Made by a program: the position numbers and the translations under genes. The notes under the pieces were generated by a model, which was not told the DNA's origin, made no database searches, and saw only the letters and a program-made list of their open reading frames with translations. A DNA stretch of 64,000 nucleotides. Origin: Chiua virens (Eukaryota > Basidiomycota > Agaricomycetes > Boletales > Boletaceae). Below, one piece after another: positions 1 to 64,000 of this stretch (the stretch's first letter is position 1; each line of letters begins with the position of its first letter). The stretch is taken from the NCBI GenBank assembly GCA_019787685.1, contig JAHNUO010000013.1, forward strand, positions 124,001 to 188,000, given 5' to 3'.

Positions 1-1068
1 TCATCCCTTGCAAGACATACTCAGAGTCTGGTGATAACGATGACAGGCTTTTCAGCCCGTGGTGCAGTACCCTTGACTTGTGCATGAGCCAGGCCCGGTC
101 GTGATCCCTAACCTTCCTCAGACCTGCAGCGAGGAGCTTAGCCCGTTTGACTTGTTTATTTTCGTCATCGACCGGAATGGAGAACTGATGATCCTTTGCC
201 CTCTGTTCTGAATGCAATTCCGATTCCTGACACGGCGCTGAGCGATCCGCTGTTGGTGCAGGCATCGTCAGTGTATACGACGCGGTAATTGTGGCATGGT
301 TGTATTTTGTTTTTGTGGTACCTGAAGCCGCATCTAGCAAAGAAACGGCCGAGACATATGTCGGTGTTATACTTCCTGATGGGCTATGCGGTATGAACTC
401 GGGAACAAGGTTGCATGGAGGTAAGAAGCGATTGTGAGTGACGTTGGACATTTGACAGGTCAGGTCATTGCGCTGACGAATGGGTTGGAACAAATGCTGT
501 GACTATAGATGGATGTGGGAGAGAGCGACATTGGTGTCAGTTCAGTCCTTTAACTGGAAGAATTCTGACACGCAGAGATCTATCAGAGAAGTAATGCACA
601 CAAGCCATAACATTATAAACAAGACAGCAACATGACTGAGTGAAAAGGTTTCTGTCCGATCTTCTGAGACGCTGTCTCGAGAGCTCCAACTCTGAAATTT
701 CAGTTTTAACAGTATAGGACGAAGTCCAAGAAGTGATAAACCTTTTTTCATTCTTGCCAGAGAAGGCACTACTCCTAAAATTCCCAAGCATCGATGTCCG
801 CGCTGTTAGCAGCAATGCGCGCACCGTGTCTAGCCACCCTGTCCGCAATGGTGTTGTATGCTCGGTCGACGTGCCAGAATTTGACCTCACAACCATGGCT
901 GCATTCGCTTTCATCGATGACCGCATCCAATTTGAGGAATAGATCAAGATTCGAGGGCCTTTGGGCGTTTGATTTCCACAGGCCGTTTCTCTGGTGGTGC
1001 GGATGTGCTTGCCCTCCCGTGGCTCAAGCATCTTTTAGACGGACTGGGTCAAACAATAAATACGGAAT
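1..1068. other. Left flank without a supported gene
   Basis: Open frames occur on both strands between about 537 and 1031, but none shows a recognisable domain, a convincing start, or splice sites that join it into a longer product. The last part of this stretch is the 3' flank of the minus-strand HNH gene that ends at 1069. A decayed gene cannot be excluded. Confidence 0.4.
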
Positions 1069-2374
1069 TCATGCACATGGCTCTTCCGGATTTGCATTGC
1101 CAAAGGACGCTTCTGCAACTTCCCTTGTCCAGCCTAACACCTTGTCCGTCACGCGGCTGCGCTCCCGCTCCGCCTTCTTCTCCTCAGCTTCTCGCTGATA
1201 AGCCTCCAGCTCGTCCCGTGGCATCAAAATGTATGGCAATGCCATGAGGAAACCAAAGTAATCGTCATTGCTGTCACCGCCAACTCCGCGTTTCTGGTGT
1301 TCAGAGGCGCGCTGACCACGTACGTCTTTTTGTTCGATTTTCCTCGCGTTCTGGGCGGCTCGCTCGCTAATGATTTCCCGGTGCTCCGCTTGTGCTCGAC
1401 TGGTCCCCTTGTAAAAGGTGGACTTCCACGCTCTGTGTGCATCTCTCAGTGGCTGAGCGGCAAAATGATGCAGCACAGCACCGGCGTAGACGGCGTCGAA
1501 AAGAATACCAGGGGGCCAGCTGTCAGGAGAATTAGGTATCTTGACCGAAGATCCCTGACGCAATGCGTAGAAAATATTTGATAGGACAGGATCGAAAAGA
1601 TGCGCTGTACATCTTTTTTCTTCCTGTGATGCGGTGGGGTCGATGTCCGTTGTGCGGATGGCAAAGTTTGGTGTCTACGTATCGAGATATTGGACTCTGA
1701 TAAACAACATAAACGTATTGCGCACCATCAGGACTGCAACATTTGTACCCAAGTGAGGGTGAAGAGCTTTGTTTACGAGAATGCCGTTCCGAGTGTTGTC
1801 AATGTCGACCACAACGTCGACAGGGTCTCGGCTGCGGTGCAAAGTGTAGGTCTCTATGTACTGCCAGACAGTGAGCGAGTATAGATGTAAGAGAAGAGTA
1901 GCCTACCTCGTCCCCTTTGCTATGTGGTAGGAGGTGTGCGGCATCGCAACTAGGCATCGTCATGCCTGTGAAAACACACACTGCATCCCGTGATAAAACC
2001 TCATCGTGGAACTGGCCTCTCCGAGGTGTGGAAACTTCAGAAGTGACCTGTGTTCGGTTTATGTTAGGATCGACAGGGAACATATTGTCCCTTTCATCGT
2101 CGCTGATGCGATAGTACACCGTGGTAGACTCGGATGGGACATGATCGTAGTCCATGTCGAGTGAGTCCTCCTTGAACGAAAGTTCACCGTATGCGCCAAC
2201 GACAACTCCGATGGCATAGCGAATCCACTGGTAGGGCCGCAGTGAGAGCTGAAGACTACTGAGGGTGGGGAGTGGGACGGTAAGACAATGAACCCATTGC
2301 CAATTGGAAGACCGAGGATTCAGGCGGAACATTGCGTGAACTTGGATCGCGGGCATAGTCACTGGCGCATCCAT
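1069..2374 (-). CDS. HNH-endonuclease-domain protein (intact copy)
   Basis: Protein of about 402 aa in three exons: 2374-1907, 1860-1726 and 1674-1069, with introns of 46 and 51 bp (GT-AG, both phase 0). Removing the introns gives one continuous frame. Exon 1 carries the HNH signature near residues 133-156: R-D-x-x-C-x-F-T-G, then C-D-A-A-H-L-L-P-H, then G-D-E, as in the fungal HNH_2 type of zinc-stabilised nuclease fold. Exon 3 begins TPNFAIRTTDIDPTA and continues through HLFDPVLSNIFYALRQGSS and PDSWPPGILFDAVYAGAVLH, a C-terminal half I know from large basidiomycete families of such proteins; it ends in a charged, probably coiled region. The biological role of the family is unknown; DNA binding or cleavage is inferred from the fold only. 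The start at 2374 is the first ATG after upstream stops. A diverged sister copy lies head-to-head at 2609. Confidence 0.8.
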
Positions 2375-2608
2375 GAGTCATGTTGCAGTGTGGTTGGAGT
2401 ACCAACTTTTTGTAGTGCACCGTTGAACAACCCCGTGACGCTTATAAGCAAAATACCCCTATCTGAGCGAAGATGATCCATCTACAGTACGCCGACTTTT
2501 CATCACCTTTGAGTCATCTTGCGACGGAACCTGGACCATCCCCTGTACTAATAGTGCCAAGTGAGTCCTCACCGCTCCCGTCGACCACACGCCCGCACCT
2601 AACTGATC
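2375..2608. promoter_or_regulatory. Divergent intergenic region between HNH paralogues
   Basis: About 230 bp separate the minus-strand HNH gene from its plus-strand paralogue. A TATA-like TATAAG sequence lies near 2444, and the sequence before 2609 ends in CTTGCAG, which could be the acceptor of an intron in a 5' leader of the paralogue. No further motif was recognised. Confidence 0.3.
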
Positions 2609-3389
2609 TTGCAGTCATCGTCTCCCCATAGATGCCCAAGGAGCGCGAAATTCGAGTACATTCCTATGTTCCGACGTGACCCTCAGTTTCTCAATTGGGA
2701 CTGGGTCCATATTCTCAGCTTTCCTGTTGAGTTGCTCGCCCAGATGCAGTTTTCCCAAAATCCCTACAAGTGGATCCAGTATGCCACCAGCGTTACTGTT
2801 GGCGCGCAAGGCGTTCTTTCAACCGTCGCTGATTCGCCAGACCATGGCAGTAGCCAACAATGGTCTACTGGCTACTCCCATGGATCTATATTATCACATG
2901 ACCGAAGAGAGAAAAGGACAGCATACTCTAGCGTTGTAACACCTGGAAGGAGCTCATTCAGCCGCCAGGTTAGGGATCGGGACGAAACATCCGTTTTGAC
3001 AAGCTTGCGTACTGTTGAAGCTGCACATCTCCTGCGACATAGCGAAGGGGATGATGTGCGTATTCGTTATTTGAGATCGCTGATTTCCTACTTACTGCAC
3101 AGTATATTGCGCAATATACCAGGCGTCGAAGTCGTCACCTTGCGGGGATCGATCTAGTGAATGAGATCGACAGTTTACGGGATGGTATCCTTTGAAACCC
3201 AACGAGTCATGCTAATTTTGGGAAACACATTGCCTTCATCTTGACTAGTAACCGGTATCTGAGTGCTTTTATGATTAGACCCCTAATTTCGCCATGATAC
3301 GAAAACCACTATCCCAGCTGTATCTCACAGATTTGAAACTTGAATATTTGCGCGCAAAATCCCTACGAGAACGCGACGACTCATGCTGA
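2609..3389 (+). pseudogene. Decayed HNH-domain paralogue
   Basis: Exon 1 (2609-3055) aligns along its length with the intact copy: MFRRDPQFLNWDWVH matches MFRLNPRSSNWQWVH, and the HNH segment reads R-D-E-T-S-V-L-T-S...E-A-A-H-L-L-R-H-S-E-G-D-D. Both zinc-type cysteines of the motif are gone. The first intron (3056-3102) sits at the same place as in the sister gene, and exon 2 resumes with YIAQYTRRRS. Where the intact gene encodes NGILVNKALH, this copy has DGIL followed by a TGA at 3193-3195. The expected third exon is still visible at 3281 (TPNFAM after a TAG acceptor) but loses similarity within a few residues and stops at 3389. No in-frame ATG begins the aligned region before about 2666. 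I read it as a dead or dying duplicate; a shortened expressed protein ending at the TGA is possible but would lack the metal site. Confidence 0.7.
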
Positions 3390-3473
3390 ACTTCGTTCTT
3401 ACAGTATGTACACTTGAACGCTAGACACGGGATAAACAAAGAAAGCAAAACACGAAAGCATTCATATGATCCC

Positions 3474-6400
3474 CTACTTTTGCGCGAGGTCCCTCTCCGC
3501 CTTTGCCCTCGCTGCATTCTCCAACTCGCTAAACATCCCGCTCTTGAGACACATGTTCCTAAATATCCCATCTTCTTTTTCGATCAAGTTCAGCGGCGTG
3601 TCGAACTCGGCGACCTGGCTCTCGTTCAGTATCAGAAACACGCTCAACGCTCTGACGCACCTCGCCCTTGTCCAACACGATCAACCGATCATAGTCGATG
3701 ACCGTCCTCAACCGATGTGCCACTGCACCCATCTCGTCAGCGCCGACGCGCTTTTAGAAGAACGGACGCACCTGTCAGCAACAGCGACTCCCCAAACTCT
3801 TCTCGGATCGTCGTCTGAATCTTGGCATCCGTATCGAAATCGATACTGCTCGTCGCTTCATCCAACACGATGAGCGCGCTCCGTCTCAACAATGCACGCG
3901 CCATCGCAATCAACTGTCGTTGACCTTGTGAGAAGTTGGTACCACCCGCAGAGACTTGGGTATCGAGCGTAACCGTCGTCTTGCTGTCCACCTCTGTTGG
4001 AGAGGTGGACGCCACGGAGGAGGCGGTATCTTCAGGAGGCGTAGATGCGCCGCTAGGCGTGCGAGAGCTACGTTGTGATTGGTAGGCGTTTTCAGTGAGC
4101 ATTTGAACGCGGTAGAGAACATCCAGGCATTCGGCATCATCATGTTCACCTGTGAAATGGGATATCAATACTACGCGGCCAAACAGTCGTGTCCAGAATG
4201 ACTCACTGAAAGGATCCAGGTTATCCCTCAACGTCCCTGAAAACAACGTCGCATCTTGGGGAATGAATGTCTATACATCCCATTCAGCATTGGACATGCT
4301 CGAATCCCCCTACCATACTCACCAAGCGCTGATCTCAAATCGTGGATGCCGATTTTGGAAATATCAACTCCGTCGATCAAGATCCTTCCCTGCACCGGAT
4401 CCACAAATCTCAAAATACTCATCGCTAATGTCGACTTGCCACTGCCCGTCCTTCCCAAGAGGCCAATCCGTTCTTTCGCATTGAGTTGGAACGAGACGTT
4501 CTTCAACACAGCCGGAAGTTCCGGCGCATACTTGACCACCAAATCTTCGACGCTGATCAGCGCGTTTGAACTCGTGCTCGAGGGCCAGTAGGCAGGCGGA
4601 CGGTTCGATTCGATGATCGCGGGTGGTTCTTGAGGAAGATCGAGGTACTCGACCACGCGCTCAACCGAGCTGGTCGGGAGCTTGGTTAGACACAATAACC
4701 AGGGCATATAGAGAGACATACTTCAAATCGAGCTCGAGTGCCGTCCAGAAACGACAGGCCCAATACACACTCGCGGTGAATGTCATCGCACTCGTAATAC
4801 AGAGACCAGCCGTCCCAGCCGTGACGTATCCAGAGAGCGCGAACAATGTCGTTATCAACACCGCCAGACCACCGAGTGTGTCAAAGTTGAGCAAGAGCCA
4901 TCGATTCGTCATCCAGAAATTGTACCACATCTGTGTATCCATCCGTAAAAAGCATACAGGACAAGGAACAAAACACCCACCTTTGTCGTGACATCGATCT
5001 TCGCATGTAAATCATCCATGAATCGACGTTCAGCCGAAAACGCACGGACGGTCACAATACCCTCTAGCAATTCTCCGAATCCAGAGAAAATAGGTGAGCG
5101 AGAGTTGGACTCCATACGACGGAGGTCGCGGCCCGTGTTCAAGTACCCAATGGCCAACAGGCGATAGAAGAACCCGATGACGATCGCCGGAACTAAAAAC
5201 CATGGGAACACGACACTGGAAGTCCAAAGTGAGCTTCACCGTGCAAACAGTGAGAAACCCACGTACGCGACGGTGACAATAGCAGCAGCAAAGGTGGCCA
5301 AGGACGAATTGACGGCTGACAACGAACCAGCCAAGTTATTGTCAATCGTTTCAATATCCTTGCCAAACCGGTTCAACATGCGACCTATTCCGACGCGTTA
5401 TACTTTAAAATCAATTTAGACCAATATTGAAATGTCGGCACTCGCCTTGCGGTGTGACATCATGCCAGCGCATCGTCGCCCTCACCACACCTTCCAATAG
5501 TTGCCTGAAAATCGACCTCGAAGCCCTCAGCGCACCCGTATACTGCACAGTCGTCGATAGAATGCTAACGATCGCCGTCGCGAGACCAATTGCGCCATAC
5601 ACGCCAACGTAGAAGAGCGGGTTTTCGTTTGCATCCGGAAGCGTAAACGACAAAAGCTTGTAAGACCCCTGGATATAGTAATGGGGATGCGAATAATGCC
5701 CAATATCATGCGACGGAAGGAAGCCGTTCATCAGCGCTTCGTTCTCCGTCAAGGCAGTCGAGACAAAGGAATACGGCGCAGCCGTCGTGTCGTTACCATA
5801 CGCCTGACCCCATTCCTGTACATATTATTAGCATCCCAGAAAACATATCTGTTAATAATATTACGCACCCGAATCCAAACCTTCTCAATGACACCCAACG
5901 CCTGTGAGCATACGATCAGCACAGTCAATATGAGCCACGTCCAATATGACCTGTGTACCTCTCATGTCAGCTACCTTCTGCCTCACGTCAAAAAGGTGAC
6001 TTACGAAGCTTTGAGGTATGTGTTATAGACGGACCACTTGACACCGCCGCTCTCCCGATGTTCATCCTTGATGAGCTTCCTCGGCTTCCTCGACTCATCC
6101 CTGGGGGGTTCTGCAGCTGGCGTGTCCACAGGTGCCTCGCTAGCAGCGACAGGCTCTTCTTGCTTTACGTCTGCTTCCGAGTCCTGGGTGATATGTTCTA
6201 AGACACCCTGTGCACGCAAGTCCTTTACTGTTCCTTGGGTATCGACGTGACCGTCAAGCATCCGCACTAGGTAGTAAGCTCCTGGGAGGACGAGTTCCAC
6301 ATGATGCGTAACAAGGATCTAACACGTAAATCAAGTAAATGTTTCAAGTTCAGATGTCTCGAACTTACAACAGTGCGGTCCGCGAGGAGAGGGCCACGCA

Positions 6401-9400
6401 GGAGTTTTTCGTACAAAAACCTCGCAGTGTGGCTGTCCTGTGAAGCCACGAGAAAGTCATGATCACACCGTCGCGATGCAAGAGGAAGTAACATACGACT
6501 GCGCTCAAGGGATCGTCCAGCAATACATATTTCGTGCGAGCATAGACGGCACGAGCAAGTGCAACACTGGGAACGAATGGCCATCAGTATATCTCTTACG
6601 TCCACATGTACCGGGCGTACCGAGCCTTTTGTCCACCTGACAAACTCACACCTCTGAGAAATCTCTGCTCAATATGTCGTGAAGACTCCGTTATGTCAGA
6701 ACCCACCTTGCGCCGATCTCTGTCTGATCCCCATCTTCAAGGATATCCAAATCCGGTTTCAGAGCACAACACTCCACGACGGCGTTGTATCTCTCCTCGT
6801 CGTAAGGGTATCCAAACAGAACATTGTCTTTGATGGATTGGTGTCGCAGCCAGGGGGATTGCGCAGCGTAAGAGATAGTACGCATGTTACCATACTCATC
6901 GATGTTGGAAGGGTTCTTGGACATGATGAGCTTTCCCTCTGTGATGGTCATTTCACCCAAAAGTGCCAGCTAATATGGGGTGACGCCCGCGTAAGGATGT
7001 TAGCTACTCTGAAACACAAAATCTCACCAGTAACGCGGATTTGCCGCTCGCAGTCGGACCAGTTATCAGCGTCAACTCGCCATCAGGGAACCAGCAGCGA
7101 AATATCCTTGAGTTCGAACTTGTGATCCTCGGCGGTAGACCTAGCCGACAGACTGTCTGCGTCGACTGCCGTGGCCGAATCATCGCTTGGGCTCCGACTG
7201 ACATGCGCGCTCGAATTACTATCCCTAATGTTCCCATTCTTCTTGCCCTTCCCGTCATCCTTGGACTCTTGCTTATCTTCCGGCACCTCGTTCCACTTGA
7301 ACGAACCACCCTCAATTGCAAGGCCCTCATCGGCAGCAAGGGAATCCGTAGGTACCCGAGCACACTTGATAGACGATACCTGTTCGGTTACTTCCTCTTC
7401 TTCGAGATACGTCTCGATCCGTTTCAGTGCAACACCAGTCTAATGACAAAAGTGAATAGGCTGGACAGTGACAAACACGAAGAATGAATTACCTGGAGTA
7501 TTTGGACTATCCAAGCAGGAATGATGTTCAACGGCTGACTGGTAGAGGTTAGTAAGATCGAAGGTAGTAAGCTCAAATTAAACGTCGTCATACCGAATCA
7601 TGTTGAATACCGTGATGGATGTGAATGCGACGGAAATGGTCAACTGGTTGCCTTGGTATATGTACACAAAGAACGAGATCAAGGAGACAAGTATGGGAGC
7701 CGAGTTCCAGATGGTGGTGAATATGATTGAGTTGAGACGGGCTAGATGAAACATCGAGTCGGAAGTCCTCTTGGTCATGGATGACAGTACCGAAGGAGGT
7801 GACTAACCTTTGACCATCCAATTCATTTCAACTCCTCTCGCATCCATCGTTCGGTCAATCCATCGTTCTTCCCAAGCGAAGAACTTGATAAATTTCACAG
7901 CGCTGATGAGCTCGTTCAGAACGCCCATGCGTTTGTCACGCGATGCGGAGACGCCTTTCTGGATGCGGATGCTGCGCTTCATGACATAGCTATTCAACGG
8001 CCACCCAATAAGTACCACAACGAATCCTGCAAAGGCTGAAATCCCAAGAAGGCTGGACACGATGAGCCTATAACCGAGAGGTATGAAGTAGGAACATACT
8101 TGTATAAAAATACAGATGCAATGATGATTTCAAAAGGACCTGCACGACTTGGCATCAACATTACAGACGACCTACGCCATGTGACTTACCTCCGTAAATG
8201 AAGTACATTCCGGAAACCATCATGGCAATCCTATTTGCATCAACGGCCATCAAGTTGACAATCTTACCAACATCGGCACCAGCTTTGGGTTCGTCCCCAG
8301 AAGGGTTCTCGGAAGGAGCAATGCCGGCCTTCCTGTCTGCATCGTCCTTTAGTTTGTCCTTGTCAACGACACCTGAATAATCCTTGCGCTTGAGGGCCTT
8401 ATCGTAAATGGCAGCCATGAGCTCTGTACGCAAGCGCGTGCAAGCACGTCTGCCATACCAAAGATGTTGAACATCTGCCTCAGCCTATATGCGGGTTTGT
8501 TATACACTTGGATAAGAACAAGCTGAGGTACCTTGAGTACGGTGCAAAGGAATGCCAAGAAGGCGTATATGTAAGCTTGGGCACGTTGTTCCTCAGTGCC
8601 ATTAACGTCGATGGAATCGAGAATGACCCTGGAAAGACTGAGTTAGGGTATATAGCTACGCAGAGTCACTCACTTGAGGAAGAACGGAGAAGCATAATTG
8701 AAAAGGACGCTAACAAAGGTTAGACAGAAGTCGATGCTGAAACACGATAAGTGTCATAAAACAACCACGGGACACGAGATACTCGCATAAGATCCAACGA
8801 GTTTGCCCAAAACAGACGACGAAGAAGAGAAGCCCCTCTTGAATACAATCAAAAAGTTGAGCTTGTGCGGAAAGTGAGCAAGTAGACGTACTTGACAGTG
8901 GCAAACTTGGACAAGACAGGGCGAGACTGTGTTGTTGGACTAAGATTCCAGACGTCTTCCTCATTCATGGTGGTACTAGTACCACGCCTGATGAGAGGAT
9001 AGACCCAGCTGAAGGTGATCCACTGGAAGATGGTAACATAGTCTTCTGGGGAGTACTTGACGGACTGGACGCATATATGCAGGTCAGCGACTTGAGAAAG
9101 GGTGATCATATAACACGCACGATATCTTCCTTGTTGATTCGACTGCTTGGCAATTGCATGGGCATCGTGGATACGATGGCCAACTCGAAGAGGATAGCGA
9201 CCAAGTTGAATATGAATCCTGCAAGCTCGATGTGGGGTCCGAGAGGCAAGTGAAAGATCTCATGATCATAAATGATACCACCGAGGAGAATGACACCAAA
9301 GACGAGATGGGCGAGATATAACCAGAACAGATCCAAGTGAGCGGTCGGCTTGGGCCAAAAGAGGGGTTTTGAGACGCCATAGACCCAGGTAGAGCCTATC

Positions 9401-9780
9401 AAGACGGCGCATACACCCATCCAGGTGTCATATTCGTGTGTGATAAGGATGTAAGCGCCGTCAGAGAGCCAAATAAGCGCCTGCACGAGCGCAACGAACG
9501 CAAGAGCGACTGTACGCCAAAGTGGGACCGCACTGTTGGAATCCATGTCGTCTGTTCCGACTTGGCCAGTGTCCAAAGCCTCTGCCTCGCGAAGTGTAAG
9601 AAACTCGTTGAATGGTGTCCTGAGAATCCGGCCAAGTTTCCTAGCGGATGCGGGGAATGGGAGCGGGATGGAGCAGAGACAGAGAACGGCCACGAATGCA
9701 GCGGGGGCAAACGCAGCCCATGTCGCACGGACGCACGCGTCAGAGAGATCGCGCAGACTCGCTTCACCGCAGACGTCCAT
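3474..9780 (-). CDS. ABC transporter, ABCC/MRP (Ycf1-like) type
   Basis: Full-length gene with at least a dozen short introns; start ATG at 9780 ([11 protein letters not shown]), stop TAG at 3474. The predicted order is TMD0 (several hydrophobic spans in the first exon), TMD1, NBD1, TMD2, NBD2, the layout of ABCC exporters that move glutathione conjugates, anionic drugs or metals across the vacuolar or plasma membrane. NBD1: Walker A GPTASGKS near 7060, signature LSGGQKAR rebuilt across a splice near 6630, Walker [11 protein letters not shown] near 6520. NBD2: Walker A GRTGSGKS near 4440, signature FSQGQRQL, as is usual for ABCC NBD2, Walker [13 protein letters not shown] near 3850, and the H-loop VAHRLRT, where intron removal restores the frame. 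The second exon from the end joins LDKGE to [11 protein letters not shown], and the protein ends DLAQK. All catalytic motifs look intact, so a working exporter is likely; the substrate cannot be told. An acidic, Ser-rich linker precedes NBD1 near 7100-7280. Confidence 0.92.
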
Positions 9781-9926
9781 GCAAGAGGACAAAATGTTTG
9801 TTTGTTTTATTTTATAATATTTCAATAACCGACCCCCACGGCTCGATAATTAGCTAATCACCAATAGCCTTTTCGCCGGCAACGCCGACAACAACCGCAA
9901 CGACGACGACGACGACGACAACGATC
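9781..9926. promoter_or_regulatory. Short bidirectional promoter
   Basis: Only 146 bp lie between the start codons of the minus-strand ABC transporter and the plus-strand gene at 9927. The region holds an AT-rich stretch (TTTATTTTATAATATT, 9803-9822) and a CGA/ACGACG simple repeat (about 9898-9920) just before the plus-strand ATG. Both genes are probably started from this space. Confidence 0.55.
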
Positions 9927-11035
9927 ATGGAATCCCTCGACTTGAACGGCCTCGCAAAGTCGCTTCCTGCATCAAACTTTGAAAAGGCTGAAAAGGAGCT
10001 CCTCAACAATTTCAAAGGTGCGTCTTGCTGACGCATGTGAACACGCCCGTTCATATCCTTTCACCAGCCGCCGCACTCAGCATCACAACACTCTACCGAT
10101 CCTCGCGTCATGCCTCGAAGCGCGCGTACAATGCTGGATATGCAGCAGCCTGTCAGGATCTCATGATCATGGTTCAGCAAGGCGTCTCCGTAGGTGGCAT
10201 CGCACCATCTGACCATAACCCACATAGTGGCGAGATGACTGTCGGCCGCATCTTGGACTGGATAGAGGCGAGGATGGACTGCAGTAAAATCGAGAGAGGA
10301 AGAAGAGGACGAGGACGAAGAGCGCGAGAAGGAACGTGAACGTGTCAGAGTCACCCCGCCATCCACCCGCCTAGACCCTCAGAAACACACCCATCCGTTC
10401 CCTTCTACCTCGTCCCAGAAGCCCTCGTCTACTTCCTTCAGACCGGAAGACAGCCCTGTAAGATACCATCCTTTGAATACCTCGTTACACGACTCACCCT
10501 ATCTCAGCCTGCACCTGCCCCACTCACACCACATTCCCCTGTCCTCTCAAATAACATCAATCTGCCAGTTCACCCACCGTCCCCATCTCCTACTATGACC
10601 CCCACCCGACCATCCATCCCAAGCACGAATCCCCGCATCACCAAAGCACGTCCACCACTTAATTCACGCAAAGACATGTCGGACACACCACCCACTTCAT
10701 TGACTTCATTTCCGCTCGCGACTTCCGAGAATCTCTTCCGTGTCCCTGGAGTCACTCCGATTACCGGTCTACCCGACGCAGACTTTTCCGCTGGCGCGAA
10801 ACGCAGGCATGCAGTCATGATGATGCTCGACACCACCCCATCCACGGCTTCTGTCGATGTACATCCACCTTCCGGTAGCGACGCTGCTTCAACTGTCACT
10901 TCCGCTTCCGGAAACTCGAGGCGACGGACAAGGAGTCAGCGCTCTGTGGGTCACGTGCAATTACCGGCCCAACCGGGAGATTCCATGGATGTCGAAGAGG
11001 ACGGCCCGCAACGCAAACGCATCGCTAGACGATGA
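9927..11035 (+). CDS. Conserved fungal protein with apparent frameshift (possibly TAPR1/HAPSTR1-like)
   Basis: Three exons: 9927-10017, 10068-10457 and 10508-11035, with two 50-bp GT-AG introns. The N-terminal part reads MESLDLNGLAKSLPASN, then AALSITTLYRSSRHASKRAY, NAGYAAACQDL and GEMTVGRILDWIEARMD, a helical module that recurs in fungal proteins; I think it resembles the TAPR1/HAPSTR1 (DUF4588) family, but this is weak. In exon 2 the frame breaks at an AAAA run (10286-10289): the open frame goes on into an Arg/Gly-rich stretch and stops at 10339, while the frame reached by removing one base gives the acidic run REEEEDEDEEREKERE and continues without stops through the second intron to 11035. 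The C-terminal third is Ser/Pro/Thr-rich and disordered, with a basic end QRKRIARR that could be a nuclear signal. Either a real one-base insertion or a sequence error explains the break. Confidence 0.65.
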
Positions 11036-11399
11036 TCGATATGTCCATGGTCATTTGAACCGGATTTACCGTGCAATTGACCTGGTGCCTTGACGTCTTC
11101 ACCGTGTAGAACTCCACACATTAATTGTTGTTTGTTTAAGTAGCCATCTGTCACTCGCATTCCATTCTTCTAACCCCATGAATATGACCCATCACCATTT
11201 TATTATACACCTTCCACATTTCTATACATCATCCGATGTTTGCAGCAACACTGTCCCTTGGCTACCCTGGACCTACCTCCTGTATTGCACTTTATGTCCC
11301 TTGGTTACTTGAATCATGTACTCGCCGAAAGAAATTAAGAAAAAGTTGTGTGAGAAGAAAGAACTAGGAAATATATGCGAGTCATGGGCGGATAGGTAA
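11036..11399. other. Convergent 3' intergenic region
   Basis: This stretch lies between the plus-strand gene ending at 11035 and the minus-strand kinase remnant ending at 11400. It holds AT-rich sequence suited to 3' ends and no reading frame of interest. Confidence 0.4.
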
Positions 11400-12339
11400 C
11401 TACTGAGTCCCGATCGATCCGTAGCTGTTATGGCGTCCTCTCTTCAGCATTCTGGGAGGGATATCCTCCAGGGCATCCACGTGGCTTCGCAGCAATTCTA
11501 TGATAGCACGGTGTGTGAGAGGCGTATCCGTCCCACCAACATATCTGCGCTCAGCCTCCTTCTTGGCGAGCTCCTTCCATTCCACAGCCAGTTTCTTCAG
11601 GTTGCTGAAATAAGGCGTGAACCCCTCGATGGCTTGGATATCAAAGTCAACGGGAGAGTAGAGAAATACACGTTTTGCGTCCCACGTGCACAACAGTTTA
11701 CCGGCGATAGTCAGTCCCTTTCCGGTGGTGTCGAGTCCCCACGTATGGAGAACAAAGCTGTTCGAGTTATCCGACTCGTCTTCAAGGTGCGGCCGAACGG
11801 CTCCGTTTGGACCAGAGAAGAAAACGCAGATCCACACAAAGACATAAAAAAAAGATTCGAGGTCGTCCCCAATCTCATGCTGAACTTGCAAGTCCTGATC
11901 CTTCATCTCGACGTGAGCGAGCCCCCGCAGGATCCTCAAGGATAGGAACGGTAACGAAATTGGTGGAAACTAGGAACTCGTAAGTACCACGGGCAGTGCT
12001 TGAAACGATGCCTGTATCCATACCGAAGTTCCACTGGGGTATTTGACTGTGTCATCATAATTCGCTTGGGCTGCATAATCAAAATCGACGAGCATCACTT
12101 TTCGGATTGGAGCATCGTCTGACTGGAAGACCAAATTGCTTGGACTGATGGCTCTATGTAGGATTCCCTGCTCTTGGGAGAGTCTCTGGTGAACTTGCGA
12201 GCTATCAGCATGGCAGTACCGCGATGATCGTCGTAGACGAGCAACAAAACTTACTCTCGAACCCCTCTATCAACCCGAGAAGCAACTCTTTCTGTGATTT
12301 GAAGGACGACAGCGAACTACCGACTGACATCAACATCAT
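11400..12339 (-). pseudogene. FunK1-type fungal kinase fragment with altered catalytic loop
   Basis: Reading the minus strand, pieces of the fungal-specific FunK1 kinase family appear in order: SQKELLLGLIEGFE, an intron near 12185-12240, VHQRLSQEQG, the catalytic loop ILHRAISPSNLVF, the metal-binding segment VMLVDFDYA, a short intron-like gap, TARGTYEFL, and then the C-terminal exon (11400-11939) with IGDDLESFFYV, the hallmark of the family. The catalytic loop has HRA where active kinases have HRD, so the general base is missing. The N-lobe is not continuous: upstream of 12339 the frames are broken by stops. I call it a truncated, probably inactive relic; an alternative is a short pseudokinase. 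Confidence 0.6.
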
Positions 12340-12839
12340 GTCAGAAAACAGTGGTGCACAACTGGATGCGCAAAGGTTGGATCCCTCCAGCCTCAGGCTC
12401 CAGGAGGTTCATCCTCATGGCCCGAAACGTAAAGTATCCGAGTCATCTTTCCCGTTTGATCCACTTTTGTCCAAAGAAGAAGGTCCATATCTGCAACTCG
12501 GAGTCAACTTTGAAATTTATGAAGGAGTACGCCGCGCACGCTTCACGATTACGTGTCATGTTTGCAGAATTGACAGACACCGTTGATTCGTGTATACTAA
12601 TCCATGGACCTTGCTCAAGAGAATTAGTAGCTTTACCTTTTATGGCTGTCCGGATACGTTCATGTTTAGGCTCATCATGACATCTCTTGAATCAGGATCA
12701 ATCCACTCAGCCAGGCACCACATTCAAACCCCAAAGTTTATCAAGTACGTCATCGAATGTTATCCAGCTCCGAGTCACTGGGACGGCCACATGTCTAATT
12801 TACACATCATGCCCCTATCTCATTGTGCGGCTGAAGTTG

Positions 12840-13560
12840 AGCTTCAGCTTGAACCGCGACCATGATGCACGTCCAGTGTATCTTTCCTTGGAACTCGTTT
12901 TGCTCATCCTGTCCTATGCGTTCGAGACGCCGTCCGATGGCGCACGTTAGTTTATTTCTGACTCATCCACGTTACGCTCACCCTTCTTTTCTAGGTTTCG
13001 AAGTAGTTCCAGACCGTCACCCACGATCTTGCACTTTGGAAGTCTTTACGTGAGACTCGGTGAGAGTGCGTATTTCCTCCGACCGCTGACCAATGGCGAA
13101 TTTGAACACATGCTCGATCGGTCGGCACGATTGGCCCACTCGTGGACAACACAGTCCCTAAAAGTCGCCTTGCTTTCAGGTCCCCGTTCATGTAAGATAC
13201 CCCCATCTCAGCATGTTCGGTGGTAGGTGACTCATTGTCAAGGAGTGGCAACGGTTCGTATTGTACGATATCAATGTGGATGCCGAGACATCTCCAGGCC
13301 CGCTGGTCACATCCGGGAAGAAGACCATCATGATGGGATTGCTCCATAGGGAAGTTTGAGGATGGAAAATAGTTGTATGTAACATTGCTTGAAGGCAGTA
13401 CCTGTCACCATGGTACGTTGGCCTCACTCCAATTCTATTCCGAACTCAAATTATCATAGCACACTCCTGGAGGTTCACGTGGATGAAGAGTTTAAAGTGA
13501 CGTGTGATACTGTCATCCTGGACATTCCTAGAGTTGCTCCTGAGTGACGCCTGAATGCAA
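12840..13560 (+). pseudogene. F-box-like relic, copy 1
   Basis: The frame RPVYLSLELVLLILSYAFE is an F-box-like start, followed by an intron-like gap ending at 12994. The next exon begins VSK and hits a TAG at 13004-13006 where the better copy near 61.2 kb reads VSKQFCNIT; the sequence after it (FQTVTHDLALWKSL) is still alignable. A later exon near 13460 reads LLEVHVDEEFKVTCD, the family motif L-E-x-H-V-D. The premature stop and lost frames show decay. Confidence 0.55.
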
Positions 13561-14718
13561 TGTGAAGAGAATTCCCCTACGGACCGTGTCGCACTTTGAG
13601 GTCCCCCTTGATGGATACAAAGTTGACCAAGGCTCACCTGGCGAGTCTGGAAAGTGGCTTTTTGCGTGCCAAGATCATTATACGAAGGTCAGCGCCAATG
13701 CAGAGGCACGCAGCCCCAGGTTATCTAGGAACAGGAGGAAGCGTTATCCGAGTGGGATGGCTCAATATGAACGTTTTACGAAGATGGTTTTTGTATGTGT
13801 TACTGTACAAGAAGGACCCACGACGATGGTGCGTTGGCGTTACAGATATTTCGAGTCTAGACCCTAAATCCCTCGCAGGAAACTCCTGGAATTTCACGTG
13901 GATGCCGAGTCGGGAGCCATGTGTGACATTATGGACATGGACATGCCTATGGCGAATCCAGACGGCTGGTCAGTCTGTCTCGGTATCGAAGGCAAACTTT
14001 ATGTTCCAGACCCTACTTATGCGCGATAAAGCCTCAGTCTTTGATATCCGATGCGCGCACGCGCATTTTCTACAAGTTCCCCAAGTTCCACGTTGCCAAG
14101 GTGTACCGTCAGGAGTGTATGCATCGCGTACTAATTGCTCACGAACTTGAGTCATTAGCCTATCCGGAGCAGACAGTTCAAAGTCGAACCAGATCCTGCC
14201 ATCGTGCTCACAAACACACAGATCATTTCTTTTCGTTATAATCAAGTATTCCTCGAGCAATTTACTCGCCCCAGTGCGGCGTTAGAGCCCTCGAGGAGAA
14301 CAACGTTCAACGTCTTCGCCCCTCACGAACTTGAAGGAGATTACCATTATCAGATTCCTACCAGAAGTCCGGTTGCCACCATTCGAAACTCTATCGTTCA
14401 CCCCACGACTGGTTCTACCAACGTGAAGCTTCTCGAGCGATCATGGAAGTGTGGCGGTTTTGCTGTACCGAGTTGACGCTACAAGGGTCGTCCACAGGAG
14501 ACGTGGCCCCAGTTAAAGTCAAGAAAACCAAACTTGTCATCACCGGTAACATGTCTTCGTACCTCATTGTGAGGCACACGATATGTTTCACGATATGGGG
14601 CTTCTTTGCGCCGGTAACATTTTCAAGAGACAAGGACCGAGCGATATTGTCAGGTTTGAGCTCGACGCGACTCGACGCGGCTGTTTTAAGCCCCTTCTCG
14701 CCTTATAGACCTGTTTGA
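13561..14718 (+). pseudogene. F-box-like relic, copy 2
   Basis: A second set of family pieces follows directly. Near 13880 the frame reads RKLLEFHVDAESG and goes on with MDMDMPMANPDGWSVCLGIE. Near 14210 VLTNTQIISFRYN matches AKTHIVIL of the fuller copy at 62.0 kb, near 14390 VATIRNSIVHPTTGSTNVKL matches VHIIRNSLVDPINGATSIRL, and near 14650 FELDATRLDAAVLSPFSP matches the C-terminal FTMDASQDQCTAVITPLP. The pieces lie in different frames with stops between them, so no full product is likely. The order of motifs equals that of the intact-looking copy, which supports a decayed gene and not chance ORFs. Confidence 0.6.
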
Positions 14719-14956
14719 CGGCGTACGAGGGAAGTGTCAAGTCTGGCGCCGTCAGGATCCCACTGCTCGTGCAAAGCAACAGTCGTGGATAATATCGTTA
14801 CCACCTTTCCGCACGACCGAAGCGCACAACATACACTTGGCACCGCACGTGGACCAAATATGCGGCCAGACATAGAAAAAATGCAGTGAAGCACGAGGCC
14901 GCATTAATCCGAGCACAGCTTGAATTTGTCATTGCACGACTAGTCACACGACTAGT

Positions 14957-15620
14957 TCAAGTCCTCTTTCTCGGACCAGAGGGATCCCGAACGGTATTAA
15001 GGTGTGCGTAGTGCGTATCCGATAAGAGCGAGAAGGTTTTCCCTCGCGAGGAAGCCACGGACAAGACTTCCAAGTTAGGACAGGCTCGGACCCAAGTCCG
15101 ACAGTGGCCGAGGCGCTTCAAGGCTGACCTGGAGCTGCGCCACATTCCGTAGTAGGAAAAGCAGTAAGTCGAGCACGTAACTTGAGTTGACGTCCAGTGC
15201 GCACAGGCCAGGTATCCGACGTTGGCCAAGGCCCAAGGCGAAGTCTGAGTGTCCAACATATCCCGTAAGCGAAAGGCGGCGCGTAATGTCAAAGACACGA
15301 GACACCTGTAGGACACGTCACGGTAGCTGATCTGAGTCAGATCTAGATTTGACAAGCAAATTTTGACGCACTCGCACCGATCATGACCCCCACAATATTT
15401 GCCGCCGGAAGGAAGGGGTGTGTGGCGTAGTGCTTGACGTTTTGGATCCGGTCAGTGGATACAATATCAAAAGTTGTACTACCGGCATTGCCATTTTCTC
15501 GTAGAGACCCTGTGGATTGATCATCATGATATCAAGCCATAGCCGTGGCATACGGTTACACAGGATGTGGCGGCCGCTCCGACCGTCGGGCGGGTCCAGC
15601 AATTCACTTAAAATGTCGGC
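14957..15620 (-). pseudogene. F-box/LRR-type relic
   Basis: Minus-strand pieces: LLDPPDGRSGRHILCNRMPR near 15570, RRLSLTGYVGHSDFALGLGQ near 15230, DVNSSYVLDLLLFLLRNVAQ near 15180, and, after a frame change, WVRACPNLEVLSVASSRG near 15060. The Leu-rich rhythm is that of the LRR half of Agaricomycete F-box proteins. The frame change and the stop codons between the pieces suggest a broken gene. No F-box was found upstream. Confidence 0.4.
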
Positions 15621-16086
15621 CTCGGAGTGTCTTTGTCAAAATTGGTTCCGCGACCCTTGCAGCATTGCCTGTAGTACAACCACTCTCCGGAAGGCACGGA
15701 CGGGCTTGCTCACCGTAAATAAATAAGACCTCGTCGGACCGATGAGTATTTAAACGGAGATTAAAGAAAAGGACCCGGCGGTCGGATCGGGTGACGGTGT
15801 TACATAGGTTAGGGTTATGAATCAGGATCAATATTATCACAGCCCGCCTCGCGAACTCTCACCTCCACGACGACAGCGCCATTAATTGGGCCCAGCCCTC
15901 TTTCCCTTTCTTTCTTTCTCTTTCATACCCACTTTTTGTATTTCTAACGCAGTCGTCCACAAGGCAAGTTCATTTCCAATTCTTACTCTTTCTAGTTATA
16001 CGGGTATCTTGGCTAACCCATTGATATGTATTAATAGGCCCACCACGTCGTTCACGCGCCTTACAGCCCTTTAACTGCTCTCCAGC
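15621..16086. other. Intergenic; pyrimidine-rich leader
   Basis: No gene was recognised. A CT-rich tract (about 15897-15931, with TTTCTTTCTTTC) lies roughly 160-190 bp before the ATG at 16087; such tracts are common just upstream of transcription starts in filamentous fungi. Confidence 0.35.
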
Positions 16087-17332
16087 ATGGCTACTTCGAC
16101 CGCTTCATCGTTTCCGTCCACATCACTTCCAGCAAATGCATCCGCCACCCCATCTACCTCGGGCTCGAATGGCCCCACCACCGATGCCACCCTGTACCGT
16201 GAGCACCTAGCCATCCAGCTATTCTTTGTCTGCACCCGATTTTCACACTGACTGTCAATGGATCATGCGCTCTTACCCGAAACATCACTGTTTTCTGCAT
16301 CTGATGTGCATCCATATATCGGCACCAATGACCATATGATTTGGCAACCCGGCACAATACATTACAACTAATCTTTCGCCCTTTTGATCACCATGCATAC
16401 AATCATTTACCCCTCATTGCATGATTCCCTTGTACCCACATGTCCGCTCAACACACATACACTCCACCGCTCACAGTATATACATTTCTCGGTAAGCACA
16501 TTTCACCCTGACCTCCCACTGCCACCCACTTGGCATTGACTTTACCCCTTGTTTGTTACCCTTCGCCATGTCGTCCCCTGTGAATCCCCTGACTGGTACT
16601 GCCCTTGACCCCACGAACTTGTCGTACACGGCACTTGTAGCCACCCTTGTCCTCCTCCTCTCCGTATCGTCTGCCATCGTCATTCGGAGCCTAATCCTCC
16701 GTCGCCGCCACCAGCGCTTAGTGGAAGAGGCTATCCGTACAGGAACATGGATGCCACAGCGCTTCGATACATCGACAGGGAGAAGACGACGAGACATTGG
16801 TCAGAAACCTAAACTTTGGGAGGCCTGGTTGCATGCCAACCATGGTGACGGTGAAGGCGAGGACAACGAGAAGAGCCAGTGGGGGGACATCACGGTACGC
16901 GCTCCATGCTGCACTCAGCATGCTCGCTAAACTTGTTCGGTCGAATTCCCAACCTAGCCGTTCTACGCTGCATATATTAATCCGTCAACGTCATCCCTTC
17001 AGGGGCCCACTCCCACTCCTGCGGAAAATCCCGTGGACCCCTCGTCACGCTCTCCACGGTTTATACGACCCTTTACAAGAAGACGATCACCCCCTTCGCC
17101 ACAGCCTACAACTGCCGTTCCGACAGCTGATCCAGTACCATCTTTACCCTCTTCATCGCCGACAGCGACCACCACGCCTGCTGTGCGGGTGGCAGTCCTT
17201 ATCGCGATGCCCAATGCATCACCGAAACACATCAGTGATGAGAACGGACCACCATTGGTCGAAATTGGAATTGTCGAAGCCGCTGTGAAAGATGATGAGA
17301 CTGACACATCGAGCCATGAAGGCTCATCATGA
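16087..17332 (+). CDS. Single-pass membrane protein with 15-nt microexon
   Basis: Four exons: 16087-16198, 16477-16491, 16641-16894 and 17003-17332, with GT-AG introns; total 236 aa. The N-terminus is a Ser/Thr/Ala-rich outer segment (MATSTASSFPSTSLPAN...), then one hydrophobic span, LYLYTFLATLVLLLSVSSAI, directly followed by basic LRRRHQR, which fits N-outside/C-cytosol topology. The tail holds RRRRDIGQKPKLWEAWL and a Pro/Ser-rich disordered region ending DETDTSSHEGSS. Exon 2 is only 15 nt and encodes the start of the membrane span; leaving it out keeps the frame, since 15 is divisible by three, but shortens the span. I recognise the layout from uncharacterised Agaricomycete proteins and know no function. 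Confidence 0.75.
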
Positions 17333-19251
17333 TTGTATGCTACGTTGTTGCACTGAATCCCCATGTCTTTGTCTAGATATTGACATACCGTGTGGACTTA
17401 CCCTTTACAAGTACATTATACCTTTGGAACTTCGCTGTCTTGCCTGGGCAGCTCCCAGGCACGGATATGTTGTTTTAGTTGACGATTGATTTGCTCTTTT
17501 TGTTCCCGCGACGGTTGGCAATATGGAACTGTTACTTACCTTACTTGTAATCACCCAGTTGCTGGGTCGTTGATCACACGTGCAATGTCCATTGCGTCTC
17601 ACATTCTATTTTGCTCGGTGTCTTGGATAGCATAAAACGTCCGATGGGCCTGGGAATCATTGACAGAACAATGGCAACATTATCTTTGAATAGCCGAGTA
17701 GTGGGAAGATCACGCACGACGTACCTGGTGTTACCTGTGCGTCGTTCAAAATGGATGCCATTGCACCCACCCGCAGCCGCAGCTGGGAGTTCGAGAAACG
17801 GGTACATGTGGTTCTCCGTCGTCCAGGGAACATGTCGTCCTCGGACGGGGTTCGGATGCCGAGTCGACATGTGCCTGTGAGGATGTCCGAGTCGTATGAA
17901 ATGACAATATGCAAATCGGTAGAAGAACACCGTCCTCGGAACTTGAAGATGGGTGCGCTCGGAAAGGATTGGTCGTGACGCCACTGATCACGCAGTATAT
18001 GATACTCGTTTTGGGTCCTGTTCTGAGCGTGATGTGCATTGTGCACGGATCACGTTGTCAACATGCGAGTGAGACGTCCCGTAATCATGACGAGCGAGTC
18101 GGCCGATACCGTGCGGGTCGCCATCGTGAGCTAAAGACGCGATGTCGTCATGACTTTTGCCCACTTCTCTGAATTTGAACTGCACAAGGGCATTTGTCGA
18201 GAGCTTTCAATCCTAAAGGGCAGCCTGAACTCGCTAGGTTATAGGCCAAAGGGGAATCGTAGGGGGCAAGATATCTCCCAGCGGCCCGGATTTTCACACT
18301 CCGCTCTTCAATAAAGTTGGACTCGGACCAAACTCGGACTCCGGTATGTATTCATGAAGGCTCGTTGGACGTCGAACGTTTGAGCTTCTTCAGCTTCAGG
18401 TGTGTTTCTATATCGTCACTGATGACATAAACGTTCAGATCTTTATGCAGGAATCCAGCGATTTTTTTCCGCTGATACAAGAATCACTGAATCATGATGA
18501 TATATGTCTGTGCTTCAGTGCGAGTCTATGTAGCCATTTTCTCCAGGGCAGCCGGTAAGCTAGCGGATTGCAAGCTCAGCGCGCTCATGGAGTTTCTGTT
18601 TACTTCAGCCGTCAAATGATGTTGAGTAATTATCCGCTTTAAAGCCTTGCAATGACGCAGCGTCTTTCCTGTCCGAGTAGTGGGGCTAGGGTGGGTAAGT
18701 TACAGGTAACACGCTTTTGACCATTTCGGTAGGTGGCATGGTAGTAGGGATAGCAGCGAGGTGGATGCTTTTGCGTTCCTCTCCGTTCCCTCTTCGTTCT
18801 GCTTCTGTCTTTGTGGGAAGTGTTACCCGTGACACGACAACTTCCGCTTGGTGGGGTTTTGCCTGGATGTCGGCCATCCGATCATCGGTTGATGGTAATG
18901 CATCAGGTGAAACAAACTAGCGGCATTCCATCAACTCGACGCTACCGTAGTTGTTCACCGGTCATCAGCGCATCAACCTTGTTTGGTCGGGTCGAGTATT
19001 ACCGGCTCTGCACGCCCGTCTTCCGTTTGATTGAGCTCCGTCGCTGATACGCATGGGTGGGACGGTCTTGTGGGCATAGGTTAGCGTCAATAGGGTGGGC
19101 TGATGCCGTACCGTTGTCCGGTGTGCGTGGCACACAGAAGCGGTCGCAGTTGCAATGTGGCAAGAGTTGTCCAAGGGTTATGATGTAATGGGACTGTGGT
19201 TGGTGTGGCGGTGCCGAGCTACATCTGCTCGCTCGGCGAAAGACTGGAATC
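17333..19251. other. Gene-poor stretch
   Basis: Open frames of 60-135 codons occur on both strands, the longest on the minus strand at 17657-18046 and 17574-17984. Their sequences are rich in Arg, Ser and His, with no domain, signal or splice structure I recognise. One minus-strand frame contains AHVDSASE, faintly like the L-E-x-H-V-D motif of the F-box-like relics, but nothing around it supports that. Confidence 0.35.
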
Positions 19252-20312
19252 ATGCAACTCTTTCCTGATCTTGTCCTATCTACATCCATGGCATCCTCCC
19301 CGTCTACTGACTTGCAACCCGAAGAGCTCATCCCCGAGCAGAAGGCGTCCATACCTTGTCTCGCTTTCTGGCCTGATGGCTCTCGATTAATTGCCGTCGT
19401 TGGTTCAGGGTTACAGATCTGGAACATCAAGGAGAAAACCCGTGAAGGTGAAGCTATCCGTGGCGGTTTCTTCACCAACTTTGCCACCGTCGCCGTCTCC
19501 ACCGACGGCAAAAAGTTCGCCACAGGTGGTACCTACAGAGACGGCGGACAAGTCCTAATCTGGGACAGCAACACACGCCGCACCGAGCATACATTTGACA
19601 AACCTGCCACCAGTCGCTGTCTCTGTGTCGTCCATTTTAGTAGTGACACTCGCTTACTGGCATATGCATTCGAGAGGGAGTACATGTCGGACAGTTTGGA
19701 GGTGAGGGACGCCACGGACGGGAGCTGCGTTTGTGTATTGGAGCCTCGGAAAGGGAACACCCGATGTACGCGATTCTCCCCGGACGACACGCGGTTGGCA
19801 GCATGTGGCGTTTGCATTCAGATTTGGGATTTAGCGAGTGGACGACCCTCGCTCGAGATCAAGCACCGAGCGCATTCGTTGGAGTGGACCAAGGATGGGA
19901 TGCACGTCGTCGCCAACAACCTTGCCAATGGGTCGCTTATGATGTATGATGCTCGCACCGGCGCCCAGATACGCAACTGGCGTGATCGCGCTCCCGGTAT
20001 CGCCGCACCGCACTTGTGGCCATACATTTGCATGTCCGTTTCCCCTGATGGTCGTTATCTGGCCAGTGTGCGTGGAAATACGGTGCATGTTTGGGATCTG
20101 GAAAACACGAGCGAGGTGGCGCGGTACTCTTTCCCACGTGACATGTTCTGCGTCGCCTACTCCCCAAATGGCGATTTCATCGCTTCTGGCGCTTATATTT
20201 GTAAAGTGCCGAGGGTGCACGGTTCCCCGGTATGTATTTCTTATCGTGTCCCTATTGTTCGCCCTAATCCAACTCTCTACAGGCGGTAAATGCTCTTCTC
20301 AATGTAGGCTAG
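19252..20312 (+). CDS. WD40-repeat protein
   Basis: Exon 1 runs 19252-20229 (or from the second ATG at 19288, MASSPSTDL, which I prefer); a 53-bp intron (20230-20282, GT-AG) joins HGSP to AVNALLNVG and a TAG at 20310. The protein is about 330-345 aa and made of repeated blades: LQIWNIKEKT, VLIWDSNTRRT, LEVRDATDGS, IQIWDLASGR, LMMYDARTGAQ and VHVWDLENTS, each preceded by a segment like FSPDDTRLAA or VSPDGRYLAS. Six clear repeats suggest a single propeller, perhaps closed by a degenerate seventh. Such proteins act as scaffolds; no partner can be named. Fungal genomes carry many WD40 genes derived from NLR-like proteins, but no NACHT domain lies upstream here. Confidence 0.8.
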
Positions 20313-22199
20313 GACCTGTCCGTTAATTATGTCGTGCCCTCTGCTCACTCGTCATAGTGACGTCCCGTTGTTGCAAATGCATAGTCATTTGCACAGATGC
20401 CCACATTTTGATAAGCTGTGTGTCGGTTTCCTCTTTCTTCTCGTGCCTTTGTTCATCCGCTTTCTAGATTCTTGGATTAATTGATTACCCGACGCTGGCA
20501 GTCGTACGAGTTTCCGCAGGTCAGGCACACCAGTGATATGCCTTGGTCGCATACACCATATACCCCTTTACACCACCGGTTTGATCTATTTAGATTGCTT
20601 TCTTATGTGCTGTTGCTATTGCGCTCGAATTGTACTTGCTTTGTTGCTACCCCTGACCAAAGATGTATCGGGGTGTTTCAAGTTAGTAACATGCAACCTC
20701 AGCGCTGCCTATTTGAAGTAGCTCGACAACGACGGCAAGCCTATTCGCAGGCTCTCCCATGAGCCGCACCCACCGCTCCGTATACCACAACTTCCTTATC
20801 CCGCCCAGGTCGTAGTCCTATTCTCTTCATTTCGAGGTCAGCCCACGGCGGGGACGGATCACCGACTTGACGGTCATGCACTGTTCCCCTGTGGCGTCAG
20901 CGGCGAATATGCGTATCGCGAACTTGTGTATTATGGAGCCCAGCATGCTTCTCTGCCCGGCTGCGGCTACCCGGCCCCCCGACGTATTCAAAGAAGGCCC
21001 ACTACGTCATGCGATAGGAGGGTGATTGTACCTGCTGGTTCTAACTTCTATGCTGCGGACGATCGCGTTCGGACCGCGGTTGTCGGTGACGAACGTTTGA
21101 ACCTTGGCTGCGGTTGTGGCGGAGCTGTGGCTCCTAGGGGCATCGAAACGCCGACTCGGAGGCGAAGGCGACGCGGTGGAGGTCATCGTCCGCGCATGCG
21201 AGTTACACAGTGCGATGGAGGTCGTGTACAGGCACTGACATCGGGGGTTGTCGCGTACGTGATGGTGTCGATCGTGGCGTCGCGGATGGGGCTTTCCAGG
21301 ACTGCCGGCGCTTGCGAACGATTCGCTGGGACTTGGCGTGGACGTACAGAGTCCGCGCCTTCGGTCACCCCGGGATGCGGGTCCACTGAGAGGTCCGAGT
21401 CGCATTCTGGCCCGGGATGTGTCGACATCCTGGGAAAACAAACGCTTGGATGACCTCGACGTCCCCAATATTCCCGTGGATGAGGTAGGTGCGGGAGTGT
21501 GAGAGGAGCCGAGTCTCCGTATATTAGCCGTCGAAGGAGATGGGGGGATTTTGTCGTGACAAATGTGCTCGAGACGGCGAGAATGGCTCTAGGCGGTGAA
21601 CACCTTCGGTCGATTCACTGATGATTGTAAAGGGATTGAGCTGGAGCCTGGATGCCGAGGACAATCGTCTTGCCTGGGATTTTACAGTCGCCAGTGTCAG
21701 AACTGTACGACATTGCAATTTAAATTCACTGGGCTAGGAGTGTCAATGCGGTATTCAATGACAGCGGAATTGATTTGAACATCTCCCATTTCGAAAATAG
21801 CAGCCATTTGATACAACAGGACCATACCTAGAAGCTATTGGAGTGTTCACGAGCGAGGCTGCTTCCAAATACTCGGGCTCTCCTCTTCCATGTTTGCTCC
21901 TAATTATCTTCGGTTAGTTTCCATTTACCATGGTTCCATTTTGTGCTTATTGGTCCTCTCCACAGGTCCATTTTTGCATGGCTTTCGGCGGTGCCGTCTG
22001 GAACTTGCGCCTGTCGATAGAAAGTTTGGCATCGCCCCTCGCGTCTTTCCTGGACATGATGATATAAGTTTCTGCGCCACATCGCGCCACTTGCCTGCCC
22101 TTCGCAAGGCGACTCGGAGTGTTACCAAGGCAAGACAGATCTTCACCAACCCACCGCGACAGCTCTTCCCGTATAAGACGAGTTACACATCGCGCGATG
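20313..22199. other. Gene-poor stretch with GC-rich overlapping frames
   Basis: Between 20926 and 21468 long frames are open on both strands at once (175 codons plus, 153 codons minus). They are very rich in Arg, Gly, Ser and Pro. This is expected from locally GC-rich DNA and neither frame shows a domain. The rest (20313-20925, 21469-22199) holds only short frames. Confidence 0.35.
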
Positions 22200-22470
22200 A
22201 AAATTCCACACGAATTACAATACGACAGGTCGATTGACGAGAAAAATCTTGTCTTTCACGAAACTGAAGCCGGTTCCAACTTCCAAGGAGAAGATTTACA
22301 CTAGATTCCGCCACACTGATTCGCCCGAAGCTCACGAGTATATGGCGTCGTTGGGGCATGCCCCGGTACTGCGAGGGTACGACGGAATCCCTGGAGGATG
22401 GGCCATGATTGTCTTTGATGCATTGTGCGGTTTCCATAGCCACGCAGACCACCGGAAGCCCCTCTCCTAG
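22200..22470 (+). pseudogene. Protein-kinase-like fragment
   Basis: The frame at 22234 encodes KILSFTKLKPVPTSKEKIYT, then FRHTDSPEAHEYMASLGHAP and VLRGYDGIPGGWAMIVFDAL. The string S-P-E-A-H-x-Y-x-A-S-L-G-x-A-P followed by I-P-G-G-W-x-M-I-V is typical of the N-lobe and hinge of a lineage-expanded kinase-like family in mushroom fungi. No catalytic loop or DFG follows within the next kilobase, so this is a fragment. Confidence 0.5.
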
Positions 22471-23339
22471 TCGGCATTCGACAGACATTGTCAAGATTGT
22501 CGGCTTTGTCTGGTCAGTGAAGCTTCAAGACTGACGACAAAGCATGCCCGTTGAGGGTGAATTCCGAAATCTCCAAACTGCTACCCGACGAACTCAAGAA
22601 ATCGAAATCGGGATGATTCGTAGAGAGCAAGACTTTGCTGACACATTTGGATTCACGTCACGAGCGATTGGAAAAAAAAAATAAGAGCTTGGGCACCTAG
22701 ACGATGACGTCGTCCAAGTTGCTGGAGAGCCTGAGGGGGAGGAACCCCGACGCCCTAAACGGACCGTTTGTAGACGAATGTGATGTAGAGGGTATACAAA
22801 TTAGCATGAGACGTTGGTACATACTATATTGTCTCTGCTGCCAGTGGGTGGCGCCGGTGGCCTAGTAGAACGCCGGAGAACCTGTACTTTGTGCTTTCGG
22901 GATGCAAGAACAATACAAGTCTCGTCCCGGCGAGTCGAAGTCTATGATAAAGTAGCGCATAGCCTCAAAATTCAATGCGAACGATAGATAGCACTCGTAG
23001 CAAGAGCCTCATTTCCGATGCAGACTCTAGGACTAGAGAACACGAGACACGAGATTTACCGTACCCGGATCATGTGCCGGCGACTCGTTGTATTCATTCG
23101 TAAGGTAAACACCGTATTACAGGACATTAATACTATCAAGCTCAAGGAGTCGAGTTCGTGACTATTGCTCCTCCACAGGAATGGTCACCCGACTCAAAGG
23201 CTTGGCGCGGAAAGTCCAGATAACAGCGATGTCAGCGAAGGCTTTCGCGTTTAACAAGGAGCGTGTGGTGTGGTCTATACAGTTACAACGAAGTGAAGAG
23301 GTAGTGCAACTACCATCGAGGTCCTAAATAACTGACAAC
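22471..23339. other. Gene-poor stretch
   Basis: No supported gene. A run of ten A is at about 22672-22682. Frames are short and stop-rich on both strands. Confidence 0.35.
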
Positions 23340-24480
23340 TTCCTAATGAACCACCCCGATTCCCTGATACCCAAGATCACTAAAGGTAAAAGAGTCCGTT
23401 TTCCGACAAAAAGGTGAGAGCCGTTCGAACGAAAAAAAAAAGTTTGCCTGCAGCCAGATCAATGGCGCGTGGCTGCAAGACGGAAAACGAATGTATACTG
23501 GTACAATTGCAGATGGAAACGAAGATGTAAGCGCGACAACAGCAATGCTCGATTGCATGGTTGCAAGAGACGAAAGCATAGGACTGAAGCTTACTATGCC
23601 ACATAAGTTTACGTCTCTGGAAGACTCGAGGAAGAATACTCACAATGTGGGTGGCTTATGCGACGACACAGTAGTTGTTGCCCGTCGACCAATCGCTAGA
23701 GTTATCGGTCGGTATTTGGGCTGCTTCCTGGTCTGATGCAGCAGGAGCGTTGGATGCCAAGAAGCTGAAGGCGGAGAATACGTCCATTGGTGGGTACGAT
23801 GTGAAGGATGTGTCGCAGAGAAGTTGCAAGGGCCTTTGAGAGACGAAGACGAAGACTGGGATGACACTGACGGAAGCCATCTCGATAACTGATATATATA
23901 CGTTTCGCTTGGACCTCCGAATCGGCCGCAATCAGAGAGAGACTCGACAAGAAATGCTTGTCAAAATTCGGGTCTTGTTGCATTAGGCGGACATACCGGC
24001 GGATGGAGCCTATAATAGATTTTGCTTATTGTCTAGGTGCTACATATTACAGAAATGCCGGCTTCTTACCATGGGGACAAAGAGCGTCGGGCTTCTCAGC
24101 CTCCATCTGTGCCATGCGTCTCCATCTGCGAGAACAAAAAGAGTGTGACTCATTGCGAAGCCAAGTGTGAATGAATATGCTCGGGCCGAACAAATCCCAA
24201 TGCCATCATTTGATGCCAGTGCGAACACGGACGTCAGCCCTGCGACAGCAACGTGCAAAACAACCAAAATGGAGTGAACTAGGAACACGCAGGGGGGAAG
24301 CTGAGTCAGGTGGAGGTGTGGTGGATTGTCCGGTCAGCGAGGACCATGGAAGAGTCTTGGTCTTGTGTGAGAGCTGGACCCGAATATGATCGATTCTAAT
24401 TGTGTCGGGTGCACAGCCACAAATCATCTCCAACACTACGCTTGCCATTTTCGGATCATGCCGAAGCATACCACCTCATC
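23340..24480. repeat. Duplicated block, copy 1 (pheromone-bearing)
   Basis: This block matches 26110-27270 at a spacing of about 2.78 kb. Shared landmarks in the same order include a GCGCGTGGCTGCA-like stretch near 23465 (GCGCATGGCTGCA near 26227), the pheromone-type ORF, the 5' leader with GCAAGGGCCTTTGAGAGAC, and ACTACGCTTGCCATTTTCGG near 24434 (same string near 27240). Similarity is highest in and around the ORF and lower at the edges, so the ends are approximate. Confidence 0.7.
23656..23787 (-). CDS. Putative lipopeptide mating-pheromone precursor (CaaX: CVVA)
   Basis: A 43-residue ORF starts MDVFSAFSFLASN, continues through an acidic middle (SDQEAAQIPTD) and ends GNNYCVVA. Length, the MD-x-F start, the acidic processing region and a C-terminal Cys-aliphatic-aliphatic-X box together are the layout of basidiomycete pheromone precursors (for example the Phb/bbp/bap types). 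In those, the Cys is prenylated, the last three residues are removed, the Cys is carboxymethylated, and the N-terminal part is cut away, leaving roughly the last 9-15 residues as the secreted signal for a STE3-type receptor. Here the mature part would lie within about the last 14 residues (SSDWSTGNNYC). A TATATATA element (23893-23900) lies about 106 bp upstream on the coding strand. The sister ORF at 26434 keeps the coding frame and the CaaX box although the DNA has diverged. No receptor gene is in the window. Direct evidence is pattern only. Confidence 0.72.
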   Translation of the reverse strand: MDVFSAFSFLASNAPAASDQEAAQIPTDNSSDWSTGNNYCVVA

Positions 24481-26109
24481 TCAACTCACAATACAACCCA
24501 TTTCATGGCTCGCACTCGACCATAGCTCCGTTTTTATCATTTGCGCATAGACTGTGATCTGTTACATAATAGACAAAGATACGAGACGGATCTTTACGAT
24601 GTGTATTCCGAGCGTAATTCGAAATATCCCTTGGCAGAAACTCAACGATGCCTCACCAGCCCACCGGTACCTGTCTGCTGGACATTGACATATTGTGTCA
24701 AATATATTGAATTGTACTGAGTCGAAAGGCACGAGCCGGTGGTGAGGTGGCACGAAGGGACGAAGGGTGAGGGTGAGGTGTAGCTTGCAATTCGCAAACA
24801 CTCAAGGTGAGTTTCAAGAGATTAAAGGGACCTAAATACGCCAACTTGACGCGTACTAGTGCTAGTTAGTCATTTACAGTGGCGATAGTCCTTTTCCGTC
24901 AGTACATACATATTTTTTTTTTTCGTTTTCCAGTGAGAATATCCCAGAAGAACAGAAGCAACACCATGCTGTTGAAATCATTCACAGTACTTGGTTCGTA
25001 TTGGAACGGATGCCGCACCATGCTATTGACAACCTCAGAAGGTTCTGGATGATAATCTGGTTACATCGATGACGAACAGTTATCCTATCTGAAGCACGCT
25101 TCCAGAGATGTTTGGGTCAGGGTGTCAGACAGCAGCAACGACCGGGCTGAAAGGAAGCGAAATGAGAGCGGGTAAGTGAGATGGCCACATAGTTCACGAG
25201 AACGTTGATTCTCCAAGGGAACAATAGCGCTTGGTATGAGTCGTATGACGGCCTCACAGTCCGTAGCCAAAAATATATCCCAATCATAAAACCTCCGTTT
25301 GGGAAGGAACGGCGCCGGGGCAGCACCGAAACTACCAGCATGGTGCTAGGGCATTCTATCTGAACTGGAAATAATTCTATGCGTGTCAATGATTGGTATT
25401 GTCCTCGGCGTCACGACTTACCTGTCTGAACAACTTAAGCGTGGGCTTAGAGGCGATGCGTCGCTCCGACCAAGGGTATTAATGACATTACCGCAGAACT
25501 CCCGTCTCGTCAGCACGTCGTAGATGGATCCACACACTGCATAAAATCCTGCGTAACACTTGCTTGTGTCAGAAAAGTATCCGTCATGGCAGCCGCCCCT
25601 AGTCAAAATAGTACCAATCAGAGGCGGACGGCACCGGGATCATGGAAGCATCACGAATGTATACGGCCGGCACTAAGACGAGGGAGAGACCGGGAGCACA
25701 TTGTCATGGACACGGTATCAATGAACAACCTATTATCGTTATCAATTATGTATTCTCGGACTTGCCTTGGACTCAGAGGTGCCGATGAACACCTTGCACT
25801 TCGAAATGCCACTGTATAATCAATATAATATATGAAACAGCGGTTGCAGTTAGCGTCAAAGTGACGGATCATTCCTCGAAGAACCGCAACTCTTAATCCT
25901 ATCGGCGCGGCCGGAGGAATAAATGGATGGACTGGCCCTCTAGTATGTTTCTCCATCGTGAGCATCAGTGTTTACCCGTCTCACTCGACTGCGAACGTAC
26001 ATATCCAGGCAAAAGGCAAAGGTGTCGTATCGCTAGTATGTAAATAAGGAGGGTCGTCAATGTTACAGTGAATCGAAGTGGTAGCGCGGTAACTATCAAG
26101 GTCCCAAAA
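24481..26109. other. Spacer between duplicated pheromone blocks
   Basis: No supported gene. Short frames only, a T-run at about 24911-24922, and no second kind of CaaX-ending ORF that I could see. No seven-helix receptor signature is present on either strand. Confidence 0.4.
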
Positions 26110-27270
26110 ATCGGCCTGATTCCCATATATAAATTACCCCAGCAGGCAAGCAAGTGTCCGTCTCCAGACGAAAAATGTAAGAGCCATTCGAACGAACATA
26201 GCTATCTGCAGCCACATCAAAGGCGCATGGCTGCATGATGGAAAACGAATGCATATTGGTAGAGTTGCAGATGCCAGTGAAATTGAAAGATTGGATAAGC
26301 GTGATGACAACGATGCCCGATCCTGATAAGCGCGAAGATGGTTGCGAAAGACGAAGGCATAAGACTGTTGGAAGCCCATGCTAAATTTACAGTTCCTGAA
26401 GACTCGAGAAAGAATGCTCACAATGTGGATGGCTTATACGACAACACAGTAGTTGTTACCCCCTGACCAATTGTTAGTATCGGTCGGTATTTGGGCTGCT
26501 TCCTGGTCTGATGCAGCAGGAGCGTTGGATGTCAAGAAGCTGAGGGCAGAGAATACGTCCATTTCTTGGTTATGATGTAAAGGATATGACGCAGAGAAGT
26601 TGCAAGGGCCTTTGAGAGACCAAGACCAAGACTGGGATGACGTTGATGAGAGCATCTTTTGACACTCACATATATACGTTCCATGCTCCTCGGACCTAGT
26701 CCGTAGAAACAATTGAAGCCATATTCATCGATGAATAGACAGCTAGCGTGTGCGTCAGTCAGATTTACCGACAGACGGTCGGATAGAACTTGTTACATGG
26801 ACCTGCTTATTGTGTATGCTACCTTTGCAGTAATTCCGGCTCTTCACCATGGGGACGAAGAGCCGCTGGCTTCTCTGTCGCCATTTGGGACATGCGTGCC
26901 CGTATGCAAAACAAAAAGGATGACATGGCAAAGTGAGGTACGAATGCACGTGCACGTGAACAAACGCCGATGCCACTACTTGATACCTGGATGTGAACTC
27001 AGTAATTCACCATTCCTCTTCCGTACCTGGCCCTGCTGTCAGTTTTTTAACCCTGCATGTTCCTAGTTCACCCCAATATTTGTCTGCTTTGCTCAGTGAT
27101 GCTCGCATGGGCTAGCCTTGCCGCGGCGGTCTTGACAGTCTTTTTGTCTTGTGTGTGAGGGTTGAATAGACTCAGTATGGTATAGATCTAATTGTCTCGG
27201 GGAGACTCGCACAGCCACGTGTTGTCACAGCATTCAAACACTACGCTTGCCATTTTCGGAACATTTCGGA
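26110..27270. repeat. Duplicated block, copy 2 (pheromone-bearing)
   Basis: Partner of 23340-24480. It carries the second pheromone-type ORF, the matching 5' leader, and the shared ACTACGCTTGCCATTTTCGG string near its right end. Copies are in the same orientation. Confidence 0.7.
26434..26562 (-). CDS. Putative lipopeptide mating-pheromone precursor (CaaX: CVVV)
   Basis: A 42-residue ORF starting MDVFSALSFLTSN, with the same acidic middle as its sister at 23656 and the end SGGNNYCVVV. Compared with the sister, the central segment NAPAASDQEAAQIPTD is identical, while the part just before the NNYC is changed and one codon shorter (TNNWSGG against NSSDWSTG), and the last CaaX residue is V in place of A. 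Change focused on the presumed mature peptide, with the frame and CaaX kept, fits two pheromones of different specificity or two allelic forms retained side by side. A TATATA element lies at about 26671, at nearly the same distance from the ATG as in the sister. As for the sister, the assignment rests on sequence layout, not on experiment. Confidence 0.72.
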   Translation of the reverse strand: MDVFSALSFLTSNAPAASDQEAAQIPTDTNNWSGGNNYCVVV

Positions 27271-27872
27271 GCTCAAGCGCTCGTTGACCTCGTGCATAAT
27301 ACTACAACCTATCACAGTCTTGTTTGTACTTTACGTTCGACCTGGAGTGCCCCTTTCTTACTCACGTATAGCTCCAGGTTGCATCGGAGCTTCGATGCCA
27401 GACACCTACGTGCCTTCACGATCTTCATATTTCAGAGGTAAGCCGTGACCACTTATATCCAAAACAATAGGTCACGTCCCGACTTCCCCGCAGTGCTGTA
27501 CGCAGCAGACGTGTCAATCAGGAGAAGTAGAAATGCATCTTATTTTCTGTTCAAGTCTACTTGATGTCGTGCCAAACAGGTCCGAGTCATTTGACATAGT
27601 GCCGTGCATCCAACTGCGGTAATTGTCCATGAGTCGATAATCTACCGTGGTGAAACGCTCCGTTTGTGCTCGTGTCGGGAGCACCGCAATCAATGGCCTC
27701 TGGGCTTCACTCCGATTCGAGATCATCCAACTTGGCAATCGTATGTTATGATGGCATATACCAGACCGATATAGGGAGGTAGCGAGCATCCGCTAGTGAA
27801 TACGTCAATACAAGTCCCATGAGAAGCAAAAAGTGGAGTACAACATCATCGAAATACAGGCGTAGAGATGTG
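27271..27872. other. Intergenic stretch
   Basis: No supported gene. Contains the 3' flank of the minus-strand membrane-protein gene that ends at 27873 and only short frames. Confidence 0.4.
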
Positions 27873-28786
27873 TTAGCTAGTAGGCAAGGCATGTTGAGGC
27901 GCAGGAGATCCACCTCCCGCGACATGGGTGTTGTTCGTCGATTGAGCATCATTGTCCTGAGGATAGCATGGGGTGGGGTCCAGATGTGCGGCCCCACTTT
28001 GTTCGCCATTGACGGATGGCGTCACGACAGATTGTTCCGTGGGCTGAGGAGGCCCTGGTTGTGACCAACCAGCTTCCAAATATTTTGGTGGTCTGTCGAA
28101 GTTGTCATATGCAGGAAGGACGTCCTTTCCACCCCAACCTTCTCCACCAGGGCCAATCCGACGACCATATGCATCGGTATCCACAGCACGCACCCCGTGC
28201 GCCGCTGGGTGATACGCCGCTGGGACAGGCGCTAGTTGTAAGCCGTGGTACATCGATCGGTAATTGGAATCATCCGGAGGGTTATAACCGTAGTTAAATG
28301 GGGAATTGTTTCCCGTCCGCAGGAAATCGAAGAACGCTTGATTACGCCATCGTAAAATCATGAATCTTTTGGATATCATTAGATCAGCCTAAGAGCAAGA
28401 GCGGCATAATTCGGGGCACACCTGAGAAGTATAAACCCAATTACAATCGCAACTGCAGAAATAACGTAGTACGTCTCAAGCATAGCCTGCGTAATGATCG
28501 GAATTAGTGACATCGACTGGGACCAAGATTATGACTGACCGTCTCAAAGGCTCAGAGGTATTTCTTATCTGAATCCGCAACCACTGCGAACGAGCCGTGG
28601 TGGTAAGAGTCTGAAGGAGGAACTGCGGAATGTTGCGAGTGGGGGCAGTCTTTATCAACTTGGCACACTGGCACCGGACCAGACCCGAACCGCTCAATCC
28701 CCGTTGGCATCCGGTGATACACAACCACAAGTGCCACCTGAAACAAACAAGGACAAGCAAACGATGAAAGTAGCGCTAATGGACAT
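27873..28786 (-). CDS. Single-pass membrane protein with PPKY tail
   Basis: The well-supported part is two exons. The exon near 28484-28421 encodes AMLETYYVISAVAIVIGFIL, a membrane span. A GT-AG intron of about 57 bp follows, and the last exon begins RFMILRWRNQAFFDFLRTG and runs to the stop at 27873. The tail contains GGKDVLPAYDNFDRPPKYLE, where PPKY is a PPxY motif of the kind bound by WW domains of Nedd4/Rsp5 ubiquitin ligases, and ends in a Pro/Gln/Asn-rich region. I recall uncharacterised Agaricomycete proteins with the same span plus (E)KDVLPAYD...PPKY arrangement. The 5' part is uncertain: ATG at 28786 opens MSISATFIVCLSLF, a plausible signal sequence, but I could not join it to the membrane exon in one frame. 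If that start is right, only 24 bp separate it from the ATG of the divergent CNOT11 gene. Confidence 0.6.
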
Positions 28787-28810
28787 TTTGATACAATTTG
28801 GTTATGGACG

Positions 28811-30467
28811 ATGACCTCCTCGTCGCCATTGCCGACAGCGAGCAGGGTCAGCCCGGGCACACCAGCAATGGCTGGCTCGAGACTCTTTCCAAAGTCTTCA
28901 TCAGCCTCAGATATCTTATCTTCAACTTTTCCGGGTCAGATCAGTTCAGGAGACCCTGTCCGGGCGTCAGTTGCACACCTCCTAGTCCGCGCTTATACCC
29001 TTCCTTGTTCCACTGCGGCACAGGCGTTCTATCAGCTCGTACAGCCTACCGCGCGATTCCAGCTGGCGCTTGACGCGTTGCTGCCCCTTCTCAATTCTTC
29101 CGTCGAAGTTCGTACACCTTGCTTGCGCCAATGGTCTCTCTCTCACGTCACTACATTCATCTTCTGCCGTGCCTTTAGCTCGCTCAACGCATTCTAGTTT
29201 CATTTATCTTGTATTCGATGTACGCTCCTTACCCGATTTCACTCAACCCGTTCAAGTCTGCTCTGTATGCTACCTTCTTAAAGGAGAGGGGTTATGCCAT
29301 TAAGATTGCCGCTGAAAGTGGCTTCAGTGACAACGAACAACTAGTTTGGGTCCTTTGGAAAATCCTGAAAGGAGACGGCAATGATGTGCATACTTCCCTT
29401 TCCTCATGAGCCATCTCGCTGACTGTTTCTGTAGATAGGTCCATATTCTCCGAGCACATTGACCAGGTCCCCTCTTCTCCCTGAGCTAAGAGCATCAAAT
29501 TTGTTTTTGGACGAAGAGAACTTTACGGAAGCAAGCACGCCAGAGCAGTAAGTCATGTTGCTCTTTAGTAGTGATTTCCTTATATTGGTGTGACAGGGGT
29601 ATCTGCGTCATCACCGCCCAACAGGGGGAGGATGCAATGCCGGCTCAGGCTAAGTCTCCTTCACCGGCGCAGATCGTCGAAGAGACAGTGACGGCTGAAG
29701 AAGATGAAAGGAGGGAGCGGATCGTTCAAGGTATGAGGCTGCTCCTAGCAGCTCGCGACCGAGTACTCACACTCACGGAACAACGGGTGCGTGCTTTCCG
29801 TGAGACCCTGATATCAGATATCATACCATCTCTTCTATACGACAGATCCTGACCCCGACGATACCCAACCTAACGTCACCCCCTATGATAACGTCGATGG
29901 ACCTGCCATCCATCGTCGCTAATAATCCTAATCTAGCCTACCAACTTTTTTTGGCCCTCTTAGCCGCTAATGCTCAGCCACATGGGCCTTATCCCTATTT
30001 AGATGTCCTGACGAAGCTTCCCCCGACCTTGCCTTCTTTTGATCTTCTCGGCCGCCTACTCCTGGATACGTCCATTGTCACTGACCCCGCTACAGGGGGT
30101 AAAACCACCTTTGCTGATATCGTCCGCATTGAGGTTCTCGGACGGTTTATTCACGAAAGTATGAAATGGCTCGACAACGCCGAGAGAGAAGAACGGGACG
30201 GGCTCGTTAGTGACGATCGCTTTGCAAAAGGCGTACAAAATGTATGTGATTATCATACCGTTCTATTATGTCGACTTGGCTGATCATGGTGCTCATGGGT
30301 CCTCTTGTTTCTAGCTCTGTCGTTTCTATGCCTCTTTGTTGAGGTATTCTATCGTGGACATGGGGTCGGACGCGGACACGGCCGAGATGACCCATTTCAC
30401 GTTGCGTCACTCGAGGTTTGAAGAAGCGAATACGCTTTACCGCCTTTTGGCTGCCAGACGATTTTGA
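28811..30467 (+). CDS. CNOT11: CCR4-NOT complex subunit 11 homologue (CNOT11)
   Basis: Six exons can be joined in one frame: 28811-29107, 29179 to about 29382, then pieces beginning IGPYSPSTLTRSPLLPEL, GICVITAQQGEDAM, ILTPTIPNLTSPPMI and, last, LCRFYASLLRYSIVDMG, ending at the TGA at 30465-30467. The middle exon reads ILYSMYAPYPISLNPFKSAL, the NPF-type motif of the CNOT11 family (PF10155). The C-terminal half, MDLPSIVANNPNLAYQLFLA, aligns in order with the human C-terminal domain (VENNPLVAIEMLL), and the end SRFEEANTLYRLLAARRF matches FSRIREAAGLFRLLK. CNOT11 pairs with CNOT10 on the N-terminal part of CNOT1 in the deadenylase complex that removes mRNA poly(A) tails. Introns are about 50-70 bp. 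The start ATG at 28811 (MTSSSPLPTAS) is in the frame that continues into exon 2; another frame from 28805 is also open for 100 codons but leads nowhere. Confidence 0.78.
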
Positions 30468-31339
30468 GGGACTCGTACGGGGTTGCGTTGTACGTTCGAT
30501 ATGCTCGTCTGCTCACTCGCTCGGTCACCATCCATTTTGATTATGCCCATCGTCGTCGGTCGTTGTCGCCATTTCATGTTTCTCAACAGCATTATGTCTC
30601 ATGCACTTTTTTCTCTCATCGCTTTTTTGACTTATGAAGAAACTCACCGTCAATGCATGTTCCGTCTTCCACTCGTTTGTCCATGCAGCATACGTTTTCA
30701 CTAATGCACATGTCCCGTTTCGCCTTTTTTTCCCTCGTTACTCACAATGTACGTATGGCCTCACTAGCACTTACGAATCGCATCGTGTCCATGTCTTCTC
30801 TGATTCAATGGTTGCATGTTTGTTTGCACGAATGTTGCGTCCCGGTTATGCAGACTCTGGTCCAAGGCCATTTCGCAGACTTATTGTGACTGCCAAATTC
30901 CTTTCGCTGAGTACTTCAAGTTGGTGATCCGAGCCATCCAACCGACGTTTGCGGTGACGTATGTGAGAGGTTCGCGGGTCGCCGTCCTCCGATTCGGGAA
31001 TCCTTATCTCCGCTTTTCGCCCATCATACCAATATCCACGTCGTACTTGATACAGAAAGGAGGTGACGATACTAACCGCAACTCCTTTGAACCAGAAGTG
31101 GGGACCGCTTCCTGATCTTCAAATCGGGCACTCTCAAAATCTATCTGCGCAAGTGATCTCGACGGCGCGCCGGGACTTGATTCCACTTAAGAGACAAGCA
31201 AGCACGCTGCGCAACAGATCTGAAGCGTTCGAAGTACATTGATTGACGCCAATAACGATCTGTGAATGAATAATTACACTAGGAGGGTGAGATTGTCCCG
31301 CTGAGCTATTCAAAGTCCATCACTGTGAGAGCCAGAACA
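30468..31339. other. Intergenic stretch
   Basis: No supported gene. Short plus-strand frames between 30483 and 31115 have no recognisable domain and are probably the 3' flank of the CNOT11 gene and spacer. Confidence 0.4.
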
Positions 31340-31792
31340 TCATCGCTGGAGCCAACATAGCAGAGGCGTCCTTGTGTGCCGTCGAATGAATTCCCTGATA
31401 TTAACACCAGGGTCCCAGTCTACAGGCGAGAACGGGCTCAAGACAGCCACGCAGCGATCTTGGGTCGCGTCAAGCTCAAACTTGACAACGCCGCGTGGGG
31501 ATCGGAGCCTGAGGGTTTCTGCATGAAGAAGCCCCTCGAATACCCTTCTTCGCAGGTATCGTGAAAAATGTGTTGCAGTTTTCCTGATTGTGATCGGTGC
31601 CACCACTTCCACCTGCCGTGGACGGTTGATACAGCGTCAACTCGGTACAAGAGCCACGGAAACCATCATACTTCCATGATCGTTCAAGAACCTTCCACGA
31701 CTGGTTCTACGACGGAGTTTCGTATGACGGCAACAGGGCATCTGGCACAGAAGAGATATTCATACATTCGCTCGTGAGATAGGCGAAGAAGG
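31340..31792 (-). pseudogene. F-box-like relic, C-terminal part (split by an insertion)
   Basis: Minus strand: NLLRLSHERMYEYLF, then VAVIRNSVVEPVVEGS near 31700, and RGVVKFELDATQDRCVAVLS with FSPVDWDPGVNIREFIRR near 31440. These match, in order, AIRLSHEGVICG, VHIIRNSLVDPINGATSI and AIAHFTMDASQDQCTAVITP of the copy at 62 kb. Frames differ between pieces. The upstream half of the same gene appears to lie at 34135-34347, about 2.4 kb away, beyond an AT-richer insertion. Confidence 0.6.
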
Positions 31793-32675
31793 TTACCTTG
31801 CTTGACAAGGTCTCTCCCACCCCCGAAATTCGTGAGAAAGTGCAGCCCCTGTCTCGAATTGACAATAAGTACAAACAAGAGTACAACAATGAAACAAACA
31901 CATGAATGAAATACTCATGTCAGGATTCAGACAATTTCTCTAACCAAATCACTTGTGAGTGAGCGCCATGCTTTGCTGGCAGGGACCTTGTTTAGCATGC
32001 ATATGCTTTGGATAGCAACTTTGTAATACTTTCAATACACATGAATGTTTTATTTACATTGTGTGAAGCAGTCCATCGGCTTGTTCAATTCAGGGTCACA
32101 CAGGATTGTTTCTGCGATCAGCATGTGCTCTGTATTGGCCCCATGCTGCATTTGATGGCGTTTTCCTAAAGCATAAATATGATTTTCTTTATTGACGTAT
32201 TCGCAGAGTATGGTGACATGTCTGCAGGTGTCAACGTTAGTTCGTAGACAATAAAAATTGATTTGATTTGATTACCGTTTCACACTTTCTGGATACATTT
32301 TAGTTTGGTCAGCACTCATGATATGTTTGCATAGGTGGACAGTGCCTCAGTGTCTGTCTGAGATGTTTCCACTGGCGTTGAAGCATCAGTCAGCAATTCT
32401 TTTGTCAATGACAACATTTCAGTTGAGTTTGACAAATTAGCCTTGCCCTTGCCCTTTTGTATGAGTGAGGTGGTAGCAGGTACATCATTACTTGAGTTTG
32501 AGGGGTCGTGATGTGTTTGTGACTCTGTGTCGAGATTGTGGTCGATGTCGTCCTCGGAAGTGGAAGGATTAAGTCGGTTACTGTGAATGGTGCAAGTGAG
32601 TTGCGTTCTGCGCCGGATTATTAACATACTACAGTTTTTTTACTCGCGTTTGATTCATGTTCCACAGCAAAGTCG

Positions 32676-33257
32676 TTGGTGTTTCATTTTGCAATTGACC
32701 AGATCATTTGCATTTCAAATGATGCTGTGGACATGGATGTCATCTCATCACGCTCAGATAGTTCCATTGCACCATTGTTTCAATTTCATTTGTCATTGGT
32801 GATGAACTATTTGTCCACAGACACAGTTTTTTCGGCCTATTCATCACTTATATCACATCACATTGGATTTCCCAATCCGATGCTAGGGCTTGAAGCATGG
32901 TATACATTTTCCATTATGGACATGTATGCAAAGTGGGGTGAGTGCCGATATCAGATTAATTCCACTGAAAATACACAAGTGTTGTTTCCTTGGCCACTGC
33001 GAAAGACTCCTTGGATCGATATTATTTTGACACTGGCATCACAACTGGCACATATATTGGCTATAATTCAGCAGGCTAAAGAAAGAAAAGCACAACAACT
33101 CAGAGAAGATTGCTTGAACGAATGGCAGAGCTACTCTTCCAGGAGGCAACAAGCAACATGTGATGTTAATGCACCTGTAGTTCAGGAAGCTGGTATTGGG
33201 AGTTGTTACAGGCAATGGAATTTCGACAGAGAAAAAAAGATGCTCAGACGCTTGTAG
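32676..33257 (+). pseudogene. Element-associated ORF of unknown family
   Basis: An open frame of 193 codons reads, among others, MNYLSTDTVFSAYSSLISHH, PNPMLGLEAWYTFSIMDMYA and TPWIDIILTLASQLAHILAI. Its codon use is AT-richer than that of the surrounding genes. It probably belongs to the mobile element, since it lies inside the inserted segment, but I cannot name a family. No strong start context was seen. Confidence 0.4.
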
Positions 33258-33495
33258 CTTGAATACAGGTAGTGACTCATACATATCTTCAATTGCCGAC
33301 ACAAAACAAAATAAAAGATTCCTTTCGGGTATTCAGAAGAGCAACTTCAAATGACGCTCTTTCCATGCATATTTGTATCATTTGTGCAAAATTGTGCACA
33401 AGAAATGATGGAAAAGGATTGTGAGTTTAATGTTCATATGCAATTTTCGGCCAGGCCAGTAATGCAAATTTATTGTCATAGGTGAGCTCACACGA

Positions 33496-33962
33496 GTGTT
33501 GGGAATTCTACACATACAAAAGCACTTGGCAGCAATGACGAGTCACCCAGCACAACAACTGTGGCAAGGGATGTTGCTGTATGAAAATAATTTGTGTCAG
33601 GTAGGCGAAGATGCAGAAGATTGTATATGCTCGGAATGCCTGCACATGTTAGCCAAAGATCGGTTACCGAAATACGCACTGGCCAACAAGATGTGGATAG
33701 GGGGTGTTCTGTTTCAGTTGTCAATGTTGACATTTCTGGAGGAGCTGTTGATCGTGCATCACTACCCAAAGTCATCAAGTTATTTCCAAAGGAGGGTAGA
33801 AACATCCAAGCGAGCAACTTACAAAGGGCAATCCGTGGCAATGTAACGTTATATAACATGAACACGGATGATGTTGTGTGGATGTTGGAGGGCCAATTGA
33901 TGCCACAGTTGCCTATATCATTGGCCTTATGTGTCATCACCATGGAAACCGGAAGCGGATAA
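33496..33962 (+). pseudogene. DUF6570-like fragment, frameshifted
   Basis: Frame 1 (33496-33846) has C-x-x-C-x-x-x-L followed by LPKYALANKMWIGGVLFQLS and LTFLEELLIVHHYP. Frame 3 (33594-33962) then carries SLPKVIKLFPKEGRNIQASN, LQRAIRGNVTLYNMNT and VVWMLEGQLMPQLPISLALC. Put in order, the two frames give the layout of the DUF6570 domain found beside Helitron-type helicases in fungi: a cysteine pair, ALANGLWIG-like segment, then RGNV and L-M-P-Q-P-P. The switch of frame lies near 33740-33770 and shows decay. Confidence 0.5.
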
Positions 33963-34134
33963 GGTACAAACCATGTAGACTTGTCTCACGATTTCTCAGG
34001 TAGAGTGACCTTGCTAAACAAGGTAATAAACAAGGTAATGTGCTCTACTCACTCATTTTCAACCATTCCCTACTCTCCTTACAACTACTCTTATTTATTT
34101 TCAAACCACCTCTTTGATTATACTATAGTATCAA

Positions 34135-34347
34135 TCAGATTTTAATGTTGTCAATCAAATCTGTGTGACTCAGTGTGATGTAATCAAGTTCAAGCAAGGT
34201 CTCTGCTGACGCAGTTGGCCTTCCCAAGTTTTTCCCTTTCTCGGAAGTGCACTGACTATCAGGTAGAGTGAAGGCCTGGACAAGAATGACTCGGCGGGGG
34301 AACATTTCATAGGAACGAAAAGTAATGATATGTGTTTTTGTGAGCAC
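34135..34347 (-). pseudogene. F-box-like relic, upstream part (split by an insertion)
   Basis: Minus strand: LTKTHIITFRSYEMFPRRVI, then LVQAFTLPDSQCTSEKGKN. It matches LAKTHIVILTPFSYLSSTET and MTIVQAFRLPASGDSD of the copy at 62 kb, and QCTAEKESN of the relic at 37.1 kb. In the latter the next residues are ILHLPHERTY; here the matching NLLRLSHERMY is found 2.4 kb downstream at about 31792, on the other side of the inserted element. Confidence 0.55.
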
Positions 34348-34618
34348 GACGACGGGCCGTGCAAACGTGACACGTGAAATATAGACAGGGGCTCCGTTGT
34401 AACAATGATTATAATTTCGTTACGGCGTGACTCAGCACCTTTACGCGACTGCCACTTTGTGCTGCGCTAATTGATAACAAATCCGTTTACTGCTATATGA
34501 CATCATTCAAGGATACCATCGCCGAACGCATGCGTGTTCACGCGGCACGCACAAAGGTCATATAAAATACCGAAGTGCATTATTTCTTTTCAACTTCTGA
34601 CCGTCTCACCGACCAGTC

Positions 34619-35914
34619 ATGCAGCTATCGTATCTCCAACTTATTATCAACCAATGGTCCACGGTACCTCCCGTCGAGTTCGTTGATTTAACTGGAAAGA
34701 CAGTCCTCGTCGTCGGTGCCAACTCTGGCATCGGCTTTGAGGCGGCAAAACATTTCGCGCGTATGAATCCCTCCAAGCTTATATTGGCCTGTCGCAGCGA
34801 GACCAAAGGCAACGCTGCCCTTGCTGGTTCGTTTACTTCGTCTTGAATACGTCGTTTACTCATCTACTGAATTTCAGAGATCGCATTGGACACTGGATCC
34901 AAAGCGTGCGAGCTCTGGACAGTGGACCTCGCCGACTTTTCTTCTGTGGCGAGTTTTGCAGAGAGGTTTCATCGGGAATGCGACCGTCTGGACATACTTG
35001 TCATGAACGCCGCAATGGCCCCTACGAAGTACAAGGAGACCAGTGATGGCTGGGAACGGACGTGAGTACTGTGTAATATCATCCATCCGCTGGGCATCTT
35101 ATGATCCTCGATATAGCCTTCAAGTGAATCACCTCAGCACAGCACTCCTGTCGTTACTGCTGCTACCGAGCCTGGTGGCCACGGGAAAGAGGTTCACGAG
35201 CATGTCGCGCTTAGTTATTGTCGCTAGTTCGGTTCACTATTGGCTGGCCGTTCCGGAAGAAACTAAGAAATCGCACAATCCGATAGCACTGCTCAGCAAC
35301 CCAACTTCGTGAGTTATCTCTTCACACACTCACAACACAATTGTCGAGCTCACAAGAAATTTGAAGACCCATGGCCACTCGATACACTGAATCTAAACGT
35401 GAGATTCTATTCCGCCTCCTTTGTCCCCTGGTTATTGAAGGAATACTTACCATACGAACTGTACAGTCCTTAATGTGTTCTTTGCCCGTGCTTTGCAGGA
35501 CAGATTGCAGTCTATAACCCCATTGGCGGTCAATGCTGTCTGTCCTGGCTTTTGCTACTCTAATTTAAGGCGAGATATGCCTGTGACCGTGCTAGGGTTC
35601 CTTATGGAGTTTTTCTTGGCCTGGACACCCGAACAAGGGAGTCGGCAGCTGGTATATGCTGCCATCGGCGAGCGAGGTCAAGAAGACTGCATGAAAGGGG
35701 CATTTATTAGCAATACATCGGTCGTCGAACCGTCTGACTTTATTATCAGCGAGGAGGGAAAGAAGATGCAGGACAACGTTTGGGTGAGTTATATTTTTTC
35801 GATACCACGATGACGTTTTTTAAAACTAGGTCAACGTTGCAGCGGGAAACGATTGAGGTGTTGACAAAGGTAGCACCTCAGCTCAAGTCCATTGTTCAAG
35901 AGTACCTTGTTTGA
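34619..35914 (+). CDS. Short-chain dehydrogenase/reductase, copy A
   Basis: Six exons: 34619-34826, 34878-35061, 35117-35308, 35367-35398, 35467-35783 and 35843-35914, all with GT-AG introns and a continuous frame of 334 aa. The N-terminal Rossmann part reads DLTGKTVLVVGANSGIGFEA, with the NAD(P)-binding G-x-x-x-G-I-G motif; next come the N-N-A-type motif LDILVMNAAM, the Ser region LVIVASSVHYW and the catalytic Y-x-x-x-K, rebuilt across the tiny fourth exon as RYTESK. The closest general class is the retinol-dehydrogenase/WWOX-like SDRs of fungi, which reduce or oxidise lipophilic alcohols or carbonyls; the substrate is unknown. No signal peptide or membrane span is evident. A TATA-like TATAAAATA at about 34560 lies about 55 bp before the ATG. 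A close paralogue, copy B, sits at 48502 with the same exon lengths at the start. Confidence 0.85.
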
Positions 35915-36699
35915 ATATTCACAGTAGAATAGGGTTTATTGCGAACTGTGAATAGTAGTAATCTGTCGGAATCAATGAGTCTTGCATTGGAGTCAACTTA
36001 GTGCCACCATCGGGTGACCTGAACTAGAGTACATAGGTCCGCTGCAGTTCAGACTGCTTCTATGTCGTTCATACTGGGAAATGGGCATGGCAAGGGACCC
36101 GGATCCACACGGAAACCATTTCCGAGTCCGTGTGGTGCCGCATGGCGGCTCGAAAGGGCAAGCATGTATATAAGACTCCGAGGAAGCCTCCTTATTTCCC
36201 CCTCACCTTCACTCACTCAGCCACCATATACGCCCTGACGGGTCGTGCCTCGTCGCCGCGGGCGCAGCCCCAGTTCCCGCGATACCAAGTCTACTGCAGA
36301 CTCGGACGTACAACAGTAGTAGGTCCCCTAGTACACGGCTTGGAAGGGAGGCTCTTACATCATGGATGCATGGAGTCAGATCCTGGTCCTCGAAGAGGGA
36401 CAAACGGACGCACAAGCAACACTGACAGTCCAGGAGTCTCTCCCAGGCATACTGATTCACAACCAGACCCCGAAAAAAAGGTCCTGGTCCTCCCACTGTA
36501 TCCGAATCGGATGGGTGCTTTCAGTTTGTATGTCAGGTGTTAGCCTATATCCAACATCGGATACCAATGTTTGGCGTACACGCTGAAAGCATCACTTCCT
36601 TCGTCGAGCACTGATAATTTGGAGATTTGACATTGCGAATGACGCAGCCATCAAAGGTGACCTGAACACCACGATGAGGGCGTCGCCGCATTGAATCTA
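35915..36699. other. Spacer with a TATA-like element
   Basis: A good TATA-like sequence, TATATAAG, lies at about 36165-36172. The frame after it (36130-36543, 137 codons) has no domain. It could be the promoter and 5' part of the F-box-like relic that follows, but no F-box motif was seen. Confidence 0.35.
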
Positions 36700-37400
36700 T
36701 TTCAGGCTAAATCCTTGTAGGAGATTGCTGGAAGTTCATGTGGATGCAGAGTCAGCAGCGATTGTGACACTATCAACCTGGAAATGCCACCTGTATTGTC
36801 GGATTCTGATGGCCCGTGGCTCAAAGCAAAACTTGACGTCGGAGAGAGATACCACGCACGTTCACCGTTCCTTTGGATAGAAGGTCAACGCTTAGTGTTT
36901 GATACGCACTCCTGCAAATTCCTCGAGTGGGGCGTTGCGAAGGCATGTTGTCATTAATATGTATCACGGCGTACTGGCATTACTCACGGACCATTAGTCT
37001 AGCATACAGTCCCAAGTCGATTTTCGACGATGTATAGGTGACCTCGTTGTGCTCACAAAGACATTATTGTCCTTTTAAGTTACCATGAACGTTCACAGTT
37101 CCACCATATGTTCACTGTCATCCAGGCCTGCGCTTTCTCTGAAAATCAGTGCACTGCTGAGAAGGAGAGCAATATTCTTCACCTTCCTCATGAAAGAACA
37201 TACAATCATTCCACAGGTCCCATATCTCACATTCCCATCAAGAACTCCATTGCCAGTGTTGACCCCATGACTGTCAGTGGTTCCGGGCGAAGCGTTTTGA
37301 ACACGGCCACCGGGACGAGGTGTTTTCCAGAAATGAAACGGTAACGTCACTTGATGAGTTCCGTGCGGAATGCGGCTATCCGCGCGCATCACCGTAGATA
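36700..37400 (+). pseudogene. F-box-like relic, copy 4
   Basis: Pieces in order: RLLEVHVDAESAAIVTLS near 36727, ERYHARSPFLWIEGQRLVFD near 36845, DLVVLTKTLLSF near 37040, FTVIQACAFSENQCTAEKES near 37110 and LHLPHERTYNH near 37180. Frames change and stops intervene. At DNA level the 36720-36920 part is strikingly like the reverse complement of 44740-44930, so these two relics are close relatives in opposite orientation. Confidence 0.55.
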
Positions 37401-38195
37401 AAGATCGATAGTGTGACCTTGGGCAGGTCGGAGCATGATCTAGACGGAGCCATTTAGAATCTAGATGTTGTCCGAGTCGATTATGTGAGTGTCCCCCGTC
37501 TCCACAGGGTCCGAAATGGTACTTGTCTCTGGAATGTCATGCACCTGCGTGATCATCAAACTTTGCAGTGCGCTCTGCAAATCAAGAGCGATTCGTTTCT
37601 CATCCCGCAGCAGGGGACCCTTGACAGCTGGATCCGAGTCAGCAAGGATGTAGTATTCAAGAGCATGATATGACAGGAATGAAGTTCTATCTCATCGATT
37701 GCGTAGCGAGCTATAAAATATCAGTTCGCCATACGCTTACCATTGACATCCCATCCATCCCACCTCTTTCGCCAGAAGAAGAATGAAAAAAAGAAAAATG
37801 CGGAAATCAAAATTACAACAGACACAGCTGGTACTCTCGACATTTGGCATTACGTTTCAACTAGACACACGGAAAACGGGAGAGAGAAAAAAGGACAAGA
37901 TACACAAAGAAGCACACGCGCCAACATATCGGGTCGTCCTGCAGGGGTAAGAGGGAAGGGAATCGCGCGTGCATCCGAGGTAAAATACACATGGTGGGCA
38001 ACGAGGTATGTCGGACGGTCCGAAGATACGGGTGAGCATGGGAAGGCGTCGAGCGACAAGTGGAAGCCAATTGATAGCCACAGAGATTCACCGAGTCATC
38101 CAGCGCGGCAAGAACAACGAGGGAGAAAAAGAAACAATGGGATCGAGTATATATGCAAGAAATGAGAAAAGAAAAAGAGGAAAAGCCATAAATGT
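37401..38195. other. Intergenic; 3' flank of the PAK kinase gene
   Basis: No supported gene. A/G-rich frames at 37743-38165 are shadows of low-complexity DNA downstream of the minus-strand kinase gene. Confidence 0.4.
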
Positions 38196-41095
38196 TCATG
38201 ATGCGGCGGTTTGTTGCTTCTTCCTGAACCGAAGCAACGGTGCCAGACCAGACGGCGCACACGCCTTCTTCAAAAAGTCATGCTGGAATGCGGCGCGTAG
38301 GTCAGACAGACGACAAGTACAACATCCGAGGTACTGACCGACAACAGCTCGTTCGAGTTGGCTCGACTTCGCACGTCCACACACAGACACACGCTCAAGA
38401 AGCTCTTGAGCTCTTTACTCAGCGCCTCAGGTTTCTTCAACGTCGGTGTCCCGTTAGTTGCGATCAAGTACAGTGCCTTGAGGGGTTCTTCGTCCAAATA
38501 TGGGGGCTCGTTTTCGATCATTTCGATTGCCATGATACCGAGGGACCAAATATCGACCTTGGCGCCGTACTCCTTTTGCTTGACGACCTCGGGCGCCATC
38601 CAGTAAGGTGTACCGACCATGGTCGCTCGCTTCGACTTTTGATCGGTGAGCTTGGCACAGAAGCCAAAGTCGGCTGAAAGGGGATTAGCGAGGAACGAAG
38701 ACCAAGCGAGGCTAAACGAGACGCACTGATCTTGACACGGCCTTCCGCATCCAAGAGAACGTTATCAGATTTGATGTCACGGTGGATGATGGATTGACTA
38801 TGCAGGTGGCATAACCCTTTGCACGTCTGTGGAACAGCGATCAGATCAAACGAGCTAGACCCATCTAAAGAGGCTCACTTCCGAACATATGCTCGAGATT
38901 TGATCCTCCTCCAACGCGTTGTTTTCTATAATGTCGGTGAGTGCGCCTCCCTCCATGTACTCCATGACCACCCAAAGCTCGGTGTTCTTGAGGAGATACG
39001 AGTCCAAGAAATTCACAATGTTAGGATGTTGAGATTCCTTCATGACCAGAATCTCATTGACGATGAGTTCTTTTCTCGGTTGGTGTGAGAGATCCATCTC
39101 TTTGATAGCAACCTTTCTGCCATTGGCGAGCATCTTCGCGACAAAGACGTGTCCAGATGCACTGTATCGTGTGACTGAACACCTCGGACTAACGGCAATC
39201 GTGCCAAGACTCACCCTTGACCAACCTTCCTGATTTTACTGTATAACGTCTTTGGATCTTCTTCGGACACAACCGAGCGAAGTTTATCCATGATCTGTAC
39301 TTCGGTCATAGTGCTGATACGCTTCTCCTTCTCTTTTGGCTTCTCGAGCTTCTTCGCCGCCTCAGCAACAGCGGGATTATCGCCCTCGGGTGCGGTGACA
39401 GTCACATCAGGGGGAGGCACGTCCTTCTTCTTCACCGGTTGTAATGGCTTCACCAGGGGAGGACCGACAAGTGCTCCAGCAAGCCCAAGAGCAGCCTGCG
39501 TCGCCGGAAGTGCGGTTGCAGGAGCCGATTTAGTGGAGGCGGTAACAGAGCGCTCGACGTCTTCCTTGGCCAATAGTCGCTCCCGCTCTCTCTCCCTTTC
39601 CCGTTCCTTCTCCCGCTCTCGTTCCCGCTCTCGTTCTCGCTCCTTTTCCTTCTCACGTTCGCGCTCCTCTCGCCGTCGTTGCTCCCGCTGTTCGCGTTCC
39701 TTGTCTCTGGGTGCGTCCGGGGAGGGTTGTGTGTCCAGGGAAGGCTTCGGAGCGCCCTCAGGGCCGGCGCGAGCCTGCGCTCTCGCACGTAGATCGGCCG
39801 TCGACGGCGTATGATCGGGAACAGGCGGTTTCGGGACGGCAGGCGCCGGGCGCGTTGCTGTCAACAACGGACGAGGCGGTGCAGGTCGACTGGGCTGAAG
39901 CGCTGTCGAAGCCTGCAAGATTGCGGGAATTGCGGGTCGCCCCGCCGTCCCCTGGCCGGCAGAGGAAATGGTGTGTGCGTGTTGGGTATGCGAGCTGCTG
40001 ACGAGCTCGGCGGCGCGGGCTGCAGCGAGCGCGGTGGAGGAAAGGCCATTTTGTGGGGAGGAGGCGGTGGGAGTTTCGGCGGGTGCGCTCTCCTGGCGCT
40101 TTGGACCTGGAGGACGGGCATCGAGAGGAGAGGGTATTTTGCCGAAGGTTGTACCGCCGAGACCCGTGCCGGCGTTGAACCGCGGGGGCGGGTTGCCGTC
40201 GACCGAAAATGCGACGAGTGTTGAGGCGCCAGAGGTGGTCGAGGCGGAGCGTGTGACGGGCATGCACATCTCTTCCATCTCGCGTTTCTGATGATCGGTG
40301 TAGAACTCGAGCACATCGAGCACGGCTTGTGGGTCCTTTGCATAGTCCTCTCGGGTGATGGCTGATTTCGTGAGTAGCTTGCTCCATTGCTCGGGCATGC
40401 CCTGGATATAACAGAGTGCCATCAAACATCACGGTGGGCGATCAAAGCTGATCAAAGACGTACAGTGAAGGCGCCAGAGATGGGATCGAAGCCGACGTGT
40501 ACCTTGTGCACAAAGTTGGTTGGGTTGCTGACGCCCATCAACGGGCTGCGAGAGTAAATGTCATCTTGCCAGCCGTAGAGTTCCTCGTCATTTTTGAGGG
40601 CAAGGTGGTATCGCTTGTCCCTGGTCTCCAAGAGTAGACAATAGGGTTTGATATCGACTCGTTCGATGTTGGTTACGTCGTGCAGACTGATCGCGCTTTG
40701 GATTGGGGAAGACTGGAGGGGACATGAATGGAGGAGGAGAGCACATGGATGATCGTACACACCTCGGTCTTGTGTACAGTCAGGGTCTCGCCCTTCAAGA
40801 CGAGCCATTTTCTCAAAAACATGAAACTGGCAAAACCTTCTTCCTTAAAGCTGACCATGCCATTGCGTATGACCTGAGAGTTCATGGAAGTCTCTGAATA
40901 TCGAATCGGAGAACCGCCGATGCCAGTGTAGTCTGAAGCGTAGGATGAGCCGGATGAGAAGGAAGGGGTGTAAGCCGAGCTCTGGAGAGCGCTATTGTAC
41001 TGCACTGAAGATGGTGAATCGGTCGCTCTGCGTAAGGGAGCCTGAGGGGCAGGTCTGGAAGGTGTCAGGTTGGTCGCGGTGACGTTGAAGGCCAT
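38196..41095 (-). CDS. cla4: p21-activated protein kinase, Cla4 type (PH-CRIB-kinase)
   Basis: Start ATG at 41095 ([17 protein letters not shown]), stop at 38196; several short introns. Domains in order: a PH domain (from [20 protein letters not shown] through [20 protein letters not shown] and [17 protein letters not shown]), a CRIB/p21-binding motif ([20 protein letters not shown], then [10 protein letters not shown]), a long Pro/Ala/Ser linker with a strongly charged Arg/Glu-Lys run (about 39575-39700), and a Ste20-group kinase domain: [71 protein letters not shown]. The PH domain before CRIB separates Cla4 from Ste20. Family role: effector of Cdc42/Rac GTPases in polarity, septation and hyphal growth at the plasma membrane. 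All catalytic motifs are present. The C-terminus ends [11 protein letters not shown]. Confidence 0.92.
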
Positions 41096-41294
41096 GGTCC
41101 ATTCAAAAAGCGAGTTGGTTGATGTCAAGCTTGGAATGACCGACGAGTGTGGAAATTAAACAACGCACGACGACGAGGAGGAGGTGGTGGGCGGTAGTAC
41201 TCAAGAAGACCAGCTCAGCTCGGATGTATCCGCCCAAAAGCATCACCACGGTAACAAAGTACTACGACTATTACCCTACTACGTTCGCTAACTA

Positions 41295-41732
41295 TCATCG
41301 GTTCTTCGTCGCCCTGTGAATCAAAGGTGAATCAACCCATAGAACGGTACCAAGTAAGATAAACTTGCTTGTAAGTGAACCGTTTCTTCGTGTGCGCAAA
41401 TTCACCGAGCTTGTGGCCGATCATGTCCTGGGTCACCGTCACCGGAACATAGTCCTTCCCATTGTGTACCAAAAATCGGACACTGTCAACGTCTTCAGGT
41501 GGGCCAAAAAAATTATATGGTCCAATCTGCTCACCCAACAAAGTTTGGCAGGACGGTGCAGGCCCGTGCGTTCGTCCGTATGGGGACATTATCCTCCAAC
41601 GCTTGCTTCAGGTTCGAAAAGGCCACAAAATATGGACCTATTACACGTCTCAGAATCAACCATTGACTTGTAATAAAACTAACCTTTCCAAGCTGACCTC
41701 CCTGACCGCACGATAAGTGATGGCTGCATCAT
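41295..41732 (-). CDS. Mitochondrial ribosomal protein S19 (uS19m)
   Basis: Four exons: 41732-41684, 41637-41535, 41482-41369 and 41313-41295; 94 aa. The product starts [19 protein letters not shown] and has [12 protein letters not shown], then [20 protein letters not shown] and [14 protein letters not shown], ending ATKNR: the uS19 fold of the small subunit, with the usual length. The first two introns (46 and 52 bp) are GT-AG. The last intron (41368-41314) begins GCAAGT and ends CACAG, so it is a GC-AG intron; with it the protein closes in the family's expected FTYKATKNR, while reading through gives an unrelated [11 protein letters not shown] tail. Bacterial-type S19 points to the mitochondrial, nucleus-encoded form. 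It binds 16S-like rRNA in the head of the small subunit. Confidence 0.9.
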
Positions 41733-42324
41733 TCGCTTACCGTCAAAATTTACTCAGTCACTGGCCCAATATACCTTGTGCAAATAAATACAAATATACA
41801 CATTACTTTCATTGCGCTCGCAAGTGACTCTACATATCCTTGATGCACTTGAGCATCATCCCCTGTTCAGTTTCATGGTTCAATTGCAACGAATATGTTT
41901 ATGGACATTAACCTAGTTGGAGAAGTACAGAAGTTAACTGTATCACCTAGTAATTCGATCGTATACATAAAGACCTTTTATAGCATGCGTTCGTCTAGAA
42001 TCATACCAGGAATTTCAGTAGTGAAATGCGAGAGTAGTGTACTAGTAGGGGGTTCCAAGAATACTGTGCTGAGACCCAAAAGTCCAAGTGCGTCATCGAA
42101 GATTGAGGTTCTAGTTCGGATGCCTCCGAAGCTCATGGGGCGCTCATCCCCACATAATTTCCTCGTTCATCATGCGTCGCAAGGCTCACAATCTCAGAGC
42201 CCACGGTGATGCCTTGGGGTATAACAACATATGTAATCATCTAGACCGCCCATCTTCAGTATCAAGACAGCACCATCCAGAAGCACGAACACCACATACA
42301 TCATCACGGAAACAACACTATCAT
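41733..42324. other. Intergenic stretch
   Basis: No supported gene. A 104-codon frame at 41895-42209 has no domain and no splice support. Confidence 0.4.
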
Positions 42325-42672
42325 TCACGATCGAAAATGGGCATGTGACGTCGGCCCATGCCCGCACTCTGCCATCAACGTTCCAAACCGCATCTCAGCG
42401 TCGGACAGCGCTGGCGGAGCGGGTGATCGCGTCGATTGGGATGTCGCGTCGGAACACGACATAGATGGTATCAAGGACGCCGTAGATGAGGAGCGCGACG
42501 TGCCCCATTTATACCACTTGCGCTGACTTGTATGGGAAGGTGTTTGTTGAAGCGGTGGCGTCGGGAGACCTCCAAAGCCATATTGTGCCTGCAACGCGCC
42601 AAACGCTGCTTCGTAGTCTTTCTGAGGGGAAGCGTACATGGAAACGGGAGAAGTGGTGGGTTGGCTGGTCAT
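42325..42672 (-). CDS. Small conserved-looking protein, unknown function
   Basis: From ATG at 42672 the frame reads MTSQPTTSPVSMYASPQKDY, then EAAFGALQAQYGFGGLPTPP. The segment (K/R)DYEAAFGALQ-x-x-YGFGG is one I have seen in small Agaricomycete proteins of unknown role. After about residue 55 the same strand is open in two frames. The first gives a Ser/Thr-rich end to 42325. The second, from an ATG at about 42516, gives MGHVALLIYGVLDTIYVVFR and RDIPIDAITRSASAVRR, which has a clear hydrophobic helix. Which frame is used for the C-terminal half cannot be settled from sequence alone; an intron or frameshift may join the N-terminal part to the hydrophobic frame. Confidence 0.5.
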   Translation of the reverse strand: MTSQPTTSPVSMYASPQKDYEAAFGALQAQYGFGGLPTPPLQQTPSHTSQRKWYKWGTSRSSSTASLIPSMSCSDATSQSTRSPAPPALSDAEMRFGTLMAECGHGPTSHAHFRS

Positions 42673-44027
42673 GGGTGAGGCTGGTTTTTTCAATGGTGTC
42701 TGAAACGGAGTTGGGCAATGGGCAGTGTCTTTATGATGAGGCTGGGTTGGTTATCATTACATCACATTTATATGCCGTTTAAGCGCAGATCGGTTGGTGA
42801 TCGCCGTCGCGACTGTGCCATCGTCCATGCACAGTGATGCGGTTCCGGTCGAGTCATTGTGACCGGCAGATCCATTGGCATGGAATCGGGCTTAGGTTCT
42901 GATAGAAAGTGGGGCTCCGACGAGTTTGGAGTTTCCGACGGAACCATAACCCTGGATGGAGAAAAATAACGACGAATGTTTAGCAGGAGGCGTTGCGCGT
43001 GCGACTCCGAGGAGTCATTTGGCAGGATGTGACTCGGGCCAGACTACTGTCTCCGGTAAGAAGTAAATTTAAATGAATCGACGCAGTGAGAAAGGAACAC
43101 CATCAGCACAGGTTTAGAACAACGCACCTATGTTCTTCTTCATCTACTTCCTCTCGTTTCCTTATCTCCCTAAACCTATTCAAATAGGGCTTCTTGGATA
43201 ATTCGTATTGAATGGTATCGAATTTTGCCTGCTTCTGATATTAGCGTACGCACAATGCCGACACAGGTGCCTTGCTGAGTCGGATTCAGCTGACAAGGGG
43301 GACTCCGCATGAGAAACGAATCACTCACGATTCCTGCGGTGGCGGCACAATTTGACAAATGCGTAGTAGTGCATGACATTCTGGGGGTAAAGCAGTGTCC
43401 GTACCACCATTTCGGATCCTCAGGCCGGATTCACCGGGTCCAGAGACATCGACAAGATCTAGACGGCAACAACTCAGTTTAGATCACGCTCCGACTTGCC
43501 CCAGGTCATACCATCCAAGCGACAACGTTCATTTCTAGAAATGAATGCCCCGTCTCTCGTGTCGTGGGTCAAAACGCTCCCCCGTGGAAAAACAGACAGA
43601 ATACGGTCAGAGAATGGGTGTGCAACATTGATACCGCATCATAACCCCAATCCAGGTAAGATTCGAGCGAAAAACTGGGAGAATGATCAAACTCTTGCTG
43701 TGCTAGCCCTGCGGCGCCACTGACCCGCCCTTCAAGTAATATGCCAACCCTAGTAATGCTCTGAACGCGTTCTAGGTACGTTACGGTATTGCCAGTGCAC
43801 TGCCTGAAAACGACCGCGGAACATTCACCCATGTCAATTTGAGATCCGTTATTTCCGGGTTCTCGACCTGTCCATCATCGATCATCATCCGCAGCGCTCT
43901 GGCAATATTCCTGAGCGTGCTCGAACAAGCTGATCCACCATCATTCGTTGATCTTCATGTTCATCAATACTAGCAACTGCATAAACCAGTAATTACAAAA
44001 CCATCCGCGATGTCGTCCTATTTAAAA
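42673..44027. other. Gene-poor stretch
   Basis: No supported gene. Short minus-strand frames at 43176-43379 and 43569-43832 have no domain; the second lies next to the F-box-like relic and may be a further decayed piece of it. Confidence 0.35.
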
Positions 44028-45237
44028 TCAATCACTGAGAGCTCGATGTTTATTATTGGCCGTAGTAAGGTAAAATCGTCCTTGTACGCTGTCGAACGAG
44101 CCTTGAGAAAACGGTGACATGAGAAGCTCCAGAACGAGGTCTGTCAATTCTAGAGGCAAGGATTGGATAAACCCAGCCACACAGCCAGATCGGGTCGTGT
44201 CAAGCAACACCACTTGGCTCAAAGTCAAAAAAGAAGCCCCTCAAATGCCCATCGTCATAAATATTGTGAAGTATTCAAGTTCCGAGTCAGCGATGGGATA
44301 CGATGATGTATTGCTGACGATGACGAGGTCGGAGTACTTGAACATAATGGGTGCCACAGTTCGTGCAGCATCAACTCGCTACAGACATGCCAGAGACGAC
44401 CATCGTCATCCCGGGAGCATTATTGTTCAAGAAACTTCGCACTGGTAGAGCCAGTCACAATGTCAACAATGGAGTTTTGGTTGATGGCAACGTGTCATCT
44501 GGGACCTGGAGAATGATCATATATCCCCTCATGAGAAAATTGCTCTCCTTCTCACCAGTGCACTGTGGTGGGACTCTAAACGTTCGCAGTAGCTTAAAAG
44601 GAGAACAACGTGCGTCCTTTGTGAGCACAAAGCGTTCACCTATACTTTCTCGAAAATCGACTTGAGAAGATACACATCAATGTCAACATACCTTCGCAAT
44701 GTCCTACTCGGGGAACTTGTAGAAGATGCGGGAGCGCGTATCAAATACTAAGCATCGGCCTATCCAAAGGAACGGTGAACGTGCATGGCATCTCTCTCCG
44801 ACATCAGGTTCGGCAAAGAGCCACGGGCGATCGGCATCTGACAATACAGGCATTTCCAGGTCGAGTGTCACAAGGCGTCCCCTGATTCTGCATCCACGTG
44901 AACTTCAAGGAGTTTCCTATGAGGATTTTAGCCTGGAATAGATTCAATGCGGCGCCAACGTACCCTCGTGGTGGGTCCTCCAACGGGTACAGCAATACAT
45001 ACACGGTCCATTGACTTCGTACAGTACAAGCTGCCGCCGCTCTTGGCACACAAAGAGCCGTCTCCCATCGATAATTTGGAGAGGTTTGTGATGGCGAGTG
45101 ACGTGTCCATCAAAAGACCTGAAAGTCCGATACACAGTTCGTAGGGAGCATGCCAGTCGCGCCGACTGTACAAGTGCGTTCTCCAGGGAGGCATTAGTAG
45201 GGAGAGGTTTGTGATGTCGAAAAAAGAGCGTGTTCAT
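44028..45237 (-). pseudogene. F-box-like relic, copy 5
   Basis: Minus strand, in order: GRRLFVCQERRQLVLYEVNG near 45080, RKLLEVHVDAESG near 44910, then DLEMPVLSDADRPWLFAEPD and GERCHARSPFLWI near 44800, FDTRSRIFYKFPE near 44730, RFVLTKDARCSPFKLL near 44600, and near 44090-44190 a piece with DTTRSGCVAGF. The same order of motifs is seen in the copies at 13.5-14.7, 36.7-37.4 and 61-62.8 kb. Frame changes and stops show that it is not a working gene. Confidence 0.6.
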
Positions 45238-45255
45238 ATACGAGCGGTCGTGAGT

Positions 45256-45547
45256 GATGGCCTCGGACCACTTCGAGACCTGGATTGACGGTAAATATAC
45301 GCTGGACTGCTAGAGATAGTTATGGGCTAACCGTATGCCATCATACGACGTCTCGGATGCTCGTGTAAGGGAGGGTCGCATAAACAAGGAGTCTGTTGGA
45401 AGATGGCCTCGGACCACTTCGAGACCTGGATTGACGGTAAATATACGCTGGACTGCTAGAGATAGTTATGGGCTAACCGTATGCCATCATACGACGTCTC
45501 GGATGCTCGTGTAAGGGAGGGTCGCATAAACAAGGAGTCTGTTGGAA
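45256..45547. repeat. Exact 146-bp tandem duplication
   Basis: The 146-bp unit at 45256-45401 is followed at once by an identical copy at 45402-45547. It begins GATGGCCTCGGACCACTTCG and ends GAGTCTGTTGGAA. I compared the two copies base by base and saw no difference. No gene covers it. Confidence 0.95.
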
Positions 45548-45997
45548 AATACATAGTCTACCACCTGTTTTGGGAGGCCGTGACACGGCGGCCTCGTCAC
45601 GGCACTTAGGCGTTACTGGAAGCGCTTGTTTCGAGCTCTACCTATCGCTTCCCACATCGTTGAGATACATAGGAAGGTCACTCTCTGACCAAAGAATACA
45701 TTCTCTTGTCTCTATCCGAGTCAAATGCAATTGAACATAAACAAAAGCATCATCCAGCCAATCCGTAACTCTGAGCGGACACGCAAGAAAAAGGGATAAA
45801 TAACACATCATGTTCGCCAATATACGGAAAACGTCGTCAGTGACTCCTCACACAAAATAGTCGACCCGAGAGTTGCGAATGAGACTCGGTATGCGCGTAT
45901 TGGTACCACCGCCTAGGACACCATACTTAGAGGGAAGTCATACGAAGAACGATCCAACTCACTCTGAGAACGCAGCTGAATAGCATCGTTGGCTTGA
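45548..45997. other. Intergenic stretch
   Basis: No supported gene; it contains the 3' flank of the minus-strand F-box/LRR gene and perhaps its true last exon (a frame to 45913 reads SPELRSVYGRRWEDVYDQAN). Confidence 0.4.
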
Positions 45998-47606
45998 TCA
46001 TACACGTCCTCCCAGCGTCGCCCGTATACACTTCGCAGCTCTGGCGAGAAGCCGTTCGATCCCCCAGCAACTCCAGGCACAAAAATCAAAATCGGCAGTG
46101 AGCGAGGCGATGTCGACCAGTAAGGCAACTATTGCCGGAACGGACTCCTCTTCGATGACAGAGTTTGTGACGTTGAGGTGAAACGTAGAGGGTAGCTCCA
46201 ATCCTAAGCTGCTGGGTAATCGAGCTGGAGGTACCTGAGTATAACCACGAGTATCGACGGCGAGGGAGATATGATTCAATGACCGATGCGTTTCCACAAG
46301 ATGGAGAAGTCCATCCACCGTAATCCCACTTGGCATTGTCCAGCCCCAATCCGGGTTTATGTGAAAATGCTCCAGGGAAGGCCAGGCAGACGCGAGCTCC
46401 AGAAGTTCATTGTCAGTGAGGCTTACATTCCACTTGATGTTGATGTCTAAAACACGGAGGTTTCCGAACGACATACTAGGACGCAAATCGTCAAGAGTAA
46501 GGATAGGCTCTGACTCCCAACCACTGATATCAGCTGAAATACGATCTTGACCAAACGCCAGGTGCAAGAGAGAGCGATGGATAAAAGACTGAACAGCATC
46601 TACAAATAATCCGACGCTTTCGGCAGGACAAGCTCTAGTCCGGACGACGAGGTCCCTGATAACAGGCAGTTGAACATGGGCCAGTAACCGGGCCATGAAT
46701 TGCAATGATGTAGAATTGAACAACTTCAAGTCGCGTAGGTTGGCGAAGGGAATAGGAGAGTTGGAAGGGGTGATTTTATCCGGCAATGTATCGCCTGGTG
46801 TGAAGACGAGCTGGGTCAATGCAGGCATGCGAGATAGGTGGATAAAAGCGTCCAATTCCAGGGTGATTTCAGGACAATACAGACTCTCGAGATTTGACCA
46901 GTGGGAAACATATTTGAAGATATTTTTGCCAGTGATGTCTTGAGGCGGTGGTATGCGAACAAACAATTTCTTCACATTCGGAGACAACCTTGGAAGTGAC
47001 TGCCTAGACATTCCTGCAAGTCCCACAGACTCTCCGAGAACAGGAATGTAATGTCCAGGGAAACCAGCGACGGGAAATTCTGATGTAATGGGAAATGCAC
47101 TTTTTGGCTTATAAATGCGCATTCCAGGTTACGGAGGTTGGGAAATAGGGTATCCGGTATAGGAGGGGTTGAGAGGGTTGCGACGGTATCCCAATGAAGT
47201 CCCTGGTCGAAGCGCATTATGGATTGGATACGACGCGTGTAACTTTGAAGGGTATCCCACTCAACTTGCGTGAGTGGTCGGTAGAAAAAATACGTCTTGG
47301 GGAAAGAGGAAAGTAAAAGCTTCGCCCACCGAACGAATTACAACGATGATCAAGGAATAAACTTACGCTGTGTCTCAAAGATGATCGATATGAGACATCC
47401 GGAAGGCACCGTGCGAGAGGTGAAAGGTCATGCAAGACAGACCAAAGGATGTCCAATGCTGGTTCTTTGAATGTACGACACGTCCCAGCCAGGGCAACCA
47501 GTTCCGAGCCAAAAAGATGGGTTGGATTATTTCTCAGACTAGGTGTATCTTCAAAATGAACGAATATGTTCGACAGAATCTCTTGTATTTCAAGCGCGTG
47601 ATGCAT
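45998..47606 (-). CDS. F-box/LRR-type protein, C-terminus and one frame junction uncertain
   Basis: Start ATG at 47606: MHHALEIQEILSNIFVHFED, the usual F-box-like opening of mushroom F-box proteins (I-x-E-I-L-x-x-I-F), then LAGTCRTFKEPALDILWSVL. A GT-AG intron near 47366-47300 joins SSLRHS to TYFFYRPLTQVEWDTLQSYT. The following LRR-like part is PIPDTLFPNLRNLECAF, ... SLDITFLFSESLWDLQECLG, then, in another frame, SLPRLSPNVKKLFVRIPPPQ and a long Leu-rich region to 45998, for example FGNLRVLDINIKWNVSLTDN. The change of frame near 46990-47020 needs an intron or is a frameshift. At the 3' end a different frame gives YGRRWEDVYDQANDAIQLRS, which resembles the normal end of the family. F-box proteins recruit substrates to SCF ubiquitin ligases; no substrate can be named. 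Confidence 0.65.
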
Positions 47607-48501
47607 TTGGTTTCGCGGAAGATGTGAAGTTAGTATAAGTTGAGGCTGAGGACGATCGATGATGGTGGTCGATAATCAGGTTACGTAAACTTGAGTCTCA
47701 AGTTCAAACCTTGAATCAACTGCTTTCAAGCACCACTTACCTCGTTTAACAAACGCCATGGCGCACACAAGAACTCACAACTCTCATATGTTTGTTCTTA
47801 GGAACATCCGGATAATCTGGAACCAAGGGCCATCAAATTTCTCGTGCTTTCAGCTTCAAGATCGAGGGCAAGGGTTGGGATTCCTGACCAGCCCGGCGAT
47901 ACATGAGAATTTCCGTCGTTTGTAGTCCTTTGTCATCGTTCGCCTTACGTTTCCGCTTCAAGGCGGCCTTTCCTTTCAGCTTGAAAGCTCTTGAGCTTTA
48001 TGGATGTGGAATTCAACGAGAGACTCTGGATCCGAATTCTTCCACGTTGGAAGGTTTCTTTCACAATAAAAATTTTCCGACGCGGAAGAAGGACCCACAG
48101 TGTCGACAGAGTGATGCAGTTGAATTATAGTAACTTGTTAAATACACAACTTGTCCAACTTGCGTTTCCACTTCAACTTGAAGCTTGATGGCCTTTCCTT
48201 TCAAGTTGAAAACACTTCAGAGCTTCTTGAATGTGGATTCAACGACAGATGTCCCTGGGCTGGAAGGTTTCTTGAAATTCTTCGTCGAGGAAAGTCCAAA
48301 CTTAGTAAAACCTACGTCAGCTTCATAAGGATAGGGGCCATTTTTACACAATCCGTCAGCATGTTTACGCAACCGCTGTTGAATTAATTTAACTTTCGTT
48401 TAGCTTGTTCAATAAGCTGACGGATCTCAGGTCCACGTGTGTCATCGGCATGTCCACGTAGTATAAAATGCCTGTGAGTCACTCAGCCTGCTCACTCAAC
48501 C
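47607..48501. other. Intergenic; promoter side of SDR copy B
   Basis: No supported gene. Several copies of short CTTTCAGCTT/GCTTGAAG-like words occur between 47845 and 48230 without clear order. TATAAAAT at about 48462-48469 lies about 35-40 bp before the SDR start and matches the position of the TATAAAATA before copy A. Confidence 0.45.
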
Positions 48502-49797
48502 ATGAAGAAGACCTATTTTGATTTTGTCGTTGACCAATGGTCTACAGTACCTCCCGTCGAGAACGCGGATCTTACTGGAAAGACCATCGTTGTCGTCGGC
48601 GCGAACACAGGTATCGGCTTCGAGGCTGCGAAACACTTTGCGCGCATGAATCCGGCCAAACTTATCCTCGCGTGTCGCAGCGAGACCAAGGGTCAGGCTG
48701 CCGTTTCCGGTACGTTTCCAATACTGTATCATTTTCCCCACTGAAAACTCGTTTCCCTGCGAGAAATTGAGGCGACAACGAGTGCCACATGCGAGGTATC
48801 GAAAGTCGATCTTGCCGACTTTGCGTCGGTCACCAGTTTTGCAGGAGAAGTTTCAACAAGAATGTGACCGTTTGGACATATTGGTCATGAACGCAGGGAT
48901 AGTTTCGTTTGAATACAAGGAGACCGTCAACGGTTGGGAATCGAGGTTAGCTGACTAGTGAATGTGAAGAGCACTGACCGAATAAGTAGCTAGTCTTCAA
49001 GTGAACCATCTTGGCACAGCACTCTTGTCGTTGTTGCTCCTTCCTCGTTTGGTAGAGACAGGAAGGAAGGTTGGGAGCACATCTCGCTTGGTGATCGTTG
49101 CCAGTGAAGTTCATTACTGGGCGGATATTCCCAAAGACGTGGTAGAATCATCCAACCCTTTGGCAACGCTCACTAGTTCAAAATATAGAGATCCCCTGTA
49201 AGTTCTAGCTCCCTTGTATTGCGGATACTGCTCAGGCACATACATCAAGGTCTATGCGGCGTCGTTACAACGAAACGAAACGTAAGATTCTGTTCCTTTA
49301 TCATATTGATTTCAGACTTATTTTCAACCCACAGTTTTGAACGTGCTCTTTGCGCGTGCATTGCAGGATCGACTACAGTCTATCGTGCCATTGACCGTGA
49401 ACTCGGTCAATCCGGGGTTGTGCTCCTCCGGTCTGCTACGAGAACTGAAAGGTATTCTCCTGAACGTTATCATGTCCATCATGAATATGTGCCTAGGCTT
49501 CTCGGCCGAGCAAGGCAGTCGTCAGCTCGTTTACGGTGCCATTGGGGAACGTGATAACGAGGATCACATGAAAGGCGCTTATATTAGCAAAGCGGCGGTG
49601 GCCGAACCATCCGATTTTGTGATCAGCGAGGAAGGAAAGAAGATGCAAGATAATGTCTGGGTGAGTGTTTGTTTGCAGAGAGTCGAGACTGAGGTCGTTT
49701 GATTAATAGCTCCGTTATCTTGCAGAGGGAAACGATCGAGATACTGACGAAGGAAGACCCTCAGTTAACGTCGATTGTCCGAGAGTACCTTGTATGA
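48502..49797 (+). pseudogene. Short-chain dehydrogenase/reductase, copy B, frameshifted
   Basis: Close paralogue of the gene at 34619: exon 1 (48502-48709) has the same 208-bp length and reads DLTGKTIVVVGANTGIGFEA; later exons carry LDILVMNAGI, LVIVASEVHYW, RRRYNETK (catalytic Y-x-x-x-K), LNVLFARALQDRLQSIVPLT and the end REYLV. Introns fall at the same sites. In exon 2 the sequence GCAGGAGAAG (48841-48850) has one G more than the pattern of copy A (TTTGCAGAGAGG), and this throws the frame out: the open frame ends at a TGA a few codons on, while the continuing family sequence FQQECDRLD is in another frame. Everything else looks intact, so either the gene died very recently or the base is a sequencing error. 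If the G is an error, it is a normal NAD(P)-dependent SDR. Confidence 0.75.
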
Positions 49798-50290
49798 AGG
49801 TTATATTTATCCTGCTCGTATGTATGTACCTTCTAATATCATGGTTATTGTGTTGGCGAGGTTGAAGGGAAAGAGATTACTCTAGCTACCGAACGGTTCC
49901 TGGCGGGCTGATCCGACAGCTGCTATAAAAAACAAAGTTCATTGATTGATGTATGATGAACCTGGAAGGCTATATCAGGGTCGTGCAGTGCCCTCTGCTG
50001 CTGCTGGCGTAAGTCCGCTGCTTCATCCGAGTTGTCCACCGTGCAGAGTACTCGTTTTGTGTCATGGATATGATCCTGCGAACGCGCTGAATGATCGACG
50101 CGGTGACACCCGAATACGTTTATCCGGACGTCGCCGTTCCGCGCGGTTCCGGGATGAGATAGAGTATGTACTGGCTGTACGAACGTGCTATTTATCGCGA
50201 TTCGTAATCGATTCGAGACTGCCAGTTTCAGCGTTGTCGACTCCACTTAAAACGTCTCGACTCGTCATGTTTCTTTCCTAATACTCCACC
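49798..50290. other. Intergenic stretch
   Basis: No supported gene between the SDR copy B stop and the trehalose-synthase-subunit start; only short frames. Confidence 0.4.
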
Positions 50291-53200
50291 ATGAGCTCTC
50301 TTCGCAACCACCGTGTCATCATCGCATCCCTCTTCCTCCCCACTACAGCCGTCCTTGGAGAATCGAACCCACCCACTCCCAACCTCACCGCCCAGGATCC
50401 AGATATTGTTCCACCTCCCCTCGTCGTAAAGCCCAGCCCGTCCCTTCGCCATAAACCCTCCAAGTCTGTCGGTGCAAATCTCCCGTTGAGGAGCATCGTC
50501 GAGGATCTCAAGGTGCGCCCCTAACACCCCTCTTTCTTCCCGGCTCACCTTGCCGGCCCTGCCAGTCCCGCGCCACAACACCCATCACAACACCCCCAAA
50601 TGAAACTACCAATAATCCCTTCGCAAAGTTCAGCAGTATCGCAAGCCCGAGGTACAACGGTAGTAGCACACCCACCAATGGTATCTTTTCCGACGCGAAT
50701 AGTTGTGGTTGCGATGCCCCGCCTCCGTCTTCTCCCATTGGACCTAGTCTCGACCGCTCGTTCACATTCTCGTCACGGCCACGCAAGTTCCAGACCACCC
50801 ACACGGACGTCCAGCACACAGCCCGTCTCCAGCGTAAACAGTCTCGGTCATCCTCCCGTCGCCCCACAGACGGCTACCCTTCCCCTCGCAGCACTGAAGG
50901 CTACATCCCTTGGCACACCGCACCCAATTGCCATTGCAACGGTGGTCTCAAGAATGCCATAGATAGCGTCAAAGACAGGCTCACCCAGAAACTCTTCGTC
51001 GGCACCCTTGGGAACAGCACGGATGGATTCGGCCCGGGTCTACGCGACAGTATTGATTTGCGAATGCGTCAGTTGTTCGCGAGCGTCCCTGTTTGGATCC
51101 CAGACGCCGAGTTCGAAAGCTGTTACGACGAGTTTTGTCACCAGGTTCGTCGTCCCTAGAATCTTTCCCATCACAAGAGCTCACACTTGTTGCGATTCAG
51201 GTGCTCTGGCCTTGTCTGCACTATGCGGTTCCGGATGCTCCAAAGACGAAGCTCTTCTACGAGAGCGCATCGTTCAAGCAATATATGTCCGTCAACAAGC
51301 GCTTCGCGGATGTCATCATCGCAAACTACCGCGAGGGCGATATTAGTTCGTCATCCCCGTTTTTCTCCATGGGACTATCTTCTCATCTCGCGTCACAGTC
51401 TGGGTGAATGATTATCACCTCTTGCTCCTTCCAGCACTCCTTCGTGCCGAACCCAAACTCGCCAATGCCCCTATCGGGTTTTTCCTCCACGTCGCTTTTC
51501 CCTCTTCCGAAATCTTCCGGTGCCTCTCTGTGCGCGAATCGTTACTACGTGGCCTCCTCGCAGCTGACCTCGTCGGCTTCCAAACCGCGAGCTACGCCCG
51601 TCATTTTAGACAGACGGTCAGCCGCATCCTCGCGCTTGAAGCCCTTCCCAAGGGTATCCAGGTTGAGGGCACCTTTGGGAGTAGCACCGGGCCCCACAAG
51701 GGCCGGTTTGTGGATGTTGGGGTCTTCCCCATGGGTATTGATGTCAATGCGCTTCGGGAGAAGAAGTGGGTTTGCTTTCTTCTAGGACGGACCCCCGTTT
51801 TGGTCAATAACGGACACTGACATGATGGAATAGACGTGAACTTGATGTTCAGTATTGGGTTCAACTTCTTAGGCAACGCTATGCTGGCATGAAGATGATC
51901 GTCGGGCGAGATAAGCTCGACGAGATTCAGGTTTGTTCTTAAAATGTATTGAACCATTACCGTCTAAAATTGTCGTAGGGTGTCAGGCACAAGATCGAGG
52001 CCTTTGAACGTTTCTTGAAGAAACATCCCGATTTCCAGGGCAAGGTAAACGAGTCTAAGCATGTCGACGCCGATTTTTTCTCACGTGTGGATACGTAGGT
52101 TGTTCTCATCCAAGTTGCACTACAAACCACCGAGTCCAATGAGCTTGCTGGTGGTGTTTCAGATGCCGTCGCTCGCGTTAACTCCGCGTTCTCGACGTTG
52201 ACCTACCAGCCCATCGTCTTTTTGCACACACAAGAAGTGACGTTTAGCCAATATCTCGCGTTGTTGACTGTGGCGGATGCATTTTTGATCACCAGTTTAC
52301 GGGAGGGTATGGCTCTGCGGACACACGAGTTCGTAGAGTGCCAAGAAGGGAGGCACAGACCGCTCATTCTGAGCGAGGTGCGTTCTGTATGACGGACCCA
52401 CCGCTGAGACTAACGAATTCTCTTTAAGTTTACCGGCTCGTACAGTTACTCGGGATTCCGTTCTTGCATTGCGATCAACCCGTATGATACACGTGGCACT
52501 GCGAATGCCATTCACCAGGTGAGGATACCTACTTTGCAAGTATATGACAATGGCTTACGCAGGCCAGGCGTTAACGATGAGCGATGCTGAGGCGTTGTCC
52601 CGTTGGGAAGATTTGCACAATCATGTTGTCACCCAGACTGCACAGGCCTTTGTCACCTCGTTCCTCACTCGTTGTCTACGTGCCAACACTGAGCATACGG
52701 CTCAGACGGACCTCTCCATGGTCCCCGTCGTCGACATGGGTCGCATGCTCCCACGTTATAAACACACTTCAAAACGACTATTATTACTCGACTTTGAAGG
52801 TTCTGTCTGGATCCGCGACATGTCCCGTGCTGGCCTTCTCGCGCCATTTGAACCTCAGCCACAAGCACTCGAGTTGTTCAAACGCTTTTCCGATGATCCG
52901 CGGAATGAAGTATGGTTGTTGAGCGGGTTACCTGTCAAAGGCGTGCTCGATAAGATTGCTGCGGCCGTTCCTGGCGTGGGTATTGTTGCGGAAAATGGGT
53001 GTTTCATCAAGACGAGAGAGACCAAGAAGACACCTGCGACATGGTTCGATATGGTTCCGAATTTGAATTTTACGTGGAAGGGTCCCTGCATCGAGATTCT
53101 CAACTACGTACGTCCACCCTTTTTCCCGCACTATACTATTGATCCCATACGTGTTTTACTGACACTTTTTCAGTTCACCGAGCGCACGTCTGGTTCGTTC

Positions 53201-53692
53201 GTCGAGGAGCGCGAAGCTTCGATAGTTTGGCGTTTCTGGACCGGTCCCACAGACGACTGCTCTAATCGTCAGTGGGCCCGTCGTCAAGCTGCCGAAGCGC
53301 AGAACCACATCTTTGACAGTCTTGGCGAACGCTACGGCCTCCGTATCATCCCCGGCGCTAATTCGTTCCTCGTCCTGCCCAACAACATCTCGCGATCGAC
53401 TGCTGTAGGCGCAATTCTACACCCCGGCGGACCCGCACATTCTCCCCGAAGCGGTTTATCGGGGATGGTGAACGGAAACGGAATGGAAGAGGACGTGGAC
53501 GGGCATGATGGAGGAAGTGACGAGACACGAGGCGTGTTTGCGTTTAGCGGTGACGAGAAGCTGTTGAGGCGGTTGAACGAATTGGACAATGCGGAGACGG
53601 TCTCGACCAGTCGCAAGGGCACGGACGCCAAGTGGAAGCTGGACCCGAAGGACGTCGTGTCAGTGTTGAGCCTGCTTGCGGGGGTGCCATGA
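50291..53692 (+). CDS. Trehalose synthase complex regulatory subunit (Tsl1/Tps3-like)
   Basis: Start MSSLRNHRVIIASLFLPTTA at 50291, stop at 53692, with about nine short introns. After a Ser/Pro-rich N-terminal extension comes a GT20 trehalose-6-phosphate-synthase-like domain: VLWPCLHYAVPD, VWVNDYHLLLLPALLR, GFFLHVAFPSSEIFRCLSVR, ADLVGFQTASYARHF, GVFPMGIDV, LITSLREGMALRTHEFVECQ and TGSYSYSGFRSCIAINPYDT. A HAD phosphatase-like domain follows: LLLLDFEGSVWIRD, VWLLSGLPVKGVL, GIVAENGCFIK. The first HAD motif reads D-F-E-G-S where trehalose phosphatases have D-x-D-G-T, so catalysis is doubtful. F-L-H-V-A-F-P-S-S-E, with A for P, and the long N-terminus are those of Tsl1/Tps3, which hold Tps1 and Tps2 together and tune them. 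I therefore call it a regulatory subunit, not an enzyme. Trehalose protects against heat, drying and osmotic stress. Confidence 0.82.
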
Positions 53693-54421
53693 ACCCCAGG
53701 TGCGTGCTTGAGAATAAGTTATTGCTAGGTTTCCCCCTTCCGTTTCTACCTTGTTGTGGTGGCGGCATCGCCCATTAGACATGTGTTTGTGTTTGTCGCT
53801 GATCCTATACATGCGTGTAGCCATTCCTGCAATAATTATACATAGCACAATAGAAGGCTAGTGCTCAGTGCGTGATGCTTTGGCGCAAGCCTGAGGTCTT
53901 TCTATGTCGTCACAATAGTACGTCAAGCTACTGCGTCCGAGCCAATTGTAATAGCCATTGTCAGACAGCTTTCATTCCCGAGATATTAATATGTGAGGCT
54001 GTGCTAAGTACTTGGCAGGCTTCTCCGTGTCCGAGATGCGACCGGATCCACCCACCGAACTTCCAACAAATACGCCGCACCTGCACGACAGGTAACATGA
54101 TACGTTGAAGGCCAACTTGGGCGCTGCCACGCGCTTGCTTTCAGTTTCGACGTCAAGTGCTTGTATCGAAAACCGTTGGTCGAGTTTAAGTGCTCAAAAA
54201 TTATTATGTCCTCACTGTCTTCGAATGTCTGAGTCGGACTATGCATCATGGACGTCAAGACGTCAACCGATGTCACGGTAAAAAATCCAGACAGTGCTTG
54301 CCGCCGCATATCTCATTCCTCCGTGTCCTTGCGGCGGTCCAGGTCGCAATTCCAAGCGGCCTTGAGGTCGTTTTACGACGTCTTTTACAATACAACATAA
54401 CCGAACGCAAGCCTGAGGTCC
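53693..54421. other. Intergenic; upstream region of hydrophobin 1
   Basis: No supported gene. The part from about 54360 to 54420 (GAGGTCGTTTTACGACGTCT... CATAACCGAACGCAAG) has a counterpart before hydrophobin 2 (TGTGGTCGTTTTTACGAAC... CCAACCGAATGAC), so control elements shared by both genes may reach this far. Confidence 0.45.
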
Positions 54422-54477
54422 GTGACATTTAGACCAACGTAATCCTTCAGGGAGGGCCTTGCGCTCCAGGTATAAAG
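54422..54477 (+). promoter_or_regulatory. Conserved hydrophobin core promoter, copy 1
   Basis: This 56-bp block ends CTCCAGGTATAAAG, with TATAAA at 54471-54476, 78 bp before the ATG. It is alignable over its length with 63236-63291 before hydrophobin 2: shared words are TGACATT, CAACGTAAT, CCTTGC and CTCCAGGTATAAA. Confidence 0.7.
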
Positions 54478-54548
54478 AGGAGGGCGGAGCGGCTCTGACC
54501 CAGCAGGTCTAACCACTCAGTCCTCTCTCACCCGCCTTTCTCTTCACG

Positions 54549-54970
54549 ATGTTCGCTCGCGTCTTGGCTCTTCTTCCTCTCGTTCTCGCTGCCTCTGCCT
54601 TCCAGTGCAACACTGGTGGTGCCTACTGCTGCGATAGCACTCAAACCGTGCGTGCATCTGCGTCGATGCCTGTACCTTTGACCGACGCGCGTTTCACTCT
54701 AGGTTCAGCAGGCGCAAAACACGCTCGTCGCGTACAACCTCGTCAATGCCGCCGCGCAAATCGGTGGGCTTGTCGGTCTCAGCTGCAATCCCGTCACCGT
54801 CATCGGTACTGGTAATGGTTGCCAGGCTCAGCAACAGCCTGTTTGCTGCCAGGATAACCGCGAGGTACGTGTGTGCACTGGCATGTGAGGCGAGCGTTGA
54901 CGACGGACACGTATTTTTTTAGAACGGTGCTGTCAACCTTGGCTGCTCCCCTGCCAACGCTAGCGTTTGA
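54549..54970 (+). CDS. Class I hydrophobin 1
   Basis: Three exons: 54549-54647, 54703-54864 and 54923-54970; 102 aa. The signal peptide is MFARVLALLPLVLAASAF, with cleavage likely soon after. The mature part has the eight-cysteine pattern C-x6-CC ... C-x11-C-x6-CC ... C: QCNTGGAYCC, GLSCNPVTVIGTGNGC, QQQPVCC and LGCSP. The spacing and the GLVGL...VTVIGTG segment are those of class I hydrophobins of Agaricomycetes. These are secreted, self-assemble at air-water interfaces into rodlet layers, and coat aerial hyphae and fruiting bodies. A strong TATA box lies 78 bp upstream. Exon lengths are identical to those of hydrophobin 2 at 63389, so both come from one duplication. Confidence 0.93.
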
Positions 54971-56085
54971 GTGATGAGTAGAGATGGAGGCTGGCTGATG
55001 GGTGGTTGTTACCTCACTAAGTTGGTCGTTGCAGAAAATCATACATACTAGTTGGATGAATTATTGGGTCGTGCTTTTGATTGTTGTGAACGGTATTGGG
55101 AAAGCGATAATCGCCGGACATGCCTCGCCTGAGAATGAGGAAAGGCGTTGGCCAGACAAGCCAGAAGCTAGTGTCAGGTTTTAGTCCTACTGTAGTTGGT
55201 TCAATTCTGGAATGGGCTAGAATCTTGAGCCTGGCTTGACGTTTTGATTGCTGTTGTGTTGAAGCCTTCTGTGTCAACAATCACTGGCATGCTCAATTGT
55301 GATACATCAGGTCCTCGACATCAATGGAAGCTGATCTGTGAGGTGTCTGTTTGCTAATGAAACCGACACTCAAAGGCTCACCTAAGCCATCCTTATAATG
55401 TCGTGGCGGGGACCAACCCCTGCGTTGTCAAGAATGGAGCGGTTACCTGCAACGGAGCCGAAGGAATAAACCACACTACAGACCGATAGGGCGCAACAAA
55501 TATGAAAGAGCAACATAAAAGAGTACATGTTTGGTGGAGTGAGCATGCAGACATTGTCATGTATGTGAAACCGTAGCCCATGAGTATGGTTCTCATGTGA
55601 CGTCAGCGCGAATGTTATGAGTTATGACGGGAATGGAGCAAAGTTTGTCGTTCGGCGACACAGTCCAGAGAATTTGTTTGAATATAAGATGTCAAGCTTG
55701 TCAAGCTTCAAGCAATGAACGTTGAACACTTGACTGTGTACATATGAGTGGACGGTATCACGTCCTACGTTCAACTTCAGACCTAAACAGGTCTCCTCGG
55801 AGCAAAACTCACATGTAGTCGGTTTATTCCGAGTCAAGTTTCACACGCTCCGCAAAATAGCCTCACTCATGAGGCAAATCAGCCGTCGTTGCCCATCCCC
55901 CCATCTTCACCAGTCACCCACTACCCCATTCCACTCTTGTTTTGTAGGCGGCGAAAAAATTCCTAAGCGTTCAGCAAGCCATATACATAACCCCCTCGCA
56001 ACACAACATCCCAACCCATTTATTCGAGGACTCTAACCCTAGGAACAGATACTCGACGATCAAACTCACACCCGTCTATCTGTTG
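54971..56085. other. Intergenic stretch
   Basis: No supported gene; 3' flank of hydrophobin 1 and short frames on both strands. Confidence 0.4.
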
Positions 56086-56593
56086 TTACGCCTGGACCTC
56101 GCTCTGGCTCTGTTTATCATTACTGTGAATGATGAAATCAGTGCTGGGCCGCATCGCGCACAGGTGCAGCAAAATGGGAGCGTCGTTCTCTGGAAGTGGC
56201 GTTGCACCTATGCGCCATGCGGCCTTGGCCCACGCGCTTTCCGCCTCCAGTTCGTGCGGTAATGTATTCTTTGCTAACGGATCATCCATCGGTGACTCGA
56301 TTGGGGCCGTCGTTTTCTCGGTTGCATAATTTTCCGAGACCTGTGTCACAGGCTGTGTGATCCAGACCTGCGGCGTGTGCCTTGAGAAAATGCCTATCGA
56401 TCGAATTGGTCGCCGTTGTGGATATGTAAGTTGAAACAACGGCTCCCCAGATTCCCGTTGTATATGTAGGTCCGGCCCTATCGATCATCTCCTGACTTTT
56501 GCTCCTGAGAATATGTACCACCATATTTGGAAATAATTTCTCGGCGCTGGCCAGTGCATCTGTGACCCACCTTTTACAAGCGACCATCATCAT
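56086..56593 (-). CDS. Doubtful antisense-side hypothetical gene
   Basis: Minus-strand frames can be joined by a GT-AG intron near 56436-56365: VACKRWVTDALASAEKLFPN, MVVHILRSKSQEMIDRAGPT, then VWITQPVTQVSENYATEKTT and SPMDDPLAKNTLPHELEAES to a stop at 56086. The composition is protein-like (balanced, with few rare residues), but no domain is known to me. The first possible ATG overlaps the start codon of the copper transporter gene on the other strand within one CATG, so the two would need overlapping promoters. It may instead be the reverse of that gene's 5' leader. Confidence 0.3.
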
Positions 56594-57351
56594 GACGCCC
56601 TGGCCTGTCGTCGTCGCACTCTGTTTCTTCCTCGTCCCCACACTTGCGCAGTCCAATGGGATGGATATGTCTATGGACACGTCCATGAATCTCACTGTTG
56701 GTAACATGCTGCCTTATGTCCACTTTACCCCAGGTGACACCGGTGAGCTGACTTGATCACCCCGGACGATATCTACAACTAAGAGGAAATCAGTGTGGTT
56801 TATTGGTTGGGTGCCGAGCAGCGCCAGTGCCATGGTAGGAGTATGTATCGGTGTATTTCTGCTTTCCATGTTTGAGCGCTGGCTGGCGGCGTGCCTTGCG
56901 CTTGCAGAAGGTCATTGGGCAGAAAGGTAAATGGCTGTCTATGCGTTCCTCTGCACCACCGCTCATGTTCCATCCGTTCTAATGGAAGCATCTTGGTGCT
57001 CAAGAAATCTGACGAGGCCTCTTCCCTTCCGTCTTCGCTTAAATCGGTTGCACATACGGTACCTGTGTCGAATCCTGGGCGGTCCAAGTGGTTCAAGTTG
57101 CCGCCTTTTGTGCCGGAAGTCGAAGTCACGAGAGGTGTCCTGTTTGCAACGCATGCGTTTCTCAAGGTTCTCATCATGATGGTTGTCATGTAACTGCAAT
57201 TTATCTTTCCAACCGGGTGCTATGATCACTGAGCGAGCGTATTTTGTTTAGGACGTTTCAACTTGCGTTCATATTTTCGATCGCGATAGGATCCGGTGTA
57301 GGTGAAACTTTGTTCGGACGATTCTCATCGTCGTCCCTCCACGAGCATTAG
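56592..57351 (+). CDS. High-affinity copper transporter, Ctr family
   Basis: Four exons: 56592-56742, 56794-56926, 56989-57189 and 57252-57351; 194 aa. The N-terminus has a signal-like MTPWPVVVALCFFLVPTLAQ followed by a Met-rich outer part, NGMDMSMDTSMNLTVGNM, which is the copper-gathering segment. Three membrane spans follow: VWFIGWVPSSASAMVGVCIG, FATHAFLKVLIMMVVM and FQLAFIFSIAIGSGVGETLF. The family's M-x-x-x-M selectivity motif is met by MMVVM (M-x-x-x-M) in span 2, and G-S-G-V-G by the packing motif in span 3. The last residues, HEH, are a possible metal-handing tail. The protein works as a trimer that lets Cu(I) into the cytosol. The next gene is a metalloreductase on the same strand 450 bp on, which supplies reduced metal. 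Confidence 0.88.
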
Positions 57352-57799
57352 TGATTATCGATCATCGCTGGCCCCTTTTCCATGTAATTAAAGGATTGTA
57401 CGCATCGTCACGTTTCCCGGATGCATTTCAATAGACCAGAGCACTCAAACGCTCGTTTCGTCGAGCTTTGCAAGTTGGCGGTCTTACGAATGAGCAAGTC
57501 TGCGTGTGGACTAGCATTGGTGGTACCCATATCGATATGATCTCCCTTTCTCCATAGGCCGTTTGCAGAGCATGCACGATGGCATTTCGCGTACTATGAC
57601 CATTAGGCCTTAAGTAGGTCCTGCCGAGTGATGAACGAGTTGTTTGCTTTGAACAAACAGAGGTGAAAATATTTTTCTACCCCTTCCCAGGACCCAGACG
57701 GGCCAGATCGTACTACTTAAATACGTGTCGGTGAACAGGACTGCGCGCACGGTTGTATGCCAGTGACTGCGCACGATCGTTTGACTTATCGTCGCCAAT
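57352..57799. other. Spacer between Ctr and reductase genes
   Basis: About 450 bp without a gene. It must hold the promoter of the reductase gene. No copper-sensor element of the type known from yeast was identified with confidence. Confidence 0.4.
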
Positions 57800-59988
57800 A
57801 TGTCTGGTGCGCCTCCAACGATTCCATCTAGTTTACAAGTCTACAAGTACGTTTTCAATTCTAAACACCATCAAGTTCCTTTCCAAACTTTTGCCGTAGT
57901 TCCTATGTCGAGGATCCAAAGTGGCAAAGCAAATTCACTGCCATCTGGTGCTCGCTCTTGGGCGTTGTCATCGTTATTTCGCTTCCGTCGCTCGTGCTCG
58001 CATTGCGACATGGACGTGGGCTCCCAGGTTTCTTTGGGGTCACTGGAGGCGCTGGCTCGACGGTCTATTCCGCCGTAATAAGCGAGGAAAAGGAGACCGT
58101 TACTCCATCCTCGCCAGTATCGTCAAATCGTCGTAGCAAGATAGTAACCTATTGGGACGCGGTGGTGTCCGTACGACAATGGACTATGCCATACTTCGAA
58201 CTGAACGCAGGACAGAGTACGCTTTCCCCAAAGGTTTACGTCCTCCCTGATCGACTGACGAGGTGTTCTCTTTTTCTTCAAAGTTGTCATCCTCGCAGCA
58301 GATCTCACCATCACATTGGTGTGTATCATCAAAGATGCACCTCTTGTATCCAATCCAAATCGAGCCGGTACGTTTGGTTTTGCGTGTTCGATACCTCGCC
58401 ATTATTGAGAATCTTACTGTTCCAGGTTTCCTTGCATTTGCACAATTACCGATCGTATTCCTTTTCGCAACCAAGAACTCAATTTTATCGTTCCTCCTTG
58501 GACCCGGACATGGTTATGAGAAGCTCAACTTTCTGCATCGCATGGCTGGGCGCGTCATGTTTCTCGCTGCCGCCATCCACGGTGGCCTTTGGATTCGTAA
58601 TCACATCCAATACGGCCTTCCCATTCTCGGTCCACAGAAAGAAACATCTGGCGTAGCCTCGTTTGCTATGCTCGCCTGTATCGTCCTCTTTTCTCTCCGA
58701 CCAATTCGACGATGGTGTTATCAAGTGTTCTTTGTACTACAGTGCGTCCAATCTGTCACGTTTTTACTGCGAACGTGTGGCATTGACATTATGTATGCGC
58801 GATCTAGTGTGCTTACATTTGTCGGATTTTTTATTTGCGTGTGCTATCATTCGATATATGCATCTCCGTGGATATTCCCACCGCTGGCATTGTACGGCAC
58901 GGACTTATTCTTGCGTCTGCTTCGCTACCGGTTCAAAAATGCCACGCTCACAGCCCCCGACCATTTTATGACGCTCGTATGTCTATTTGATACCGCATAT
59001 GGTCATTCACGTGTGTACTTACTATGTGATAACCATGTCAGGTGCGCGTTCACGACTGCGACGAGGGGTGGGTCGCAGGTCAGCATGTCTGTCTGCGTGT
59101 GTTTTTCTCGGGCCGTCTCCTGGAGAGTCACCCGTTGAGCATCCTCTCCGCCCCGCCCGCGTACTCGTGCATTTCTAACCCGGGCTTACTCCTCGGTGTG
59201 CGTGTCGATGGCGACTGGACGCGTGCATTAAATGCGTTTGTCCGCAGGGAACAGGGGAAGTTTGTAGCGAAAGATGAAGCATGCGAGGACAAGGACAAGG
59301 ACAACGTGTCCGTCCCCGTTCACGTCATGATCGATGGTCCATATGGGGGGTCGAGCATCGACCTCGGGCAGTATGAGAGTGTGTTGCTCGTGTCGGGAGG
59401 GTCTGGTGTCACGTTCACGCTGGGTCTATTGGACGATATAGTTGGTCGATGTGTCAAGTTGCGTCGTCGTAACGGCGAACGAACGCGACGCATCGAGTTT
59501 GCGTGGTGCATTCGGTCGTATGGTGAGTCACCGTCCACGTCTCTATACACATCTCAATGACAAGCGTTGCACGTTGGTTAGGCGCCATACGTTGGTTTGC
59601 GCCCATGTTGGTTGACATCGCGACGACGGCGATCAACGCGTCCATGGATCTCCATATCACGATCTTTGTGACGTGCTTGTGTGATCCGGAAGCTGTGCCT
59701 GTGATCCCGAACTGCGATGTGGTTATGGCTCGGCCGTCGGTCTATGAGTTACTTCAAGACTTGACTCGCCCTCGGCGTGTGTCGTCTTCGGCGAGCTCGG
59801 AGCTGGGTTCAGTGGAGGAAAGGGGCGGGTTTGAGTGTCCTGAATACTGTGCGGGAGGCGTCGCTGTTTGTGCGAGCGGACCGGCAAGTTTGACAACGGA
59901 CGCGCAAAATGCTGTCGCGAGGATAGGTGTCGTGCGAGGGGCTGAACTGGGTGGCATGGCGATTCACGTTGAGAATTTCACATTGTAG
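57800..59988 (+). CDS. Ferric/cupric reductase (FRE family)
   Basis: Seven exons with six short introns. Start MSGAPPTIPSSLQVY; the join gives YVEDPKWQSKFTAIWCSLLG, then several membrane spans. The heme-binding core has FLHRMAGRVMFLAAAIHGGL (His 13 apart) and a second His pair, HVLTFVGFFICVCYH; the first His of this pair is coded by a codon split by the fourth intron (CA/T). The FAD-binding part follows as CDEGWVAGQHVCLRVFFSG and LESHPLSILSAP, and the NADPH part as MIDGPYGGSSIDLGQYESVL with LLVSGGSGVTFTLGLL, ending VCASGPASLTTDAQNAV and a stop at 59988. The family moves electrons from cytosolic NADPH across the plasma membrane to Fe(III) or Cu(II) chelates. All key motifs are in place, so the enzyme should be active. 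The adjacent copper transporter suggests a role in copper, or copper-dependent iron, uptake. Confidence 0.9.
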
Positions 59989-60193
59989 GATCGGATTCAA
60001 GGTCAGGAGGGACGTTTGAAATTTGAAAAGTTGAGTTCTGGAATGTAGGGTAATAGCAGTCACGATCGCAGGCTGGTCGACGAAATTGACTCTGATTGAT
60101 TGATCACTGGTGCTTTACAACAGTACATATGTACTTGTAGTAAACTATTAATCAGTGACAGGACACTGAGGTATGGGGTTCCGAACTTGAAAG

Positions 60194-60790
60194 ATGACGG
60201 AAACGCCTCGGAGAACGACCTCGCTACCTACAGAAATCATCCTTGAGATCATATCTCTTCTTAGTCCTAGAAACATTATTCGATGGAGGTCATTGCAGTA
60301 CGCGAATGCACGCCTTCCTCGTCCCCCAGTACCATTTATCTCCCAGCCAATTCACTTTTTCGAGAGTAATATGATCAGATCCGAGCAACGGGCGGAGTGG
60401 TGGACAACTCGACCCATACTACATGCAAGTCCACTTTCAAGGCTCGACTAGATGTTGTTCCAAACAGTTCTATCTTCGCCAACAAGTGGCTCGTCGACTT
60501 TGAGTTCCCCGGGAAGTTCATGCTCCATGATCTCGACAGGAAGACAGTGCAGACAGTGCCATGTTCGCGACAAATCCGGGAAAACAGTATGGGCTTTCAA
60601 TGGGATATGCTCTGTGACGTCCTTGGAAGGACTTGTTTTATATATCCTATTTAGAGAGATCTTGCTGGATTCACCATAGTATCGTATCATTGGTTGTAAA
60701 TCATGTTCCATTTTGTTCACGATTGTTTTCTTAGGAAACGCCTAGAATTTCGTGTAGACAATGGCGCCACCTGTATATATGTCTGACAAT
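60194..60790 (+). pseudogene. F-box-like gene, truncated copy
   Basis: The start MTETPRRTTSLPTEIILEII, then SLLSPRNIIRWRSL, is a good F-box. The text then jumps to YANARLPRPPVPFISQPIHF; the neighbouring copy has about 17 more residues here (VSKQFCNIT...LLWRIL), so an internal deletion is likely. Further pieces are in another frame: FANKWLVDFEFPGKFMLHDL, DRKTVQTVPCSRQ and, near 60740, RLEFRVDNGATCIY. The C-terminal half present in the copy downstream is missing. It is the upstream member of a tandem pair. Confidence 0.65.
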
Positions 60791-61097
60791 ATTAATCCCA
60801 GATGTTTTCGGCATTTTTAGTGTTTTACCTGCCGTTCACAGTCCATTTTTGTATGTTGGAGATTTTTTTGTCTTTCATGCGGACAAGGGACGATTCTATG
60901 ATCCCCCGCAGGCTCCTTTTGTACTGGTAGACAGCCGATGTCATCAAGGAGTATCTTGTGCTCACAGGTAATCCAGAAAACAAAAAAGCTGTGCACCTTT
61001 GAATGTTTACACTCATTTGGGCAATCCGAGCACAATTTTGTGACTCTTCCGATCCACGATCTCCACGATCTTTACCTCCACTGGTAGTGCTGGTTCC

Positions 61098-62760
61098 ATG
61101 AAACGGCGGCGGCGGGAGCGATCTCAGTACCTCCAGAGATTGTCTTGAAGATCCTCTCCTTCCTTGGGCCAAGAGATGTCGTCCGTTTGCGTACGGTGAA
61201 CATCTTCTCTCAACTTTCAAGTCGTGGTTGACTCATTAACGTTGCTCCTCGCTAGGTTTCGAAACAGTTTTGTAACATTACTTGTACCCCTTTACTTTGG
61301 AGAATATTGTATGCGAATGCACGTCTGCCCCGCTCCCCGGGACCCTTTCCTTGCTCAATCAGTTCAATTTCTCGAGCGTCCCCTTGTCGAATCTGAACGG
61401 CTGGCACAGTGGTGGATGACACGCCCCATGCGATTCAAGTCGACTGCGGAGGTTTCAATAGATGCTCTCCCCAATGGTCCTCTGAAAATCTTCAACAACA
61501 AGTGGCTCGTCAGTTTCGAGCACCCCGGGAAGTTCGTGATCCATGATCTAGATAAGCGGACAGTGCAAGAAGTGCCGTGTTCCCGACAAGTGCATTTGGA
61601 ATCCCATCTGAACTTTGTATGGGAGACATGCTCTGTGACGTCACTTGAAGGACCGGTCCTTTACATCATGTTTAGCCACATGCCACCTCGCTCATGGTAA
61701 ATATCACGAGTTACGGCTCAGGTTCAAACATCATTTTGCTGACCCCCTTGATTTTTCTCTAGGAAGTTCCTAGAATTCCGTGTAGACAGTGACACAGGGC
61801 ATCTGTATCTTTCCCTGTCTCTGACTGCCCCAGGAAGATATATCCGCCCATTTGTGAAACTGGACAGTGGTCACGGACCATTCTTTCGCATCGAGGATGC
61901 GAAACTTGCCTTCCATGTGGACAAGCGACGTCTGTATAGGACTACTCCATTTCGTGTCGTGCTGCCAGTGGTAGGCCACCCATGTCTGACATTAATGAGA
62001 CCGTACCCTTATAAAACGACAGAATTCTTTGCCGCCTGGGGGTGATCGCATGGAGAAACACACCCTACTCGCAAAGACGCATATCGTCATTCTTACCCCC
62101 TTCTCGTACCTCAGCTCGACCGAGACATTGCAAACCCGAAGGCATGTGATGACTATTGTACAAGCATTCAGATTACCTGCCAGTGGCGACTCGGATCCTG
62201 ATGCCATCCGTCTTTCCCATGAAGGGGTTATCTGCGGATCAAAGAGACCCCAATTTGTTCATATCATCCGAAACTCATTGGTTGACCCCATCAATGGGGC
62301 AACAAGTATCAGGCTTCTAGATCAGTGTATTGAAGTCGATGGCACTGTACGATTCTCTCACATCGATCTCACTTTACCCAAACACACACACACCGACCTC
62401 GACCTTGAAGTTGTCTTGCCCATGACGGTTCACACGCACGACATTACTAGGCTCCTAATGCCCGATGATATCGAGTACGACTGGCAAAACCACGTCGCCT
62501 TTTCTGACGATGGATACGTAAGAGGCTTTGGGCTGTGCCGTCACGTTAGAGGTGCTATTGCGCATTTCACGATGGACGCATCGCAGGATCAGTGCACCGC
62601 CGTTATAACTCCGTTACCCTTAGACCGCAAAGAATCGGCAGCGTTCATTAGGCTGCTCAAAAGCGCGCATTTCTGGATGGATGGGGCAACGGGGAAGATG
62701 TGTACTACTAGAATGGATAGACAGGGCAGGAAATACATTGTCGTGTGGAACATTGAGTAG
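61098..62760 (+). pseudogene. F-box-like gene, most complete copy, start frame broken
   Basis: From about 61113 the F-box reads GAISVPPEIVLKILSFLGPR and DVVRLRT; an intron to about 61255 joins VSKQFCNITCTPLLWRILYA and NARLPRSPGPFLAQSVQFLE. Then come FNNKWLVSFEHPGKFVIHDL, an intron at 61699-61762 joining PPRSW to KFLEFRVDSDTG, a third intron or frame change near 61985-62045, and the long last exon KTHIVILTPFSYLSSTETLQ ... YIVVWNIE, stop at 62760. The only suitable ATG (61098) is one base out of frame with the F-box: ATGAAACGGCGG, where a G after the ATG would restore it. The role, if any, would be substrate choice for an SCF ligase. Decayed relatives lie at 12.8-14.7, 31.3-34.4, 36.7 and 44.0-45.2 kb, so this copy is the best reference in the window. 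Confidence 0.7.
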
Positions 62761-63235
62761 ACCGTCGGTAAGTTGGACATTGTGCTGATACCGTAATTCT
62801 GACTCAGGCTTTGTGTTTACCACTTAGTACTACATACTCATATTCTGTCAGCCCAAATGGTTGCTCGTAAGTGCTTGTTGTGACGGCGGCGATGTTGTCT
62901 ACATTCCGACTTTCCTACTCAGAAAAACTGGTCGAAATGGACGATATAGCCGTTGCGAATCGAGTCTAAGTTTTGTACAGTCAGGCTTGTGGTATTAGAT
63001 CTGCTGATGGGCTTGTAACGCTTTACCATAGCTCCAATGTCAAATAGCTTTCGAGTTGTGGCTTTTGCGAAGGCGTCGCACTTTGCCGGAGTAAATCACC
63101 GTCAGGGTCAGATATTTTGCCGTCGCATATGGTCCAGGTCACGCAGAGTCCAGAGTCCGGACTGGCAGAGCGGCAACGTCCCGGCTCGGGGGGTTGTGGT
63201 CGTTTTTACGAACTTTTACAGCACAGGCCAACCGA
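62761..63235. other. Upstream region of hydrophobin 2
   Basis: No supported gene. The stretch from about 63190 resembles the region before hydrophobin 1 (see 53693-54421). Confidence 0.4.
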
Positions 63236-63291
63236 ATGACATTGTGCTCAACGTAATGCTCTAGGCGGCCCCTTGCTCTCCAGGTATAAAA
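63236..63291 (+). promoter_or_regulatory. Conserved hydrophobin core promoter, copy 2
   Basis: Counterpart of 54422-54477. It ends CTCCAGGTATAAAAGAAG, with TATAAA at 63285-63290, 104 bp before the ATG. Confidence 0.7.
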
Positions 63292-63388
63292 GAAGCGGCG
63301 AGAGCAATCCTAACTAGCAGGTTTACCACCCACATCTCCTATCCACTTCCTTCACTCCTTAGCACTTTGCTATTCTCTGTTGTTGACA

Positions 63389-63807
63389 ATGTTCGTTCGC
63401 ATCTTTGCTCTCTTTGCTCTCGCTCTCATTGCTTCTGCTGGGCAATGCAACACTGGAGGTGTTTACTGCTGTAACAGCGTCGAAGATGTAAATCGCGTCG
63501 TATTTCATGATGGGACGTGACTGATGTTGCTGTTCCTCCTATAGGTGCAGCAGGCGCACGATGTGCTGTCCAAGTTCAACCTGGTCGAGGCTGCCGCTCA
63601 GATCGGGGGATCCGTTGGTCTTAATTGCGGCGGTGTCACCGTCATTGGCACTGGCAGCGGTTGCAAGGCTCAACAACAGCCTGTCTGCTGTGAGGACAAC
63701 AGATACGTACGTGTATCCTCTTTACCGAGAAAGTTGTGGGGGTTGACGAGCATGCTCAGAATGGTCTGGTCAACATTGGTTGCTCCCCTATCAACATCAA
63801 CGCTTGA
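63389..63807 (+). CDS. Class I hydrophobin 2
   Basis: Three exons: 63389-63487, 63545-63706 and 63760-63807; 102 aa, with exon lengths (99, 162, 48) identical to hydrophobin 1. The signal peptide is MFVRIFALFALALIASAG. The eight cysteines are kept: QCNTGGVYCC, GLNCGGVTVIGTGSGC, QQQPVCC and IGCSP. Compared with hydrophobin 1, the two loops differ (NLVEAAAQIGGSVGL, EDNRY) while the core is the same, as expected for paralogues with different surfaces or timing. Secreted, rodlet-forming protein by family. The conserved TATA block upstream suggests that it is controlled much like its sister. Confidence 0.93.
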
Positions 63808-64000
63808 GTTGAGCGATCTGTGGGATAGAAGTTAGTGGGTGGATTTAGAAGTGGTTTACCTCGTTGAGTTGGTTAATAGAGGAAGTTTTTAATGCGGGTT
63901 GATTACTATGAATCATTCGTCTAGAACAACGTTCAGGTTTTCATTTATCCGGACTCGAGAAAGACAGGATCAGGTTTCTTGATTGTGAACCCAGCCTTTT
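63808..64000. other. Right edge of the window
   Basis: 3' flank of hydrophobin 2; no gene seen. Confidence 0.5.

Follow-up and report, generated by a model that had tools for sequence, protein, structure and literature searches.

Two described groups of short lipopeptide precursors are closest to the genes reported here. The first comprises the B-locus precursors of the Boletales. As described in PMC5473757, all genomes examined in that study keep their pheromone precursors close to receptors, and an ICMT homologue directly adjoins the B locus in every Boletales genome but that of Pisolithus. The Rhizopogon precursors given there (Rvphb/RVphb) adjoin receptors, are 48-60 aa long, contain 8-11 Asp/Glu, start with MDxF in 11 of 11 cases, and end in CIIS, CIIA, CVIS, CVII, or CVIV; we count 11 distinct precursors, as two of the 13 in Table 4 are repeats (PMC5473757). 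The second group is the "non-mating-type pheromone-like" class of C. cinerea, L. bicolor, A. bisporus, and P. cinnabarinus, whose copies are described as similar to one another (PMC4101180) and whose tail is G-rich, the consensus printed for L. bicolor being GGGSGNNAYC (PMC8305134). Precursors of this class are described as short, with an MD..F-type start and a CaaX end; those of A. bisporus have 44-54 aa, and their genes are scattered and show no linkage to the receptor that is orthologous to the PR locus (PMC8305134, PMC4101180). Expression, with a 3' UTR intron, is reported for at least three of the four A. bisporus genes (PMC8305134).

We analyzed a window of 64,000 nucleotides (C13:124001-188000, on contig JAHNUO010000013.1) of the 48.3 Mb Chiua virens assembly (Boletaceae, Boletales); coordinates without a contig prefix are positions in this window. 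Most ectomycorrhizal boletes cannot be crossed in the laboratory. In this group, each well-supported precursor set aids the reading of mating biology, because gene finders often overlook pheromone precursors.

A tandem pair of predicted pheromone precursor genes

A preliminary description of the window had placed a pheromone precursor of 43 residues, with an MD-x-F start and the end NNYCVVA, at 23656..23787. The coordinates are correct, and the residues are seen as described in a frame on the minus strand, which the description had left unsaid. The plus-strand reading of 23656-23787 was ruled out by an internal stop. A second frame of the same kind, which had been missed, lies in tandem with the first. 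We refer to the two as A and B.

23656..23787 (C13:147656-147787), minus strand: predicted pheromone precursor gene A, 43 aa and stop TAA, MDVF start, NNYCVVA end
23895..23900, minus strand: TATA box of A (TATATA), 113 bases ahead of the ATG
23788..23860, minus strand: leader of A, strongly conserved with that of B, with a 1-bp indel between the copies
23584..23643, minus strand: candidate 60-nt intron in the 3' UTR of A (GTGAGT...CAG), acceptor picked by alignment
23390..24217, minus strand: duplicated unit containing A, 72% identical to 26152-26987
26434..26562 (C13:150434-150562), minus strand: tandem paralogue B, 42 aa, MDVFSALSFLTSNAPAASDQEAAQIPTDTNNWSGGNNYCVVV, 83% identical to A
26671..26676, minus strand: TATA box of B (TATATA), 114 bases ahead of the ATG
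26365..26421, minus strand: candidate 57-nt intron in the 3' UTR of B (GTGAGC...CAG)
26152..26987, minus strand: duplicated unit containing B, tandem partner of 23390-24217
19189-20286: WD40 gene, left of A

The translation of A, MDVFSAFSFLASNAPAASDQEAAQIPTDNSSDWSTGNNYCVVA, is a single open frame of 43 codons followed by TAA. Its only Cys is located in the CaaX box. The "acidic middle" ascribed to this peptide is correct, but the acidity is mild: the peptide contains five Asp/Glu and neither Lys nor Arg over its entire length. In its predicted layout, a pro-region (MDVF...AQIPTD) would be followed by a mature region within SSDWSTGNNYC and by the CaaX box, CVVA. No stop-to-stop frame of at least 130 codons was found between 22234 and 27876.

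Scanning the window for frames of 30-90 aa with the MDxF...CaaX layout detected two, A and B. In 150 dinucleotide shuffles of the window, one such frame appeared in total, and never two in the same shuffle. A CaaX end by itself says little, since about three frames with a CaaX end after any M arise per shuffled window; under a similar but slightly wider CaaX rule, the real window contains eight.

A four-copy family under protein-level constraint

Searching the genome with the peptides revealed four copies. The two outside the window, found by similarity and likewise absent from the preliminary description, are the following.

C13:122001-122135, minus strand: paralogue Z, 44 aa, ending in SSGNDCVVS, 1.9 kb left of the window
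C4:2244367-2244495, plus strand: paralogue C4, 42 aa, ending in NGTNYCVVA, on another contig

Identity to A decreases from the 83% of B to 58% in Z and 43% in C4. All four copies have an MDxF N terminus, and their lengths (43, 42, 44, and 42 aa for A, B, Z, and C4) and CaaX ends (CVVA, CVVV, CVVS, and CVVA) are similar. The positions invariant across the family (A numbering) are M1, D2, F4, S5, A6, D19, I25, N38, C40, V41, and V42. C4 is the weakest member: it was matched with E values of 0.145 from A and 0.013 from B, and the reverse search from C4 gave 0.184 and 0.016, with Z not among its matches. Because these matches are weak, the kinship of C4 also rests on the common layout. Its surroundings were covered over 10 kb.

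Comparisons with the divergent copies Z and C4 show constraint at the protein level. When the same substitutions were placed at random, the observed number of identical residues was equaled in 1 of 5000 trials for A-Z, 6 of 5000 for B-Z, 0 of 5000 for A-C4, and 1 of 5000 for B-C4, in trials that preserve the source base of each change and treat sites as independent, for four pairs that share sequences. A stop codon was present in 67-72% of the random trials for the divergent pairs and in none of the four real copies. The NG86 dN/dS values calculated for two of these pairs were 0.34/1.32 (A-Z) and 0.43/1.52 (B-Z). A versus B alone displayed no protein-level constraint, with 1649 of 5000 random placements as good as the observed one. 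Measured in 60-column steps, the A and B units are 87-92% identical across the leader, the frame, and roughly the next 30 bases, and about 35-80% identical elsewhere. Conservation of the leader and of the 3' flank thus equals that of the frame, and the A-B pair by itself does not show protein-level selection.

Protein database searches with A and with a four-row alignment of the family returned no homologue and no matching annotated protein from a database that includes Chiua virens proteins from C13. Such a search relies on shared exact words, and an identical annotated peptide would have shown up. The absence of A from the annotated proteins agrees with the experience in Rhizopogon, where only a CaaX script is reported to have recovered about half of the precursors (PMC5473757). 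A text search of the literature found no paper pairing YCVVA with "pheromone." The kind of gene, an Agaricomycete lipopeptide pheromone precursor, is already known, and these copies were missed by annotation. We also queried the Chiua genome with three of the 11 distinct Rhizopogon peptides. This gave no matches, which shows little because the peptides are so short and divergent.

Promoter, start codon, and 3' UTR

A TATA box precedes the frame in all four copies, at -113 (A), -114 (B), -71, and -129 from the ATG, and AACGTATA is common to the three copies on C13 (A, B, and Z). We considered a longer protein initiated at an upstream ATG (MASVSV... in A, MLSSTS... in B). This candidate was rejected, since the 1-bp indel in the conserved leader means that the upstream ATGs of the two copies do not share a frame relative to MDVF, which leaves MDVF as the likely start.

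Downstream of the frame, candidate 3' UTR donors are found at +13 after the stop in both A (GTGAGT) and B (GTGAGC), with an acceptor at the same aligned place, and we infer 3' UTR introns of 60 and 57 nt, respectively. At the same donor place, Z carries GCGAGT, a nonstandard donor, which would give an intron of 60 nt. In C4, GTGAGTAG is no nearer than +59 after the stop.

Processing motif and domain matches

A charged cleavage pair (ER, EH, DR, DE, etc.) about 10-15 residues before the CaaX box is described as usual, not universal, in such precursors (PMC3140503). A literal charged pair 8-15 residues ahead of the Cys is absent in A, B, and C4, while Z has NR. By the same rule, three of the 11 distinct Rhizopogon precursors also lack one, whereas the paper's own statement is that an "ER" motif is found in all of them (PMC5473757). 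A [PL][LVTI][DE] step located 10-14 residues before the Cys is shared by all four Chiua copies, where the distance is 10-12 residues, and all 11 distinct Rhizopogon precursors. In 5000 residue shuffles of each Chiua precursor, the step occurred at that place in 23, 47, 89, and 67. We regard the step as a lead, because it was chosen after viewing both sets and because paralogues are not independent.

Against the PF08015 cut-off of 22 bits, A scored 8.5 (E 5.7) and B scored 16.4 (E 0.02), and neither Z nor C4 was matched. The Chiua copies are below the cut-off and are therefore not filed as PF08015 members. As a control, all eight Rhizopogon precursors scanned (of the 11) matched at E <= 0.057, and four of the eight passed the cut-off. 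Running PF08015 against the genome yielded no matches, in a search in which the control was also silent.

The weak or absent Pfam match, the missing charged pair, and an A-B leader as conserved as the frame could be taken to indicate that the frames are relics, or small intracellular prenylated proteins, and not exported signals. We consider this very improbable. The divergent pairs are constrained, no stop interrupts any of the four copies, each of them has a TATA box, and the start, the [PL]x[DE] step, and the CaaX end are in common with published pheromone precursors. We are highly confident that A, B, and their relatives are real lipopeptide pheromone precursor genes. The pheromone-type reading proposed in the preliminary description gains from the family, the constraint, the TATA boxes, the conserved leader, the Boletales-like layout, the presence of STE3 and ICMT genes in the genome, and the lack of a matching annotated protein in the database searched; A itself has no literal charged pair and no passing PF08015 score.

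Under this reading, the predicted transcription, processing, export, reception, and role of A and B would be as follows. Both genes, whose coding part has no introns, would encode farnesylated lipopeptide pheromone precursors of 42-43 aa, made in the cytosol. Judging from the motif, the Cys of CVVA or CVVV would be farnesylated, the last three residues would then be removed, and ICMT would carboxymethylate the Cys. A protease may cut near the conserved IPTD, giving a Gly/Asn-rich peptide of about 9-13 residues, e.g., SSDWSTGNNYC-farnesyl-OMe. After its presumed export, the peptide would be recognized by at least one of the STE3-type receptors that this genome encodes. It would probably act through the shared pheromone pathway, in fusion, fruiting, or the upkeep of the dikaryon, and would probably not set mating type.

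Receptors and mating loci

STE3-type receptors elsewhere in the genome had been proposed as a check on the pheromone reading. The STE3 model gave 23 exon-level matches in the genome, which we grouped into seven genes.

C13:673-693 kb: four STE3 genes (STE3 model matches)
C2:2217-2220 kb: two STE3 genes (STE3 model matches)
C7:361 kb: one STE3 gene (STE3 model matches)

The window contains none of them, the best receptor match in C13:104001-198000 having an E value of 0.27. The receptor nearest to A and B, at C13:673075, is on the same contig at a distance of about 520 kb, which argues against a mating-type role of the two genes. The ICMT model matched the genome 14 times, including three matches among the receptors at C13:670.4, 671.6, and 681.7 kb. 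Because ICMT matches are located there, as beside the B loci of Boletales (PMC5473757), we place the B (P/R) locus most likely at C13:670-693 kb. On C6, homeobox matches (C6:706.5-714.2 kb) adjoin an M3 peptidase at C6:716-717.5 kb, which we take to be the arrangement of an A locus with MIP. The A locus (not to be confused with gene A) is therefore probably at C6, off contig C13. There is a further homeobox match at C4:398 kb, and there are further M3 peptidase matches on C16.

We searched the receptor regions for pheromone frames with scans that detect unspliced coding regions of at least 25-30 codons with usual ends. Over the 70 kb of C13:652001-722000, they detected no CaaX-ending frame that starts with MDxF or M[DE]. 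Under a wider rule (M followed by D, E, S, T, A, or Q), C13:662001-712000 contains four frames, and the 20 kb around the other receptors contains one at C2 and two at C7; none of these starts with MD, and by eye all are unlike pheromones. An MDxF frame at C13:677648 was discarded because it continues upstream and lacks a CaaX end, and none of the reading frames within range contains a CaaX-stop. Outside these regions, the genome was covered by similarity to A, B, C4, and three Rhizopogon peptides. The interval C13:670362-693064 itself holds the four STE3 genes and three ICMT matches and no recognizable pheromone frame.

Linkage and class of the family

The three copies on C13 are 11-44 kb from a kinase gene and about 520-550 kb from the receptors, and the fourth copy is on another contig. 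The kinase gene is a neighbor of the pheromone genes, outside them and 11.6 kb from B.

38196..41095, minus strand: PAK-type kinase gene, CLA4/Ste20-like, with P21-Rho-binding and protein kinase domains; ends set by eye

In Pleurotus djamor, CLA4 is described as adjoining the B locus or lying close to it (PMC4136793). This neighborhood, the position of A and B on the same contig as four receptors, and the F. velutipes report of a B locus whose receptors are separated by about 180 kb (PMC3140503) would suit a split P/R locus, perhaps held together by low recombination, in which A and B are true B-locus mating pheromones. In addition, since no pheromone frame was found in C13:652001-722000, the C13 receptors would need ligands from elsewhere. 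Nevertheless, we think such a split locus unlikely: the copies are mutually similar, one of them is on another contig, and 520 kb is far for a single locus. The kinase is a hint at most: CLA4 is reported to be unlinked to the B locus in F. velutipes (PMC3140503), and in P. eryngii it did not turn up next to the B3 region (PMC4136793).

Instead, the family probably belongs to the non-mating-type pheromone-like class, which we favor because the copies resemble one another, we found no receptor close to any of them, and the tail is of the GNNYC kind. The Chiua WSGGNNYC resembles the L. bicolor consensus by eye, the comparison with that class being with consensus tails printed in the text and not with full sequences. 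The Chiua precursors differ from the class in their length of 42-44 aa, in that A, B, and C4 have no literal charged pair, and in that their 3' UTR introns are predicted only. The Boletales B-locus precursors share with them the MDxF start, the small size, and the CaaX end. However, the Chiua peptides are shorter than those of Rhizopogon, have fewer Asp/Glu (4-7), and end in CVVA, CVVV, or CVVS, and A and B have no receptor nearby. In Chiua, pheromones and receptors are apparently apart, whereas the Boletales of PMC5473757 are all said to keep them together.

What is new is the four-copy family, together with the apparent separation of pheromone genes from the receptor cluster in a bolete. It is possible, although we would not yet favor it, that the P/R locus has come apart, leaving the receptor cluster without a recognizable pheromone gene, and that the B system no longer controls mating type and has become self-signaling, as discussed for Agaricus bisporus. 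If true, the separation of receptors from the known pheromone genes predicts a breeding system under the HD locus alone.

Other observations

Two near-identical 39-aa frames, MSCRKLMAIDYLGTIL..., are located 5 kb apart beside the receptor cluster, at C13:703332-703451 and 708460-708579 on the minus strand, and are perhaps exons of a duplicated membrane-protein gene. ICMT matches of equal score occur in pairs at C28:136941 and 168171 and at C44:30084 and 63087, and may be haplotype copies of one region. Within the window, a trehalose-phosphatase domain (52523-53689, plus strand) and a ferric-reductase domain (58251-59135, plus strand) mark ordinary genes.
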